DNA of 64,000 nt. Source: Flavobacteriaceae bacterium. GTDB taxonomy: Bacteria > Bacteroidota > Bacteroidia > Flavobacteriales > Flavobacteriaceae. Below, piece after piece: positions 1 to 64,000 of the stretch (positions are counted from its first letter, which is position 1; every line of letters starts with the position of its first letter). A model generated the notes under the pieces. The model was given only the letters and a program-made list of their open reading frames with translations, was not told the DNA's origin and did no database searches. The DNA is taken from contig CANGFO010000001.1 in NCBI GenBank assembly GCA_947453195.1, positions 1-64,000 on the forward strand, read 5' to 3'. Position numbers and translations under genes: made by a program.

Positions 1-1
1 A

Positions 2-49
2 GTAGAAGGTGAATTTGGAACAAAGTATTCTAAACTTATTAAGAATTAG
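2..49 (+). CDS. 3' end of an unidentified gene (truncated by window)
   Basis: Frame 2 reads an uninterrupted lysine-rich tail ending in KYSKLIKN and a TAG stop, followed about 20 bases later by a strong terminator hairpin. That placement suggests the true end of a gene that begins outside the window. Only 15 residues are visible, so no product can be named. Confidence 0.35.
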   Translation, partial: VEGEFGTKYSKLIKN

Positions 50-70
50 GTATATTAAGACAACTCAATA

Positions 71-105
71 AAAAAACTCCAACAGTAACTGTTGGAGTTT
101 TTTTT
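71..105. terminator. bidirectional intrinsic terminator
   Basis: A perfect hairpin (AACTCCAACAG, loop TAA, CTGTTGGAGTT) is flanked by an A run on the left and a T run on the right. It can therefore stop the truncated plus-strand gene and also the minus-strand tRNA, whose 3' end lies one base away. Confidence 0.9.
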
Positions 106-106
106 G

Positions 107-180
107 TGGTCCCACCTGGGCTCGAACCAGGGACCACCTGATTATGAGTCAGGTGCTCTAACCAACTGAGCTATAGGACC
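107..180 (-). tRNA. tRNA with CAU anticodon (tRNA-Ile2 more likely than elongator Met)
   Basis: The minus strand folds into a standard 74-base cloverleaf. The acceptor stem is GGTCCTA paired with TGGGACC, the discriminator is A, the anticodon arm is CCTGA-CTCATAA-TCAGG, and the T arm carries GGTTCGAGCC. CCA is not encoded. The anticodon is CAU. Acceptor pairs 4 and 5 are C-G, which matches what is known of tRNA-Ile2, the substrate of the lysidine synthetase TilS, whereas bacterial elongator tRNA-Met has other pairs there. I infer isoleucine AUA decoding after lysidine modification; elongator Met remains possible. Confidence 0.9.
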
Positions 181-267
181 GGTTAAGAGGTTGCAATATT
201 ACCACTATTTTTAATTTATTGCAAGTGTTTTTTGTTTTTTGGCAAACCTACAGAAAAATTCCATCAT

Positions 268-672
268 TTATGCTATTTTCTGGCACAACTCAATCAAAAC
301 ACCATTGGTAGTTTTTGGATGTAAAAAAACAACCAACTTATTGTCGGCGCCCTTTTTTGGCACTTCATTTAACAATACAAATCCTTCTTCTTGCAAGCGT
401 TGCATTTCACTGTGAATGTCTTGTACATCAAAAGCAATGTGGTGAATTCCCTCGCCTTTTTTTTCTAAAAATTTGGCAATAGGGCTATCCGCGTTGGTTG
501 CTTCTAGCAATTCGATTTTGTTTGGCCCATTCATGAAGAACGAGGTTTTCACCCCTTCGCTAGCCACTTCTTCTTGCTTGTAGGCTGGTGCGCCAAATAA
601 TTTTTCGAAAAGCAAATTGGAGGTTTCCAAACTTTTTACAGCAATCCCGATATGTTCTATTTTTCTCATCAT
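268..672 (-). CDS. mce: methylmalonyl-CoA epimerase
   Basis: This 134-residue protein of the vicinal-oxygen-chelate (glyoxalase) fold interconverts (2R)- and (2S)-methylmalonyl-CoA in the cytosol. The step links propionyl-CoA and succinyl-CoA via methylmalonyl-CoA mutase. Visible features are the N-terminal KIEHIGIAV strand with the first metal-ligand His, a central IELLEAT segment with an acidic ligand, GIHHIAFDV with the second His, and the C-terminal VLIELC strand with the last Glu. Length matches the family. Two adjacent Met codons (672 and 669) are equally good starts. The gene stands alone; no mutase or carboxylase is in view, so the pathway role rests on family identity. Confidence 0.93.
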   Translation of the reverse strand: MMRKIEHIGIAVKSLETSNLLFEKLFGAPAYKQEEVASEGVKTSFFMNGPNKIELLEATNADSPIAKFLEKKGEGIHHIAFDVQDIHSEMQRLQEEGFVLLNEVPKKGADNKLVVFLHPKTTNGVLIELCQKIA

Positions 673-794
673 TTAAGGTACAAAGTTCTAAGATTCTTAG
701 GTGCTAAGGTATTAAAAATTACAAAATCTATTAAGAATAACGAAGGTATTTCATCAACAAAACAAAACAATAACAAACTTTGGCGCTTAACGAC

Positions 795-823
795 TTTGCG
801 ACTTTAAAAAAATCGTATTTTTG
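795..823 (+). promoter_or_regulatory. Bacteroidota-type promoter of rbfA
   Basis: TTTG at 795-798 and TATTTTTG at 816-823 are separated by 17 bases, matching the TTG-N17-23-TAnnTTTG pattern. The -7 box ends only four bases before the rbfA ATG, so transcription probably starts at or next to the start codon. Confidence 0.65.
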
Positions 824-827
824 CCAA

Positions 828-1220
828 ATGGAAACAAACAGACAGAAAAAAATAGGAAGTGTTTTACAAAATGATTTAGTAGACATTCTTCAAGGTGAAA
901 TAAGAAAAAATGGAATTACCAATTTGGTGATTTCAGTTTCTAAAGTGTCCGTAACCTCCGATCTTGGAGTTGCCCGAGTATATCTTAGTGTGTTCCCTCA
1001 AGACAGAGCACAAGAAATATTAGAAGCGGTAAAATCAAACATGCCATTAATCAAACACGATTTAGCGCAACGCATTAAAATGCAGCTTCGAAAAGTGCCC
1101 AATCTTTCTTTCTACATAGACGACTCTCTTGATTATATTGAGAAAATAGACAACGCCCTTGCCGGAAAAGAAAACCCAATTACCAATAGAGAACTTCTAG
1201 AAAAACGAAAAAGATCGTAA
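828..1220 (+). CDS. rbfA: 30S ribosome-binding factor A
   Basis: RbfA binds the 30S subunit during late 16S rRNA maturation and supports growth in the cold. The 130-residue product begins METNRQKKIGSV and has the type II KH-like core, including VTSDLGVARVYLSVFP and RKVPNLSFYIDDSLDY. The ORF track starts 16 codons earlier at TTG, but those codons overlap the promoter -7 box, and homologues start near this Met, so I use the ATG at 828. The stop codon directly abuts the GTG of the following permease gene, indicating a two-gene operon with coupled translation. The lysine/arginine-rich tail is usual for rRNA binding. Confidence 0.93.
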   Translation: METNRQKKIGSVLQNDLVDILQGEIRKNGITNLVISVSKVSVTSDLGVARVYLSVFPQDRAQEILEAVKSNMPLIKHDLAQRIKMQLRKVPNLSFYIDDSLDYIEKIDNALAGKENPITNRELLEKRKRS

Positions 1221-2426
1221 GTGAATTTTCCGCTGTACATAGCCAAAAGGTACCTTTTTAGCAAAAGCAAAAATAATGCAATCAACATTATTACCCGAAT
1301 TGCTTCGGGGGGGATTATCATTGGTGCCATGGCCTTGTTTGTAGTGCTATCGGTTTTTAGCGGATTACGCGTTTTTAGTTTGTCGTTTTCCAACGATTTT
1401 GATCCCGATTTAAAGGTAATCCCAAAAACCGGAAAGTCATTCGTGCTTACTCCATATCAAGAACAAAAATTACAAAAATATGCGGGAGTAGCTTCTTACA
1501 GCAAAATAATAGAAGAGCGCGTGCTCTTTTCATTTGACGATAAACAACAAGTAGCCTATATTAAAGGGGTAGATTCTAATTATGTTAAAGTCAACAAAGC
1601 TTCACAAAAATTATTTAACGGACAATGGCTAAGGCCAAACACCTATCAAGTAGTAATTGGCTATGGCATTTCTGAGAAACTTTCCCTTGGTTTATTCGAC
1701 ATGAATAATGTTTTGGAAGTGATGGCTCCCAAACCAGGAAAAGGTGATTTTTCATCATTAAATCCCGAAGATTCTTTTAGCAAATTAGCCTTGGTTCCTG
1801 TTGGAATTTATGCCATAAGTGAAGAACTCGATTCCAAATATGTCTTTGCCGATTTGGGCTTGGCGCAAGAATTATTATTATACCGCCCAAATCAAATTTC
1901 AGGAATTGAAATAAGAACAAAACCCAATGCAAACGAAGCCGAAGTAATTGAAACCGTAACTAAAATTTGCAACAATAAAGTAGCGGTAAAAACACGTGCC
2001 CAACTCAACGCGACGCTTTACAAAATGCTCAACACCGAAAATATTGCGGTGTATCTTATTTTTACTTTGGTGATTATTATAGCGCTTTTCAACTTAATTG
2101 GCGCTTTAATTATGATGGTTTTGGATAAAAAAGTTAATCTAAAAACGCTATTTAATTTGGGTGTGGAAGTGAAAGATTTGCGCAAAATTTTCCTATTGCA
2201 AGGAACGCTATTAAGCGTTTTTGGCGGATTAATTGGTTTGATTTTAGGAATTATTATTGTGGTAATTCAACAACAATTCCAACTGATTATGATTACTCCA
2301 TCGTTAGCTTATCCGGTGGAATTTAGCTTTCAAAATGTAGCCATAGTATTTGCTACTATCGTTTCCCTTGGATTTATTGCAAGCTTAATTGCAAGTAGTC
2401 GAGTGACTAAAAAGTTATTGGATTAG
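1221..2426 (+). CDS. LolE/FtsX-type ABC transporter permease
   Basis: This 401-residue inner-membrane protein has the MacB/FtsX layout: an N-terminal cytoplasmic segment (IAKRYLFSKSKNNAINIITR), a first membrane helix (about residues 35-55), a large periplasmic domain (about 60-270) and three C-terminal helices with conserved glycines (GGLIGLILGIIIVV). Family members such as LolC/LolE extract outer-membrane lipoproteins together with a LolD ATPase. No ATPase gene is adjacent, so the substrate is inferred. It starts with GTG immediately after the rbfA stop codon. A run of seven G residues near 1307-1313 lies inside the coding sequence. Confidence 0.85.
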   Translation: MNFPLYIAKRYLFSKSKNNAINIITRIASGGIIIGAMALFVVLSVFSGLRVFSLSFSNDFDPDLKVIPKTGKSFVLTPYQEQKLQKYAGVASYSKIIEERVLFSFDDKQQVAYIKGVDSNYVKVNKASQKLFNGQWLRPNTYQVVIGYGISEKLSLGLFDMNNVLEVMAPKPGKGDFSSLNPEDSFSKLALVPVGIYAISEELDSKYVFADLGLAQELLLYRPNQISGIEIRTKPNANEAEVIETVTKICNNKVAVKTRAQLNATLYKMLNTENIAVYLIFTLVIIIALFNLIGALIMMVLDKKVNLKTLFNLGVEVKDLRKIFLLQGTLLSVFGGLIGLILGIIIVVIQQQFQLIMITPSLAYPVEFSFQNVAIVFATIVSLGFIASLIASSRVTKKLLD

Positions 2427-2610
2427 TCTTCGACAAGCTCAGACTGACACAACTGTTCTCTAAAATTAGTTAACAAGTTTGCGATTTGATTTACAGTTTA
2501 AAACATGCTAATCCATTTCAGCCGTCATCATCACATTGAGCCTTAATTGTCACATTCGGTCATGATCCTCACATTGAGCATTAATTGTCACATTGAGCCT
2601 GTCGAAATGG
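2427..2610. repeat. decayed intergenic repeat patch (inverted arms plus 38-base direct repeat)
   Basis: The gap between the permease and dusB holds an inverted pair: TCTTCGACAAGCTCAGACTG at 2427 and its near-complement CATTGAGCCTGTCGAAAT near 2591. Inside lies a direct repeat of about 26 bases (TCACATTGAGCNTTAATTGT core) at 2531-2556 and 2569-2594, with one mismatch and a 38-base period. The arms resemble a short interspersed sequence I know from many Bacteroidota intergenic gaps. No gene is seen here. Confidence 0.7.
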
Positions 2611-2647
2611 ACAATTTAATGAAACTCCTCCTAAAAATTATTTAAGT

Positions 2648-3640
2648 TTAATAGATAGGCAAATCCGAATAGATCTCCTGAATTTCATTTAATGCTTGAA
2701 ACAATTGCTCGGGATCTTCTAGGGTAACTAGTTTCAATCGGAATTCTTTAAAATTGGGAATTCCTTTGAAATAATTGGTATAGTGGCGGCGCATTTCTAC
2801 AATTCCGAGGCGTTCCCCTTTCCAGTCCATAGACCAAGTTAAGTGATTTCTTGCAGCCTCAACACGGTCTATAATTGTTGGTTTTGCTAGATGTTCTCCT
2901 GTAGCAAAATAGTGCTTAATTTCGTTAAAAATCCAAGGATAACCAATAGCTGCACGACCAATCATCATGCCGTCTAGTCCGTATTTGTTTTTATATTCTA
3001 AAGCTTTTTCGGGAGAATCGATATCGCCATTCCCAAAAATTGGCATGGTAATTCTAGGGTTATTTTTGATGCGTTGGATGTGACTCCAATCGGAATGCCC
3101 TTTATACATTTGGGCGCGCGTTCTTGCATGCACCGTTAAGGCTTGCACACCAATATCTTGCAAACGCTCGGCAACCTCATCAATATTAATGGAATTTTCA
3201 TCCCAACCCAAACGGGTTTTTACCGTTACCGGAAGATTGGTTCCTTTAATAACCGATTTGGTTAAACGCACCATCAAATCAACATCTTTCAAAACACCGG
3301 CTCCGGCTCCTTTACAAACTACTTTTTTTACGGGACAACCAAAATTAATGTCTACCAAGTCGGGCTGCACGGCATCTACAATTCGAGCAGATAGTTCCAT
3401 TGCTTCTTCATCACCACCAAATATTTGGATTCCAACCGGACGCTCGTAATCGAAAATATCTAATTTTTGTTTGCTTTTTACGGCATCACGAATCAAGCCT
3501 TCACTCGAAATAAATTCGGAATACATTAAATCGGCACCATGTAATTTACACAATCTACGAAATGGCGGATCGCTCACATCTTCCATTGGAGCGAGTAGCA
3601 AAGGGAAATCGGGTAAAATGATGTTGCCAATTTTGGGCAT
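2648..3640 (-). CDS. dusB: tRNA-dihydrouridine synthase B
   Basis: This FMN-dependent TIM-barrel enzyme reduces uridine to dihydrouridine in the D arm of tRNAs using NADPH. The 330-residue product shows the N-terminal LAPMEDVSDPPFRRLC flavin-binding strand, DINFGCPVKKVVCKGAGAG with the catalytic Cys, TVKTRLGWDEN, VHARTRAQMYKG and GNGDIDSPEKALE. The ORF track extends 15 codons upstream, but those codons overlap a TACTTTTG promoter box, so the internal Met (MPKIGNI) at 3640 is preferred. It is divergent from lepA. It could be another Dus subfamily member, but the length and motifs fit DusB best. Confidence 0.92.
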   Translation of the reverse strand: MPKIGNIILPDFPLLLAPMEDVSDPPFRRLCKLHGADLMYSEFISSEGLIRDAVKSKQKLDIFDYERPVGIQIFGGDEEAMELSARIVDAVQPDLVDINFGCPVKKVVCKGAGAGVLKDVDLMVRLTKSVIKGTNLPVTVKTRLGWDENSINIDEVAERLQDIGVQALTVHARTRAQMYKGHSDWSHIQRIKNNPRITMPIFGNGDIDSPEKALEYKNKYGLDGMMIGRAAIGYPWIFNEIKHYFATGEHLAKPTIIDRVEAARNHLTWSMDWKGERLGIVEMRRHYTNYFKGIPNFKEFRLKLVTLEDPEQLFQALNEIQEIYSDLPIY

Positions 3641-3657
3641 GGATATTGAATTTTTGG

Positions 3658-3685
3658 CAAAAGTACAAAATTTTGTGTGTTTCAA
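3658..3685 (-). promoter_or_regulatory. promoter of dusB
   Basis: On the minus strand TACTTTTG (plus 3658-3665) lies 17 bases from an upstream TTG (plus 3683-3685). The predicted transcription start falls roughly 10-15 bases before the dusB Met at 3640, which supports the shorter dusB reading frame. Confidence 0.55.
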
Positions 3686-3700
3686 GTTTAAGGTTTCAAA

Positions 3701-3737
3701 TTTGAGTCATATAAATCAAATCTTTGCTTTATATTTG
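3701..3737 (+). promoter_or_regulatory. candidate promoter of the lepA leader
   Basis: TATATTTG at 3730-3737 is a full -7 box, with TTTG at 3701-3704; the 25-base spacer is slightly long. No other -7 box is seen between here and the lepA ATG at 3894. Transcription from here would give a leader of about 150 bases carrying the structured element. Confidence 0.45.
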
Positions 3738-3767
3738 CAGATTAAATCCTTACTTATTAGGGTTTGC

Positions 3768-3835
3768 GTTAGGGATTGAAGCGGCATCCTTTTGTGCAGC
3801 ATTAGCGGAACAAAAGATACAGCGGAAAGCCTGAC
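3768..3835 (+). ncRNA. structured RNA-like element, copy 1, in the lepA leader
   Basis: An outer stem GTTAGG/CCTGAC encloses an internal loop (GATTGAAGCGGC on the left, ACAGCGGAAAG on the right), an AT/AT pair with a bulged C, and a terminal hairpin CTTTTGT/ACAAAAG. The same architecture with a different hairpin sequence occurs at 38824-38902. I recognise the GAAGCGGCATCCTTTT...AAAAGATA pattern as recurring in flavobacterial intergenic regions. It may correspond to a catalogued flavobacterial RNA motif (Flavo-1 is a candidate name), which I cannot verify here. Whether it acts as a leader regulator, an independent small RNA or a DNA repeat is open. Confidence 0.6.
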
Positions 3836-3893
3836 CAACAATGAAACGATAGTGGAGTTGTGGTAACGCCCAAAAAATTGACAAAATTCAAGC

Positions 3894-5690
3894 ATGAAAA
3901 ATATTAGAAATTTTTGCATTATTGCACATATTGATCACGGAAAAAGTACGCTTGCCGACCGACTTCTTGGGGCAACCCAAACGGTTACGGCCCGTGAAGA
4001 AAAAGCGCAGTTGCTGGATAACATGGACTTGGAGCGCGAGCGTGGAATTACCATTAAGAGTCACGCCATTCAAATGGAGTACAAATACAAAGGCGAAGAT
4101 TATATCTTGAACCTTATTGACACTCCGGGGCATGTGGATTTTTCGTATGAAGTTTCCCGATCTATTGCGGCTTGCGAAGGTGCGCTACTTATTGTGGATG
4201 CGGCTCAAAGTATTCAGGCGCAAACAATTTCTAACTTGTATTTGGCTTTAGAAAACGACTTGGAGATTATTCCGGTGTTGAATAAAGTGGATTTGCCAAG
4301 TTCGAATCCGGAGGAAGTAAGTGACGATATTATTGATTTATTGGGTTGCAAACTAGAAGAAATCATTCACGCATCGGGTAAAACCGGATTTGGCGTAGAA
4401 AATATATTGGCTGCTATTATTGAAAAAATTCCGCCGCCAAAAGGAAATAAAGAAGAACCTTTACAAGCCTTGATTTTTGATTCACATTACAATCCGTTTC
4501 GTGGAATTGAGGTAATTTTTCGTGTGAAAAATGGCGAAATCCGTAAAGGGCAAAAAATTAAATTCATGGCAACCGGTAATGAATATTTTGCCGATGAAGT
4601 GGGAACTCTTAAATTAAACCAAGTGCCAAAAGATTGCATATCTACTGGCGATGTGGGGTATTTAATTTCGGGGATTAAAGAAGCAAAAGAGGTGAAAGTG
4701 GGTGACACGATTACCGATGCGAAAACGCCAACCACAAATATGATTACGGGATTTGAGGATGTAAAACCAATGGTTTTTGCCGGAATTTATCCTGTGGACA
4801 CCGAAGATTTTGAAGACTTGCGTTCGTCAATGGAGAAACTGCAATTAAATGATGCTTCGTTAGTATTTACGGCAGAGAGTTCGGCGGCATTAGGATTTGG
4901 TTTCCGTTGTGGATTCTTAGGAATGTTGCACATGGAAATCATTCAGGAGCGCTTGGAGCGTGAATTTGATATGACCGTTATTACTACGGTTCCTAACGTT
5001 TCGTATTTGGCTTACACCAAAAAAGATCCGGATACTTCGTTTATAATAAACAACCCTTCCGACTTGCCAGAGCCATCGCGTTTGGACCGTGTGGAAGAAC
5101 CATATATTAAAGCAACAATCATCACAAAGGCTGATTTTGTTGGGAATGTCATGAGTTTGTGTATTGAAAAACGCGGACTAATTACCAACCAAACCTATTT
5201 AACTACCGAAAGAGTAGAGTTGAATTTTGATATGCCTTTGGCCGAAATTGTATTTGATTTTTACGACCGATTGAAAACGGTTTCCAAAGGATATGCTTCG
5301 TTTGACTATTCACCAATTGGGATGCGTACTTCTAAATTAGTGAAACTGGATGTGCTTTTAAACGGACAAACCGTAGATGCACTTTCGGCATTAATTCACG
5401 AGGATAATGCGTATCATATTGGGAAAAAAATGACCGAAAAATTACGCGAGTTAATTCCGAGACAGCAATTTGACATTCCGATTCAGGCTGCTATTGGAGC
5501 TAAAATCATTGCGCGTGAAACCATAAAAGCACTTCGTAAAGATGTTACCGCCAAATGTTATGGTGGGGATATTTCTCGTAAAAGAAAACTTTTGGAAAAA
5601 CAGAAAAAAGGGAAAAAGAGAATGCGTCAGGTTGGAAATGTAGAAATTCCACAAGAAGCATTTATGGCAGTGTTGAAGTTGAATGACTAA
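3894..5690 (+). CDS. lepA: elongation factor 4 (LepA), ribosome-associated GTPase
   Basis: LepA/EF4 is a translational GTPase that binds the ribosome and affects initiation and elongation under stress. The 598-residue length is exact for the family. The G domain begins with [15 protein letters not shown] (G1) and has [10 protein letters not shown] (G2), DTPGHVDF (G3) and NKVDLPSS (G4). EF-G-like domains follow, and the LepA-specific lysine-rich C-terminal domain contains [20 protein letters not shown]. The ATG follows a leader holding a structured element with no obvious ribosome binding site. A terminator follows directly, so the gene appears monocistronic. Confidence 0.97.
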
Positions 5691-5725
5691 GAGGTATTAA
5701 GATAATAGTATTAAGAATTAAGACT

Positions 5726-5755
5726 AACCCAATGACGAAAGTTGTTGGGTTTTTT
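5726..5755 (+). terminator. terminator of lepA
   Basis: The stem AACCCAA/TTGGGTT has a partly paired inner section capped by a GAAA tetraloop and is followed by six T residues. Confidence 0.75.
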
Positions 5756-5783
5756 GATTGGGAAACTTTCAAGCAAAGAGTGT

Positions 5784-5815
5784 TTTGTGGTAAACGAAAT
5801 TCCTTTGTACCTTTG
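5784..5815 (+). promoter_or_regulatory. promoter of thiL
   Basis: TTTG at 5784-5787 and TACCTTTG at 5808-5815 are spaced by 20 bases. The -7 box ends four bases before the ATG at 5820, so the transcript is probably leaderless. There is no room for a TPP riboswitch. Confidence 0.65.
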
Positions 5816-5819
5816 CCAC

Positions 5820-6866
5820 ATGATAGAAGAAAAAAATCCGCAACGCACTTCCCTATCCCAACTGGGAGAATTTGGTTTGATTGAACATTTAACCAAGAAT
5901 TTTACCGTTCAACTGCCATCTACCCTAAAGGGAATTGGCGATGACGCTGCAGTTTTAGATTTTGGATCTAAAAAAATGGTAGTTTCTACCGATTTGCTAA
6001 TTGAAGGGGTTCATTTTGATTTATCCTACATGCCGTTAAAGCATTTGGGTTACAAAGCCGTAGTGGTAAATGTGTCGGATATATGCGCAATGAATGCCAA
6101 AGCGACTCAAATAACTGTTTCGGTTGCTGTTTCAAATCGTTTTCCTTTGGAAGCCTTAGAAGAGCTGTTTGAAGGAATTACGCATGCGGCTAAATTTTAT
6201 AATGTTGATGTAATTGGTGGCGATACCACTTCGTCTCAAAAAGGTTTGATTCTTTCAATCACCGCTATTGGCGAAGCAAATCAAGAAGATATTACATACA
6301 GAAACGGTGCAAATGCAACCGATTTACTTGTTGTAACGGGTGATATAGGTTCGGCTTATATGGGATTGCAAGTTTTAGAAAGAGAAAAACAAGTATTTCA
6401 GGTAAATCCTAACAATCAGCCCGATTTAGATGCTTACACCTATTTAATTGAACGCCAATTAAAGCCCGAAGCGCGCCATGATATTAAAGGATTATTGGAG
6501 AAATTGGAATTAAAACCAACTTCGATGATTGATATTTCGGATGGGTTGTCTTCAGAGATCATTCACCTTTGCAAACAAAGCGGTGTGGGTTGTAATTTAT
6601 ATGAAGAGAAAATTCCGGTAGACCCTCAGTTTATTAATGTGTGTGAGGAATTTAATATAGATTCTACCACTGTTGCTATAAATGGAGGTGAAGATTATGA
6701 ATTGTTGTTCACTATTAAAATGGAGGATTATGATAAAATAAAAGCGAATCCAAACTTTACTGTAATCGGACACATGACGCAAGAAAGTGAAGGGATTCAT
6801 TTAATTACTCGTGCCAATACCAAAATCCCTTTAAAAGCCAGAGGTTGGGATGCTATAAGAGATTAA
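5820..6866 (+). CDS. thiL: thiamine-monophosphate kinase
   Basis: ThiL phosphorylates thiamine monophosphate to thiamine diphosphate with ATP, the last step of cofactor synthesis in the cytosol. The 348-residue product has the PurM/AIR-synthase-like fold with GIGDDAAVLDFG near residue 40, VSTDLLIEGVHFDL, VIGGDTTSSQKG, the mid-protein VTGDIGSAYMGLQVL and MIDISDGLSSEI. The ORF track begins 26 codons upstream, but that extension covers the promoter, so the Met of MIEEKNPQR is chosen. No other thiamine genes are adjacent. Confidence 0.94.
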   Translation: MIEEKNPQRTSLSQLGEFGLIEHLTKNFTVQLPSTLKGIGDDAAVLDFGSKKMVVSTDLLIEGVHFDLSYMPLKHLGYKAVVVNVSDICAMNAKATQITVSVAVSNRFPLEALEELFEGITHAAKFYNVDVIGGDTTSSQKGLILSITAIGEANQEDITYRNGANATDLLVVTGDIGSAYMGLQVLEREKQVFQVNPNNQPDLDAYTYLIERQLKPEARHDIKGLLEKLELKPTSMIDISDGLSSEIIHLCKQSGVGCNLYEEKIPVDPQFINVCEEFNIDSTTVAINGGEDYELLFTIKMEDYDKIKANPNFTVIGHMTQESEGIHLITRANTKIPLKARGWDAIRD

Positions 6867-6954
6867 TATTAATAAAACTTTCAATAAGAGAGTGTTAAAT
6901 AAAAAAAAATATTGCACTAATTAAGTACATTTGATTTACTAAATATTCAAAACT

Positions 6955-7482
6955 ATGAAAAAATTACTTTTTGTTTTACCGCTACTTATAGCTTTTGTTT
7001 GCCAAAGTCAAGAAAAAAAGACTAAGGATTTTGATAGTAAAAAACACGAAATCAAATTTGGAGCCATAAAAATGTTGGCTGTGCCGATTTTTGAAGGCAC
7101 TTATGAATATATCTATTCTAAGGACTTTACTTTTGGGGGTTCTTTACTAATGAATTTACAAAGCGATAAAAATTATCCTGAAAATTTTTCAATTACTCCA
7201 TTCGCGCGTTTTTATTTTCAAGAAACTCAAGAGTATGGAGCTAAAGGATTTTTTGTAGAAGGTTTTGCCAAATATTCTAGTGGTAGAAACAATCCAAATT
7301 ATTACTCCCAGTACTATGACTATAGTGCAGGTGCTATAGGACTTTCACTGGGTAAAAAATATATAAATCGTTCTGGATTTGTATTGGAATTATTAGCAGG
7401 AGCAGGAAGAGTACTCGGGAATTCTGAAGTAGCTCCTGATGCAATCTTTAGGGGAGATATAAATATTGGGTACCGATTTTAA
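6955..7482 (+). CDS. small secreted/outer-membrane barrel protein, unknown function
   Basis: The 175-residue product starts with a clear signal peptide (KKLLFVLPLLIAFVCQSQ), then a charged stretch, then alternating strands with glycine and aromatic residues (FEGTYEYIYSKDFTFGGSLL, GFFVEGFAKYSS). It ends in YRF, the terminal aromatic typical of outer-membrane barrels. It resembles the small porin-like proteins grouped loosely with DUF3575, but I cannot assign it firmly. A TACATTTG box lies at 6926-6933. It is convergent with glyQS across a shared terminator. Confidence 0.75.
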   Translation: MKKLLFVLPLLIAFVCQSQEKKTKDFDSKKHEIKFGAIKMLAVPIFEGTYEYIYSKDFTFGGSLLMNLQSDKNYPENFSITPFARFYFQETQEYGAKGFFVEGFAKYSSGRNNPNYYSQYYDYSAGAIGLSLGKKYINRSGFVLELLAGAGRVLGNSEVAPDAIFRGDINIGYRF

Positions 7483-7497
7483 TTCTATTTATCTTAT

Positions 7498-7532
7498 AAA
7501 AAAATCCACTAATTTCTTAGTGGATTTTTTTT
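7498..7532. terminator. bidirectional terminator between convergent genes
   Basis: The hairpin AAAATCCACTAA, loop TTTC, TTAGTGGATTTT has A and T runs on its two sides, so it can serve the barrel gene on plus and glyQS on minus. Confidence 0.9.
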
Positions 7533-7547
7533 AACTATTGATTTCAA

Positions 7548-9092
7548 TTAGATCATTTTTTGCAACCAGTTTTTCATAGAAACTTCGTTTTCTATAATGG
7601 TTTTTAAATCGGAAATCTTAACGCGATCTTGTTTCATGGTATCTCTATGGCGAATAGTTACCGTTTGGTCTTCTATCGTTTGGTGATCTACTGTAATACA
7701 AAACGGAGTTCCAAGAGCATCTTGTCTTCTGTAGCGTCTTCCTACTGCATCTTTTTCATCATAAGTTACATTGAAATCCCATTTTAAATCGGCTATTATT
7801 TGCTGTGCAATTTCTGGCAATCCATCTTTTTTAACCAATGGTAAAATCGCCGCTTTGGTTGGCGCTAAAACCGCTGGCAAACTCAATACGGTTCGTAACG
7901 AACCGTCTTCTAGCGTTTCTTCTTTTAAAGAAGTTGCAAATACAGCTAAAAACATTCTATCTAATCCAACCGAAGTTTCTACTACATACGGCACATAGTT
8001 TTGATTCAATTCGGTGTCAAAATATTGTAATTTTCTTCCTGAAAATTGTTCGTGTGCTTTTAAATCGAAATCGGTTCTAGAGTGAATTCCCTCCAATTCT
8101 TTAAATCCAAATGGGAAGTTAAACTCAATATCGGCAGCAGCATTAGCATAATGCGCTAATTTTTCATGATCGTGAAAACGGTAATTTTCTTTTCCTAAAC
8201 CAAGAGATAAATGCCATTTCAATCGGGTGTCTTTCCAGTAGTCGTACCATTTCATTTCTTCGCCTGGTTTTACAAAGAATTGCATTTCCATTTGCTCAAA
8301 TTCACGCATACGGAAAATAAATTGACGAGCTACAATTTCGTTTCTAAAGGCTTTTCCGGTTTGTGCAATTCCGAATGGAATTTTCATACGCCCTGATTTT
8401 TGCACATTTAAGAAATTCACAAAAATTCCTTGCGCTGTTTCTGGACGAAGGTATAAATCCATTGCAGTATCTGCTGAAGCTCCAAGTTTAGTTCCAAACA
8501 TCAGATTAAACTGACGCACTTCGGTCCAGTTTCGAGAACCTGTTTCGGGATCGGCAATTTCCAATTCTTCAATCAATGCTTTCACATCTTCCAAATCGCC
8601 ATTACCTAAAGAGCGACCCATTCTTTCAAGAATTTCTCTTTCTTTAGCAAGATATTCTACCACACGCGCATTGGTAGTGATGAATTCTTGTTCGTTAAAA
8701 GCATCGCCAAAGCGTACTTTTGCTTTTTCAATTTCTTTTTTGGCTTTCAGATTTAATTTTTCGGCATAATCCTCAATTAAAACATCGGCGCGGTATCTTT
8801 TTTTAGAATCTTTATTGTCAATTAATGGATCGTTAAAAGCATCCACATGCCCAGAAGCTTTCCACGTAGTAGGATGCATTAATATTGCCGCATCCAATCC
8901 AACAATGTTTTCGTGCATTTGCACCATTGCTTTCCACCAATATTCGCGGATGTTTTTCTTTAATTCTACTCCATTTTGTGCATAATCATAAACTGCACTA
9001 AGTCCATCGTAAATTTCGCTTGACGGAAAAATAAATCCGTATTCTTTTGCATGCGAAATTACATTCTTAAATATATCTTCTTGTTTTGCCAT
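7548..9092 (-). CDS. glyQS: glycyl-tRNA synthetase (class II, single-chain dimeric type)
   Basis: This enzyme charges tRNA-Gly with glycine. The 514-residue single-chain enzyme is the alpha2 type rather than the alpha2beta2 GlyQ/GlyS type of Proteobacteria. Class II features seen are the substrate-binding YLRPETAQGIFVNF, motif 2 FRNEIVARQFIFRMREFEQ and motif 3 within SVGLDRMFLAVF. The C-terminal anticodon-binding domain includes DLKWDFNVTYDEKDAVGRRY. The start at 9092 sits seven bases behind a TATTTTTG box, so the leader is very short or absent. The name follows a common annotation habit for this type; glyS is also used. Confidence 0.96.
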   Translation of the reverse strand: MAKQEDIFKNVISHAKEYGFIFPSSEIYDGLSAVYDYAQNGVELKKNIREYWWKAMVQMHENIVGLDAAILMHPTTWKASGHVDAFNDPLIDNKDSKKRYRADVLIEDYAEKLNLKAKKEIEKAKVRFGDAFNEQEFITTNARVVEYLAKEREILERMGRSLGNGDLEDVKALIEELEIADPETGSRNWTEVRQFNLMFGTKLGASADTAMDLYLRPETAQGIFVNFLNVQKSGRMKIPFGIAQTGKAFRNEIVARQFIFRMREFEQMEMQFFVKPGEEMKWYDYWKDTRLKWHLSLGLGKENYRFHDHEKLAHYANAAADIEFNFPFGFKELEGIHSRTDFDLKAHEQFSGRKLQYFDTELNQNYVPYVVETSVGLDRMFLAVFATSLKEETLEDGSLRTVLSLPAVLAPTKAAILPLVKKDGLPEIAQQIIADLKWDFNVTYDEKDAVGRRYRRQDALGTPFCITVDHQTIEDQTVTIRHRDTMKQDRVKISDLKTIIENEVSMKNWLQKMI

Positions 9093-9099
9093 AGTGGTG

Positions 9100-9107
9100 C
9101 AAAAATA
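9100..9107 (-). promoter_or_regulatory. -7 box of glyQS
   Basis: TATTTTTG on the minus strand is seven bases upstream of the glyQS ATG. No convincing -33 element is seen. Confidence 0.5.
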
Positions 9108-9176
9108 TAAAAAGTGCGTTTAAATTATATTGCTATTTGGATTTTTATTAAATTTAAGTAACAAATAGTTTAGCTG

Positions 9177-9857
9177 ATGTTTGAAAAACTCCTTAATTTA
9201 TTTTTTCCAAAAGCGTGTGCGGGCTGTAATTCATTTTTGTTGGCCAATGAAAAAGTAATTTGCACCGTTTGCCGACACGAAATTCCACTGACTAATCATT
9301 CTAAAATAGAAAACAACGAAGCGCAAGTAAAATTTTATGGCAGAATTCCAATTGAGTTTGCCGGTGCTTTATTTTATTTCCACAAAAAAGGAATTGTTCA
9401 AGAATTAATTCACAAACTCAAATACAAAGGACATCAAGAAATTGGCACAGCTATTGGCTATTGGTATGCCGAAGAAATAAAAAACATTAAGGAATTGCAG
9501 GATGTAGACTTTATAATTCCGGTGCCTTTACACAAAAAAAGGCTTAAAGAACGGGGATACAATCAGGTGGAAACCTTTGGAAAAGCACTTTCCGAAAGCA
9601 CAAAAACACCTTACAATGACAACGTTTTAATTAGAACTATTTATTCAAAAACGCAAACCAACAAGAACATTTTAGGACGCAGTGAAGTAGTAAAGAGTAT
9701 CTTTAGCATAACAGCGGATGAGTCGCTTCATAACAAGCATTTTTTACTTATTGATGATGTGATTACCACCGGTTCTACTCTAGAAGCTTGTGGCAGAGAA
9801 TTACTGAAAATTCCGGGAGCACGATTGAGTATTGTTTGCATGGCCATGACGCAATAA
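9177..9857 (+). CDS. ComF-family phosphoribosyltransferase-like protein
   Basis: The 226-residue cytosolic protein has an N-terminal zinc-binding segment (CAGC, then CTVC about 20 residues later) and a C-terminal phosphoribosyltransferase domain with the PRPP loop LLIDDVITTGST. Between them is the conserved KKRLKERGYNQVETF segment. In naturally transformable bacteria ComF/GntX-like proteins take part in DNA uptake and in restart of collapsed forks. The biochemical reaction is uncertain, and no competence genes are nearby. Divergent from glyQS. Confidence 0.9.
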   Translation: MFEKLLNLFFPKACAGCNSFLLANEKVICTVCRHEIPLTNHSKIENNEAQVKFYGRIPIEFAGALFYFHKKGIVQELIHKLKYKGHQEIGTAIGYWYAEEIKNIKELQDVDFIIPVPLHKKRLKERGYNQVETFGKALSESTKTPYNDNVLIRTIYSKTQTNKNILGRSEVVKSIFSITADESLHNKHFLLIDDVITTGSTLEACGRELLKIPGARLSIVCMAMTQ

Positions 9858-9936
9858 TTATTTTTAGTTAATTATAAATCAAAAGATTTCGTTACCTCTA
9901 AATATAATTGTTATTTTGCGAATAAATTCAGAAGGA

Positions 9937-11535
9937 ATGCAAAGCGTATATTCTAAATATCTATTATTATTACTAGCAATAATCACGATTGGATGTGCTA
10001 AAAGAGGATCTATCACCGGTGGAAAAAAAGATACTATTCCTCCGGTATTAATTAGTAGTTTACCAAAAAATGGATCTATAAATTTTATTGGAAAAGATAT
10101 CCAATTAACTTTTGACGAATTTGTAAAATTAAAAGACGTTTCGAAACAGTTGATTATTTCTCCACCCATGAAATTGCAACCGGAAATATTACCGGCAACC
10201 GCAAGCAAAACTCTTACCTTAAAAATAAAAGACACTTTACAACCCAATACCACTTACAGTTTCAATTTTGGAAAAAGTATTCAAGACAATAACGAAGGGA
10301 ACCCCTACCAACAATTTAAATATGTATTCTCTACTGGTAGTTATATCGATTCGCTTACTTTAGGGGCGACCACGAAAGATGCCCTTGGAAAAAAAGTAGA
10401 CAACTTTGTATCTATTTTATTGTATGAAGTGAATGAAAAATATACCGATTCTGCTATTTACAAACAAGCGCCAAGGTATGTAACCAATACTTTAGACAGT
10501 TTGAAAATAGGGAAATTTGAAAATTTGAAAAAAGGGAAATACCGTCTTGTTGCTTTAAAGGATGCCAACTCAAATAATAAATTTGATCCTAAAACAGATA
10601 AAATTGGTTTCCAAAAAGATTTTATTACCCTACCGAATGACACCATTTACGAGCTGGAGTTATTTAAAGAAGAATTGCCTTTTAAATCGATAAATTTCTC
10701 CCAAGCTTCTGCCGCAAGATACACAATGGGCTATGAAGGAAACAGCAAAGATGTGAAAATTTCGATTAAGAAAGGTACAGAAGAGATCCCTTATTTACTA
10801 ACTAAATTACCAAAAAAAGATTCGCTTCAATTGTGGTTTAAAGCTCCTAAAGGGGATAGTGTTAAGGTTGCAATTTCTAAAAACAATTATGCTAAATCGT
10901 ACTCACTAAAGATAAGAGATCAGAAAAAAGACAGTTTGAATTTTACAACGGCTATTTCTGAGACTTTAAATTTTAGAGATAATTTTGAAATTAATTCCAA
11001 TAGCCCAATAAGTAAATGGGATGTTTCAAAAATGAAGCTAATAAAGAAAGATTCGTCAGAAGTAAAATTCACAACCGAATATGATGCCTATAATCAGAAA
11101 CTAAAAATATTATTTACTAAGGGTCCGCAAGAAAAATACAATTTGAAATTACTTCCAGGGGCATTGTACAATTATTACGATATGAAAAACGATACCCTTT
11201 CTTATAATTTCACTACAAATGATATTTCCGAATATGGAAACTTAAAGGTAACGCTTGAAAATGTAAAACGATTCCCGGTAATTGTGCAACTAGTTGATGA
11301 GAAAGAAAATGTTATTGCTAGCGAGTTTTCTGAAAAAAACACGGTTCTAAACTTTGAATTATTAGAGCCAAAAAAATATACCTTACGCCTTATATATGAT
11401 GATAATAAGGATAAAGAATGGACGCCCGGAAATTTCTTAGCACTTCGTCAAAGCGAAGAAGTTATTTATTTTCCAAAAGAATTGGATGTCCGTGCCAATT
11501 GGGATGTAGAACAGCCTTTTGATTTAAGTAAATAG
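9937..11535 (+). CDS. lipoprotein with N-terminal Ig-like (Big_5-type) domain
   Basis: The 532-residue product has a short signal sequence ending in the lipobox TIGC. It is then followed by GKKDTIPPVLISSLPKNGS and FDEFVKLKDVSKQL, the pattern of the bacterial Ig-like Big_5 domain (about residues 25-120). The rest is beta-rich and has repeated statements of the type YRLVALKDANSNNKFDPKTD and YTLRLIYDDNKDKEWTPGNF near the end. I read it as a surface or periplasmic lipoprotein of unknown role. The ORF track begins at an upstream TTG; the Met at 9937 places the hydrophobic core correctly. It ends nine bases before the convergent GH92 gene. Confidence 0.82.
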   Translation: MQSVYSKYLLLLLAIITIGCAKRGSITGGKKDTIPPVLISSLPKNGSINFIGKDIQLTFDEFVKLKDVSKQLIISPPMKLQPEILPATASKTLTLKIKDTLQPNTTYSFNFGKSIQDNNEGNPYQQFKYVFSTGSYIDSLTLGATTKDALGKKVDNFVSILLYEVNEKYTDSAIYKQAPRYVTNTLDSLKIGKFENLKKGKYRLVALKDANSNNKFDPKTDKIGFQKDFITLPNDTIYELELFKEELPFKSINFSQASAARYTMGYEGNSKDVKISIKKGTEEIPYLLTKLPKKDSLQLWFKAPKGDSVKVAISKNNYAKSYSLKIRDQKKDSLNFTTAISETLNFRDNFEINSNSPISKWDVSKMKLIKKDSSEVKFTTEYDAYNQKLKILFTKGPQEKYNLKLLPGALYNYYDMKNDTLSYNFTTNDISEYGNLKVTLENVKRFPVIVQLVDEKENVIASEFSEKNTVLNFELLEPKKYTLRLIYDDNKDKEWTPGNFLALRQSEEVIYFPKELDVRANWDVEQPFDLSK

Positions 11536-11544
11536 TTTTCGCTA

Positions 11545-14409
11545 TTATTTAATAGTTATTTCATCAATAAAAATAAAGGCATCACCACCAAAACCTTGAT
11601 GCCATTCGGGCAATTTTCCAAAATTATAAGCTTTTACTTTAATGTATTTTGCCTTGATTTCTGTAGCTGAATTGTATTCAAAATTCTGGATTGTATTCAC
11701 TTCATATTTTGGACTGATTTCATTTTTCACACTTCCTACAAGGGTAAAATTAACATTATCATTCGATACATAATATTCTACAGTTGTTGGAAAAAGTATC
11801 CAAGATCGGGAATCTTGTAGAAAATTTGCAGAAAAAGAATGAACCATTTGTTCTTTTTGCAAATCAATTACAGCTTCAAAATCTTGACTTTGATAGCCTT
11901 GCCAATCGCCTTTTCGCCAGTTTTCTGTTCCGTGAATTCCATCAATCAAACCTTCTGGACCTCCTGCATGGTATTGCGGATTGTATTTTGATTTGATGTC
12001 AATCGTGTAGTTGTTTGGTTTTTTGAAAAAGGTTGCAGAAGTTCTATTACTTAGGTCTTCATTGTTTTTTACATAAGCGGAAATAGTTGAAGTTTCTACT
12101 ATCTCAAATGGTTCCGTATAAACAACAGAACTAAGTTTTTTTGCTAAATAATCGTTCGTGTCACTTATGCTGTAATAAATTATATCCTTTGGATTTTGAG
12201 AAATAATGGAAATTTTCATTTTTTCTTTAAACGATTTACCGTCTGCTTGAATTACGGGAACAGGTGAAATGTAATTAAATCTTTTGAATTCTTTTTCTGG
12301 ATCATATGAATTAATATCTTCTTCTACAGGCGGTAAATCATCATCTGGGCTATACGCATCAAATGTTCTTAAGCGGTATTCATCCGTATCTTTGTTTATT
12401 GTTTTAGAAGATTTATTTTCAAAATTTACTTTAATAATACTAAAATAGGGACTAGTTACACACCAATTAGGCAATCCTGGAGTCACTGCATAAATTCCCA
12501 TAGAACTCAATACATACCACGCACTCATTTGTCCGCAATCTTCATTTCCTATCAATCCATCTGGTTCATTTTTGTAGAAATGATCTAAAATATAATGTAC
12601 TTTTTCAGTGGTTTTTTCTGGTTTACCAACATAATTATACAAATAGGCCATGTGGTGACTTGGTTCGTTTCCGTGGGCATATTGCCCAATTAATCCCGTA
12701 ACATCGGCTTGTTCGCGACCGGTAGTTTTACTTTCGCTGTTGAACATTTCATCTAATTTGGCTTCAAATTTTTCATCTCCTCCATAGGCAGCAATCATTC
12801 CGGGAATATCTTGTGGCACAAAAAACGAATACTGCCACGAATTGCCTTCGGTATAATTATTATTGATTTCTTTAGGATCAAATGGTTTATCCCAACCACC
12901 ATTTTTCTTTGGGCGCATAAAATGGGTATTCCAATCGAAGACATTCTTCCAATTTTGGGAACGCTTCATAAAATAATCGTAGTCTTCTTTTTTATTTAAA
13001 ATCATCGCCATTTGAGCAATACACCAATCGTCATAAGCATATTCTAAAGTTTTTGAAACACTTTCATGTTCGTCATCCATCGAAATAAAACCTTGTCTTT
13101 TATAAGCATCCAATCCTAAATGATCGAGCATCGCACTGTGTTTGGCTGCTTCAAATGCTTTTTCGTAGTCAAAACCTGTTATTCCTTTAGCCATAGCATC
13201 AGCCATTACCGAAACCGAATGATAACCAATCATACAATCAGTTTCGTTAGAAGCCAACTCCCAAACTGGCAATCTCCCGCCTTGTTCGTATTGCTTTAAA
13301 AAAGTATTAATAAAATCGGCTGTTCGTTTCTTTTCGATTAAAGTATACAATGGATGTGCTGCGCGAAAGGTGTCCCAAAGTGAAAAAACCGAATAATAAT
13401 CAAATCCTTCAGCTTTGTGGATTTGGTTGTCGCGACCACGGTATTTGCCGTCTATATCTTGAGCTATATTGGGTTGCACCATTGTATGATATAAAGCAGT
13501 GTAGAAAATGGTTTTTTTATTTTTATCAGCTTCTGTAATTTGAATTTTAGAAAGTTGGTTTTCCCAAAGTTGCTCGGCTTCTTTTTTAACTCGTTCAAAA
13601 TTCCAATCTTTAATTTCATAAATGTTTAATTTTGCTCCATCGTAACTTGTTGGCGAAAGCGACACTTTCACCAGTATTTTTTCTCCTTTATTAACTTTTT
13701 TAGAAAAGCAAATTGCTGTTTGAGTTCCGCCTATATATTCGTTTTCTGGAGAATGCATGTAATCGCCATTACTTCGGATATCGGTAACTTTCATGGGCAC
13801 GCTAAACTCAATACGGGCAAATACAATTTGGTTTTTTGCCCAAGCTTCGCTTTCACGCCTCACCTCAATAGTTTTACTATTAATCACATGTACCTCCCCT
13901 CCCAGCAATAAATCGCGATGATTTAAATCGAGAATAATGTTGGCTTGACCAGTAGTATTAAAGGTGTATTCATGAAATCCAACTCGTGTAGACGCTGTTA
14001 GGCGTACATCGATATTGTGTTTATCTAATTTAACCGAATAAAACCCAGCGCTAGCCTTTTCATTTTTATGAGAAAATTTGGATGAATAGACTTTATTATC
14101 CAGCGTTGGTTTTCCCATCGTGGGCATCAGCATAATATCTCCAAAATCAGAGCAGCCTGTTCCGTTTAAATGGGTATGAGAAAAGCCATAAATTGTAGAG
14201 TCGTCATAATGATAACCCGAACAACCGTCCCAACTTCCATCAATTCTAGTGTCGGGAGAAAGTTGCACCATCCCGAATGGCACTGTTGCTCCTGGGTAGG
14301 TATGCCCATGACCGCCCGTGCCTATCATTGGGTTAACCAATTGGTGGTGGTTTTGACCAAAAGAATTTATGATAAAAAATAATGCGAGAAAGGAAAATAC
14401 TTTTTTCAT
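11545..14409 (-). CDS. secreted GH92 family glycosidase (alpha-mannosidase type) with C-terminal accessory domains
   Basis: GH92 enzymes are calcium-dependent exo-acting alpha-mannosidases. After a signal peptide (KKVFSFLALFFIINSFGQ), the N-terminal beta domain opens with QLVNPMIGTGGHGHTYPGAT. The (alpha/alpha)6 catalytic part contains YSVFSLWDTFRAAHPLYTL, EGNSWQYSFFVPQD and GNEDCGQMSAWYVLSSMG, the segments that carry the family's acidic residues. Beyond residue about 700 are a chitobiase-C-like beta domain (YYSISDTNDY, FFKKPN) and a discoidin-like module (SANFLQDSRSWILFPTTVEY). The track start is 12 codons too far upstream; MKKVFSF at 14409 is preferred. No SusC/SusD pair or other glycosidase is adjacent. 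Linkage specificity cannot be read. Confidence 0.93.
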   Translation of the reverse strand: MKKVFSFLALFFIINSFGQNHHQLVNPMIGTGGHGHTYPGATVPFGMVQLSPDTRIDGSWDGCSGYHYDDSTIYGFSHTHLNGTGCSDFGDIMLMPTMGKPTLDNKVYSSKFSHKNEKASAGFYSVKLDKHNIDVRLTASTRVGFHEYTFNTTGQANIILDLNHRDLLLGGEVHVINSKTIEVRRESEAWAKNQIVFARIEFSVPMKVTDIRSNGDYMHSPENEYIGGTQTAICFSKKVNKGEKILVKVSLSPTSYDGAKLNIYEIKDWNFERVKKEAEQLWENQLSKIQITEADKNKKTIFYTALYHTMVQPNIAQDIDGKYRGRDNQIHKAEGFDYYSVFSLWDTFRAAHPLYTLIEKKRTADFINTFLKQYEQGGRLPVWELASNETDCMIGYHSVSVMADAMAKGITGFDYEKAFEAAKHSAMLDHLGLDAYKRQGFISMDDEHESVSKTLEYAYDDWCIAQMAMILNKKEDYDYFMKRSQNWKNVFDWNTHFMRPKKNGGWDKPFDPKEINNNYTEGNSWQYSFFVPQDIPGMIAAYGGDEKFEAKLDEMFNSESKTTGREQADVTGLIGQYAHGNEPSHHMAYLYNYVGKPEKTTEKVHYILDHFYKNEPDGLIGNEDCGQMSAWYVLSSMGIYAVTPGLPNWCVTSPYFSIIKVNFENKSSKTINKDTDEYRLRTFDAYSPDDDLPPVEEDINSYDPEKEFKRFNYISPVPVIQADGKSFKEKMKISIISQNPKDIIYYSISDTNDYLAKKLSSVVYTEPFEIVETSTISAYVKNNEDLSNRTSATFFKKPNNYTIDIKSKYNPQYHAGGPEGLIDGIHGTENWRKGDWQGYQSQDFEAVIDLQKEQMVHSFSANFLQDSRSWILFPTTVEYYVSNDNVNFTLVGSVKNEISPKYEVNTIQNFEYNSATEIKAKYIKVKAYNFGKLPEWHQGFGGDAFIFIDEITIK

Positions 14410-14424
14410 AGAATATTTTTGACT

Positions 14425-14432
14425 CAAAGATA
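14425..14432 (-). promoter_or_regulatory. -7 box of the GH92 gene
   Basis: TATCTTTG on the minus strand lies 15 bases before the GH92 ATG. It touches the terminator of the preceding sdhB gene, so the GH92 gene starts its own unit. Confidence 0.5.
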
Positions 14433-14466
14433 AAAAAAAACGCATCCAACTTAATGAATGCGTTTT
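14432..14466 (-). terminator. terminator of the sdhCAB operon
   Basis: On the minus strand AAAACGCAT and ATGCGTTTT pair around an 11-base loop and are followed by a run of T residues. Confidence 0.75.
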
Positions 14467-14485
14467 AGTATAATTAAAAGATAAA

Positions 14486-15247
14486 TTATTTTAAACTTGC
14501 CGATAAATATTCTCTATTCATGCGAGCAATGTTTTCTAATGAAATTCCTTTTGGACATTCTATTTCACATGCTCCGGTATTGGTACAGTTACCAAAACCT
14601 TCTTCGTCCATTTGACGCACCATGTTTAACACACGATTTGTAGCTTCAATTTTACCTTGAGGTAATAACGCATATTGCGAAACTTTTGCACCAACAAATA
14701 ACATTGCCGAACCATTTTTACAAGTTGCAACGCAAGCACCACAACCAATACAAGCTGCTGCTTCAAAAGCTTTGTCGGCATCTGCTTTTGGAATTGGAGT
14801 AGCATTAGCATCAATGGTATTTCCAGAAGTATTAACCGATACAAATCCTCCTGCTTGTTGGATTCTATCAAAAGCACTTCTATCCACAACTAAATCTTTA
14901 ATTACAGGGAATGCTTTACTTCTCCATGGTTCTACAAAAATAGTATCACCATCTTTAAACATTCTCATGTGTAACTGACAAGTTGTGATTCCAGTATCTG
15001 GCCCGTGAGCACGACCATTAATGTATAATGAACACATTCCGCAGATTCCTTCACGACAGTCGTGATCAAACGCAATAGGTTCAATTTTATCGTTTATTAA
15101 TTGTTCGTTCAATTGGTCTAACATTTCCAAAAACGAACTTGCTGTAGAAACATTATCTAATTTATAAGTCTCTAAATTTCCTTTGGCTTTGGAGTCTTTT
15201 TGACGCCAAATTTTAAGGGTAATATTGATATTTTTTGCTGAAGACAT
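14486..15247 (-). CDS. sdhB: succinate dehydrogenase/fumarate reductase iron-sulfur subunit
   Basis: This subunit passes electrons from the flavoprotein to the membrane quinone site. The 253-residue product has three cluster motifs: [10 protein letters not shown] with a later Cys for [2Fe-2S], [13 protein letters not shown] for [4Fe-4S], and [14 protein letters not shown] for the third cluster. The track start is ten codons upstream and would overlap sdhA; the Met of [12 protein letters not shown] leaves a seven-base gap after the sdhA stop. It is the last gene of the operon, with a terminator behind it. Bacteroidota enzymes of this type work with menaquinone. Confidence 0.96.
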
Positions 15248-15254
15248 AATTCTA

Positions 15255-17264
15255 TTATTTATAATTTCTAGCTGCAATTTTGATAAACTCGTATTTCAAT
15301 TCTTCTTTATGAAGTACTTCTTGACTGATGTCATTTCCTTTATATTCCCATGCTCCTACAAAAGAGAAGTTTTCATCATCACGAAGTGTTTCTCCTTCAG
15401 AATCTTGATATTCTTCACGGAAGTGACCACCACAAGATTCATTTCTTTGTAATGCATCCATTGCCATTAATTGTCCTAAATCAATAAAATCAGCCACACG
15501 AAGTGCTTTTTCTAATTGAGGATTAAACTCGTTAGCAACTCCTGGCACATTAACTTCTTTGTAGAATTCTTCTTTAAGAGCGGCAATTTCTGCAATAGCT
15601 TCTTTTAAGCCAGCTTCATTTCTACCCATTCCTACTTTATTCCACATAATTAATCCCAAACGCTTGTGGAAATGATCCACCGATTTAGAACCTTTATTGT
15701 TTAAGAACTTGTCAATTGACTCTTGAACTCTATTTTCTGCATCAATAAATTCTTGTGTTTCTGTAGAGATTTTTCCAGTACGGATTTCATCTGCCAAATA
15801 ATTAGAAACCGTATAAGGTAATACAAAATAACCATCTGCCAAACCTTGCATCAATGCAGATGCTCCAAGACGATTTGCTCCGTGATCAGAGAAGTTAGCT
15901 TCTCCTGCAACGAAACAACCAGGAATAGTTGATTGTAAGTTATAATCTACCCAAACTCCACCCATGGTGTAGTGTACCGCTGGATAAATTTTCATTGGCG
16001 TTTCATACGGATTTTCATCAGTGATTTTTTGATACATTGTAAACAAGTTACCGTATTTTTCTTCCAACCATTGTTTTCCTAAAGCCGTAATTTCATCAGC
16101 AGAAGGATTGTGATTTCCTTTTGCATACGCTGCTTGTTTTCCTTTATTTTGAATCTCAGTAGAAAAATCTAAGTAAACTCCCTCATTGGTGTCGTTTGCC
16201 TCAATTCCGTGACCTTCATCACATACTTCTTTTGCAGCTCTTGAAGCCACATCACGAGGTACTAAGTTTCCAAATGCTGGATATTTTCTTTCTAAGTAGT
16301 AATCTCTATCTTCTTCAACTATTTGCGTAGGTTTTAATTTACCTGCACGAATTGCTTCAGCATCTTCTTTTTTCTTTGGTACCCAAATACGTCCTGAATT
16401 ACGCAAAGACTCCGACATTAATGTCAGTTTTGCTTGATTCGTTCCGTGAACCGGAATACATGTTGGGTGAATTTGAACAAAACAAGGATTAGCAAATAAA
16501 GCCCCTTGTTTGTGAACTTTCCAACCTGCAGAAACATTACTTCCCATAGCATTTGTAGATAAGAAATAAACATTTCCATATCCACCAGATGCAATTACAA
16601 CCGCATGAGCTGAATGTCTTTCTAACTCACCAGTAATCAAGTTACGGGCAATGATTCCACGGGCTTTACCATCTACTTTTACTAAATCTAACATTTCGTG
16701 ACGGTTGAACATTTTAACACGTCCTAAACCAATTTGTCTTGATAAAGCAGAATAAGCTCCTAATAATAATTGTTGCCCTGTTTGACCAGCAGCATAAAAA
16801 GTTCTTTGAACTTGGGTTCCCCCAAAGGAACGGTTGTCAAGCAATCCGCCATAATCACGAGCAAAAGGAACTCCTTGAGCCACACATTGGTCGATGATGT
16901 TTCCTGAAACTTCAGCTAAACGATGTACGTTTGCTTCACGAGCTCTATAATCTCCCCCTTTAATGGTGTCGTAGAATAATCTGAAGATACTATCTCCATC
17001 ATTTTGATAATTTTTTGCTGCATTGATTCCTCCTTGAGCTGCAATAGAGTGCGCACGACGCGGAGAATCTTGAAAACAAAATGCTTTTACATTGTACCCC
17101 ATTTCTCCAAAAGAAGCTGCTGCAGATGCTCCGGCTAATCCGGTTCCAACTACAATAATGTCAATTTTTGGCCTATTATTTGGAGCAACTAATTTTAAGT
17201 GGTCTTTATAATCAGTCCATTTCTGAGAAATGTGTCCTTCTGGTATTTTAGAATCTAACTTCAT
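15255..17264 (-). CDS. sdhA: succinate dehydrogenase/fumarate reductase flavoprotein subunit
   Basis: The 669-residue catalytic subunit oxidises succinate to fumarate. The FAD-binding Rossmann motif is [20 protein letters not shown], followed by [14 protein letters not shown], whose His is the covalent FAD attachment point. Substrate-site features include [11 protein letters not shown] and the capping-domain sequence [18 protein letters not shown]. The C-terminal helical domain has the [10 protein letters not shown] segment. The length is longer than E. coli SdhA and matches the single-cytochrome (B-type) enzymes of Bacteroidota and epsilonproteobacteria. It lies between sdhC (12 bases upstream) and sdhB. 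Confidence 0.97.
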
Positions 17265-17276
17265 TAGTATGAAATA

Positions 17277-17945
17277 TTAATTATTAAAAAAATGGTGGAA
17301 TAAAGCAATGAAAATAAATCCGAAAGGAATAATTATTGCAAAAGCATATCCTAATTTTTGAACTCCTTTAGAAAATTTATTATTGAATCCTACCGATTGA
17401 AAAGCAGAACTGAATCCATGCCATAAGTGTAATGAAAGCAATAAAAAAGAAACACAATACAAACCAGTACGGATTGGGTTATGGAATTTCTCAACCATCT
17501 CTCCATAGTATCTCGTTGGATTCACAAAATTAGCATCTACATATTTGTACATAATTTCTTGAAACCAAAAATCGTACATGTGTAATCCTAAAAATGCCAA
17601 TACCACAAGTCCAGAAACTATCATATTTCTTGAAGCCCACGAAGCATTAGCTGCTCCATTGTATTTAGCATAAGAAACTGGTCTTGCTTTATTATTTTTT
17701 ACTTCTAATACCATTCCCATTACAAAATGGAAAACAACTCCTGCAACAAGAATTGGTTGCATTACATATTGAATTAATGGATTGTATCCCATAAACTGAG
17801 AACAAGCATTAAAAACTTCTTCACTAAAAACAGAAGTTAGATTTATAAAAAAGTGAAGTGCTAAAAAGGTAATCAAAAAGAGTCCCGAAAGTGCCATTGC
17901 GACTTTCCTAGCAATGGAAGAACTCAAAAAAGTAGATTTTGCCAT
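17277..17945 (-). CDS. sdhC: succinate dehydrogenase cytochrome b subunit
   Basis: The 222-residue membrane anchor has about five hydrophobic helices with several His residues in or near them (LALHFFINL, FHFVMGMVLEV, GLHMYDFWFQ, LLSLHLWHGFSSAFQSVG), suitable for di-haem ligation as in B-type complex II. One large anchor replacing the SdhC/SdhD pair is usual in this phylum. It is the first gene of the sdhCAB operon, directly downstream of a good promoter. Confidence 0.95.
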   Translation of the reverse strand: MAKSTFLSSSIARKVAMALSGLFLITFLALHFFINLTSVFSEEVFNACSQFMGYNPLIQYVMQPILVAGVVFHFVMGMVLEVKNNKARPVSYAKYNGAANASWASRNMIVSGLVVLAFLGLHMYDFWFQEIMYKYVDANFVNPTRYYGEMVEKFHNPIRTGLYCVSFLLLSLHLWHGFSSAFQSVGFNNKFSKGVQKLGYAFAIIIPFGFIFIALFHHFFNN

Positions 17946-17975
17946 GGTTGTTTTAATTTATTTATAAAAATCAAA

Positions 17976-18006
17976 CAAAAATACAGCAAATTCAAATATA
18001 CTACAA
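17976..18006 (-). promoter_or_regulatory. promoter of sdhCAB
   Basis: On the minus strand TATTTTTG (plus 17976-17983) and an upstream TTG (plus 18004-18006) are separated by 20 bases, giving a leader of about 25 bases before sdhC. Confidence 0.6.
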
Positions 18007-18105
18007 CCTTTTCGTAATAATTTATAATGAGTTTAAAGTGGGTTTAACACTTGTTGAATAACAATGTATAATAAGCTATAAATCAACAATTTTCGTTAAA
18101 CAAAA

Positions 18106-18978
18106 TTAATTCCCATACGAAGGCACCAATCCACGCAATCCCATATCTACAACAGTTTCTCCTGCAGCAGGTTCGTATTTTCCGTCATTGTTTAAATCAA
18201 TCCACTCAAAACTATTATTGGTAGATAGCGAAACGGTTACTTCAATATTCTTATTTTCTAAGCCGGTAATGGTAAGGGGTGTTGCAAATTGCCCAGTTAC
18301 CACACAAGATCCAGCCGGAATTGGTGAAGTTGATGCAATTGGATTAGGAACGGTGGTGGCATTAGCAGGTGCTTGCCCCGAAGTGTTGTACGGTAAATCA
18401 TTTAAGGCAAATGCCCAGTAGCCTTGCGCTCTATTTGCATCTACATTAAAAATAGCATTTCCAATAGTATGAGTACCAATATAAGTATTGAAACCTACAA
18501 AACTAGCCAAGGTGCCTTGGTAATCATGCCCAGAACTTCGAACACTAATTTGATAATTTTGATACGATAACGAAACCCGTAACCATTGGTAATTTCCTGC
18601 TGCAATAGCTCGCAACGGAATCTGTATAAAAGTTTCTCCTTCGGCTACAATTTTAGATTTACTAAAATCAATTGCGTTGGATCCGCCTAAAGTTGTTTCA
18701 GGCGCATGATATAATATGGTTCCTGTGCCAAGTTGGGTAGTCGCATTGGGAGCTAACTCAATATAATGTGAGGAGATGGTATTAAAAATTGGTGATTGCG
18801 CTCCATGACCTGCAGGAACTGCAGTTGGCAGACCGAAATTATTTAATCGTGCTTGGGTTGGATCAAATTTAAACTTAATAACCAACATTGGTTCTGCAGC
18901 AGTATCGTCTAAATCTTCACAAGAAAAAAGAGAGAAACTAGCTCCTAATAAAACGACAAAAAACAATATTTTTTTCAT
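18106..18978 (-). CDS. lipoprotein of unknown function
   Basis: The 290-residue product has a signal sequence with a lipobox (FSLFSC) followed by acidic residues (EDLDDTAAE). The rest is predicted beta-rich with many Asn, Thr and Ser residues and a possible calcium-binding loop near the end (DLNNDGKYEPAAGET). I do not recognise a named family. It is monocistronic between the sdh promoter and the divergent aminopeptidase gene. A surface-exposed or periplasmic role is inferred only from the lipid anchor. Confidence 0.75.
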   Translation of the reverse strand: MKKILFFVVLLGASFSLFSCEDLDDTAAEPMLVIKFKFDPTQARLNNFGLPTAVPAGHGAQSPIFNTISSHYIELAPNATTQLGTGTILYHAPETTLGGSNAIDFSKSKIVAEGETFIQIPLRAIAAGNYQWLRVSLSYQNYQISVRSSGHDYQGTLASFVGFNTYIGTHTIGNAIFNVDANRAQGYWAFALNDLPYNTSGQAPANATTVPNPIASTSPIPAGSCVVTGQFATPLTITGLENKNIEVTVSLSTNNSFEWIDLNNDGKYEPAAGETVVDMGLRGLVPSYGN

Positions 18979-19149
18979 AGACTAAGTAGTGTTTTTTTTA
19001 TAATTGTTATTTAACAAGACTAAATTATTTGACTAATATAGAAGGTTTTTGTTACATCATATTAAATAACGAAAATAAATTTACTTTTATTATACCGTGA
19101 CTTCATAAAAAATATAATAGGATTTACCTCCAATTCTGTATATTCTTTC

Positions 19150-19157
19150 TATTTTTG
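19150..19157 (+). promoter_or_regulatory. -7 box of the M24 aminopeptidase gene
   Basis: TATTTTTG, 33 bases before the ATG; no -33 element is evident. Confidence 0.5.
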
Positions 19158-19190
19158 AAGATAATTTAGAATGACTTAAATATTATTTCT

Positions 19191-20483
19191 ATGAAATACC
19201 ATCAAATAGACCGTAATCTGTTCATTAAAAACAGAGCCAAATTTACTTCACAAATGAAACCAAATAGCGTTGCAGTTTTTAACTCCAATGATATTTATCC
19301 CGTTTCTGCCGATAGCACTTTGCCGTTTGCACAACATCGTGATATCTTTTATTTATCAGGTGTCGATCAAGAAGAAAGTATTTTGTTGCTTTTTCCAGAT
19401 GCGCCCTATGAAAACTTGAAAGAAATACTTTTCTTAAAAGAAACCAACGAACATATTGCAGTTTGGGAAGGTGAAAAACTAACCAAAGAAAGAGCTTTTG
19501 GAGTATCGGGAGTAAAAACCGTGATTTGGTTACAAGATTTTCCAAAAACATTAAAGGAAATCATGACTTATGCGGATACTATTTATATCAATACCAATGA
19601 ACATTACCGTGCTACTATTGAAACTGAAACTCGCGAAGCACGTTTTATTAAATGGTGGAAAGAAAACTATCCTGCTCATAAAGTAGAAAAATCGAATCCT
19701 ATTTTACAACGCATTCGCTCGGTTAAAGAAAGTGAAGAACTCGATTTAATTCAGCAGGCATGTGATATTACAGAGAAAGGCTTTCGCCGAATTTTGAAAT
19801 TTGTGAAACCAAATGTAATGGAATATGAAATTGAAGCAGAATTCGCCCACGAATTTTTAAGAAACAGATCAAAAGGATTTGCTTATACCCCAATTATTGC
19901 TTCGGGAGCCAATGCAAATGTGTTGCATTATATTGAAAACAACCAGCAATGTAAGGCCGGTGATTTATTATTATTAGATGTAGGTGCCGAATATGCTAAT
20001 TATTCAAGTGATATGACGCGTGTAATTCCTGTTTCTGGTCGTTTTACAGACAGACAAAAACAAGTTTATAATGCGGTTTTACGAGTTAAAAATGAAGCTG
20101 CCAAAATGTTGGCTCCAGGAACATTATGGAAACAATACCATGTAGAAGTTGGTAAATTCATGACCTCCGAACTTTTAGGTTTGGGTTTAATAGACAAAGC
20201 CGATGTTCAGAATGAAAATCCAGATTGGCCTGCTTACAAAAAATATTTCATGCACGGTACTTCACATCACATGGGGTTGGATACCCATGATTATGGATTG
20301 TTGCACGAGCCAATGCAAGCCAATATGGTGTTCACTGTAGAGCCAGGAATTTATATTCCGGCAGAAGGATTCGGAATTCGAATTGAAGATGATATGGTAA
20401 TTCAAGCTAAAGGTGAAGCCTTCAACTTGATGCGAAATATTCCAATTGAAATAGAAGAAATTGAAAGTTTGATGAACGCTTAA
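19191..20483 (+). CDS. pepP: M24 family Xaa-Pro aminopeptidase
   Basis: This enzyme removes N-terminal residues that precede proline. The 430-residue protein has the aminopeptidase P N-terminal domain (about 1-150) and a pita-bread catalytic domain. Dinuclear-metal ligands are visible in order: LDVGAEYANYSSDMTRV (two Asp), HGTSHHMGLDTHD (His), VEPGIYIP (Glu) and IEDDMVI (Glu). There is no signal peptide, so it is cytosolic. It has its own promoter and a terminator after it. Confidence 0.94.
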   Translation: MKYHQIDRNLFIKNRAKFTSQMKPNSVAVFNSNDIYPVSADSTLPFAQHRDIFYLSGVDQEESILLLFPDAPYENLKEILFLKETNEHIAVWEGEKLTKERAFGVSGVKTVIWLQDFPKTLKEIMTYADTIYINTNEHYRATIETETREARFIKWWKENYPAHKVEKSNPILQRIRSVKESEELDLIQQACDITEKGFRRILKFVKPNVMEYEIEAEFAHEFLRNRSKGFAYTPIIASGANANVLHYIENNQQCKAGDLLLLDVGAEYANYSSDMTRVIPVSGRFTDRQKQVYNAVLRVKNEAAKMLAPGTLWKQYHVEVGKFMTSELLGLGLIDKADVQNENPDWPAYKKYFMHGTSHHMGLDTHDYGLLHEPMQANMVFTVEPGIYIPAEGFGIRIEDDMVIQAKGEAFNLMRNIPIEIEEIESLMNA

Positions 20484-20500
20484 TGTTCAAAAATTCAAAT

Positions 20501-20529
20501 AAAAAGGCTTACGAAAGTGAGCCTTTTTT
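20501..20529 (+). terminator. terminator of pepP
   Basis: The stem AAAAAGGCT/AGCCTTTTT with a ten-base loop ends in T residues. Confidence 0.8.
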
Positions 20530-20544
20530 ATGTTTAAAGTTGAC

Positions 20545-20574
20545 TTGAATTTGCAGTTAAAAAATCTATTTTTG
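20545..20574 (+). promoter_or_regulatory. promoter of the alpha/beta hydrolase gene
   Basis: TTG at 20545-20547 and TATTTTTG at 20567-20574 have a 19-base spacer. The -7 box ends five bases before the ATG, so a leaderless transcript is likely. Confidence 0.65.
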
Positions 20575-20579
20575 CAACT

Positions 20580-21362
20580 ATGAAAATGCTGCATTACAAA
20601 AACACAAAAATTTCCTACACCGATCAAGGCAAAGGCATGGCGGTAGTGTTGCTTCATGGTTTTTTAGAAAACCAATCGATGTGGGATGAATTGGTATCAG
20701 AACTTTCAAAAAAATACCGCATTATCACGATAGATTTATTGGGCCACGGCCAAACCGAATGCATGGGCTATGTGCATTCTATGGAGGATCAAGCTGATAT
20801 GGTTCATGCCGTTTTACACGAGTTAAAAATTCGTAAGACAGTAATTATTGGGCACTCCATGGGGGGTTATGTTGCATTGGCTTTCGCCGAATTATACCCA
20901 GATTTCATGAAAGGGTTGGTGCTTTTAAACTCCACTTCACGAGCCGATAGCCCCGAGCGTAAAAAAAATAGAGACCGCGCGATTGTTGCAGTGAAACAAA
21001 ATTATTCTGCATTTGTGCGCATGAGCATTGCCAATTTATTTAGTGAAAACAACAGAAATCTTCTTGCAGATGCCATCGAAAAAGTAAAATTGGAAGCACT
21101 AAAAACTCCTTTACAAGGTGTAGTTGCAGCATTAGAAGGAATGAAAATCAGAAAAGATCGAGAGATCGTTCTACATTTGGCTAACTATCCAATACAACTA
21201 ATTCTTGGCGAAAAAGATGAAGTATTAATCTACAAGGATAATTTGACTCAAGTAGAAGGAACATCTGTACTGCTCACAACATTCCCTGACGGTCACATGA
21301 GTCACATGGAAAACAAATCAGAATTGGAAAAAGAGCTACTTCGCTTTTTAAAAACAATTTAA
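20580..21362 (+). CDS. alpha/beta fold hydrolase
   Basis: The 260-residue cytosolic hydrolase has the oxyanion-loop motif VVLLHGFLENQSMWDEL, the nucleophile elbow IIGHSMGGYVALAFAE (Ser), an acidic residue in LGEKDEV and the catalytic His in FPDGHMSHME. The cap region contains RMSIANLFSENNR. The family includes esterases, MenH-like enzymes and others; no substrate can be inferred. The gene ends ten bases before the convergent addB. Confidence 0.9.
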   Translation: MKMLHYKNTKISYTDQGKGMAVVLLHGFLENQSMWDELVSELSKKYRIITIDLLGHGQTECMGYVHSMEDQADMVHAVLHELKIRKTVIIGHSMGGYVALAFAELYPDFMKGLVLLNSTSRADSPERKKNRDRAIVAVKQNYSAFVRMSIANLFSENNRNLLADAIEKVKLEALKTPLQGVVAALEGMKIRKDREIVLHLANYPIQLILGEKDEVLIYKDNLTQVEGTSVLLTTFPDGHMSHMENKSELEKELLRFLKTI

Positions 21363-21372
21363 ATTAAAAAAA

Positions 21373-24129
21373 TTAATTTGTTTGCTCGAAAGGTATTTCA
21401 GAATTGAATATCTCATTTAACAACACAACTATTTCTTCGATATAACTTTCCATTATTTTGGGTGTAATAACTTGTTCCAATCCCGTTTCTGATTTAAAAT
21501 TAAATGGCAAAAATCCCGATTTTAAATTCTTAAACGAAATGATTCCGGCTTCCATTTCTAACCCTTTAAATTCTGGCTGGTACATAAACGTATACGCGAG
21601 AATTTGGATGATTTTATCATTCCCTATTTCTTTGGTAAGGTCTTGCCATGTTTTTAAAATAACATCGTTTTTATCAACCTTCCCGGTTTTATAATCGATG
21701 ATTCTAATTTTGCCATCGCGATTTTCAATGCGGTCTACATTTCCAGCAATTTTTACTGGAAAAGGCAGTTTAGGATGTTCTAATACGCGTTCTAATTTAG
21801 ATTCTAAAGCGATTATTTGAATTTGTTCTCCGTTTTTTATCGATTCTAATTCAAGTTTTAAGAAATTTTGAACGTTTCGTTTGGCCACTTCAAAAGCCAA
21901 TAGATTTCTACCTTTTTTGATGTCGCCTTCTTTATATTCCTTTTTAAACTGTTTTACTACTTCATCATCTACATTTTTTAAGCAAATTATGATGTCATTT
22001 TCTATCAATATTTTACCAATAAGAGGCTTGTACAATTCTTCTAAAACTCCGTGAATAATTGTTCCTAAAGTATTTACAGCAATGTTTTCTTCCACCTCAT
22101 CGGTTTCGGAGATTCGTAATATTCGTTGTAAATAAAACTGAATCGGATTCCGGATATATGATGTTAATGAGGAAGGTGAAAATCCTTTTTCGGCTATTTC
22201 TTTAAGTCTAATTAAAACACTTTCCGATTTTGGAATCACAACAGGCTGTGTCGCATTTTCTGGAACTTCAGCATTATACGTTTGAAAAGATAATTTGTGG
22301 TTGTCTTGCTTTTCAACTTCTAGTTGGGTGATAAATCGGCTTTTTTCTCCTGCGTCCAAGCCTTCGCTATCGGAATTATACAACAAATACACATTCTTAG
22401 CGCGTTGCAACAAATGATAAAAGTGATACGTATAGATCGCGTCTTTTTCTTTAAAAGTAGGTAGTCCTAATTCTCTTTTAACATCATAAGGTATAAAAGA
22501 GTTGGTGCTTTTTCCTGCAGGAAATTTTCCTTCGTTAACCGAAGTGATGATAACGGTTTCAAAATCCAATACTCTACTTTCTAAAACACCCATTATTTGC
22601 AAACCGTTTAATGGCTCTCCTTCAAATGAAACTTCGGCTACATCAATTATTTGCTTATAAATTGCATAGAGCGTTTCAATTGAATTTACATGGGAAGCAG
22701 TTGAAAAATAGGAAGTCAACTGGTTGATAATTTTAAAAATCGAATAAACAAAAGCATTGGTTATTTTTTCTTCTTCAGAATCCTTACTCAAATTAGATTT
22801 GATTATCAATAAAATTTGAGAAATAGTTTCTAAAACTTGTAATGGATTATTTTCCCATTTTTGGAATAATAATTGGAATAATTCGTTGCCTTTTGGATGC
22901 AAATCTTCCAACTTAGAATGGACAATAAAGGTGAAATTATTTTGGTTGATGCGATACACCAAATCGGAAGTATTTAAATGACTTTCCAATAATGGATGTG
23001 TCAAAATATCTAATACTTCTTTGTAGTAAAACACATAACTTTTGGAATTTCTTGTCAATGCATTAGAATGCATTTTGAAGAGTTTAGCTACAAGTAATTG
23101 TGCAGGATTATTCTTACTAGAAAAACCCATAGTAATATTAAGAGCTCCTGCATTACTTGGCAGAGAGTACAAAATTGGAAGTAAAAGATTTTCTTCTCCT
23201 AAAACAACAGCTACATTTTGTAATTGACCATTTAACTCCTTACTGTGTTTTTCTATAATACTACCAACAATTTTTGCCTGACCTATTGATTTTGGAGTTC
23301 CAATAATTTGAATGTTTTTCTCTTGGGTATAATCATTGGCAATCCATTCATAGGGATTGGTTTTATAATAAGGCCATTCTGCTTGAAATCGTTGCTGAAA
23401 AAGTCCGGCATCGTGCTGCTTGTCGTTCATGAAAACGGCATCAATGTCCCAAAATATTTTTGCTTTATCAAGGGCTAGCAAATGCTGAACAATTTTTTCT
23501 TCTGCTTGATTTAAGGCATTAAATCCAGCAAAAATGAAATTTTTATCTTTTACAGATTCGGAAAAATGATTCAAATTATTGACTGCTTCTCTATAAATTA
23601 ATCCTTGATAACCGATGCCTTTTTCAAACAAATGGTGGTATAAAGCGTGATAGTACAAAGGTAATTTCTTCCAAAAGATAAGATGCTTTTCGATTAAATT
23701 AGTTCGTTTATCTATGTCAACCGACCAATGTTCGATCTCTTTAATATTTTCTAAATACTTTAACACCTTATCCGGATCCAACAAATAGCGGTCTATTTCA
23801 TTAAAATCCTGCAATAGTGTTTTAGCCCAATTAGCGAAAGTTTCAAAGGATTCTTGATCATTTTTCGTGATTTCAAGATATACTGAATAAAATTCAAAAA
23901 GTAATGCTACATTATCAATAGAACGAATTCCGGCAATGTCTTGCACAAAATCTTCAATGCTTATTATTTCAGGCGCAAAAATGGTGGTTGGGGTTTGCTT
24001 TAATAAAGCAGCTAGGAGGAAAACCTTTGCTCTTCTGTTAGGAAGAATAACAATGGTATTCGATAATTTATCCGAATATTCCTTTACTAGTACTTGAGCA
24101 AGTTTATGTATGAAAGTAGTATTTTCCAT
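21373..24129 (-). CDS. addB: AddB-like PD-(D/E)XK nuclease subunit
   Basis: The 918-residue protein resembles the Bacteroidota AddB subunit of the helicase-nuclease that resects double-strand breaks. The N-terminus has IVILPNRRAKVFLLAALLK rather than an intact Walker A motif, implying an inactive helicase-like scaffold. The central part contains helicase-like ETVIITSVNEGKFPAG. The C-terminus carries a RecB-family nuclease site (AGNVDRIENRDGKIRIIDYKTG). Unlike Bacillus AddB, the region after residue about 650 has only one Cys, so the four-cysteine iron-sulfur clamp is absent. The partner addA lies about 2.8 kb away, with kbl and an OmpA-like gene between them. Confidence 0.85.
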   Translation of the reverse strand: MENTTFIHKLAQVLVKEYSDKLSNTIVILPNRRAKVFLLAALLKQTPTTIFAPEIISIEDFVQDIAGIRSIDNVALLFEFYSVYLEITKNDQESFETFANWAKTLLQDFNEIDRYLLDPDKVLKYLENIKEIEHWSVDIDKRTNLIEKHLIFWKKLPLYYHALYHHLFEKGIGYQGLIYREAVNNLNHFSESVKDKNFIFAGFNALNQAEEKIVQHLLALDKAKIFWDIDAVFMNDKQHDAGLFQQRFQAEWPYYKTNPYEWIANDYTQEKNIQIIGTPKSIGQAKIVGSIIEKHSKELNGQLQNVAVVLGEENLLLPILYSLPSNAGALNITMGFSSKNNPAQLLVAKLFKMHSNALTRNSKSYVFYYKEVLDILTHPLLESHLNTSDLVYRINQNNFTFIVHSKLEDLHPKGNELFQLLFQKWENNPLQVLETISQILLIIKSNLSKDSEEEKITNAFVYSIFKIINQLTSYFSTASHVNSIETLYAIYKQIIDVAEVSFEGEPLNGLQIMGVLESRVLDFETVIITSVNEGKFPAGKSTNSFIPYDVKRELGLPTFKEKDAIYTYHFYHLLQRAKNVYLLYNSDSEGLDAGEKSRFITQLEVEKQDNHKLSFQTYNAEVPENATQPVVIPKSESVLIRLKEIAEKGFSPSSLTSYIRNPIQFYLQRILRISETDEVEENIAVNTLGTIIHGVLEELYKPLIGKILIENDIIICLKNVDDEVVKQFKKEYKEGDIKKGRNLLAFEVAKRNVQNFLKLELESIKNGEQIQIIALESKLERVLEHPKLPFPVKIAGNVDRIENRDGKIRIIDYKTGKVDKNDVILKTWQDLTKEIGNDKIIQILAYTFMYQPEFKGLEMEAGIISFKNLKSGFLPFNFKSETGLEQVITPKIMESYIEEIVVLLNEIFNSEIPFEQTN

Positions 24130-24140
24130 CGGTTAAATAT

Positions 24141-24174
24141 AAAAAAAACGCCCCGATAAATCGAGGCGTTTCTT
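24141..24174 (-). terminator. terminator of the OmpA-like gene
   Basis: The stem AACGCCCCGA, loop TAAA, TCGAGGCGTT (one mismatch) is followed by T residues on the minus strand. It separates the OmpA-like gene from addB. Confidence 0.85.
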
Positions 24175-24192
24175 AAAATATTTGGTAAGAAA

Positions 24193-25608
24193 TTATTTTA
24201 CTAATTTCACTTCAACTCTTCTGTTGTTAGCTTTACCAGCTTTAGTTTTGTTAGAATCGATTGGTTTAGATTGACCAAAACCTTTTGAAGTTAATCTGCT
24301 TGCAGCAACTCCATTTTCAACTAAATAACCTTTAACTGCAGCAGCTCTATCTTCAGATAATTTTTGATTTGCAGCAGCTTTTCCTGAATTATCAGTATGT
24401 CCTTCAATGCTAAATTTAGCATTTGGATATTCTTTTAATATTGCAGTAATAGAAACTAATACTGGGTAAGTTTGTTTTTGGAAAGAAGCTCTACCGCTAT
24501 CAAATAAGATTGTTTTAGCATACTCATTTAATTTTTTCTCAGCATCATCATTCATTTCAGGACAACCTTGATTAGCTACAGTACCTGCAACTTCTGGACA
24601 TTTATCGTCTTTATCTAAAACTTTATCTCCATCTGTATCTGGCCATGGGCAACCCGCATTTTCTTTAGGACCTTTTACTTGTGGACATTTATCAGCTTTG
24701 TCAGCAACACCGTCACCGTCAGCATCTGGACATCCAGCTAATGCTTTAAGGCCAGCAACTTCTGGACAAGCGTCTTCTTTATCAGCAACTCCGTCACCGT
24801 CAGTATCAGGACAACCATTGAAAGCAGCTAAACCAGCAACTTCTGGACAAGCGTCATCTTTATCAATGATTTTATCACCGTCTGTATCAGGACATCCGTT
24901 AAATTCTTTTGGACCTGCAGTTTCAGGACATGCATCTAAACGATCGTAGATTCCGTCTCCATCAGCATCCTTAGCACCAAATTTGAATACAATTCCAAGA
25001 GAGTGTTGCATGTGACTAGGTACATCAGAATTAACAATTCTAGAATCATCAAATGAATGTTTGTAAGTAGAATTCCAAGAAAGACCTACTTGTTTAGCCA
25101 TCCAATAAGTTAAACCGAAACCACCGTTGATTGTTCCAGCAGAAGCATCACCTAACCAAGTATAACCGCCACCTACGTGAAGTGAAGGGTCAATTGAGTT
25201 TGACTTAATTATAGACATGAAGCTGTATTTTACAACTCCGTCTAATGAATAATACATTACGTCCCCAGGATTAGTCACTGGATAAATACTTGTATAAGTA
25301 GCTGGATCGTAAACTTTATCTCCAACAAACTTAGAAATTTTGTTAACAGAACCTGTTACTCCAAATGTAAAATTGTCTCCCACGTATTTAGACACTGTAA
25401 GTGTAGATACTGAAGGCAATACATTCCAATATGCTTTCGAATCAAAATACTGAGAAAATTGATCTTTAATAGTTGTTGCAGCACTTACTCTGCCTCCGTC
25501 TACTGCGTTTGTTCCAAACGAAATAGCCCACACGTTGTCTCTATCTTGTGCTTGAGAACTTAATCCTACTAGCAACAATAAAGCAAATAATTTGTTAAGA
25601 TGTTTCAT
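24193..25608 (-). CDS. OmpA family outer-membrane protein with thrombospondin type 3 repeats
   Basis: The 471-residue abundant-type outer-membrane protein has a signal peptide (residues about 1-20), a beta-barrel (about 20-205), five calcium-binding thrombospondin type 3 repeats of the form [21 protein letters not shown] (about 210-350), and a C-terminal OmpA domain that binds peptidoglycan ([30 protein letters not shown]). It likely links the outer membrane to the cell wall. It has its own consensus promoter and a strong terminator, so it is transcribed separately from kbl and addB. Confidence 0.95.
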
Positions 25609-25643
25609 ACTTAATTTTGTTAGATTATAAATATATAATAGCG

Positions 25644-25673
25644 CAAAAGTAATACCAATTAATGAAATATCAA
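25644..25673 (-). promoter_or_regulatory. promoter of the OmpA-like gene
   Basis: On the minus strand TACTTTTG (plus 25644-25651) and TTG (plus 25671-25673) have a 19-base spacer, giving a leader of about 30 bases. This is one of the best matches to the consensus in the window. Confidence 0.7.
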
Positions 25674-25696
25674 AATGTTAGCGCATTATTTCAATA

Positions 25697-26887
25697 TTAT
25701 ATGATTGTTAAGAATTTAGCGACCTCAATAAATGCTTTTATTGCTTGATCTAAATGTTCTTTAGAATGAGCAGCCGAAAGCTGAACTCTAATTCTAGCTT
25801 TGTCTTTTGGAACTACAGGATAAAAGAATCCAATCACGTAAATTCCTTTCTTTAAAAGTTCCTCGGCCATTACTTGTGAAAGCTTGGCATCGTAGAGCAT
25901 TACTGGAACGATTGCTGAATCTCCATCAATAAAATCAATACCTGCTGCACGTAATCCCGTTTTGAAATAATTTGTATTCCACTCTAATTTATCTCTTAAT
26001 GCAGTATCTTTTTCAAGTAGTTCAAACACCTTTATGGAAGCGCCAACAATGGCAGGCGCCAAAGAATTTGAAAATAAATAAGGACGCGAACGTTGACGTA
26101 AGATTTCTATTACTTCTTTTTTGGCTGTAGTATAGCCTCCCATGGCACCGCCAAGTGCTTTTCCGAGAGTTCCGGTAATGATGTCTACTCTTCCCATAAC
26201 TCCTTTAGCTTCTAGTGTGCCTTTACCCGTTGCGCCTATAAATCCGGCTGCATGGCATTCATCTACCATTACTAAAGCATCATATTTATCGGCTAAATCA
26301 CAAATTTTATCCAACGGAGCTACAACCCCATCCATAGAGAAAACTCCGTCAGTAACAATTAACTTAAAGCGATGACCTGCTTGTGTTGCTTTAATTAATT
26401 GCTGTTCTAAATCTTCCATATTGGAATTTTCGTATCTATATCGAGCAGCTTTACATAAACGAACGCCATCTATAATTGAAGCATGGTTCAAACTATCGGA
26501 AATAATACAATCTTCTTCTCCTAAAAGTGGTTCGAAAACTCCTCCGTTAGCATCAAAAGCTGCAGCATATAATATAGTGTCTTCTGTGCCGTAGAATTCG
26601 GCTATCTTTTTTTCTAAAGTTTTATGGATATCCTGCGTTCCACAAATGAAACGCACCGATGACATTCCGAAACCATGGGAATCTAAAGTATCTTTAGCTG
26701 CCTGAATTACTTCGGGATGCGAAGACAACCCCAAATAATTGTTAGCACAAAAATTCAAAACGGTTTTGCCATTAACCGTAATTTCTGCACCTTGTGTAGA
26801 AGTGATGATGCGCTCTCTTTTAAAAATACCATTTTGCTCAATGGTGTTTAATTCATTCTGTAAGTGTTGTTGGATTTTTCCGTACAT
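25697..26887 (-). CDS. kbl: glycine C-acetyltransferase (2-amino-3-ketobutyrate CoA ligase)
   Basis: Kbl is a PLP enzyme that cleaves 2-amino-3-ketobutyrate with CoA into glycine and acetyl-CoA, completing threonine breakdown after threonine dehydrogenase. The 396-residue length is exact for the family. Features include [48 protein letters not shown] with the PLP-pairing Asp and His, and [14 protein letters not shown] with the PLP Lys. A threonine dehydrogenase gene lies 5.5 kb downstream on the same strand. The close relative serine palmitoyltransferase is less likely given the [13 protein letters not shown] and full-length similarity to Kbl. Confidence 0.95.
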
Positions 26888-26929
26888 ATTTTGGTATTGT
26901 TTGTTTATTCGTTTTAAAATTAATTGCGG

Positions 26930-29900
26930 CTACAAATTTACAATATTGCTGTTTTCTCCAATGTAAATCAGTGCTTTTTTGACTACTTTATATCCCATTT
27001 CTTCTATAACTTTTTGATAATTTTCTAATTGCGCTTGGTGTTTTGGCAAATAGGATCCCGTTTTATAATCCAATAAATAAATTTCATTGAAACTAGTAAG
27101 CACCATTCGGTCGGGTTTTACCAAGTTCCCTCCTTTTTGAATAATGGCCTGTTCATTTAATACTTGAACCCCCTCTGCAAAAAAAGCAGTTAAATCGTTA
27201 TGATTTACAATTTCGTGAATGGATTTGCCCACTTCCTCTTTTTGCGTAGGCACAATTAATCCATTTTCAATGGCTTTTGTAATGGCCAAATCGACATCGT
27301 TTTTGGTTTTAATAAATGAAAGGATTTCATGTATGGTATTCCCGTATTCTATAGCATTTTGCTGCTTAGTATTCCACATGATGCTTTCGCGTTGCGCTAT
27401 TTTGATACTTCTAGGATCCAATGTTTCTATCACTTGCGGAATTGGCAACAACTCTTTTGCTTCCTCTTTTTCTTTAGATAGTTTTTTAGGTTGACCAAAT
27501 TCATATACCAATTTGTTTTCGTCAAATCCTTTGTCTTGCAAAAACCCAATAAAATAGGAAGATAAATTACTTGGCAATGTGCCGTCTTTTTTAATATTTA
27601 TAGCAGAAATAACATGCAATTGCTCTTCGGCACGAGTTAAAGAAACATAAAGCACATTGATAATGTCTAAGATGTCTTCTTGCTTTTTCTGTTTGTATAT
27701 TTGTGACGCGTCGGAGCCATAATTCTCTACTTTACTGCTTTTATCAACCAAGGCCTTTGAAATTCCAACCACATTTTCATCGGCATTAAGCCAAATTTTT
27801 TCTTTTGGCCCCCGACTAAAATCTTGCTCTGCAAACGGTAAAATTACCACAGGAAACTCCAACCCTTTCGATTTATGAATGGTCATAATTCGAACGGCAT
27901 CATTTCCTTCTGGCGATGGAATGCTTAGTTTTTCTCCATTTTTATTCCAATACGATAGAAAATCAGAAATTCCTGCTTGATTTTTTAAGTCTCTTTCCAA
28001 TACAATATCTAAGAAATACTGAATGTAGGCATTGCATTTTGCAACCGGAATCACTTTTGAAATAATAATTTCTGTGGCTTCATAAAGTGATTTTTTTCTA
28101 CAAACTTCAAATGAAAAATTCAAATCAAATTGCAGCAACCAATCTTGAAATTCCTTTTCTTTTTTTAATGAAATACCTTCCGCAATAAAATCAGAAATTG
28201 GTAAATTATGTTGGTGATTTACCGCCAAATAATATAAAAATTGCGCTTTTGATTCTTGATCATTACTGTTTTTTAAATAACGTAAGAAATTTATTACACA
28301 TTGCACTTCCGAGGAAGCGCCAATTAAAATGCTTTCAGAGGATAAAACGGATATGCCATTCTCTGTTAAATAATTGGCAATTGCTGTTCCCTGATTTTTT
28401 TTGCGGGTTAGAATTACAATATCTTTATTTTTGAATCCGTTCTTTTTTATTTCTTCAATTTTAGCTAAAGTCGCCTTGAGATACATTTGAAATTTGTCCG
28501 AATTTTCTTCGTCTTCCTCGTCTTCGTCTACTTTAGGTAAAAAAGAAATCGAAACCAATCCGCCTTTTTTATGGTTCTCCTTTTGATGGCTGTGATTTTC
28601 ATATAAATCTTTATAGTCATCGTTTTCAAATTGACCCGACAAATAGCTAAAGAACTTATTATTGAAATCAATCACCTCCGAATAGCTTCTATAATTAGTG
28701 TCCAAACTAAAAGGTTTCCAATCTGGATTTACAAATGGATTTGCGCCTTTTGCCAATTCAATAAATTGCTCTGCTTTTCCGCCGCGCCATCTGTAAATGG
28801 ATTGTTTTGGATCTCCAACCACAAGCAGCGACCCTCTTTCGCCCTGCATGTCTTCGCTCGACAATGCATTATCTATTAACGGAATCAAATTTTGCCATTG
28901 CATTTCGGATGTATCCTGAAATTCATCTATAAAAAAATGACGGTACCGTTCTCCCAATCGTTCGTAAATAAATGGTGCCGGTTGGTTTTGAATTTGTTCG
29001 TTTATTAATTTATTAAATTCGGATATCGAAAGTAGGTTTTGCTCTTTTTGAATTTTTGCTAATTCATTACTTACTGTATTCAATAAAGAAAGAGGTGTAA
29101 TATTTTTTAGAAAGGCTTCATAAAAATTTCGACTTTCAAATTTGATGTAAATTGCCTCAAGAACTACTAATAAATCAGGAATTATTCCTTCAATAATGGC
29201 TGAATCTTTTGCGGTTTTATTAATTTTTATGTCTTCTGGTTCGCGATACGTTTTATTGTCTGGTTTAAATTTTCGGTTTTGGATGCTCTCAATATGCTTC
29301 GGTAAATACCCTCCCGAAAATGATTTTACATCAATCCCTTTTTCGTTTATCAGTCGCATGGCAAGATTGGCCATTTCAACTGTTTCGTCTTCAATTTCTT
29401 TGGAAAGCGCTTGTAATTTCTTTTTTATTTCTACAAATTCTGAAATGGATTTATCATTAAAATGCTTGATTTCTTCCCGATTATTTTCATCCAAAATTAA
29501 CCTCCCCGTATCCATAATTTCCCGAGAAACATCCCACGATTTATCCTCGTCGGTTTTTTGCATGGTGAATTCAACCAATAAATTGGTTAGTATTTCGTCT
29601 TCTCCTGCCTGAGCAATTAAAGCATCAATTGCCTCAGTCAGCAAGTTTTCGGTATCCAAAGAAACTTCAAAAGTGATGGGTAAATTTAAATCGTGTGCAA
29701 AAGTTCGAATTACACGATGCGTAAATTTATCTATGGTAGATATATCAAAAGCCGCATAATTATGAATCAAATTTTTAATAATGCTCTTCGCCTTTACCTG
29801 AATGTCTTGCAAACTCATGCTGGTTTCGGCATAGATAACTTGCATTAATTCGATAGCTTTTTCAGAGGGTTTGTCTTTCGTAAATTCGGTCAAACTCTCC

Positions 29901-30082
29901 ACCACCCTGCTTTTCATTTCATGCACTGCTTTATTGGTAAAAGTGATGGCAAGAATGGTTCGATAGGCATCTGGTTTTTTGGATAACAGAATAATTTTAA
30001 GGTATTCTTTTACCAAAGTATAGGTTTTTCCAGAACCTGCCGAAGCATCATATAAAGAAAAAGCGGGTTTATTTTGGGTCAT
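26930..30082 (-). CDS. addA: UvrD-family helicase-nuclease, AddA-like
   Basis: The 1050-residue subunit of the double-strand-break resection machine shows SF1 helicase motifs in order: ASAGSGKTYTLVKEYL (Walker A), ILAITFTNKAVHEMKSR, FIDEFQDTSEMQW (motif II), VGDPKQSIYRWRGG (motif III), VRIMTIHKSKGLEFPVV (motif V) and NVLYVSLTRAEEQLHV (motif VI). The end carries a RecB-like nuclease core (KPDRMVLT, IYLLDYKTGSYLPKHQAQLENY). Kbl follows on the same strand after 42 bases. No Chi-like site can be assigned from sequence alone. Confidence 0.93.
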   Translation of the reverse strand: MTQNKPAFSLYDASAGSGKTYTLVKEYLKIILLSKKPDAYRTILAITFTNKAVHEMKSRVVESLTEFTKDKPSEKAIELMQVIYAETSMSLQDIQVKAKSIIKNLIHNYAAFDISTIDKFTHRVIRTFAHDLNLPITFEVSLDTENLLTEAIDALIAQAGEDEILTNLLVEFTMQKTDEDKSWDVSREIMDTGRLILDENNREEIKHFNDKSISEFVEIKKKLQALSKEIEDETVEMANLAMRLINEKGIDVKSFSGGYLPKHIESIQNRKFKPDNKTYREPEDIKINKTAKDSAIIEGIIPDLLVVLEAIYIKFESRNFYEAFLKNITPLSLLNTVSNELAKIQKEQNLLSISEFNKLINEQIQNQPAPFIYERLGERYRHFFIDEFQDTSEMQWQNLIPLIDNALSSEDMQGERGSLLVVGDPKQSIYRWRGGKAEQFIELAKGANPFVNPDWKPFSLDTNYRSYSEVIDFNNKFFSYLSGQFENDDYKDLYENHSHQKENHKKGGLVSISFLPKVDEDEEDEENSDKFQMYLKATLAKIEEIKKNGFKNKDIVILTRKKNQGTAIANYLTENGISVLSSESILIGASSEVQCVINFLRYLKNSNDQESKAQFLYYLAVNHQHNLPISDFIAEGISLKKEKEFQDWLLQFDLNFSFEVCRKKSLYEATEIIISKVIPVAKCNAYIQYFLDIVLERDLKNQAGISDFLSYWNKNGEKLSIPSPEGNDAVRIMTIHKSKGLEFPVVILPFAEQDFSRGPKEKIWLNADENVVGISKALVDKSSKVENYGSDASQIYKQKKQEDILDIINVLYVSLTRAEEQLHVISAINIKKDGTLPSNLSSYFIGFLQDKGFDENKLVYEFGQPKKLSKEKEEAKELLPIPQVIETLDPRSIKIAQRESIMWNTKQQNAIEYGNTIHEILSFIKTKNDVDLAITKAIENGLIVPTQKEEVGKSIHEIVNHNDLTAFFAEGVQVLNEQAIIQKGGNLVKPDRMVLTSFNEIYLLDYKTGSYLPKHQAQLENYQKVIEEMGYKVVKKALIYIGENSNIVNL

Positions 30083-30161
30083 ATATATGCAAATCAGTTT
30101 TGAAAATTTATTCGATAAAAGTAAACCAATTTTAATTATTTGTTAGGGAGTTACCATTCAT

Positions 30162-31595
30162 TTAATTCTGAATTAATTGCTTTGAATTAAAAAATTGATT
30201 TTCCTTCATTTTTTTCAACTGTAAATCTAATTCGGATTTATTGTTTAAAACCAACATAATAATGGTTCTCTTTTTATTATCTATTAAACTTAAATTTAAA
30301 GGAATCTTTTCAAATTTGACCTCTTTAATTTCAGGAAAATATTCCGAAAGACTTTTTAATGTATCATTTTGATTTGAATCAATAATGAAGAATTGATTGT
30401 TATTATTCTCTGTAATGCTTTCAATACTATAAGGATGAAGGATTGGAGAGGATTGATTTATATTGGAAATCTGAAAATAGTTACTCAACTGATTTACAAG
30501 TTCATTTCCTTCAAAATCATCATAATAAACTATTGTTTTATTCAAGGATTGAGCATAATTATAAATTGAATTTGGAAATTTTTCTGAAAATAATTGAATT
30601 GATTTATCTATGAATTCTTTATCAATAGTTTTTTTTTTTTGCAAATAATCTTCAACCAGTGGATAAATTGCCTTTGCAAAACCATTGATTGTTTCATCAT
30701 CATACCATTCGGATTCATCTAATTTGCCATTAATTTCTTTGTAGGCATAACCATTCCCAAGGGCTGTTGCTAATGCTTCATTAATATAAGTATAAGCCTG
30801 TTTAGAATAAATAGATTGATTTTCTTTGAAATAGTTATCTAGTTGGATCTGCACTTCTTTAGATTGATTTTGATATAAAACATGACACATTTCATGAAGT
30901 GCAACACCGTTTACTCCTATTCTATCTTTATCTTCCGTTAATATACTTACACACAAAGCATTGATGTGTGGCGTTGCTGTTGTATTTCCTTTACTGCCAA
31001 GAATTGGATAAATTACAACATTAAAAGGTGTTTTTTCTGTCCAAGAGGAGTCGTAAAAATGATTAAATTTTTGAAATATAGAAGCGTTACTTTTTTCATA
31101 TTTTGAAAGTTCTTCTAAATGGCTTATTAATTTTTTATCGCTTTCTCTCCAAATTATTTTATCATATTTTTTTTCTGCATTCTTTAATATTTCATAAAGT
31201 TTTTCATTGTCTGAAATGGTAATTAATCCAAGATTTTTTTGTTTGAATTCTTCTAGATTAGATGAATTTACAGCATTCATAGAAATAATATCAAAAGAAT
31301 TTCCATAATTATTTCTGTCTTCTGGAAAACCATCAAATTTGAACTGATTGTATAAATTTATTTTTTTATACTCCTCGCACAGTTTCCCAAACTCATTGTC
31401 ATTTTTTGTATTTTCATGAATGAATTTTTCTAATGTTTTTGAGGTTCCATGGGAGCCAATTGAAGTTTCCATAAAATTAAAAACACAATAGGTTTTGCTA
31501 ATTTTATATTTGAAAAAAGTTTGTGAAAAGGAATTAATTGCAATCAAAAGAAATAGCAATACAAATCTCGTTATGGAATGATTAGGTTTTAGCAT
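30162..31595 (-). CDS. secreted putative zinc metallopeptidase (HExxH), family not recognised
   Basis: The 477-residue product begins with a hydrophobic signal sequence (residues about 10-25, [15 protein letters not shown]). Near residue 234 it has HEMCHVL, an HExxH zinc motif, and 35 residues after it [10 protein letters not shown] with a Glu at about 273, arranged as in gluzincins. Residues 280-350 are acidic and helical, and the C-terminal third is Asn-rich. I know no family name for it. It is the only gene between the addA and sodA promoters. An A12 run on the coding strand (30629-30640) encodes QKKK. Protease activity is inferred only from the motif. Confidence 0.7.
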
Positions 31596-31652
31596 ATTTT
31601 TTCAAATGTGATATATGTAAAAAAAGTATTTTCTTTTACAAAGATAAATGTA

Positions 31653-31660
31653 TAAATTTG
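31653..31660 (+). promoter_or_regulatory. -7 box of sodA
   Basis: TAAATTTG, 36 bases before the preferred ATG at 31697; no clear -33 element. The position argues against the upstream TTG start in the ORF track. Confidence 0.4.
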
Positions 31661-31696
31661 AAATCAATTTTAGTATTAACCAATAATAAATATATT

Positions 31697-32302
31697 ATGG
31701 CATTTGAATTACCACAATTACCTTACGCTTACGATGCGTTAGAACCACATATTGATGCACGCACAATGGAAATTCACCATTCAAAACATCATAATGCATA
31801 CACGACCAACTTAAATGCTGCCATTGCAGGAACCGAATTAGAAGGAAAATCTATCGAAGAAATCCTTAAAAATTTGGACATGACTAAAGCAGCCATTCGA
31901 AATAATGGTGGTGGATTTTACAATCACAATTTGTTTTGGACTGTAATGTCTCCAAATGGTGGTGGGCTGCCAACAGGCGAATTACTTGCGGCTATTGAAA
32001 AAGATTTTGGTTCATTTGAAGATTTTAAAGCAGCATTTGCAAAAGCAGGCGCTACACAATTTGGTTCTGGTTGGGCTTGGCTTTGTGTTAAAGACGGAAA
32101 ACTAGAAGTATGCGGAACACCAAATCAAGACAATACTTTAATGCCTGGTGTAGGTTGCGGCGGATTTCCAATTCTTGCAATGGACGTTTGGGAACATGCA
32201 TATTACTTAAACTATCAAAACCGTCGTCCAGATTATATTGAAGCTTTTTTCAATGTAATTAATTGGGCAGAAGTTTCTAAAAGATACGAATCGGCTAAAT
32301 AA
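31697..32302 (+). CDS. sodA: superoxide dismutase (Mn/Fe type, Mn-like signature)
   Basis: This cytosolic enzyme converts superoxide to oxygen and hydrogen peroxide. The 201-residue product has the four metal ligands in [12 protein letters not shown] (His), [10 protein letters not shown] (His) and [17 protein letters not shown] (Asp, His). Position-specific residues [12 protein letters not shown] resemble Mn-type enzymes, with Gln supplied from the C-terminal half. Fe or cambialistic use cannot be excluded, since this is common in Bacteroidota. The 13 upstream codons in the track are rejected because the family begins at [11 protein letters not shown] terminator follows. Confidence 0.95.
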
Positions 32303-32322
32303 TAATTAGTCCATTTTCATAT

Positions 32323-32354
32323 AAAAAATCCCAATTCATGATTGGGATTTTTTT
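32323..32354. terminator. bidirectional terminator between sodA and threonine dehydrogenase
   Basis: The stem AAAAATCCCAAT/ATTGGGATTTTT with a five-base loop has T or A runs on both sides. Confidence 0.85.
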
Positions 32355-32357
32355 ATG

Positions 32358-33299
32358 CTATTTCTTTAAATTTTCTAACATCACCTCGGTCATCGAGTCC
32401 ATTTCAAATTCGTGTTTCCAACCCCAATCTTCTCTTGCAGAAGAATCATCAATAGAAGCTGGCCAGCTATCCGCAATTTTTTGTCTAAAATCGGGTTTGT
32501 AGGAAATTGTAAAATTCGGAATGTGTTTTTTGATTTCTTCAGCAATCTCGGCAGGCGTAAAACTAATCCCTGCCAAATTATAAGAGGATCTAATTTTTAC
32601 AGCATCTTTATCGGCTTGCATAATTTCTACAGTAGCTCTAATGGCATCGTCCATATACATCATGGGCAATTTCGTTTTCTCCGAAAGAAAGCACTCAAAC
32701 TTCCCTTTCTTCAATGCCTTGTGGTAAATATCTACAGCATAATCGGTGGTGCCTCCTCCTGGCTCGGTAGTCCAACTGATTAAACCTGGATAACGAATGC
32801 TTCGCACATCCACTCCATATTGGTGGTGGTAATATTCACACCAGCGCTCTCCGGTTTGTTTACTAATTCCATAAACCGTGGTGGGTTCCATTATGGTATA
32901 TTGTGGTGTATTTTCTCTTGGAGTTGTTGGTCCAAAAACGGCAATACTCGAAGGCCAAAATATTTTTTTGATTTTTTTAGCTTTCGCCAAATTCAAGACA
33001 TGAAACAGCGAATTCATATTTAAATCCCAAGCAAAGGCAGGGTTTTTTTCGGCTGTAGCCGATAATAACGCCGCCATTAAATAGACATCTGTAATTTGGT
33101 ATTGCTCTACTAAATGTTCAATTTGATTGTAATCTAAGGCATTTACAACTTCAAAAATTCCGTTGTTTACGATATCATTATTTAGCTTTCTAATATCAGA
33201 GGCAATGACATTATCATTTCCATAAATGCTTCGCAGTTTAGTAGTTAACTCGGTTCCAATTTGACCGCAAGCGCCTATAATTAATATTTTGGTAGACAT
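32358..33299 (-). CDS. L-threonine 3-dehydrogenase, short-chain (epimerase-like) type
   Basis: This NAD-dependent enzyme oxidises threonine to 2-amino-3-ketobutyrate, the substrate of Kbl. The 313-residue product has the extended-SDR Rossmann motif GACGQIGTELTTKL, the active-site Ser in FWPSSIAVFGP and the YGISK Tyr-Lys pair. The segments PGLISWTTEPGGGTTDYAVDIYHKAL and GWKHEFEMDSMTEVML are characteristic of the short-chain threonine dehydrogenases rather than UDP-sugar epimerases. The usual MDR-type Tdh is not seen. It is monocistronic and convergent with sodA. Confidence 0.9.
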   Translation of the reverse strand: MSTKILIIGACGQIGTELTTKLRSIYGNDNVIASDIRKLNNDIVNNGIFEVVNALDYNQIEHLVEQYQITDVYLMAALLSATAEKNPAFAWDLNMNSLFHVLNLAKAKKIKKIFWPSSIAVFGPTTPRENTPQYTIMEPTTVYGISKQTGERWCEYYHHQYGVDVRSIRYPGLISWTTEPGGGTTDYAVDIYHKALKKGKFECFLSEKTKLPMMYMDDAIRATVEIMQADKDAVKIRSSYNLAGISFTPAEIAEEIKKHIPNFTISYKPDFRQKIADSWPASIDDSSAREDWGWKHEFEMDSMTEVMLENLKK

Positions 33300-33318
33300 A
33301 ATTTGTTTGTTTGTGCTA

Positions 33319-33326
33319 CAAATATA
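33319..33326 (-). promoter_or_regulatory. -7 box of the threonine dehydrogenase gene
   Basis: TATATTTG on the minus strand, 19 bases before the ATG, with a TTG 25 bases further up (slightly long spacer). Confidence 0.45.
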
Positions 33327-33428
33327 ACGATTTCGTAAAGAATTTTGAAAACAATTCGGCCAACCTTAAAGCAATTAAACATTTATCAATCCTTTCACAA
33401 AATCTCTAAAACAAAACTACTACTTTTG

Positions 33429-33436
33429 TATTTTTG
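33429..33436 (+). promoter_or_regulatory. -7 box of the lipoprotein-mfd unit
   Basis: TATTTTTG at 33429-33436, directly preceded by a second box TACTTTTG at 33421-33428. The boxes lie inside the extended ORF of the track, which supports the shorter start at 33459. Confidence 0.5.
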
Positions 33437-33458
33437 CAAACTAATTCAAACTAGCACC

Positions 33459-34028
33459 ATGCCTTTTAAGAGCTTTTATTTTCTTTTAATACCTCTTTTC
33501 CTTGTTTCGTGTCAAAATGAAAACAAGGAATTAATTGTGGAGCAACAAAAAGAAGCTCAAAAAAGAGAAGTAGTTTTTTCAACCATTGAGCGCGGTTGGG
33601 TGTTTGATATTTCTCCAATTGAAGCCACTACACAGGCAAAAATAAATAACTGGGCAGAGTGGCGCAACTTCCTTACCGAAATCAATCAGAAGCCAAAAAG
33701 TACCATTGGCGCCTTTCAAAAAAAGGCAGCCGATTTATCAAAGAAAGCAATGAATTTGCAAGTAAATATTCCTTTAGAATTTAACAAACAGCAAATAAGA
33801 AGTAGAATTTCAGTTATTATCACCAAAGTAAAAAGTTTGGATTTATACATTCATTTGCGTCAAATTCCGGAGCAAAAAGTTATAAAATTGGTTAATGAGC
33901 TCAATACAGAAATTGACTACTTTCAATTGCAAATGGAAGAAATTGTAAAGCGTAGTCAGATTCCAATGGAAGAAGGCGAGCAAGACCTCATCAACATGAA
34001 GGATACTACTAGAGCCATTCCAAACTAA
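33459..34028 (+). CDS. small lipoprotein of unknown function, upstream of mfd
   Basis: The 189-residue product begins MPFKSFYFLLIPLFLVSC, a signal sequence with lipobox LVSC, followed by a Glu/Lys/Gln-rich helical region. Segments such as VNIPLEFNKQQIRSRISVIITKVKSL and VNELNTEIDYFQLQMEEIVK suggest a helical bundle. I know no family. The 38 extra N-terminal codons of the ORF track overlap the promoter and are rejected. Mfd follows after 18 bases with a TTG start, so the two are probably cotranscribed. Confidence 0.78.
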   Translation: MPFKSFYFLLIPLFLVSCQNENKELIVEQQKEAQKREVVFSTIERGWVFDISPIEATTQAKINNWAEWRNFLTEINQKPKSTIGAFQKKAADLSKKAMNLQVNIPLEFNKQQIRSRISVIITKVKSLDLYIHLRQIPEQKVIKLVNELNTEIDYFQLQMEEIVKRSQIPMEEGEQDLINMKDTTRAIPN

Positions 34029-34046
34029 ATTTCAAAAATCACCCTC

Positions 34047-37000
34047 TTGAATAAAAGTAGTTTTACTTCCGTTTATCAAAATTCGACTAAAGTTCAGCAG
34101 TTAGACAGCGCAATCCAACATCGCGATTGCAAAGTAAATGCGAAAGGCTTATTGGGTTCGGCCTTGTCTTTGGTAATTGAAGCTACTTTTGAAAAAGCAG
34201 AGTTGCCTTTCCTTTTATTATTTAACGACAAAGAAGAAGCGGCCTATTACCTCAACGATTTAGAGCAGTTATTGAACGACCAAGATGTATTGTTTTATCC
34301 GGGTTCGTACCGCCGTCCTTACCAAATTGACGAAACCGATAATGCCAATATTTTACTTCGATCGGAGGTTTTAAACCGAATAAATTCTCGCAAAAAACCA
34401 GCCATAATTGTTTCCTACGCCGAAGCCATTTTTGAAAAAGTAGTTACCAAAAAAGAACTTGAAAAAAACACGTTCAAGATTTCGGTAAACGACAAATTAG
34501 CCATTGATTTTATCAACGAAGTGCTGTTTGAATACAATTTTAAAAGAGTAGATTTTGTAACCGAGCCCGGAGAGTTCTCGGTTCGTGGAGGAATTGTAGA
34601 TGTATTTTCGTTCTCTAATGACAATCCGTATCGAATAGAGTTTTTTGGAAATGAAGTAGATTCCATTAGAAGTTTTGATGTAGAAACCCAACTTTCAATT
34701 GAAAAATTAAAGAAGGTTTCCATCATTCCAAACATGGAAAATAAATTTTTTGAAGAAAACCGAGAAAGCTTCCTTGATTATATTTCCGAAAAAACGGTGC
34801 TTTTTATTCAGGACACCGATTTCACCGGACAACAATTAGACAAATATTTCGATAAAGCAACCGAAGCTTTTTCAAAATTAGACGCCACCGTAAACCGATT
34901 AGTTCCAGAAGAGTTATTTGTTAATCAAAAGCAATTTCTAAAAAAAGCGCTTCATTTTTCGGTAGTTGAATTAAGCAATACACCCACTTTTTCGATAGAT
35001 AAAACAGTGGAATTTCATATCCAACCGCAACCCTCTTTCAACAAGCAATTTGATTTGCTTTTGAACAATTTAAACGATAACAATTCGCATGGAATTAAGA
35101 ATTATTTATTTTGTTCCAATGAAAGTCAGGCGAATCGTTTTCATGATATTTTTGAAGATATTGATGAAGAAAATCACGAGAGCATCCGGAAGCAATACCA
35201 AACCGTAGTTTTTCCGCTTTATCAAGGTTTTATTGACGAAGAACATCAAATTGCCTATTATACCGACCACCAAATATTTGAACGCTATCATAAATTTAGC
35301 ATCAAAAACGGGTATTCCAAAAAGCAAACCATCACGCTAAAAGAACTGAATTTACTAACCGTTGGTGATTATGTAACCCACATTGACCACGGAATTGGAA
35401 AATTTGGTGGTTTACAGAAAATTCAGGTTGAAGGCAAAACCCAAGAAGCCATAAAACTGGTTTATGCCGATAATGATATTGTTTATGTAAGTATTCATTC
35501 GCTACATAAAATATCCAAATACAATGGAAAAGATGGCGCTCCGCCAAAAATTTATAAGTTAGGTTCAAATGCTTGGAAAGCGTTAAAACAAAAAACTAAA
35601 GCGCGTGTTAAACACATTGCATTCAATTTAATTCAGTTGTACGCCAAGCGAAGATTGGAAAAAGGATTTGCTTGCGCACCGGATAGTTACCTGCAAAAAG
35701 AACTTGAAAGTTCGTTTATTTATGAAGATACCCCCGACCAAATTACTTCTACTAACGATGTGAAATTGGATATGGAAAACGATCGCCCAATGGACCGATT
35801 GGTGTGTGGTGATGTTGGTTTTGGTAAAACCGAAGTGGCTATTCGAGCAGCTTTTAAAGCGGTAGATAACGGAAAACAAGTAGCTGTTTTAGTGCCCACA
35901 ACTATTTTGGCCTACCAACATTTTCGTACATTTTCGGAACGACTAAAAGACATGCCGGTTACTATTGGGTATTTAAACCGATTTAGAACCGCCAAAGAAA
36001 AAACCGAAACCCTAAAAGAATTAGGCGAAGGAAAACTTGATATTATTATTGGAACGCACCAACTAGTCAACAATAATGTGCAATTCAAAGATTTGGGGTT
36101 ATTGATTATTGACGAAGAACAGAAATTTGGAGTAAATGTAAAAGACAAACTCAAAACGATTTCTGCCAATGTGGATACTTTGACCTTAACAGCAACCCCG
36201 ATTCCTAGAACTCTGCAGTTTTCATTAATGGCGGCAAGAGATTTGTCGGTAATAACTACACCCCCGCCCAATAGATATCCTATTGAAACACATGTGGTTC
36301 GTTTTCAAGAAGAGTTAATTCGGGATGCCATTTCATATGAAATTCAGCGAAACGGACAAGTTTTCTTCATCAATAACCGCATTGAAAATATTAAAGAAGT
36401 TGCCGGAATGATTCAGCGTTTGGTTCCCGATGCCCGAGTTGGTATTGGCCACGGCCAATTGGACGGCAAGAAACTCGAAGAATTAATGTTGGCTTTTATG
36501 AATGGTGAATTTGATGTTTTGGTTGCCACCACGATTATTGAAAGCGGTTTGGATGTGCCTAATGCCAATACGATTTTCATTAATAACGCCAATAATTTTG
36601 GACTGTCTGATTTGCATCAAATGCGGGGTCGTGTGGGACGAAGTAACAAGAAGGCGTTTTGCTATTTCATTACCCCAGCTTATTCGGCAATGACCGATGA
36701 TGCCCGAAAACGTATTCAGGCATTGGAGCAATTTTCAGAACTTGGAAGCGGTATAAATATTGCGATGAAAGATTTAGAAATTCGTGGTGCCGGAGATTTA
36801 TTAGGTGGCGAACAAAGTGGTTTTATCAATGATATCGGATTTGATACCTATCAAAAAATCATGAACGAGGCCATTGAGGAATTGAAAGAAAACGAATTCA
36901 AAGAATTATACCCTACCGAAAACAATATCGAAACTAAAGAATATGTCAAAGATTTACAAATTGACACTGATTTCGAATTGCTGTTTCCAGATGATTACAT

Positions 37001-37403
37001 CAATAATATTACCGAGAGATTGAGTTTGTACAACGAACTGAGCGCAATAAAAGACGAAGAAGCATTACTAAAATACGAACAAAAACTAACCGATAGATTT
37101 GGCGCTTTGCCAAAAGAAGCGGTTGCCCTACTCAACTCCATCCGCATAAAATGGAAAGCAACCAGCATTGGAATTGAAAAATTAGTTTTGAAACAAGGTA
37201 AAATGGTGGGCTATTTTGTGGGTGACCAACAAAGTGATTTCTACCAATCCAATCGTTTTATGAAAATGGTGCAGTTTGTGCAACACAACAGCACCCTTTG
37301 CAAAATGAAAGAAAAAGAAACCAAAAACGGCTTGCGTTTGTTATTGACTTTCGAAAATGTAAAGTCGATTAATAAGGCTTTGGAGTTGATGGGGAAAATG
37401 TAG
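34047..37403 (+). CDS. mfd: transcription-repair coupling factor
   Basis: Mfd dislodges RNA polymerase stalled at DNA lesions and recruits UvrA. The 1118-residue product contains a UvrB-like N-terminal region (about 1-300), the RNA-polymerase interaction domain (VGDYVTHIDHGIGKFGGLQKI), SF2 translocase motifs (DRLVCGDVGFGKTEVA, LLIIDEEQKFGV, LTLTATPIPRTLQFSLM, ATTIIESGLDVPNANT, QMRGRVGRSNKKAFCYF) and the C-terminal TRCF domain (about 1000-1118). The start is TTG, placed by family alignment from memory. It ends six bases before the convergent yraN, without a visible terminator. Confidence 0.96.
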   Translation: MNKSSFTSVYQNSTKVQQLDSAIQHRDCKVNAKGLLGSALSLVIEATFEKAELPFLLLFNDKEEAAYYLNDLEQLLNDQDVLFYPGSYRRPYQIDETDNANILLRSEVLNRINSRKKPAIIVSYAEAIFEKVVTKKELEKNTFKISVNDKLAIDFINEVLFEYNFKRVDFVTEPGEFSVRGGIVDVFSFSNDNPYRIEFFGNEVDSIRSFDVETQLSIEKLKKVSIIPNMENKFFEENRESFLDYISEKTVLFIQDTDFTGQQLDKYFDKATEAFSKLDATVNRLVPEELFVNQKQFLKKALHFSVVELSNTPTFSIDKTVEFHIQPQPSFNKQFDLLLNNLNDNNSHGIKNYLFCSNESQANRFHDIFEDIDEENHESIRKQYQTVVFPLYQGFIDEEHQIAYYTDHQIFERYHKFSIKNGYSKKQTITLKELNLLTVGDYVTHIDHGIGKFGGLQKIQVEGKTQEAIKLVYADNDIVYVSIHSLHKISKYNGKDGAPPKIYKLGSNAWKALKQKTKARVKHIAFNLIQLYAKRRLEKGFACAPDSYLQKELESSFIYEDTPDQITSTNDVKLDMENDRPMDRLVCGDVGFGKTEVAIRAAFKAVDNGKQVAVLVPTTILAYQHFRTFSERLKDMPVTIGYLNRFRTAKEKTETLKELGEGKLDIIIGTHQLVNNNVQFKDLGLLIIDEEQKFGVNVKDKLKTISANVDTLTLTATPIPRTLQFSLMAARDLSVITTPPPNRYPIETHVVRFQEELIRDAISYEIQRNGQVFFINNRIENIKEVAGMIQRLVPDARVGIGHGQLDGKKLEELMLAFMNGEFDVLVATTIIESGLDVPNANTIFINNANNFGLSDLHQMRGRVGRSNKKAFCYFITPAYSAMTDDARKRIQALEQFSELGSGINIAMKDLEIRGAGDLLGGEQSGFINDIGFDTYQKIMNEAIEELKENEFKELYPTENNIETKEYVKDLQIDTDFELLFPDDYINNITERLSLYNELSAIKDEEALLKYEQKLTDRFGALPKEAVALLNSIRIKWKATSIGIEKLVLKQGKMVGYFVGDQQSDFYQSNRFMKMVQFVQHNSTLCKMKEKETKNGLRLLLTFENVKSINKALELMGKM

Positions 37404-37409
37404 GTTTTT

Positions 37410-37769
37410 TTAAAAATAATAAAACGCCTCTTCAATATGTTCCAGATTATATTCCGTTCCTTCTTTGTGGATGGCAATAATATCAAAGCGCACTTCCACC
37501 TCTAAATCTTTAGCCAGCACATACTCGTTGATGGCTTTTACAAGCAATTGAATTTTCTTTGGGGTCACAAAATCTTGGGGCAAACCAAAATCTATAGACG
37601 AACGGGTTTTAACTTCTACTATGGCTAAGACGCTTTCTTTTTGGGCAATAATATCTATTTCGGCTTTTTGAAATGTCCAGTTGGTTTCAAGAATTTCGTA
37701 GCCCTTTTGCTGAAGAAATTCTACAGCTATTGCTTCGCCCTGCTTACCAAGTTCGTTGTGTTCGGCCAT
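37410..37769 (-). CDS. yraN: YraN family (UPF0102) putative nuclease
   Basis: The 119-residue cytosolic protein has the YraN layout: HNELGKQGEAIAVEFLQQKGYEIL, then the PD-(D/E)XK-like core AEIDIIAQKESVLAIVEVKTRSS, then VTPKKIQLLVKAINEYV and VRFDIIAIH. The family is related to Holliday-junction resolvases and is thought to act on DNA, but its role is not settled. Length is typical. Confidence 0.92.
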   Translation of the reverse strand: MAEHNELGKQGEAIAVEFLQQKGYEILETNWTFQKAEIDIIAQKESVLAIVEVKTRSSIDFGLPQDFVTPKKIQLLVKAINEYVLAKDLEVEVRFDIIAIHKEGTEYNLEHIEEAFYYF

Positions 37770-37805
37770 AATGTGTCTTTCAGTCCTTGCGAGGACAATT
37801 AAGAG

Positions 37806-38765
37806 TTAATCAAATGTTACTTTGCTCTCTAAATCGTTTACCTCAAGGGTTACTTGTTTACCGAGAACTAGGGCGTGGTTATCGGCAGAATGTCCTGCTG
37901 GGAAATTATAAATTACAGGAATGTTATAGGTTTTGGTTACATCGTCAATGATTTCGAGGGCGTTTTTTCCCCAAGGGATTTCGTTGTCGTGCATTTTGGT
38001 CATACCGCCAACAATGATGCCCTTCAAACTTTCTAGACATCCATTGCGTTTCAAGTTCATCATCATACGGTCGATGTGGTACAAATACTCGTCGAGGTCT
38101 TCCATAAAAAGAATTTTATCGGTGCAATCGATAGCTGAAGTAGAACCCAATAGACTGTACAAAATAGATAAATTACCCCCAACTAATTCGCCTTTGGCAG
38201 AGCCGTATCGGTTCATTGGTTCACACGGAACGGTGTATGCTAATGGTTCGCCAAATAATGCTTTGCGCAAACTTTCTTTGGCTTCTTCGGTTGCTTTCAC
38301 GCTAACCGGCATAATGCCGTGGATGGAGGCAAATCCTAAATTATTTAAATGGCTGTGCAAAACCGTTACATCACTAAAACCAACTACCCATTTAGGCGAT
38401 TGCTTGAATTTTGTAAAATCGAGTAGATCTATCATTCGTACCGTGCCATAACCTCCGCGAACACACCATATTGCTTTAATATTGGGGTTGTCCATCATGG
38501 CTTGAAAATCGGCAGCTCGCTCTTGGTCGGTGCCGGCAAGTTGGTTATTATCTAACCCGATGGTTTTTCCAATTACCACTTCCAATCCCCAGTTGTGCAA
38601 CCAACCAATTGCAGTTTGTAAGTTTTCTTCCACATTTTTTCGAGCAGTTGCAACTATGGCAATGGTATCGCCTTTTTTTAAATAGGGAGGTATAATCATC
38701 TTTTTTTGTGCATGAAGGTTAGTAAAAACTAAAGAAATAAGAAAATAGAATAGGTATTTTTTCAT
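37806..38765 (-). CDS. S66 family LD-carboxypeptidase, exported
   Basis: S66 enzymes remove the terminal D-alanine from tetrapeptide stems during murein recycling. The 319-residue protein has an N-terminal signal sequence (FYFLISLVFTNLHAQ), the conserved GDTIAIVATAR segment, WCVRGGYGTVRMIDLLDF, the nucleophile in VVGFSDVTVLHSHL, and C-terminal acid and His contributors in LFMEDLDEYLYHIDRM and FPAGHSADNHALVLG. The signal sequence suggests a periplasmic location rather than the cytosolic one of E. coli LdcA. A TATATTTG box lies at 38789-38796 on the minus strand. Confidence 0.9.
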   Translation of the reverse strand: MKKYLFYFLISLVFTNLHAQKKMIIPPYLKKGDTIAIVATARKNVEENLQTAIGWLHNWGLEVVIGKTIGLDNNQLAGTDQERAADFQAMMDNPNIKAIWCVRGGYGTVRMIDLLDFTKFKQSPKWVVGFSDVTVLHSHLNNLGFASIHGIMPVSVKATEEAKESLRKALFGEPLAYTVPCEPMNRYGSAKGELVGGNLSILYSLLGSTSAIDCTDKILFMEDLDEYLYHIDRMMMNLKRNGCLESLKGIIVGGMTKMHDNEIPWGKNALEIIDDVTKTYNIPVIYNFPAGHSADNHALVLGKQVTLEVNDLESKVTFD

Positions 38766-38823
38766 TTTGATTATTGAAAAATCAAATACAAATATATAAA
38801 TTAAGTTGTAATGAAATTAAAAG

Positions 38824-38902
38824 CCTAGCCCAGATTGAAACGAAAATCCTTTTCATTTTTTCTTTAAAAATGAAAAGATTGTAGAGTAAAGCTGGACCCA
38901 AG
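38824..38902 (+). ncRNA. structured RNA-like element, copy 2, upstream of metG
   Basis: It has the same architecture as the element at 3768-3835. The outer stem is CCAG/CTGG, the left internal loop GATTGAAACGAAA, the right internal loop of identical length is GTAGAGTAAAG, with a bulged C next to an AAT/ATT pair and a perfect 12-base hairpin CTTTTCATTTTT/AAAAATGAAAAG. The hairpin sequence differs from copy 1 but pairing is kept on both sides, which is covariation. Unlike copy 1 it lies upstream of the metG -7 box, so it is not in the main metG leader. AAGCTCC follows, as I recall for other family members. Confidence 0.55.
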
Positions 38903-38976
38903 CTCCAAAAAAGCAAATTGACGAAGCAAATTGATTCAGATTGCCACGTTACTCACAATGACAATAAATAATTGCT

Positions 38977-38984
38977 TATTTTTG
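38977..38984 (+). promoter_or_regulatory. -7 box of metG
   Basis: TATTTTTG, 21 bases before the ATG; no good -33 element. Confidence 0.5.
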
Positions 38985-39005
38985 CATTTTATATAGCGAA
39001 TTATC

Positions 39006-41078
39006 ATGTTAGAAAATCCAAAAAGATATACCATTACGGCTGCGTTGCCTTACACGAACGGGCCAATTCATATAGGGCATTTGGCGGGTGTTTATGTGCC
39101 GTCGGATATTTATGCGCGCTACTTGCGCTTGCAAGGTAGAGAGGTGCTTTTCGTTTGCGGAAGCGATGAACACGGCGTTGCCATTTCTATGAAGGCCAAA
39201 AAAGAAGGTATCACGCCGCAAGAAGTGATTGATAAATACGACGGAATCATCCGCAAGTCGTTTATTGATTTTGGAATTTCATTTGATAATTATTCGCGTA
39301 CCTCATCAAAAATTCACCACGATACCGCTTCGGAATTTTTTAAAAAATTATACGATAACGGCGATTTCATTGAAGAAGTTACCGAGCAATTGTATGATGC
39401 TAAAGCCGATCAGTTTCTTGCCGATCGCTTTGTGATTGGGACTTGCCCAAAATGCAACAACGAAGAAGCATATGGCGATCAATGTGAAAAATGTGGATCA
39501 ACCTTAAATGCCACCGATTTAATTAATCCGAAGTCGACCATTACAGGGGAAACTCCGATTTTAAAATCGACCAAACATTGGTTTTTACCTTTAGATCGAT
39601 ACCAAGATTTCTTGAAAAATTGGATTTTAGTTGGGCATGAAAAAGATTGGAAAAACAATGTTTTAGGTCAGGTGAAATCGTGGTTGGACGATGGTTTAAA
39701 ACCTCGTGCGGTGACCCGCGATTTAGATTGGGGAATTGATGTTCCTGTGGCTGGTGCCGAAGGGAAAAAATTATATGTGTGGTTTGATGCGCCAATTGGC
39801 TATATCTCGGCTACCAAAGAATGGGCTGCTCGTGAAGGAAAAGCTTGGGAGCCGTATTGGAAAGATGCCGAAACGAAATTAGTTCACTTTATTGGAAAAG
39901 ACAATATTGTGTTTCATTGTATTATTTTTCCGGCAATGTTAAAGGCTGAAGGAAGTTATATTTTACCAGATAATGTGCCAGCAAATGAGTTTTTGAATTT
40001 AGAGGGAAACAAACTTTCGACTTCTAAAAACTGGGCCGTTTGGTTGCACGAATATTTATTAGATTTTCCTGATAAACAAGATTCGTTGCGCTATGCTTTA
40101 ACGGCTAATGCACCAGAAAATAAAGATAATGATTTCACTTGGAAGGATTTTCAAGCGAGAAACAATAATGAATTGGCTGCTATTTTTGGAAATTTCATCA
40201 ATCGCGTTGTGGTTTTAACCAATAAATACTACAACGGAATTGTTCCGCAACCAAATGAGTTTAATGCAATTGATGAACAAACTTTAGCCGAATTAAAAGC
40301 CTATCCAGCAGTGATTTCAAGTTCTGTTGAGCGTTATCGCTTTAGAGAAGCGCAAGGCGAATTGATGAATGTAGCACGTTTAGGTAATAAATATTTGGCT
40401 GATGAAGAGCCTTGGAAGATGGTGAAAACCGACCCCGATCGCGTGCAAACGCAAATGTATGTGGCTTTGCAAATTGCAGCAGCTTTACGCGTATTATGTG
40501 AACCCTTCTTGCCGTTTACCGCTTGTAAATTGTCAGGAATATTAAAAACAGATTTGAACTTGGGTTGGAATGACATTTCTGAAAGAAGTGATTTACTTCC
40601 TGCAGGACACCAAATTGGAGAAGCGGAAATATTATTTGCCCAAATTGAAGATGCTGAAATTCAAAAACAAATTGACAAACTTGAAGCTACCAAAAAAGCA
40701 AATGTGGATGAGATTGCTTCGTCCCTCGCAATGATTGAACCACAAAAAGAAACCGCAACTTTCGATGATTTTTCAAAATTAGATTTGCGTGTCGGGACAA
40801 TATTGGAAGCTGAAAAAATGCCAAAAGCCAACAAACTTTTAGTATTAAAAGTAGATACCGGAATTGATGTAAGAACTATCGTTTCTGGAATTGCAGAGCA
40901 CTTTTCACCCGAAGAAGTGATTGGAAAACGCGTTGCGGTTTTAGTGAACTTGGCTCCAAGAGCTTTACGCGGAGTTGAAAGTCAAGGAATGATTTTGATG
41001 AGTAACAACGCCGAAGGAAAATTGGTGTTTGTGAATCCGGACGCAGACGGCGTAGCTAATGGTGCGTTAATTAGCTAA
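39006..41078 (+). CDS. metG: methionyl-tRNA synthetase with C-terminal tRNA-binding domain
   Basis: This class I enzyme charges both initiator and elongator tRNA-Met. The 690-residue protein has the HIGH motif in [13 protein letters not shown], a zinc knuckle ([18 protein letters not shown]), the catalytic lysine loop as NKLSTSKNW (a KLSTS version of KMSKS), the helical anticodon-binding domain and, from about residue 585, an EMAP/Arc1p-like OB domain ([22 protein letters not shown]). Its stop TAA overlaps the ATG of the next gene by one base. Full length, no anomaly. Confidence 0.97.
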
Positions 41079-41704
41079 TGAAGCAAAAACTAAATCTAGA
41101 TACCTGGAATAGAAAGGAGCATTTCTTGTTTTTTAAACAAATGGAAGAGCCCTTTTTTGGAGTTACCACTACAATAGATTGTACTAAAGCATTTGAAAAA
41201 TCAAGAGAATTAGGAGTTTCTTTTTTCTCCTATTATCTTCATAAAACCTTAGCTACTGTAAATACCATAGAATCCTTTCGCTACCGAATTATTGGTGACG
41301 AAGTTTATATCTTTGACCAAATAAATGCTTCGGCAACGGTATTGCGAGAAGATAAAACATTTGGCTTTTCGTTAATGGAATATCATGATGATGCAATTCT
41401 GTTTTCTGAAATAGTAAAAAATGAAATTGCCCGAATTCAAACTACTACAGGCCTATTTACTCGAGAAGAATATGGCGAGAATTTAATTCATTTTTCGGCT
41501 TTACCTTGGATAAAATTTGAATCCTTTAGCCATGCACGAAGCTTTACTTGGCCCGACAGTTGCCCTAAAATATCCTTTGGGAAAATGACCGAAGAAAATG
41601 GTGAAAAAACAATGCCAATTTCAATTCATGTTCACCACGGTTTAATGGATGGCTACCATGTGGGACAATTTATTGCACGCTTAGAAAAATTGATGAATAC
41701 TTAA
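41078..41704 (+). CDS. CAT-fold (chloramphenicol acetyltransferase-like) acyltransferase
   Basis: The 208-residue protein has the classical CAT trimer fold pattern: N-terminal RKEHFLFFKQMEEPFFGVTT, a central FSALPWIKFESFSHA, and the catalytic HHGLMDGYHVGQF (HHxxxDG). Chromosomal relatives in Bacteroidota are common and mostly uncharacterised, so CoA-dependent acyl transfer is likely but the acceptor is unknown and drug resistance should not be assumed. It starts inside the metG stop codon (TAATG), so its translation is probably coupled to metG. Confidence 0.85.
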   Translation: MKQKLNLDTWNRKEHFLFFKQMEEPFFGVTTTIDCTKAFEKSRELGVSFFSYYLHKTLATVNTIESFRYRIIGDEVYIFDQINASATVLREDKTFGFSLMEYHDDAILFSEIVKNEIARIQTTTGLFTREEYGENLIHFSALPWIKFESFSHARSFTWPDSCPKISFGKMTEENGEKTMPISIHVHHGLMDGYHVGQFIARLEKLMNT

Positions 41705-41710
41705 ATAAAT

Positions 41711-41750
41711 TTAACTAACCCCAAAATGAATTATTGTTGAGGTTAGTTAG
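41711..41750. terminator. hairpin between convergent genes, possible terminator
   Basis: TAACTAACC and GGTTAGTTA pair around a 20-base partly paired loop in the gap between the CAT-like gene and ssb. There is no T run on either side, so intrinsic termination is uncertain. Confidence 0.45.
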
Positions 41751-41756
41751 AATTTA

Positions 41757-42089
41757 CTACTTCCCTAAAAGCAAAATTTCATTTGCAACTACATCGGTCA
41801 CGTAACGTTTTTCGCCGTTTTTATCATCGTAAGAACGGTGGGCTAGTTTCCCTTCAATGGCAATTTCTTTTCCTTTAGTTACATATTTTTCAATAATATC
41901 GGCAGTTTTGCCCCAAGCGGTTACTCGGTGCCATTCCGTTTGTTCGACTTTGTCACCATTTTCTTTATAATATACCTCGTTGGTTGCGATGGTAATATTG
42001 GCTACTTTTTTACCTCCTTCAAGGGTTTTGATTTCTGGGTCTTGTCCTACATGTCCAATTAATTGTACTCTGTTTCTTAATGCATTCAT
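41757..42089 (-). CDS. ssb: single-stranded DNA-binding protein, short form
   Basis: SSB coats single-stranded DNA in replication and repair. The 110 residues cover just the OB fold: RNRVQLIGHVGQDPEIKTL, KVANITIATNEVYY, QTEWHRVTAWGKTADI and GKEIAIEGKLAHRSY. The protein ends NEILLLGK and lacks the flexible linker and acidic DDDIPF-like tail that recruits partner proteins in standard SSBs. Thus it may be a secondary SSB, with a full-length one elsewhere in the genome. It is monocistronic; no good -7 box was found. Confidence 0.92.
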   Translation of the reverse strand: MNALRNRVQLIGHVGQDPEIKTLEGGKKVANITIATNEVYYKENGDKVEQTEWHRVTAWGKTADIIEKYVTKGKEIAIEGKLAHRSYDDKNGEKRYVTDVVANEILLLGK

Positions 42090-42253
42090 GGCGTTTAAAT
42101 TTTAAATTGTTTATATTTATTTTTATGAAAGCAGTATTATTTTCTTGCTTTCGTCGATACAAATTTGTTGCTGTTTCAAAAATTTATTCGGTGAATAACC
42201 ATTTACTTTCGGTTGTAACTACTTGTAAACGTTTGTAATTGGAATTTTTTAAT

Positions 42254-42261
42254 TATATTTG
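42254..42261 (+). promoter_or_regulatory. -7 box of the zinc-ribbon gene run
   Basis: TATATTTG, 20 bases before the ATG at 42282. Confidence 0.45.
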
Positions 42262-42281
42262 ATAGACATTACTTGAGCAAG

Positions 42282-42632
42282 ATGCAAAAAAACTGTCTAG
42301 AATGTAACGAGAAAATTGTGGGTCGGGAGGACAAAAAGTTCTGCAGCGATGGCTGTCGCAATGCCTATAACAATAAAATCAATAAAGACAGTACCAATTA
42401 CATGCGCAACATCAATAATACGTTGCGTAAGAATTATCGAATACTTTCCGAATTAAACGTTGATGTTAAGTCAAAAACTACACGATCTAAATTATTGAAT
42501 AAAGGTTTTGATTTTGAATATTTCACTTCTATATTAAATACCAAAACTGGAAATACCTACTATTTTGTATACGATCAAGGCTACATGGCCTTGGAATCTG
42601 ATTTTTTTATTTTAGTTAAAAAAGATAAATAG
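42282..42632 (+). CDS. small zinc-ribbon protein of unknown function
   Basis: The 116-residue protein begins with a four-cysteine zinc-binding module, CLECNEKIVGREDKKFCSDGCRNAYNNK, similar to small TRASH/FYVE-like or DUF2116-type ribbons. The remainder is basic and helical and ends with an aromatic-rich strand region (YYFVYDQGYMALESDFFILV). The ATG at 42282 is preferred over the TTG three codons upstream. It is followed after six bases by an M28 peptidase gene, implying cotranscription. The function is not known; nucleic-acid or protein binding is possible. Confidence 0.72.
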   Translation: MQKNCLECNEKIVGREDKKFCSDGCRNAYNNKINKDSTNYMRNINNTLRKNYRILSELNVDVKSKTTRSKLLNKGFDFEYFTSILNTKTGNTYYFVYDQGYMALESDFFILVKKDK

Positions 42633-42638
42633 TGCCTT

Positions 42639-44948
42639 ATGAAAAATAAATTATCCTCTGTTTCAATTAGTATCATAGTAGCTATTTTGCTTCTAGCCGT
42701 TTTTTTTCTAAATAGTCCGCATGGTGAAGATTCTACTGATGCACCATTGTCAGAATTTTCTGCTTCTAGAGCTTTACAAACCGTACAAAAAATGTCGGAA
42801 AAGCCTCATTTTATAGGTTCTGAAAATCACGAAGTGGTTGCCAATTATTTGGTTAAAGAATTGCATAATTTGGGATTACAACCTTCTTTTCAAGAAGGGT
42901 TTACGATGACGGAAAAAGGGACTTTAGTAAAATCAAAAAATATAATTGCAACCATAAAAGGAACCGTACCTGCCAATAAAGCATTGCTATTGCTTTCACA
43001 TTATGAAAGCGCGCCCCATTCCTATTCCCATGGTGCAAGCGACGATGCCAGTGGTGTGGCCACAATTTTAGAATCAGTTAGAGCCTTTTTACATGCCAAT
43101 ACCAAACATAAAAATGATATTATTATTCTTTTTACTGATGCCGAGGAATTGGGATTAAATGGCGCGGCTTTATTTGTTACCCAACATCACGCGGCGAAAA
43201 AAGTTGGCTTGGTTCTTAATTTGGAAGCGAGAGGAAGTTCGGGGTCAGGCTATATGCTATTAGAAACCAATGACGGAAATGCCAATATGATTGATGCGTT
43301 TAGCAAAGGCGGTGTTACCTATCCGGTAGGAAATTCCTTAATGTATAGCATTTATAAAATGCTTCCCAACGACACCGATTTAACCGTGTTTAGAGAAAAA
43401 GGAAAGATTCAAGGATTTAATTTTGCTTTTATTGATAGCCATTTCAACTACCATACCCAGCAGGATACTTACCAGCATCTCGACCCAAATACCTTAGCAC
43501 ACCAAGGTGGTTATCTATTCCCGTTGCTTAATTATTTTTCGAATTCCGATTTATCGCAATTAAATTCCACCCAAGATAAAGTTTATTTCAATGCCCCATT
43601 TTTTATTGCCAAATATCCTTTTAGCTGGATAATTCCAATGGTGTTAATGGGAATTTTCCTTTTTGGATTATTTGTCTTTTTAGGAATTGGGAAAAAAATA
43701 TTTCATTTTAAAGAGCTCCTCACAGGCTTTATTCCTCTATTTGGATCTTTATTTACTGCGGGTTTAATCACCTTTATTGGATGGAAAATTATTTTAATTT
43801 GTTATCCGCAATATCAAGATATTCTGCAAGGATTTACTTACAATGGTCACGATTATATTTACGGATTTATTAGTTTCACCCTTGGCATTTGCTTTTGGTT
43901 TTACAGAAAATACAACAAAAAAAACTCCGAAATTGTAGTTCAAATTCCGGTTTTATTTATTTGGTTACTACTAAATTTAGCCATTGCCTTTTCCCTAAAA
44001 GGAGCTGCGTTTTTAATTATTCCGGTTTTGGCAAGTATAGTCTTATTTGGGGTTTTTGTATTATCTCAAAAAACAAATAGCTATTTAAATATTGTGTTTT
44101 CTATTCCGGCATTACTGATTTTAGTTCCGCTTATCACGATGTTTCCGGTGGGATTGGGGCTTAAAATTTTAGTTGGAAGTGCTATTTTAACAGTGCTTTG
44201 CTTTGGGTTGTTATTGCCGCTTTTCAATTCGTTTCCACGAAAAGAAATTTGGGCCATTTTCTTCTTATTATTAGGATTAGCCTTCCTTATTAAAGCGCAC
44301 CAATATGCAGGATATGTAAACGGAAAAGGGAAGCCAAACAGTTTGGTTTACATTTTAAATAGCGATGCCAAGAAAGCCTATTGGGCAACTTACGACAGCA
44401 ATTTAGACGAGTGGACCAAAACCTATTTAGGAGAAAATCCAAAAATAGCAACGCCTTTAAACGCCAATAAATTATACAGTAAATATGGTTCCGAATATAC
44501 TTTTATGGCCGCTGCGCCAATTAAAAATATTGCCAAACCAACAATAGAATTTCTTACGGATTCATTGTCTGGAAACAACCATTTTTACAAAATTAAAATC
44601 ACTCCGAATAGGAAAGTGAATCGTTATGATATTTTTGCAAATGAAAACCTGAATCCAACTATTTTGAAAGCTAATGGAGTTAAATCCTTAGATATAAAAA
44701 GCAATATTATTTCGAAAAAAAGCAACAAATTACTGAGTTATTATCTAGTGGATAACATTCCTTTGACGCTAGAATTTTCGATTCCTCAAAATCAAAAATT
44801 AGAATTCGATTTAGTAGAAAGTTCGTTTGATTTAATGTCAAACAATCAATTTAATATGGCGCCAAGAAAAAACTGGATGATTTCAAAACCATTTGTGTTA
44901 ACCGATGCCGTCCTAATTCAACAGAAAATTGTAGCCCCAATCAAGTAA
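42639..44948 (+). CDS. membrane-anchored M28 family zinc peptidase
   Basis: The 769-residue protein starts with one membrane helix (about 8-26), followed by an M28 aminopeptidase-like domain (about 45-300). Its metal ligands are seen in LLSHYESAP (His), GASDDASGVA (Asp), FTDAEELGLNG (Glu pair), LNLEARG and SHFNYHTQQDT (His). About eight hydrophobic helices follow (roughly 335-565), and a soluble domain of about 200 residues ends the protein. The layout resembles ERMP1-like or Vps70-like peptidases. The active site probably faces the periplasm. Coupled with the zinc-ribbon gene before and an SDR gene two bases after. Confidence 0.87.
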   Translation: MKNKLSSVSISIIVAILLLAVFFLNSPHGEDSTDAPLSEFSASRALQTVQKMSEKPHFIGSENHEVVANYLVKELHNLGLQPSFQEGFTMTEKGTLVKSKNIIATIKGTVPANKALLLLSHYESAPHSYSHGASDDASGVATILESVRAFLHANTKHKNDIIILFTDAEELGLNGAALFVTQHHAAKKVGLVLNLEARGSSGSGYMLLETNDGNANMIDAFSKGGVTYPVGNSLMYSIYKMLPNDTDLTVFREKGKIQGFNFAFIDSHFNYHTQQDTYQHLDPNTLAHQGGYLFPLLNYFSNSDLSQLNSTQDKVYFNAPFFIAKYPFSWIIPMVLMGIFLFGLFVFLGIGKKIFHFKELLTGFIPLFGSLFTAGLITFIGWKIILICYPQYQDILQGFTYNGHDYIYGFISFTLGICFWFYRKYNKKNSEIVVQIPVLFIWLLLNLAIAFSLKGAAFLIIPVLASIVLFGVFVLSQKTNSYLNIVFSIPALLILVPLITMFPVGLGLKILVGSAILTVLCFGLLLPLFNSFPRKEIWAIFFLLLGLAFLIKAHQYAGYVNGKGKPNSLVYILNSDAKKAYWATYDSNLDEWTKTYLGENPKIATPLNANKLYSKYGSEYTFMAAAPIKNIAKPTIEFLTDSLSGNNHFYKIKITPNRKVNRYDIFANENLNPTILKANGVKSLDIKSNIISKKSNKLLSYYLVDNIPLTLEFSIPQNQKLEFDLVESSFDLMSNNQFNMAPRKNWMISKPFVLTDAVLIQQKIVAPIK

Positions 44949-44950
44949 AA

Positions 44951-45790
44951 ATGAAACAAATTAGTATTCTTGGTTGTGGTTGGTTGGGATTTCCTTTAGC
45001 AAAATCATTGCTTCAAAAAGGGTATTCAATTAACGGATCTACTACTTCTTCAGAGAAAATTTCGGTGCTTGAACATGCAGGAGTTGTCCCGTTTTTAATC
45101 GAATTATCTGATGTCAATATTAAAGGCGAAATGGATTCCTTTTTGGAAAATTCCGAAATTCTAATTATTGATATACCTCCTAAATTGCGTGGAGATTCTT
45201 CTGATCCTTCTATAGGGCTCAGCAAGACATTTGTAGAAAAGATTCAAAATTTGATTCCGTTTATTGAAAAATCTTCGGTGAAGAAAGTGCTTTTTGTGAG
45301 TTCAACTTCGGTGTATGCAGATGAAAATGCAACGCTTACCGAAGAATACATTCCCAATCCAGATACCGAAAGCGGAAAACAATTATTAGAAGCAGAAAGG
45401 CTTTTGCAAAGCAATGAAAAATTTGAAACCGCTGTTATTCGTTTTGGAGGTTTGATTGGATCAGATCGGCACCCGATAAAATTTCTTTCTGGCAAAACCA
45501 ATATTGAAAATCCGGATGCGCCAATTAATTTAATTCATCAGGAAGATTGCATCGGAATTATTGAAAAAATTATTCGGGAGGCTCAAAATGAATCTTTCAG
45601 TTGGAACGAAACCTTTAATGCGGTTGCGCCCTTTCATCCCACCCGAAAGAAATATTACACTCAAAAAGCAATTGAATTCAACTTGCCTTTGCCACATTTT
45701 AATGAAAGCAAACCTTCTATCGGAAAATTAATACAAAGCGAAAAAGTAGAACGCGTTTTAGGTTATTCGTTCCCCAAAAATAATTTATAA
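44951..45790 (+). CDS. SDR-type NAD(P)-dependent epimerase/dehydratase-like protein (YeeZ-like)
   Basis: The 279-residue cytosolic protein has the Rossmann signature ISILGCGWLGFPLAKSLLQKG, LFVSSTSVYADENATLTEE with a Ser in the catalytic strand, and RFGGLIGSDRHPIKFLSG. The usual YxxxK is not clear, so catalysis is uncertain. It resembles the YeeZ-like atypical extended SDRs, whose substrates are unknown. It begins two bases after the M28 gene and ends before a strong terminator, so it closes a three-gene run. Confidence 0.85.
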   Translation: MKQISILGCGWLGFPLAKSLLQKGYSINGSTTSSEKISVLEHAGVVPFLIELSDVNIKGEMDSFLENSEILIIDIPPKLRGDSSDPSIGLSKTFVEKIQNLIPFIEKSSVKKVLFVSSTSVYADENATLTEEYIPNPDTESGKQLLEAERLLQSNEKFETAVIRFGGLIGSDRHPIKFLSGKTNIENPDAPINLIHQEDCIGIIEKIIREAQNESFSWNETFNAVAPFHPTRKKYYTQKAIEFNLPLPHFNESKPSIGKLIQSEKVERVLGYSFPKNNL

Positions 45791-45820
45791 AAAAAAGGCG
45801 CAATTTCTTGCGCCTTTTTA
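45790..45820. terminator. bidirectional terminator
   Basis: The stem AAAAAGGCGCAA, loop TTTC, TTGCGCCTTTTT can serve the SDR gene on plus and the M13 peptidase on minus. Confidence 0.9.
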
Positions 45821-45835
45821 CTTATTCTATTTTGA

Positions 45836-47890
45836 TTACCAGATTTTAACTCGTTTTTCTGGAGCTACATACATTCCGTCACCTTCTTTAATATCAAATG
45901 CTTGAAAGAACGTATCTAGGTTTGTAAGCGGCACATAGGCACGGTACATACCTGGTGAATGCGGATCGGTTTTCACTTGATTCTTCAAAGCTTCATCCCG
46001 GATTTTACTTCTCCAAATGGTTGCCCAAGAAATAAATAAACGTTGTTCTGGAGTGTATCCGTCAATTAACCCTGGATTTCCATTTTCTTTTAGGTACAAT
46101 TGTAACCCGTCATAAGCAGCATTAATTCCACCTAAATCTCCAATGTTTTCTCCTAATGTAAATTTACCGTCAACATGAGTTCCTGGAAGTGGCTCTAAAG
46201 CTGAATATTGATCTGCTAAAGCTCCGCCTAAAGCAGTAAATTTAGCTAAATCATCTGCGGTCCACCAATCAATTAAATTTCCGTCTGCGTTGAAAGTAGC
46301 TCCTTCATCATCAAAACCATGCGAAATTTCATGTCCAATAACTGCTCCAATTCCACCATAATTTACCGCTTCGTCTGCTTTATAATCATAGAAAGGTGGT
46401 TGTAAGATTGCAGCTGGAAATACAATTTCGTTATACGATGGATTGTAGTAAGCATTTACCGTTTGTGGGGACATTCCCCACTCGGTTTTATCAACTGGTT
46501 TACCCAATTTAGCTAAATCTTTTTGCCATCCCCAACTAGAAACATTTTTCATATTTTCAAAATAGCTTCCGCCTTCCGCTGGACTTTTTACTACCATTGC
46601 AGAGTAATCTTCCCATTTGTCTGGATAACCAATTTTGATGGTTAATTTTTCTAATTTTTCAATTGCTTTAGTTTTAGTTTCAGGAGACATCCAAGTCAAA
46701 TTATTAATTCTTGCTCTGTAAGCACGAATAATATTTTGAATCATGTTATAAGCTTTCGTTTTAGCCTCTGCTGGGAACATTTTCTCTACGTATAATTTAC
46801 CTAATGATTCACCAACAGTTCCATTTACAACCTGCAATGCTTTTTCATGACGCGGTCTTTGTTTTAAAGCACCTGTTAAAGCTTTACCATAAAACTCCCA
46901 GTTAGCAGTTTCAATTTCTGTAGAAAGTTGTCCTGCAGCGCTTCTCAATAACATCCAACGCATGTAAGCTTTCCAATCTTCCACTTTATTTTCAGCAAAT
47001 ATAGTTTGCAAAGCAGTCATATATCTTGGTTGTGATATATTTACAGTATCTACTTTTGCAATTCCGATTCCTTTCAAATAAGAATTCCAATCCATGATTG
47101 GCACCATTTTTTTCAAATCGGAAATAGCCGTTGGATTGTATTGTTTTTTACTATCTCTACGTTCTACTCTGTCTAATCTTGGTTTAGACATTTGAATTTC
47201 TAATGCAAGGATTTTCTCTGCATTTTCTTTTGCTTGAGCCGGAGTTTCTCCGATGTATTGAAGCATTTTAGCCACATGCAATACATATTTTTCTCTTTTT
47301 TCTTTAGAATCTTTATCTTCAGAAACATAATAATCTCTATCTGGCAATCCTAAAGATCCAGGTCCTAAGCTTACTACATTTCGGTTACTGTTTTTTTCAT
47401 CAGCTCCAATTCCGAAACCAAAAAAACCAGCACCTCCACCAACAGCTTCGGTCTCCATTAATAATTTTTGCAAATCTGCAGTATTTTTAATGGCATTAAT
47501 TTTAGCTAAATCTGCCTGAATTGGTTTAATCCCTTGCTTGTTTCTAGCCACAGTATCCATAACCGATTTGTAGATGTTAATCGCTTTTCCTTGATCGGTA
47601 TTCGATTTGTATTTTGGATCTTTTGATGCAGCATTCAAAATTGCTAAGGCATCTTTATCGGTATTTTGACGCAATTCGTCAAAACTTCCCCAACGGGTTT
47701 TATCTGCAGGGATTGCAGTGTTTTTTAGCCAAGTTCCATTAACAAATTGAAAGAAATTGTCATTTGGACGCACCGATTTATCCATCAAATCAACTGCAAT
47801 ACCTGGTTTTTTTTGTTGTGCAATTCCTTGACTTAAGGATAATAATCCTGCTGCCAAAAAGCCCAACTTAATTGAAGTCTGTATTTTCAT
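45836..47890 (-). CDS. pepO: M13 family zinc endopeptidase (PepO/neprilysin-like), exported
   Basis: The 684-residue exported endopeptidase has a signal sequence (IKLGFLAAGLLSLSQGIAQQ) and the M13 N-terminal hallmark PNDNFFQFVNGTWLKN. Near residue 530 it has the zinc motif VIGHEISHGFDDEGATF, and 60 residues later ENIGDLGGINAAYDG with the third zinc ligand Glu. NAYYNPSYNEIVFPAAIL also matches the family. The C-terminal W is typical. The track start is eight codons too early; MKIQTSIKL at 47890 places the signal peptide. Monocistronic. Confidence 0.95.
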   Translation of the reverse strand: MKIQTSIKLGFLAAGLLSLSQGIAQQKKPGIAVDLMDKSVRPNDNFFQFVNGTWLKNTAIPADKTRWGSFDELRQNTDKDALAILNAASKDPKYKSNTDQGKAINIYKSVMDTVARNKQGIKPIQADLAKINAIKNTADLQKLLMETEAVGGGAGFFGFGIGADEKNSNRNVVSLGPGSLGLPDRDYYVSEDKDSKEKREKYVLHVAKMLQYIGETPAQAKENAEKILALEIQMSKPRLDRVERRDSKKQYNPTAISDLKKMVPIMDWNSYLKGIGIAKVDTVNISQPRYMTALQTIFAENKVEDWKAYMRWMLLRSAAGQLSTEIETANWEFYGKALTGALKQRPRHEKALQVVNGTVGESLGKLYVEKMFPAEAKTKAYNMIQNIIRAYRARINNLTWMSPETKTKAIEKLEKLTIKIGYPDKWEDYSAMVVKSPAEGGSYFENMKNVSSWGWQKDLAKLGKPVDKTEWGMSPQTVNAYYNPSYNEIVFPAAILQPPFYDYKADEAVNYGGIGAVIGHEISHGFDDEGATFNADGNLIDWWTADDLAKFTALGGALADQYSALEPLPGTHVDGKFTLGENIGDLGGINAAYDGLQLYLKENGNPGLIDGYTPEQRLFISWATIWRSKIRDEALKNQVKTDPHSPGMYRAYVPLTNLDTFFQAFDIKEGDGMYVAPEKRVKIW

Positions 47891-47913
47891 ATTATAATTA
47901 TTGATTGTTTCCA

Positions 47914-47921
47914 CAAATCTA
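47914..47921 (-). promoter_or_regulatory. -7 box of the M13 peptidase gene
   Basis: TAGATTTG on the minus strand, 23 bases before the ATG, with a TTG about 16 bases upstream. Confidence 0.45.
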
Positions 47922-48004
47922 TTAATTTTTGATAAACCAAATGAAAAAAATCAAATAATCTAACTGAGCTGATAAAACTATTTTTATAAAAATGACTTGT
48001 TTTG

Positions 48005-48012
48005 TACCTTTG
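48005..48012 (+). promoter_or_regulatory. -7 box of the SCO gene
   Basis: TACCTTTG, ten bases before the ATG, with a nine-A run between. No -33 element was found. Confidence 0.5.
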
Positions 48013-48022
48013 AAAAAAAAAG

Positions 48023-48718
48023 ATGTTACGCAAACTTAAAGAATACCGAATATTTGTAGGCTTTTTTGTGGTATTTTCCATAATCACTATAACTGCTTTT
48101 TACACGGTATTGAAGCCAAAAAAATCACTACCAATTTTCAATCCAAGTGATGTTAATCCAGAAATGGTAGATTCAACCGTTCAATATGTTGCTTTAGATC
48201 ACACCATTGCAGATTTTTCGTTTACCAATCAAAACGGAAAAACCATCACTCAAAAAGACTATGAAGGGAAAATTTATGTAGCTGATTTTTTCTTTACTAC
48301 GTGCCGTTCTATTTGTCCAAAAATGGCCAATAATATGGTTTGGCTGCAAAATCAAATTAAGAATAATCCAAAGGTAATGTTGCTTTCGCATTCGGTTACA
48401 CCGGATATTGATAGCGTTTCGGTATTAAAAAAATACGCCCTGGAAAAAGGAGTTATCGACAGCAAATGGAACTTAGTAACGGGTAACAAAAAAGACATTT
48501 ATTACATTGCCCGAAAATCATATTTAGCAGTTAAAACCGGAAACCCATCCGAAATGTATGATATGGTGCACACCGAAAATTTTGTTTTAATTGATTCCAA
48601 AAGACGCGTTCGCGGTTTTTACGACGGCACCAATCTAGATGGCCCAACCGAACCTGGAATTAAAAATGTAAAACAACTATTAGAAGATATTAATTTTCTT
48701 TGTTCGGAAAAAGAGTAA
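48023..48718 (+). CDS. SCO1/SenC-family thioredoxin-fold copper chaperone
   Basis: SCO proteins help load the CuA centre of cytochrome c oxidase or act as thiol redox proteins in the periplasm. The 231-residue product has an N-terminal membrane anchor (about 10-30), then a thioredoxin fold with the copper-binding CxxxC in FFTTCRSICPKMANNM and the ligand His in MVHTENFVLID. ADFSFTNQNGKTITQKDYEG is typical of the family. No oxidase genes are adjacent; the neighbour is the feo operon. Confidence 0.92.
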   Translation: MLRKLKEYRIFVGFFVVFSIITITAFYTVLKPKKSLPIFNPSDVNPEMVDSTVQYVALDHTIADFSFTNQNGKTITQKDYEGKIYVADFFFTTCRSICPKMANNMVWLQNQIKNNPKVMLLSHSVTPDIDSVSVLKKYALEKGVIDSKWNLVTGNKKDIYYIARKSYLAVKTGNPSEMYDMVHTENFVLIDSKRRVRGFYDGTNLDGPTEPGIKNVKQLLEDINFLCSEKE

Positions 48719-48769
48719 AAAAATAATTGGAAACCTAACAATTATCATAGAATTTTCATTGCAAATACC

Positions 48770-48777
48770 TACTTTTG
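48770..48777 (+). promoter_or_regulatory. -7 box of the feo operon
   Basis: TACTTTTG, 26 bases before the GTG start of feoA. No iron-box palindrome was recognised in the short leader. Confidence 0.45.
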
Positions 48778-48803
48778 TATTTTAATTCAATCTAAATAAA
48801 GAC

Positions 48804-49046
48804 GTGCAAATTACCGTTGGAGATCTTAAAATTGGGCAAAAAGGCATCATCGTTGACTTTGACGTGGATACTATTCCGTTAAAATTACTCGAAATGGGTT
48901 GCTTGCCGGGCAATACGATTGAATTGATTCAAATTGCACCCTTTGGTTGCCCGCTGTATTTTAATGTAAACGATTCGCATGTCGCCATTCGATTAGAAAC
49001 AGCCAAAGAAATTAAGGTAGTCGTTAATAATTCTGATAATGACTAA
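48804..49046 (+). CDS. feoA: FeoA ferrous iron transport accessory protein
   Basis: FeoA is a small SH3-like cytosolic protein that supports FeoB. The 80-residue product has LKIGQKGIIVDF, KLLEMGCLPGNTIELIQIAPFGCPLYF and HVAIRLETAKEI, the standard FeoA pattern. The start is GTG, placed because MQITVGDLK is the expected beginning. Its last eight bases overlap the feoB start, so the two are coupled. Confidence 0.94.
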   Translation: MQITVGDLKIGQKGIIVDFDVDTIPLKLLEMGCLPGNTIELIQIAPFGCPLYFNVNDSHVAIRLETAKEIKVVVNNSDND

Positions 49047-51129
49047 AGACACCATAAAAGTTGCGCTAATAGGAAATCCAAATACTGGAAAAACTTCGGT
49101 TTTTAACCAGCTTACCGGCTTGCACCAACAAGTTGGGAATTACCCTGGAATCACCGTAGAAAAGAAAATTGGTGCTTGTAAACTCAACGAAACTACCAAA
49201 GCAACTATCATTGATTTACCCGGAACTTACAGTTTAAACGCTAGTTCTATTGATGAAAATGTAGTGATTGAATTGCTCTTAAATAAAAAAGATGAAAACT
49301 ATCCCGATGTAGTGGTGGTGGTCTCTGAAGTAGAAAATTTAAAACGAAACCTGCTTCTATTTACTCAAATAAAAGATTTAGAAATCCCAACTATTTTGGT
49401 CATCAATATGAGTGACCGAATGCAACTAAAAGGGATTGAATTAAATATTCCGTTTCTTGAAAAACAGCTGCAAACCAAAATAGCTTTGGTGAGTTCTAGA
49501 AAAAACATCGGAATTGAAAAAATAAAAGAACTGATTCTCAATTACCAATCGCTTCCTACATTACCTTGCTTAAATGCTTCTTCTATTGATCCAGATTATT
49601 TTGAGAAATTAAAAAAAACATTTCCAAATCAACTGGTATACAAACTTTGGTTGGTGATTACCCAAGATGTAAATTTCTTGAATTTAGAAAGAAACGAAAT
49701 GAAAAGTTCGTTTACCAAATCGCATGCCGACCTGAAGCAATTACAACAAAAGGAAACCATCAAGCGCTACCAATTTATAAACGAAACTTTAAAATTAGGT
49801 CAGAAAATTGATCAATCAAAAGCCACCGATGTAAGAGCAAAACTGGATCGGGTGTTGACACACAAAGTTTTTGGTTACCTGATTTTCTTTGTCATATTAT
49901 TTGGAATCTTTCAATCTATTTTTGATTGGAGCAGTATTCCAATGGATTATATTGATCGCTCCTTTGCCGATTTGGCTTCTTATGCCAAAATGAATTTGCC
50001 TGCAGGCGAATTTACGAACCTAATTAGCGAAGGGATCATCCCGGGGATTGGCGGAATCTTAATATTTATTCCACAAATTGCCTTCTTATTTCTGTTTATT
50101 TCTGTTTTAGAAGAAAGCGGATATATGAGTCGAGTAGTTTTTTTAATGGATAAAATCATGCGAAGATTCGGACTTTCTGGAAAAAGCATCGTGCCGTTAA
50201 TTTCAGGAACTGCTTGTGCCATTCCGGCTATTATGGGTGCCCGAAACATTGAAAACTGGAAAGAACGATTAATCACTATTTTGGTAACGCCTTTCATTAC
50301 ATGCTCAGCAAGATTACCGGTTTATGCCATATTAATCTCCTTAATAATTCCGCAACAACGAATTTTTGGCTTCCTTAGTTTACAAGGATTAACCCTTATG
50401 GTATTGTATCTTTTAGGTTTTGGAGTAGCAATATTATCGGCTTATATTTTGAATAAAATTTTGAAAATAAGTTCCAAATCCTATTTCGTGGTTGAAATGC
50501 CTAGTTATAAAATTCCGTTATTTAAAAATGTTGCTATTAATATTTTAGAAAAAACCAAAGCATTTGTTTTTGGTGCTGGAAAAATCATTTTAGCAATTTC
50601 AATTATCCTTTGGTTTTTAGGTTCTCATGGGCCTCAAGCATCTTTTGGAAATGCTGAAAAAATAATTTCTAAACAAACCGAATTAAACTCTGAAAATCGA
50701 GAAAACCTAATTAGTGAATACAAACTAGAACATTCTTATATTGGAATCATAGGAAAATCTATTGAGCCCGCAATTAAACCATTGGGTTACGATTGGAAAA
50801 TAGGAATTGCTGTCGTGAGTTCTTTTGCTGCGCGCGAAGTCTTTGTAGGAACATTAGCAACTATTTACAGCGTTGGAAGCCATAGTGATGAAGAAGCTAC
50901 CATTAAAGAACAAATGAAAAATGAAGTTCGCGAAGATGGCAGTAAAACTTTTACATTTGCTACCGGGGTTTCCCTTTTGCTATTTTATGCTTTTGCAATG
51001 CAATGCGTGAGTACTTTAGCGATTGTGAAAAAAGAAACAAATTCTTGGAGATGGCCTATTATTCAATTGATATTTATGAGTGGATTTGCATATATAACCG
51101 CACTTTTAACTTATCAATTTATAAAATAA
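49039..51129 (+). CDS. feoB: FeoB ferrous iron transporter
   Basis: FeoB is the inner-membrane Fe(II) importer with an N-terminal G protein domain. In the 696-residue product I see GNPNTGKTSVFNQLTG (G1), GNYPGITVEKK (G2), DLPGTYSLNASSIDENV (G3) and NMSD (G4). The membrane part has Gate-type repeats (GISGILIFIP-like IPGIGGILIFIPQIAFLFLF, VPLISGTACAIPAIMGAR, PFITCSARLPVYAILI) and a cytosol-facing Cys in the pore segments. The C-terminus is membrane embedded; no FeoC fusion is present. It lies in an operon with feoA and, downstream, a barrel protein and a Cys-rich micropeptide. Confidence 0.96.
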   Translation: MTKDTIKVALIGNPNTGKTSVFNQLTGLHQQVGNYPGITVEKKIGACKLNETTKATIIDLPGTYSLNASSIDENVVIELLLNKKDENYPDVVVVVSEVENLKRNLLLFTQIKDLEIPTILVINMSDRMQLKGIELNIPFLEKQLQTKIALVSSRKNIGIEKIKELILNYQSLPTLPCLNASSIDPDYFEKLKKTFPNQLVYKLWLVITQDVNFLNLERNEMKSSFTKSHADLKQLQQKETIKRYQFINETLKLGQKIDQSKATDVRAKLDRVLTHKVFGYLIFFVILFGIFQSIFDWSSIPMDYIDRSFADLASYAKMNLPAGEFTNLISEGIIPGIGGILIFIPQIAFLFLFISVLEESGYMSRVVFLMDKIMRRFGLSGKSIVPLISGTACAIPAIMGARNIENWKERLITILVTPFITCSARLPVYAILISLIIPQQRIFGFLSLQGLTLMVLYLLGFGVAILSAYILNKILKISSKSYFVVEMPSYKIPLFKNVAINILEKTKAFVFGAGKIILAISIILWFLGSHGPQASFGNAEKIISKQTELNSENRENLISEYKLEHSYIGIIGKSIEPAIKPLGYDWKIGIAVVSSFAAREVFVGTLATIYSVGSHSDEEATIKEQMKNEVREDGSKTFTFATGVSLLLFYAFAMQCVSTLAIVKKETNSWRWPIIQLIFMSGFAYITALLTYQFIK

Positions 51130-51170
51130 TATTGGTATTGTTTTTGACAATTCTTCTAAAAATTATTTTT

Positions 51171-52016
51171 ATGAAAAAAACAGCACTTCTTATATTTTGT
51201 TTTATGTGTTTTACCTCCTTTGGGCAAAATAAAATTAATAAATCTAAAAATGAACTAAAATCCGGCGGTTCAAATTCTAATCCAAGTAGCACCTCTTATT
51301 CTAATTCTTCAAGCACTTCCAAATCTAAATCTACTAATAACGACAGTGTTTTAGGTGGAGCAATAGCTGATATTTTATTTTATGCTTCTTATGGAGTTTT
51401 TAAATATGGAATTATTGGTGATTATAAAAATGAAGACCATTTAAACAGTCATTTGACTACCTACCCTTATTACAATGGAAAATCAGGGAATTTTGAAAGT
51501 GCAGATACTCTTTCTGTTTCTAAGAATAAAGCAAGATTAGATCTTGAAAATAATTTTGTTTACAACAGCAGTTCCTTATTTGGAAATCATTTAAAAGCTA
51601 AAATTCGACCTTTTCAATACTTTTATTTACAATCTGATTTTCACCAACTTTTCGAAATTGATAAAATCGATAATACAGCAAGCCGACTTTCAATTTTTCA
51701 ATTTAATATTAATTACGATCGAATTCGGTTGGAAAAATTTAATTTTGGTTGGAGTTTAGGAGCTACCTATGTAGGGAATGAAGTGAAAAAAGCAGGGCTT
51801 GCTTGTGGAATAAACACAGAATATTTTATGGGAAATAGAATTAGTTTTTTGGCTGCAGCCAAATGGAGTCAAATTAATGGATTACCCGTAAACACCTATG
51901 AATTACAAGGAAAATTTCACAAAAAGAATTACTTTTTTTCTTTAGGTATGGAACATTTAAAAATTGCAACCCCTACTTATTCTATGGTAGCGCTTGGTGG
52001 CGGAATTTATTTTTAA
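51171..52016 (+). CDS. putative outer-membrane barrel protein in the feo locus
   Basis: The 281-residue product has a signal peptide (KKTALLIFCFMCFTSFGQ), then a very Ser/Asn/Lys-rich linker (about 25-55), a short hydrophobic Gly/Ala segment, and a series of alternating strands rich in aromatic residues (FQYFYLQSDFHQLFEI, FGWSLGATYVGNEVKK). It ends GGGIYF, the terminal aromatic signature of an outer-membrane barrel. No family is recognised. The ORF track starts 56 codons upstream, inside feoB; the Met at 51171 gives a correct signal peptide. Position between feoB and the Cys-rich micropeptide suggests an iron-related role, which is inference. Confidence 0.75.
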   Translation: MKKTALLIFCFMCFTSFGQNKINKSKNELKSGGSNSNPSSTSYSNSSSTSKSKSTNNDSVLGGAIADILFYASYGVFKYGIIGDYKNEDHLNSHLTTYPYYNGKSGNFESADTLSVSKNKARLDLENNFVYNSSSLFGNHLKAKIRPFQYFYLQSDFHQLFEIDKIDNTASRLSIFQFNINYDRIRLEKFNFGWSLGATYVGNEVKKAGLACGINTEYFMGNRISFLAAAKWSQINGLPVNTYELQGKFHKKNYFFSLGMEHLKIATPTYSMVALGGGIYF

Positions 52017-52025
52017 TTTTATAAC

Positions 52026-52148
52026 ATGCAACAAATACTAGTTTACTTTGCTTTAGGGTTTGCTTTATCTTATTTATTGAATAAGTTTTTTGGAAAGAAA
52101 AAGCCGAAAAAAAATTGTGGTGATAAGGATGATTGTGGCTGTAATTAA
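52026..52148 (+). CDS. FeoB-associated Cys-rich membrane micropeptide (not in ORF track)
   Basis: A 40-residue ORF reads MQQILVYFALGFALSYLLNK followed by a Lys-rich stretch and CGDKDDCGC near the end. One N-terminal membrane helix plus a short C-terminal cysteine cluster is the pattern of the FeoB-associated Cys-rich membrane proteins (Pfam family of that name, which I believe is PF12669). It begins nine bases after the barrel gene and overlaps the convergent secreted-protein gene by four bases. It is too short for the track. The role in Fe(II) handling is known only by association. Confidence 0.82.
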   Translation: MQQILVYFALGFALSYLLNKFFGKKKPKKNCGDKDDCGCN

Positions 52149-52531
52149 TTTTCAAAAACAATAGAAATATATTGATTTTTGAATTTTACTATTTGCCCTT
52201 CTTTTGGATAGGGCACAACAGCAATTGATTTTATCTTTTTTGAATAATACTTTGCAAACCAGTTGAAATTTTCTTCCTTATTTTTTGCATTAAAAATGAG
52301 TGCTTTTTGCTCAAATAATTTCTTGTTTTTGTAGACTTTTATAACTACCGAAACTTCACCTGACCAAATGCAAGTAACTCCTTCAGGGCAACGAGAATCA
52401 TCAATAACACTTTGCAATCGCAAATAATATCCTATTTTTGGAATGCATTTTTTAGATGTGATTTTTATTTCGCTTTGCGCAAATAAAGAAATGCTACATA
52501 ATAAGGTAAGAATTACGAATAGTTTTTTCAT
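52145..52531 (-). CDS. small secreted protein with Cys-containing motif, unknown function
   Basis: The 128-residue product has a signal peptide (KKLFVILTLLCSISLFAQ), two Cys motifs in DDSRCPEGVTCIWSGEVSV and a third Cys in KKCIPKIGY. I have seen the SRCPxxVxCxWxG pattern in small secreted or lipoproteins in several phyla, but know no function. It is downstream of, and overlaps by four bases (ATGA) with, the DUF347-type membrane gene, so the two are probably coupled. Confidence 0.78.
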   Translation of the reverse strand: MKKLFVILTLLCSISLFAQSEIKITSKKCIPKIGYYLRLQSVIDDSRCPEGVTCIWSGEVSVVIKVYKNKKLFEQKALIFNAKNKEENFNWFAKYYSKKIKSIAVVPYPKEGQIVKFKNQYISIVFEN

Positions 52532-53268
52532 TTGCTCACTTTTTTAATAGTTCTATATACTGAAGTGTATATAACTAATATTAAAAGTAAGCAAAAAAGA
52601 ATTAAAGAAGATCCTATAGTCCCAAAATCTAACCCTCCTTTATTATGGCTTTTAGTTAATAAATCCCCAAAAGTTGCTCCGAATGGTCTTGTTAATACAA
52701 AAGCTAACCAAAATAATAACACTCTAGAAATTTTGGTAAAATAATAAGCTAACACAATTAGTACTAACAAACTTCCTGTTAAAATGGCTCCACCACTAAA
52801 ACCTAATCCAGAATCATCTGCCAAATAATCCCCAAGAGCGGTGCCTAAAGTATTTGAAAATAAAATTGCTGTCCAATAAAATAATTCTCCTCGTTTAGAA
52901 TTTATATCGGTGACGGATAATGATTTTTCAACTTTGTGCCAAATAAACAAGGTTATGCATAACAATAAAATCAAAATTGAACTCCCTAAGGCATAACCAA
53001 AACCTAAAGTTCTGTCCATAAAATCAGACATTGTAGTTCCTGCAGTGCTTGTGGAAAGTATAACTAACCAATAAATTGCTGGAACATGTTTTTTTATTGA
53101 AAGTTGTCCTATCAATGTGATTAAAAATCCTACAAATAATATAATTGTACTCAAGGCATAACCTACATTTAATGTCATTGAAAGCAAATCGCCAGCAGTT
53201 TCACCAAGTGTGGTGGCAACTATTTTCATTATCCAAAAAAGGAAGGTAATTTCAGGAATTTTCTTCAT
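52528..53268 (-). CDS. DUF347-type polytopic membrane protein (four-repeat)
   Basis: The 246-residue protein is built from four repeats with a Trp at the start of each hydrophobic unit and a G-T/D motif: FWIMKIVATTLGETAGDLLS, YWLVILSTSTAGTTMSDFMD, YWTAILFSNTLGTALGDYLA and FWLAFVLTRPFGATFGDLLT. About two membrane helices follow each, giving roughly eight. This matches the DUF347 repeat (COG4705) group of uncharacterised membrane proteins. It follows four bases after the Nramp-Usp gene and so belongs to the same unit, which suggests a link to divalent-metal transport (inference). Confidence 0.82.
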   Translation of the reverse strand: MKKIPEITFLFWIMKIVATTLGETAGDLLSMTLNVGYALSTIILFVGFLITLIGQLSIKKHVPAIYWLVILSTSTAGTTMSDFMDRTLGFGYALGSSILILLLCITLFIWHKVEKSLSVTDINSKRGELFYWTAILFSNTLGTALGDYLADDSGLGFSGGAILTGSLLVLIVLAYYFTKISRVLLFWLAFVLTRPFGATFGDLLTKSHNKGGLDFGTIGSSLILFCLLLILVIYTSVYRTIKKVSK

Positions 53269-53272
53269 TTAT

Positions 53273-55144
53273 TTAGTTTTTTACCAAAAACAAAGGAATA
53301 GTTATTCTGTGGCGCACTTGGTTAACAGTGGTTCCAAAAAGCAAATCTTTAACTCCGGTGTGGCCATGGGTACCCATAACCAAAATATCAAAATCGCCTT
53401 CGTTAACAATTTTTGAAATGGCCTTAGTTGGTTTTCCAAATCCAAGTTGTACCGCTACTGTAAACCCTTTTGCAGCCAATATTGCTTGGTATTCCATTAA
53501 TAATTTTTCATCAATTGTAGATTCATGGTCGTCGGTTTGGACACCATAAATCATTGCTCCTACGGTTTCAACAACATGAATTAAGGTATATTGCGCATCC
53601 ATTCCGCCCAATTCAAAAGCACTGTTTATTGCTTTTTCATCGGCATTTGAAAAATCTACCGAAATGGCGATTTTCTTATTATTATAGGTTTTGCTTTGAT
53701 TGTAAATTAATTCGAAATTGTGTGGCAAATGATTTTGGGGTTCACTTTTAACTTTTGCTAAAATTGGTTTGAAAATAATATATAAGAGCAATACTAGAAA
53801 TGCTAATGCCAAAGGAACAACCGTTAGCCATAATACCATTGGATTTGATGAATTTTCCAACCACCCTTTTATTTCGTCAAAAACCAATTTGGCATTTAAG
53901 GAAACTATTATTAAAGCGATAATCCAAGAAATAATTTGTGTTATTGTGCTAATATGAAAACCTTTCATTTTCGACTTATCACTTACAAAATGGATCAACG
54001 GAATTATAGCAAATCCCAGTTGCAAACTCAAAATCACCTGACTAAAAATTAGCATTTTGCCCGTTACATTTTCGCCATAAATTAAAATCACAATTAAGGC
54101 CGGAACAATAGCAATTATTCGCGTAATTATTCGGCGCACCCATGGCTGAATCCTTAAATTTAGATAGCCTTCCATAATGATTTGACCAGCTAATGTTCCT
54201 GTAATCGTAGAACTTTGTCCGGCAGCAATTAATGCCACAGCAAATAAAATCGGAGCCCATTTATTTCCTAAAATTGGTGCTAAAAGTTTATACGCATCTT
54301 GAATTTCAGCAACCTGAAACAAGCCATTTTTATAAAAAGTGGCAGCAGCTAAAATTAAAATAGCGGCATTTACAAAAAAGGCCAAATTCAAGGCAATAGT
54401 GCTATCAATAAAATTGTATTTCAATGCTTGCTTGATGCCTTCTTTGCTTCGATCAAATTTTCGGGTTTGCACCAAAGAAGAATGCAAGTATAAATTATGT
54501 GGCATCACGGTGGCTCCTATAATTCCGATTGCGATATAAAGTGCGGTTTCATTAGGTAAAGTTGGAATTAATCCTTGTATCACACTCCCCATTTCGGGTT
54601 GAGCAAAAAACAATTCCACAACAAAAGAAAGTGCAATAATCATAACCAAAGCAATGATAAAAGCTTCCATTTTTCGAATGCCTTTATTAATTAAAAAAAG
54701 CAATAAAAAAGTATCTAAAACGGTAATTAATACACCATAAATTAAAGGTAATCCGGTTAGTAAATTAATTCCGATTGCCATTCCTAATACTTCGGCCAAG
54801 TCACAAGCGGCAATAGCAATTTCGGCAAGAAAATAAAGAATATAATTTATAAAAGGCGAGTAAGTTTCGCGGGAAGCTTGTGCCAAATCGCGCTGGGTAA
54901 CAATTCCGAGGCGGGCGCTCAAGCTTTGCAAAAGCAACGCCATTAAATTACTCATCAATAAAACCCACACCAAAGTATACCCAAACTGACTTCCGCCGGC
55001 CAAATCGGTTGCCCAATTTCCAGGATCCATATAGCCAACGCTAATTAAATAAGCCGGCCCAAGAAAAGCCAAAACTTTTCTAAAACCCGTTTTATTACCG
55101 CTAGTTGCTACCGATTGGTTTACTTCTTCAAGTGATTTACCCAT
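53273..55144 (-). CDS. Nramp family divalent metal transporter fused to universal stress protein domain
   Basis: The 623-residue protein has an Nramp (MntH-like) core of about eleven helices (residues about 25-455). The conserved transport motifs are YMDPGNWATDLAGG in helix 1 and GATVMPHNLYLHSSLVQTR in helix 6, which bind Mn/Fe. After a short linker, residues about 480-623 form a universal stress protein domain with the ATP-binding-type signature MGTHGHTGVKDLLFGTTVNQ. Such Nramp-Usp fusions occur in Bacteroidota. The Usp tail could regulate transport by nucleotide binding. It starts just behind a minus-strand TATTTTTG box and is divergent from crtY. Confidence 0.9.
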   Translation of the reverse strand: MGKSLEEVNQSVATSGNKTGFRKVLAFLGPAYLISVGYMDPGNWATDLAGGSQFGYTLVWVLLMSNLMALLLQSLSARLGIVTQRDLAQASRETYSPFINYILYFLAEIAIAACDLAEVLGMAIGINLLTGLPLIYGVLITVLDTFLLLFLINKGIRKMEAFIIALVMIIALSFVVELFFAQPEMGSVIQGLIPTLPNETALYIAIGIIGATVMPHNLYLHSSLVQTRKFDRSKEGIKQALKYNFIDSTIALNLAFFVNAAILILAAATFYKNGLFQVAEIQDAYKLLAPILGNKWAPILFAVALIAAGQSSTITGTLAGQIIMEGYLNLRIQPWVRRIITRIIAIVPALIVILIYGENVTGKMLIFSQVILSLQLGFAIIPLIHFVSDKSKMKGFHISTITQIISWIIALIIVSLNAKLVFDEIKGWLENSSNPMVLWLTVVPLALAFLVLLLYIIFKPILAKVKSEPQNHLPHNFELIYNQSKTYNNKKIAISVDFSNADEKAINSAFELGGMDAQYTLIHVVETVGAMIYGVQTDDHESTIDEKLLMEYQAILAAKGFTVAVQLGFGKPTKAISKIVNEGDFDILVMGTHGHTGVKDLLFGTTVNQVRHRITIPLFLVKN

Positions 55145-55164
55145 AAGTATTTGCTTATTAAGGT

Positions 55165-55203
55165 CAAAAATACAGATTAAATTTTAAGAAATCTATATAT
55201 TTG
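55165..55203. promoter_or_regulatory. tight divergent promoter pair (Nramp-Usp and crtY)
   Basis: TATTTTTG on the minus strand (plus 55165-55172) serves the Nramp-Usp gene, and TATATTTG on the plus strand (55196-55203) serves crtY. The boxes lie 23 bases apart, so the upstream elements must overlap. The crtY box ends four bases before its GTG. Confidence 0.5.
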
Positions 55204-55207
55204 AAAC

Positions 55208-56350
55208 GTGAAGCACTACCATTATATTTTTACCGGCAGCGGATTGTCTGCAATGATGACCGTTTATGAAATGATTTTATCTGGAAAATTTCAGGATAAA
55301 ACGATTTTGCTTTTGGATGAAAATCCAAAAAAAACCAACGATAGAACGTGGTGCTTTTGGGATTCTAAGTCAATTTTTCCAAATCAAGTAGCCACTAAAT
55401 GGAATTCGTCTTGGTTTAAAAACAGTGCTTTTGAAAGGAAATTAAATTTAGATCCGTATCAATATAAAATGGTTAAAGGATTGGATTTTTATAATCTAAT
55501 TTTTGATTTGATTTCCAAACAAGAAAACATTGATTTTGTAAATCAAAAGGTGCTTGATTTTGAAGAATTGGGAGACCATTGCATCGTAAAAACAGACTCT
55601 GAAAATTATACTTGCAATAAAATTTTCAATTCTATTTTCGATCCGAATTTAGTGAAAAGTCAAACCAAATATCCGTTGTTGCAACAACATTTTGTAGGTT
55701 GGTTTATCAAATCTAAAGAAGACGTATTTGAAAAAGAAACGGCTACTTTCATGGATTTTTCTGTTGAACAAAAAGGCAACACCCGATTTATGTATGTTTT
55801 ACCTACATCCTCAACAGAAGCTTTATTAGAATATACGTTGTTTTCAAAAGAGTTACTCCCACTATCGGAATACGAAAACGAAATTCAAAGCTACATTCAA
55901 AAACTTGGAATTACCGAATACGAAATTGTAGAAAAAGAACAAGGAAACATCCCAATGACGTGTTATCCATTTTGGAAAAACAACACCAAAAACATCTTAA
56001 ATATTGGTTCTGCAGGAGGATGGACCAAAGCCAGCACCGGGTATACTTTTAAAAATACCACCAAAAAAGCAAAGCAATTGGTATTGTTTTCAGACAACAA
56101 TTCCGACTTTAGAAAATTCCAAAAAAGAGACAAATTTTGGTTTTATGATTTATTGCTTTTAGATATTTTAGATCAAAAAAATCATTTGGGCTCCACTATT
56201 TTTTCTTCAATGTTTCAAAAAGGAAATGCCACCGTAATCTTCAAATTTCTGGATGAAGAAACTTCTTTTTTAGAGGACCTGCAAGTAATTTGGAAATGCC
56301 CGAAAGGATTATTTGTCAAAGCATTATTTAGCAGAATTTTTCGATTTTAA
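55208..56350 (+). CDS. crtY: lycopene beta-cyclase
   Basis: This flavin enzyme closes the beta rings of lycopene to give beta-carotene, the precursor of zeaxanthin in flavobacteria. The 380-residue product shows the dinucleotide-binding start YIFTGSGLSAMMTVYEMI, then NDRTWCFWDSK, FMDFSVEQKGNTRFMYVLP, GNIPMTCYPFWKN and IGSAGGWTKASTGYTFKN, all family landmarks. The start is GTG, chosen because the -7 box is four bases upstream. No other carotenoid gene (crtB, crtI, crtZ) is in the window. Confidence 0.93.
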   Translation: MKHYHYIFTGSGLSAMMTVYEMILSGKFQDKTILLLDENPKKTNDRTWCFWDSKSIFPNQVATKWNSSWFKNSAFERKLNLDPYQYKMVKGLDFYNLIFDLISKQENIDFVNQKVLDFEELGDHCIVKTDSENYTCNKIFNSIFDPNLVKSQTKYPLLQQHFVGWFIKSKEDVFEKETATFMDFSVEQKGNTRFMYVLPTSSTEALLEYTLFSKELLPLSEYENEIQSYIQKLGITEYEIVEKEQGNIPMTCYPFWKNNTKNILNIGSAGGWTKASTGYTFKNTTKKAKQLVLFSDNNSDFRKFQKRDKFWFYDLLLLDILDQKNHLGSTIFSSMFQKGNATVIFKFLDEETSFLEDLQVIWKCPKGLFVKALFSRIFRF

Positions 56351-56412
56351 TTTTTCTATCACACGATAACAAAACTTTATAATTGAAATTATTTTAAAAT
56401 TATAATTGTCGC

Positions 56413-56420
56413 TATCTTTG
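56413..56420 (+). promoter_or_regulatory. -7 box of the bacilliredoxin gene
   Basis: TATCTTTG, followed by a 55-base leader. A TTG lies about 27 bases upstream, longer than usual. Confidence 0.4.
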
Positions 56421-56475
56421 CAAAAGATATATTAAATCAAAATTCAGAAATCATAATCTTAAATCATAACTAATT

Positions 56476-56886
56476 ATGTATCCAGAAGAAATGGTAAACC
56501 CAATGCGTGCTGAACTTACAGATGCAGGTTTTCAAAATTTATATAGCGCAAGCGACGTAGAAAATGCAATTAAAGCAGAAGGAACAACTTTGGTAGTTGT
56601 AAATTCGGTTTGTGGATGTGCGGCAAGAAATGCGCGTCCGGGAGCTAAAATGAGTTTGGACGGAGCAAAAAAACCAGATCATTTAATTACCGTTTTTGCG
56701 GGTGTGGATAAAGATGCGGTGGATGCTGCGCGTCAGCAAATGTTTCCATTCCCTCCATCATCACCAAGTATGGCGTTGTTTAAAAACGGAGAATTGGTTC
56801 ACATGTTAGAACGTCATCACATTGAAGGGCGTCCTGCCGAAATGATTGCAGATAACTTAAAAGATGCTTACGCAGAATTCTGTTAA
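56476..56886 (+). CDS. bacilliredoxin, BrxA/BrxB family
   Basis: Bacilliredoxins remove bacillithiol from protein thiols in the cytosol. The 136-residue thioredoxin-fold protein has the diagnostic CGC active site in VVNSVCGCAARNARPG, with MYPEEMVNPMRAELTDAGF at the start and FPPSSPSMALFKNGELVHML near the end. A further Cys is the last residue. It is monocistronic with a terminator. Bacteroidota are known to make bacillithiol, which fits. Confidence 0.93.
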   Translation: MYPEEMVNPMRAELTDAGFQNLYSASDVENAIKAEGTTLVVVNSVCGCAARNARPGAKMSLDGAKKPDHLITVFAGVDKDAVDAARQQMFPFPPSSPSMALFKNGELVHMLERHHIEGRPAEMIADNLKDAYAEFC

Positions 56887-56905
56887 TTCATAAAAAGACA
56901 TTGTT

Positions 56906-56942
56906 AAAACCTCTTAGAAATAATTTTTAAGAGGTTTTTTTG
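56906..56942 (+). terminator. terminator of the bacilliredoxin gene
   Basis: The stem AAAACCTCTTA/TAAGAGGTTTT, with a loop of about ten bases, ends in a T run. Confidence 0.85.
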
Positions 56943-56950
56943 TTTTCAAA

Positions 56951-56983
56951 TTGGTGCATTTTCAATTTTTCAAATTATCTTTG
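56951..56983 (+). promoter_or_regulatory. promoter of the tRNA hydroxylase gene
   Basis: TTG at 56951-56953 and TATCTTTG at 56976-56983 have a 22-base spacer. The leader is about 50 bases. Confidence 0.55.
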
Positions 56984-57037
56984 CAACCGAGTTCTTCCAT
57001 TTAGAACTCAACATTTCTAACCTTAAACGTTTATAGC

Positions 57038-58408
57038 ATGCAACTGTATAACACCTTAAGCGCAGAAGAAAGAGCCGAATTGATTGATCAAGCAGGCAAA
57101 CAACGTCTTACGTTGTCTTTCTATGCGTATGCCAAAATTGAAGACCCTAAAAAATTTCGCGACGATTTATTTATTGCTTGGAATCAGCTTGATGCCCTAG
57201 GCAGAACCTATGTTGCCAAAGAAGGAATCAACGCCCAAATGAGTATTCCTGCCGAAAATATGGAAGCCTTTCGGAAAACTTTAGAAGCTTATGATTTCAT
57301 GAAAAACATCCGCCTGAATGTGGCAGTTGAACACGATGATCATTCGTTTTTAAAACTTACTGTTAAAGTACGCGACAAAATTGTAGCCGACGGATTAAAT
57401 GATGAAACTTTTGATGTGACCAATATTGGAGTGCACCTAAAAGCCAAAGAATTTAACCAGATTTTAGAAGATCCAAATACCATTGTAGTGGATTTTAGAA
57501 ACCATTACGAAAGTGAAATTGGACATTTTAAAGGAGCAATCACCCCCGATGTAGAGACATTTCGTGAATCGTTACCAATAATCAACGAGCAATTAAAAGA
57601 TTTTAAAGACGATAAAAACTTGGTGATGTATTGCACCGGAGGAATCCGTTGTGAAAAAGCTTCGGCTTATTTTAAACACCAAGGATTTAAAAATGTTTTT
57701 CAATTAGAAGGCGGAATTATCAATTATGCCAAACAAATCAAAGAAGAAAATATTGAAAGTAAATTTATTGGAAAAAACTTTGTTTTTGACCACCGATTAG
57801 GGGAACGAATTACCAACGATATCGTTTCTCAATGCCACCAATGCGGAAAACCGTGCGACAACCACACTAATTGTGAAAACGACGGGTGTCATTTATTATT
57901 CATTCAATGTGACGAATGCAAAGCTGCAATGGAAAATTGTTGTTCAACAGAATGCTTGAATACCATTCATTTACCATTAGTAGAACAGGTTAAACTTCGT
58001 AGAGGAATTCAAGTAGGTAACAAAGTGTTCCGAAAAGGAAAATCAGATAAATTGTTATTCAAACATTCGGGAGAACTATCGGATAAATCTTTGGCTGTAG
58101 CCGAAAATAGAGAACAAAAGCCAAAAGATATTCGTCAAAAAATTAAAATCAAGAAAGTGTTACTTGGTAAAGCTGAACATTACTATGTGAAAGCACAAGT
58201 TGGTCTTTTTATCATTCAAAATAACGAATTAAATGTTGGAGACAAACTTCTAATTTCTGGTCCAACAACGGGTACTGAAGAATATATTTTAGGAAAAATG
58301 CTGGTTAATGGAAAAGAAATTTCCACGGCAAATCCAGGAGATAAAGTAACTTTTGAAGTGCCATTTAGAGTCCGATTATCGGATAAATTATATAAAATTA
58401 TCTCTTAG
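57038..58408 (+). CDS. trhO: tRNA uridine-34 hydroxylase (TrhO, rhodanese type) with additional C-terminal domain
   Basis: TrhO makes 5-hydroxyuridine at the wobble base of tRNAs using oxygen. Residues 1-130 form the acylphosphatase-like N-terminal domain, 135-235 the rhodanese domain with active-site VMYCTGGIRCEKAS (Cys 199), and 265-306 a cysteine-rich segment (CHQCGKPC, CDECKAAMENCCSTEC). Typical TrhO ends near residue 350. Here a further 100 residues (about 358-456) form a beta-rich module, with LNVGDKLLISGPTTG and ANPGDKVTFEVPFRVRLSDK, that resembles the C-terminal domain of U32-family proteins. The last 17-residue KQRLTLSFYAYAKIEDP-type opening is normal. Confidence 0.92.
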   Translation: MQLYNTLSAEERAELIDQAGKQRLTLSFYAYAKIEDPKKFRDDLFIAWNQLDALGRTYVAKEGINAQMSIPAENMEAFRKTLEAYDFMKNIRLNVAVEHDDHSFLKLTVKVRDKIVADGLNDETFDVTNIGVHLKAKEFNQILEDPNTIVVDFRNHYESEIGHFKGAITPDVETFRESLPIINEQLKDFKDDKNLVMYCTGGIRCEKASAYFKHQGFKNVFQLEGGIINYAKQIKEENIESKFIGKNFVFDHRLGERITNDIVSQCHQCGKPCDNHTNCENDGCHLLFIQCDECKAAMENCCSTECLNTIHLPLVEQVKLRRGIQVGNKVFRKGKSDKLLFKHSGELSDKSLAVAENREQKPKDIRQKIKIKKVLLGKAEHYYVKAQVGLFIIQNNELNVGDKLLISGPTTGTEEYILGKMLVNGKEISTANPGDKVTFEVPFRVRLSDKLYKIIS

Positions 58409-58428
58409 AATAAATCGGTTAAAAGACC

Positions 58429-58482
58429 AAAAAATCTCAAATTCCAAAGGTTAAAATTAACGTTGGTTTTTGGGATTTTTTT
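58429..58482 (+). terminator. terminator of trhO
   Basis: An imperfect stem AAAAATCTCAAA/TTTTTGGGATTTTT with inner pairing is followed by a T run. Confidence 0.6.
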
Positions 58483-58570
58483 ATTGGAATATATTTTATA
58501 AAAATACTATCTTTACAAATTAATCGTTTTATAAACTTACATTGCTTTTTAGCAATACTACTATATAAAT

Positions 58571-59815
58571 ATGGCATGTACAAGTTGTTCAACTTCAGAT
58601 GGTGGTGCACCTAAGGGTTGTAAAAATAATGGGACTTGCGGCACCGATAGCTGCAATAAATTAACTGTTTTTGATTGGCTTTCTAACATGAGTTTACCAA
58701 ATGGTGAAGCTCCTTTTGATTGTGTGGAAGTGCGTTTTAAAAATGGCCGTAAAGAATTTTATCGAAATACCGAAAAACTTACTCTTAGCATAGGAGATAT
58801 TGTGGCAACAGAAGCTTCTCCGGGACATGATGTTGGAATTGTAACGCTAACTGGGGAATTGGTTAAAATTCAAATGAAGAAAAAAGGGGTAAATCACGCA
58901 GGTGCGGAAATCCCGAAAGTATATAGAAAAGCCTCTCAAAAAGACATTGATATTTGGAGCGATGCACGCGATAAAGAAGAGTCTATGAAGGTTAAAGCAA
59001 GAGAAATTGCTATTGCCTTAAAGTTGCAAATGAAAATTTCGGATATCGAATTTCAAGGAGACGGATCGAAAGCAATTTTTTATTATACTGCCGAAGATCG
59101 TGTAGATTTTAGACAACTTATTAAAGAATTTGCGCAAGTATTTAAATCTAGAATTGAAATGAAACAAGTGGGCTTTCGTCAAGAAGCAGCTCGCCTTGGC
59201 GGAATTGGATCTTGTGGGAGAGAATTGTGTTGCTCTACTTGGTTAACCGATTTTAGAAGTGTAAATACCTCTGCAGCAAGATACCAACAGTTGTCATTAA
59301 ATCCTCAAAAGTTGGCTGGGCAATGCGGAAAATTAAAATGTTGTTTGAATTATGAATTGGACACTTATCTAGATGCTTTGAAAGATTTTCCAGAATTTGA
59401 AACCAAATTACACACCGAAAAAGGGGATGCCATTTGTCAGAAACAGGATATTTTTAAAGGATTAATGTGGTTTGCGTACACCGATAATTTTTCGAGTTGG
59501 CATATTCTAAAAATTGATCAGGTTAAAGAAATAATTGCTCAAAATAAAGAAAAGAAACGCGTTTCGTCATTAGAAGATTTTGCAATAGAAATTGTAGCAG
59601 AACCAGAAGCTAACTTCAATAACGCTATGGGTCAAGAAAGCTTAACGCGTTTTGATCAGCCAAAAAGAAGTAAAAATAAATCAAAAAATAAATCGCAAAA
59701 TCCCAACTTCAAGCAAGGACAAGGTCAAAATCAGAATCAAAATTCCAATCAAAATCCAAAGCCAGAAGTAAAAAGACCTGTAATTATTATTAAGAAAAAT
59801 GAAGATAAAAAGTAG
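58571..59815 (+). CDS. ricT: PSP1/RicT family protein with Cys-rich N-terminus
   Basis: RicT (YaaT) family proteins bear the PSP1 C-terminal domain and in Bacillus form an iron-sulfur complex that affects RNA processing and differentiation. The 414-residue protein has a Cys-rich head (CTSCSTSD, GTCGTDSCNK), then FDWLSNMSLPNGEAPFDCVEVRF, and the PSP1 core with two Cys motifs, GSCGRELCCSTWLTDF and CGKLKCCLNYELD. The tail is low complexity and basic (Asn, Gln, Lys-rich). It overlaps gldH by 17 bases, so the genes are coupled. Confidence 0.9.
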   Translation: MACTSCSTSDGGAPKGCKNNGTCGTDSCNKLTVFDWLSNMSLPNGEAPFDCVEVRFKNGRKEFYRNTEKLTLSIGDIVATEASPGHDVGIVTLTGELVKIQMKKKGVNHAGAEIPKVYRKASQKDIDIWSDARDKEESMKVKAREIAIALKLQMKISDIEFQGDGSKAIFYYTAEDRVDFRQLIKEFAQVFKSRIEMKQVGFRQEAARLGGIGSCGRELCCSTWLTDFRSVNTSAARYQQLSLNPQKLAGQCGKLKCCLNYELDTYLDALKDFPEFETKLHTEKGDAICQKQDIFKGLMWFAYTDNFSSWHILKIDQVKEIIAQNKEKKRVSSLEDFAIEIVAEPEANFNNAMGQESLTRFDQPKRSKNKSKNKSQNPNFKQGQGQNQNQNSNQNPKPEVKRPVIIIKKNEDKK

Positions 59816-60284
59816 CCTTCTATTTATTCTAATGGTGTTTGTTGTGATTTCTTGCGATAAAAAACTTGTTTTCGACGAGTATAAATCAGTAGGAAATACA
59901 TGGCATCAAGACAGTATTTTAACTTTTAAATTGCCTAAATTGGAAAGTGAAAAAAAATACAACCTCTTTGTAAATGTTAGAGATAATAACGATTATCCAT
60001 TTGATAATTTATTTTTAATTGTTTCCTTAGAATATCCAAATAAAAAAACCATTGTAGATACTTTAGAGTATAAAATGGCCAATCCGGATGGCTCACTTAT
60101 GGGTGACGGATTTACAGATGTAAAAGAAAGTAAGCTTTTTTATAAAGAAAATGTCCCTTTTAATCTTAAAGGCGAATATCAGGTTCATATTCAGCAAGCC
60201 GTTAGACAAACCGGAAAAATTGCTGGTGTAGAAAATTTAAAAGGAATTACAGAAATAGGCTTTAGAGTAGAATCTACAAATTAA
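59799..60284 (+). CDS. gldH: gliding motility lipoprotein GldH
   Basis: GldH is a lipoprotein required for gliding motility and linked to type IX secretion in flavobacteria. The 161-residue product has the lipobox VISC near residue 19, followed by DKKLVFDEYKSVGNTWHQDSI and FVNVRDNNDYPFDNLFLIVSL, which are family signatures. Its ATG lies within the ricT end (17-base overlap), and the penicillin-binding protein gene follows after five bases. This order, ricT-gldH-pbp1A, is familiar from flavobacteria. Confidence 0.93.
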   Translation: MKIKSSLLFILMVFVVISCDKKLVFDEYKSVGNTWHQDSILTFKLPKLESEKKYNLFVNVRDNNDYPFDNLFLIVSLEYPNKKTIVDTLEYKMANPDGSLMGDGFTDVKESKLFYKENVPFNLKGEYQVHIQQAVRQTGKIAGVENLKGITEIGFRVESTN

Positions 60285-60289
60285 TAATT

Positions 60290-62599
60290 ATGGCAGTACA
60301 AAATAAAAAAAACACGCCTGTTAAAGACATCAAATACTACCAAAAGAAATTTTGGAAATTGTTTTTTTATAGCATTGGAGGAATTTTCTTATTCTTCATA
60401 TTTGCTTCGTGGGGACTTTTTGGAAAAATGCCTTCTTTTGAAGATTTAGAAAATCCAAATTCTAATCTTGCTACCGAAATCATCTCCTCTGATGGAGTTA
60501 CCTTAGGAAAATTTTACAATGAGAATCGTACCGCAATAAAATATAAAGATTTACCAAAATCGCTTGTAGATGCTTTAGTTTCAACCGAAGACGAGCGCTT
60601 TTACGAACACTCAGGGATTGATGCAAGAAGAACTTTTGGAGCTGCTGCAAAATTGGGTTCTAATGGAGGAGCAAGTACCTTAACCCAACAATTAGCCAAA
60701 TTATTATTCCACGGAGAAGGTTCAAAATTTTTGCCATTTCGTATGATTCAAAAAGCAAAAGAATGGATAATTGCAGTGAGGTTAGAGCGTCAATATACCA
60801 AAAATGAAATCATCGCCTTGTATTTCAATCAAGTTGATTTTGTTAACGGAGCCGTTGGAATTCGATCAGCTGCAAAAGTGTATTTCAACAAAGAACCCCG
60901 TGACTTAAAGGTTGAAGAAAGTGCCTTATTAGTTGGAATGCTTACCAATCCTTCGCTTTTTAATCCGGTTCGTCGTCCAGAAAAAGCACTAAAAAGAAGA
61001 AATATAGTATTAGGGCAATTGGTTAGAAATAACCATTTAGAAGAAGCTGCTAAAAAAATATTAGAAAGAAAACCAATCGTTTTAGATTTTCATCCCGAAA
61101 GCCACTTAGACGGGACTGCTACGTATTTTAGAGAATACCTGAGAGATTTCATGAAGAATTGGGTGAAAGAAAATAAAAGACCTGATGGAGAAGAATATGA
61201 TATTTATGGAGATGGTTTAAAAATATATGTGACCTTAGATTCTAAGATTCAGGAGCATGCAGAAGAGGCCGTTCAAGAGCACATGAAAAATTTACAAGAA
61301 GAATTTTTTATCCAACAAAAAGGAAATAAAAATGCCCCTTTTGTAAATTTAACCGAACCCGAAACGGATAAAATTATCAATCAAGCGATGAAGAATTCAG
61401 AAAGATGGCGCATTCTGAAAGCAGATGACAAAACCGATGAAGAAATAATAGCCTCGTTCAGTAGAAAAACTAAAATGACCGTTTTCACATGGAAAGGAGA
61501 CCGCGATACCATCATGACTCCCTTGGATTCCATTCGTTATTACAAACATTTCCTTCAAGCAGGTTTAATGTCGATGGAGCCACAAACCGGACAAATTAAG
61601 GCTTGGGTTGGTGGAATTAATTACAAATACTTCCAATACGATCACGTAGGTCAAGGAGCGAGACAAGTAGGGTCTACCTTTAAGCCATTTGTATATGCTA
61701 CTGCAATTGAACAACTTGGAATGTCTCCTTGTGATACTTTATTGGATGCTCCTTTCATGATTCGTAAAGGACGTCACCATGTTACCGAAGATTGGGAGCC
61801 AAGAAATTCCGATCAAAAATACCGTGGAATGATGACCTTAAAACGCGCATTAGCAAACTCTGTAAATATTATTTCTGCAAAATTAATTGACCGAACCGGC
61901 CCAGAAGCAGTGGTTGAATTAACCAAAAAATTAGGAGTTACTTCCGAAATTCCGGTGCAGCCCTCAATAGCACTTGGTGCAGTAGATATTACTGTTCAAG
62001 ACATGGTTGCTGCCTATAGCACTTTTGCAAATCAAGGCGTTTACATTAAGCCACAATTCATTTCTAGAATTGAAGATAAAAACGGAGCTGTAATTTTTGA
62101 ACCCGTACCCGAATCACACGATGTATTAAGTAAAGATGTTTCGTTTGCGGTAATTAAATTGTTAGAAGGTGTAACCGAAGGTGGATCGGGAGAACGACTA
62201 AGAACCGAAGGTGGTGGAAGCGGTGATAACCGTTGGACAGGATATCCTTATGTATTTAAAAATCCTATTGCTGGTAAAACAGGAACTTCACAAAATCAAT
62301 CGGACGGTTGGTTTATCGGAATGGTGCCTAATTTAGTAACTGGCGTTTGGGTTGGATGTGAAGACCGATCAGCACATTTTAAAAGTATCACTTATGGTCA
62401 AGGAGCAACTGCAGCTTTACCTATTTGGGGATATTTCATGGAAAAATGCTACCAAGATCCAGATCTTCTCATCTCCAAGGACGAATTCCAACGACCTGAA
62501 AATTTTGCAATTAAAGTAGATTGCTATTCAGCTCCAAGAGAAGCGGTTAAAGACTCTACCAATACCGAAGAACAAAATCCAGATGAATTTGGACTTTAG
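60290..62599 (+). CDS. class A penicillin-binding protein 1A (transglycosylase/transpeptidase)
   Basis: This bifunctional murein synthase polymerises glycan strands and crosslinks peptides. The 769-residue protein has an N-terminal membrane anchor (about 28-45), a GT51 domain with [14 protein letters not shown] and [15 protein letters not shown] (about 95-145), and a transpeptidase domain with the active Ser in [10 protein letters not shown], the SVN motif in [10 protein letters not shown] and KTG in [14 protein letters not shown]. The C-terminus is short and acidic. The operon position behind gldH fits with cell envelope growth. Confidence 0.95.
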
Positions 62600-62613
62600 T
62601 AATATTTAGTATT

Positions 62614-63312
62614 ATGATAAATAAAAAAGTAAACTCCGTTGAGGAAGCACTGCAAGGGATTGAAGATAACATGACAATCCTTTTAGGTGGATTTGGACTG
62701 TGCGGAATCCCTGAAAATTCTATAGCCGAATTAGTAAAAAAAGGAACGAAAAACTTGACTTGTATTTCTAATAATGCGGGGGTAGATGATTTCGGACTTG
62801 GCTTATTATTACAACAAAAGCAAGTCAAGAAAATGATCTCTTCTTATGTAGGAGAAAATGCCGAATTTGAAAGACAAATGCTTTCTGGCGAATTGGATGT
62901 AGAGCTTATTCCACAAGGAACTTTAGCAGAAAGATGTCGTGCGGCGCAAGCGGGAATTCCTGCATTTTTTACTCCTGCAGGTTTCGGAACAGAAGTTGCA
63001 GAAGGCAAAGAAACACGCGAATTTAATGGAAAAATGCACGTTATGGAACACGCATTTAAAGCCGATTATTCTATCGTAAAAGCTTGGAAAGGTGACGAAG
63101 CTGGAAATTTAATTTTTAAAGGAACTGCAAGAAACTTCAACCCTTGCATGTGTGGGGCAGCCAAAATAACTATTGCTGAAGTAGAAGAATTAGTGCCGGC
63201 AGGAACTTTAGATCCAAACCAAGTGCACATACCAGGAATATTAATTCAAAGAATTTTCCAAGGTGAAAAATTTGAAAAAAGAATTGAGCAACGAACAGTA
63301 AGACAACATTAA
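62614..63312 (+). CDS. scoA: 3-oxoacid CoA-transferase subunit A
   Basis: The alpha subunit of the succinyl-CoA:3-ketoacid CoA-transferase type (family I). The 232-residue product has the CoA-binding oxyanion part [33 protein letters not shown] and [19 protein letters not shown], strong signatures of ScoA/AtoD. The enzyme activates acetoacetate or related acids during fatty or branched-chain acid breakdown. It is followed by subunit B 30 bases later. The substrate could be acetate/butyrate instead. Confidence 0.94.
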
Positions 63313-63342
63313 TTACTGATTCATTAATTTGAAAATTTGAAG

Positions 63343-64000
63343 ATGGCATTAGATAAAAACGACATAGCAAAAAGAATAGCCAAAGAAGTAAAAGACGGCT
63401 ATTATGTGAACTTAGGGATTGGAATTCCAACATTGGTAGCCAACTATGTTCGAAATGATATTTCTGTTGAATTTCAAAGCGAAAATGGAGTTCTGGGAAT
63501 GGGCCCTTTTCCATTTGAAGGAGAAGAAGACGCCGATTTAATTAATGCAGGAAAACAAACAATTACAACACTTCCTGGAGCAAGTTTCTTTGACTCTGCT
63601 TTTAGTTTCGGAATGATACGTGGGCAGCATGTTGATTTAACCATTCTTGGCGCTATGGAAGTTTCAGAAAATGGAGATATCGCTAACTGGAAAATCCCTG
63701 GTAAAATGGTAAAAGGAATGGGTGGCGCTATGGATTTAGTTGCTTCTGCAGATAACATTATCGTGGCTATGATGCACGTAAATAAAGCTGGTGAAAGCAA
63801 AATTCTTAAAAAATGTACTTTGCCGTTAACTGGAGTTGGTTGTGTGAAAAAAGTAGTGACGGAATTGGCTGTTCTAGAAATCACTCCAAAAGGATTCAAA
63901 TTGTTGGAGCGTGCGCCTGGAGTTTCTGTAGAACACATTATTGCATCAACTGAAGCTGATTTAATTATTGAAGGAACAATCCCAGAAATGGTGATCGCTT
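63343..64000 (+). CDS. scoB: 3-oxoacid CoA-transferase subunit B (cut by window end, not in ORF track)
   Basis: An open frame starts at ATG 63343 (MALDKNDIAKRIAKEVKDGY) and runs to the window edge, about 219 residues without a stop. It has NLGIGIPTLVANYV and the catalytic Glu in FQSENGVLGMGPFP, plus MDLVASADNIIVAMMH, all typical of the beta subunit. It forms a heterodimer with ScoA. The ORF track omits it because its stop codon lies outside; the track's minus-strand ORFs over it are shadows. Confidence 0.94.
   Translation, partial: MALDKNDIAKRIAKEVKDGYYVNLGIGIPTLVANYVRNDISVEFQSENGVLGMGPFPFEGEEDADLINAGKQTITTLPGASFFDSAFSFGMIRGQHVDLTILGAMEVSENGDIANWKIPGKMVKGMGGAMDLVASADNIIVAMMHVNKAGESKILKKCTLPLTGVGCVKKVVTELAVLEITPKGFKLLERAPGVSVEHIIASTEADLIIEGTIPEMVIA

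Follow-up and report, generated by a model that had tools for sequence, protein, structure and literature searches.

The short interval between lepA, the gene for translation elongation factor 4, and its divergent dusB-like neighbour raises the question of why a segment resembling a structured RNA lies between the presumed lepA promoter and the start codon, and whether it acts on lepA. The window analysed here is the whole stretch of 64,000 nt that forms positions 1-64,000 of the forward strand of contig CANGFO010000001.1 (assembly GCA_947453195.1), from a Flavobacteriaceae bacterium (Table 1). A sequence-only reading had placed at 3768-3835 either a leader RNA that might control a translation GTPase or a repeated RNA gene, and had named Flavo-1 as a candidate family. 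Its landmarks, the TATATTTG box starting at 3730 and the lepA ATG, are indeed found at 3730-3737 and at 3894. Each of the 60 genus genomes in which the lepA start could be used has a TAnnTTTG box ahead of the gene (60/60), with the element present or absent, and this box would belong to the lepA promoter. The small hairpin behind the box shares a TTT that could extend stem P1. Several further lepA leaders, some with and some without the element, have a comparable hairpin behind the -7 box, its sequence changed and its pairing kept, at modest significance (mean z -1.1).

Table 1. Coordinates of the features of the lepA locus and of the second Flavo-1 copy in the window
Feature	Position	Strand	Basis
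dusB-like tRNA-dihydrouridine synthase, divergent neighbour	2648-3685	-	TIGR00737, 331.6 bits (cut-off 293.3)
Flavobacterial -7 box TATATTTG, presumed lepA promoter	3730-3737	+	sequence
Small hairpin AAATCCT/AGGGTTT, 5'-proximal, downstream of the -7 box and upstream of the element	3744-3765	+	folding
Complete extended (type C) element of the lepA leader, a three-way junction	3766-3871	+	R1 model, RNAalifold consensus, pair counts
P1, 5' strand GCGTT	3766-3770	+	pairs with 3865-3869; double changes at 5/5 P1 pairs (54 relatives)
P2 arm, the Flavo-1 core	3772-3832	+	RF01705 match and covariation
P3 arm, a CC...GG hairpin whose apex varies, outside RF01705	3835-3863	+	double changes at both modelled pairs (relatives)
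P1, 3' strand AACGC (next letters CC, then AAA)	3865-3869	+	pairs with 3766-3770
lepA (translation elongation factor 4)	3894-5690	+	TIGR01393, 968.9 bits (cut-off 533.9)
Second Flavo-1 copy, type A (TAGCCCAGATTG...AAAGCTGGA), without P1 and P3	38823-38902	+	RF01705, 71.8 bits; R1 only 42.5 bits

The element is a member of Flavo-1, a family for which we know of no function assigned since 2010; cmscan against Rfam matches RF01705 at 3763-3840 on the plus strand with 50.9 bits (E 4.7e-8; gathering score 42), and the suspected family was therefore the right one. Flavo-1 was predicted computationally as a probable RNA, probably not cis-regulatory (Weinberg 2010, PMC2864571), and in the transcriptome of F. 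psychrophilum its matches lie sense or antisense to transcribed regions, many of them in none, with no functional clue (PMC9723704). Comparison of the lepA upstream regions revealed a larger unit, type C, of which Flavo-1 is one arm. Flavo-1 itself is already known; the three-armed extended form is undescribed so far, and no paper on the extended junction was found in the open-access literature. A covariance model, R1, was built from the RNAalifold consensus of 15 lepA-leader copies and matches 3763-3874 with 78.8 bits (E 7.9e-16), a score that is not independent because this copy is among the 15 training sequences. Hence a structured element does exist at 3768-3835, but its true extent is larger. 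The outer stem GTTAGG/CCTGAC proposed for it is complementary on paper but is not a conserved pairing and competes with P1 and P2; it depends on the CCT of the window copy, a triplet that is CCC in nearly all relatives, and covariation supports GCGTT/AACGC and GGG/CCT in its place. The CTTTTGT/ACAAAAG hairpin (3789-3795/3810-3816) and the AT/AT pair with a bulged C are present as described.

The P2 arm is formed in order by GGG/CCT, TT/AA and GC/GC, split by two 3x3 GNA-type internal loops, then by ATC/GAT and the TTTTGT/ACAAAA hairpin. The Flavo-1 consensus stem with internal loops is recognised in it, with conserved pairs, double changes and a position 12 that covaries U-A/A-U/G-C. The type C consensus reads TTT-GCGTKA-GGG-ATWGNAGNG...(variable hairpin)...CG-AWAGCCC-GACC...(variable hairpin)...GG-N-MACGC-CC-AAA; the junction and the GNA-type internal loops stay constant, with free variation at the tips of P2 and P3. 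Type A copies carry CCC/GGG-type pairs at the base of P2 where type C has GGG/CCC. The type A copy in the window lies about 100 nt upstream of a gene, at a site apparently shared with two relatives (G013 and G003) and not with most others. Another interspersed repeat, GTCATTGCGAGG...GAAGCAATC, sits inside a Flavo-1 apical loop or stands directly before type C copies at contig ends (L014 1501-1607; L134, L135, L138). With the Rfam family the element shares the P2 core arm, including its pairing order and internal loops, and the multi-copy occurrence in Flavobacteria; the Rfam model, however, covers only P2, neither P1 nor P3. Six public genomes, Aquimarina included, hold copies matched by R1 in the lepA leader (L030-L033, L050, L061), and when these were scanned with both models RF01705 at its cut-off found only L032. 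The extended model is thus the better search model, RF01705 missing most of the lepA-leader copies tested, and RF01705 could be extended and split.

The fold is carried by comparative evidence. Without a preset structure, RNAalifold recovered the three-way junction from 15 full lepA-leader copies, double changes being present at 11 of 22 pairs. When 25 distinct lepA-leader copies are trimmed and aligned without gaps, 97% of the cells are paired versus 88% after shuffling, and 29 cells are double-changed versus 12; sliding the partners by 1-3 columns lowers pairing to 25-60%. Across the phylum, 54 copies show double changes at 21/22 pairs (212 cells versus 57 shuffled; score 0.491 versus 0.163) in an alignment that was fitted to R1 and is so biased towards it, and distant copies swap whole pairs (GCATG/CATGC and GCGAT/ATCGC in P1, GCG/CGC in P2). 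Some of the double changes at lepA may be older than the insertion there and come from dispersed lineages. Non-Watson-Crick cells read on the sense strand are G-U rather than A-C (about 10 versus 2 in lepA copies, 11 versus 1 in dispersed ones), and the sense RNA folds more stably than the antisense in 60/61 dispersed and 21/26 lepA copies, with mean folding z of -2.0 (lepA leaders) and -1.9 for sense and -1.3 and -0.9 for antisense. The window lepA copy folded as a single sequence is no better than its shuffles (z -0.37), and its folding energy was rejected as proof; with the lepA-leader mean at -2.0 and strong covariation, the above-chance evidence for the fold is comparative. Such comparison shows that the lepA-sense strand is the one that folds; it does not separate RNA from single-stranded DNA of that strand.

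The same element is scattered widely, as the sequence-only reading had stated for flavobacterial intergenic DNA. RF01705 occurs at 22 places in the source genome, on both strands and 21 of them above the gathering score, and in 58/61 genomes of the genus, where copies per genome range from 0 to more than 60, the upper end being a minimum. The strict type C pattern is found in 28/61 genomes and its reversed control in none; R1 matches 31/198 Bacteroidota genomes, type A also being caught at lower scores. Copies at unrelated sites share 90-98% identity and their flanks only near 50%, as is typical of a mobile, MITE-like repeat. Tandem flanking genes, called by a simple longest-ORF rule, are mostly antisense to type C (18 versus 4, p = 0.004, lepA and an RND gene left out) and to types A/B (21 versus 8), and a stop codon is often found 5-14 nt from the 3' end of the element. 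In antisense type A copies this distance is uniformly about 8-13 nt from the neighbour's stop codon (L001, L006, L103, L113, L117, L118 and others). One Flavo-1 copy of the source genome (contig 18, L364, 1911-1973) is close to a SAM and a SAM-II riboswitch, which lie about 150 nt apart on opposite strands at 2066-2170 (-) and 2322-2381 (+). Type C copies also stand beside rRNA operons (L365-L370, L379, L390, L395, L399, L400; upstream in G022, G036, G010) and point outward, sense behind 5S and antisense upstream of the operon; the operon 3' trailer was considered as a second conserved leader-like site and was not taken as evidence of function, the copies in the loci read lying beyond the terminator.

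These properties suggest a non-autonomous repeat that is probably mobile, mobility as a process being deduced from the distribution of copies. It resembles MITEs in being small and non-autonomous, with many near-identical copies and complementary ends (TTTGCGTK...MACGCCCAAA), but differs from them in its conserved internal loops and covarying stems, and no parent transposon was found. Nor was an autonomous, transposase-bearing version found: for 20 of 20 extra 5' halves checked a full, normal 3' half is close by and no gene is enclosed, for which reason a version with a gene inside the loop was rejected. Neither a target duplication nor a clean recent empty site was found, the closest species having about 83% DNA identity. 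Integron attC sites, suggested by the GCGTTAGGG/TAACGCCC ends, were discarded without a dedicated search; the GTT core is not kept, GCGTGA/TCACGC being a commoner end form than the one that keeps it, and copies are single and unarrayed.

The element is present in 27/60 Flavobacterium lepA leaders, in sense in 27/27, downstream of the presumed promoter and inside the predicted 5' UTR. Its start typically follows that of the TAnnTTTG box by 24-41 nt, and 20-94 nt separate its end from the ATG; the leader location given by the sequence-only reading is borne out. One of these copies (G019) is partly decayed, and remnants persist in some other leaders (G017; a 3' half in G035). An intact copy is missing from 33/60 lepA leaders, and the element is hence dispensable. 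The median distance from box to ATG is 164 nt with the element versus 97 nt without it, as expected for an insertion into the 5' UTR. Among the 14 genomes that allowed comparison with both lepA orthologues and own-genome copies, 13 lepA copies are nearer to another species' lepA copy than to the sampled copies of their own genome, so that they are inherited in place, and re-insertion or gene conversion was rejected as their origin. The leader sequence around the element is largely diverged while the element is intact. As a rough control, the second window copy appears conserved at its site in about 2/18 genus relatives and the lepA copy in 8 of the same 18. R1 has no match ahead of lepA among the remaining 74 loci of the public set. 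The lepA site is not unique, since other sites also hold copies across species: in four genomes (L156, L158, L413, L420) what we take to be the same RND pump-like gene (protein MQEGISGKIA...) is preceded by a type C copy in sense, with 16-17 nt between the end of the copy and the ATG, and further copies are kept between species in sense at presumably metH-like genes and in antisense 3' of a presumed aspartate aminotransferase-like gene, names that rest on the N-termini and not on a family search.

The retention at lepA bears on the reading that the element is purely selfish or neutral mobile DNA, whose fold would be needed as single-stranded DNA for transposition and whose lepA copy would be a passenger without effect. 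High copy number, both orientations with antisense preferred, and near-identity at unrelated sites agree with it, and the strand evidence is compatible with single-stranded DNA because G-T wobbles are tolerated in DNA too. Against it stand the intact, sense-only retention at lepA in 27 species within a largely diverged leader, the purine-rich GNA loops, which favour RNA-type stability, and the lack of an adjoining RAYT, so that we consider this reading unlikely, though deserving of serious weight. The sequence-only reading had itself named a pattern adverse to a leader role, consisting of lepA loci without the element and copies in both orientations with decayed stems; many such loci and both orientations are seen, but the decayed stems are not.

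That a dedicated lepA cis-regulatory leader RNA, binding a protein or ligand in the manner of ribosomal-protein leaders, was the source of the dispersed copies is decidedly improbable. The fixed place and orientation behind the promoter, in Aquimarina as in the 27 Flavobacterium leaders, and the conserved internal loops would suit it, but the same fold stands beside many unrelated genes, mostly antisense and in both orientations, which speaks against a consistent association with one gene or function and leaves a lepA-specific control RNA unsupported. Moreover, over half of the lepA leaders are without the element, and its 3' end is too far upstream for the start to be masked directly. Ribosomal-protein leader RNAs are likewise structured 5'-UTRs (a predicted one here) of translation genes, but the present element is not gene-specific and is missing from over half of the orthologous leaders; PMC7247131 names no lepA leader.

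An independent small RNA gene, akin to the repeated RNA gene that the sequence-only reading had offered as its alternative, agrees with the Rfam type of Flavo-1 ('Gene; sRNA') and with its listing in PMC2864571, but is very unlikely, given that the leader copies are in line with and just behind the lepA promoter, that a -7 box closely precedes only a few of the dispersed copies and that such genes do not typically occur in dozens of divergent copies per genome. REP sequences and REPtrons are similarly short, intergenic, structured, oriented, abundant and often behind stop codons, but are simple hairpins and not three-way junctions; mobilisation as a REP-type element by a RAYT (Y1_Tnp) transposase is hardly credible, for although RAYT-type genes occur in 40/61 genus genomes, the source genome (a draft of 94.7% completeness) has no RAYT and no PF01797 match at E <= 0.001, 30 RAYT loci have almost no Flavo-1 or type C nearby, and Flavo-1 copy number does not track RAYT presence.

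Comparison among copies establishes the structure, which strand folds, the dispersal and the vertical retention at lepA, and leads us to prefer, with a probability of about 0.6, a non-autonomous, probably mobile structured Flavo-1 element of which one copy has become fixed as a structure of the lepA 5' UTR. Copies would have spread among intergenic sites, where they are tolerated mostly antisense to the neighbouring genes, and the lepA copy would go back to one old insertion into the leader, passed on in sense ever since. Judged from its position, the element would lie in the transcribed lepA mRNA, 15-30 nt in from the 5' end, and would fold ahead of the ribosome-binding region, leaving the start codon uncovered. 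The folded 5'-UTR module would most likely tune the stability of the lepA mRNA or its translation initiation, possibly through a bound protein with the fixed GNA loops as its recognition site. That lepA is really regulated in this way is nevertheless judged doubtful, albeit far from negligible.

Only tentatively, and with somewhat greater doubt, may the element be regarded as a phylum-wide class of mobile three-way-junction RNA in Bacteroidota that was repeatedly captured as selected sense 5'-UTR regulatory or stabilising modules, at lepA, the RND efflux pump-like gene and the metH-like genes. The extended fold, together with the dispersal and the in-place inheritance at lepA, makes the function of Flavo-1 a testable question, and raises those of how structured elements disperse through a major bacterial phylum and whether such an element turns into the regulator of a translation factor.
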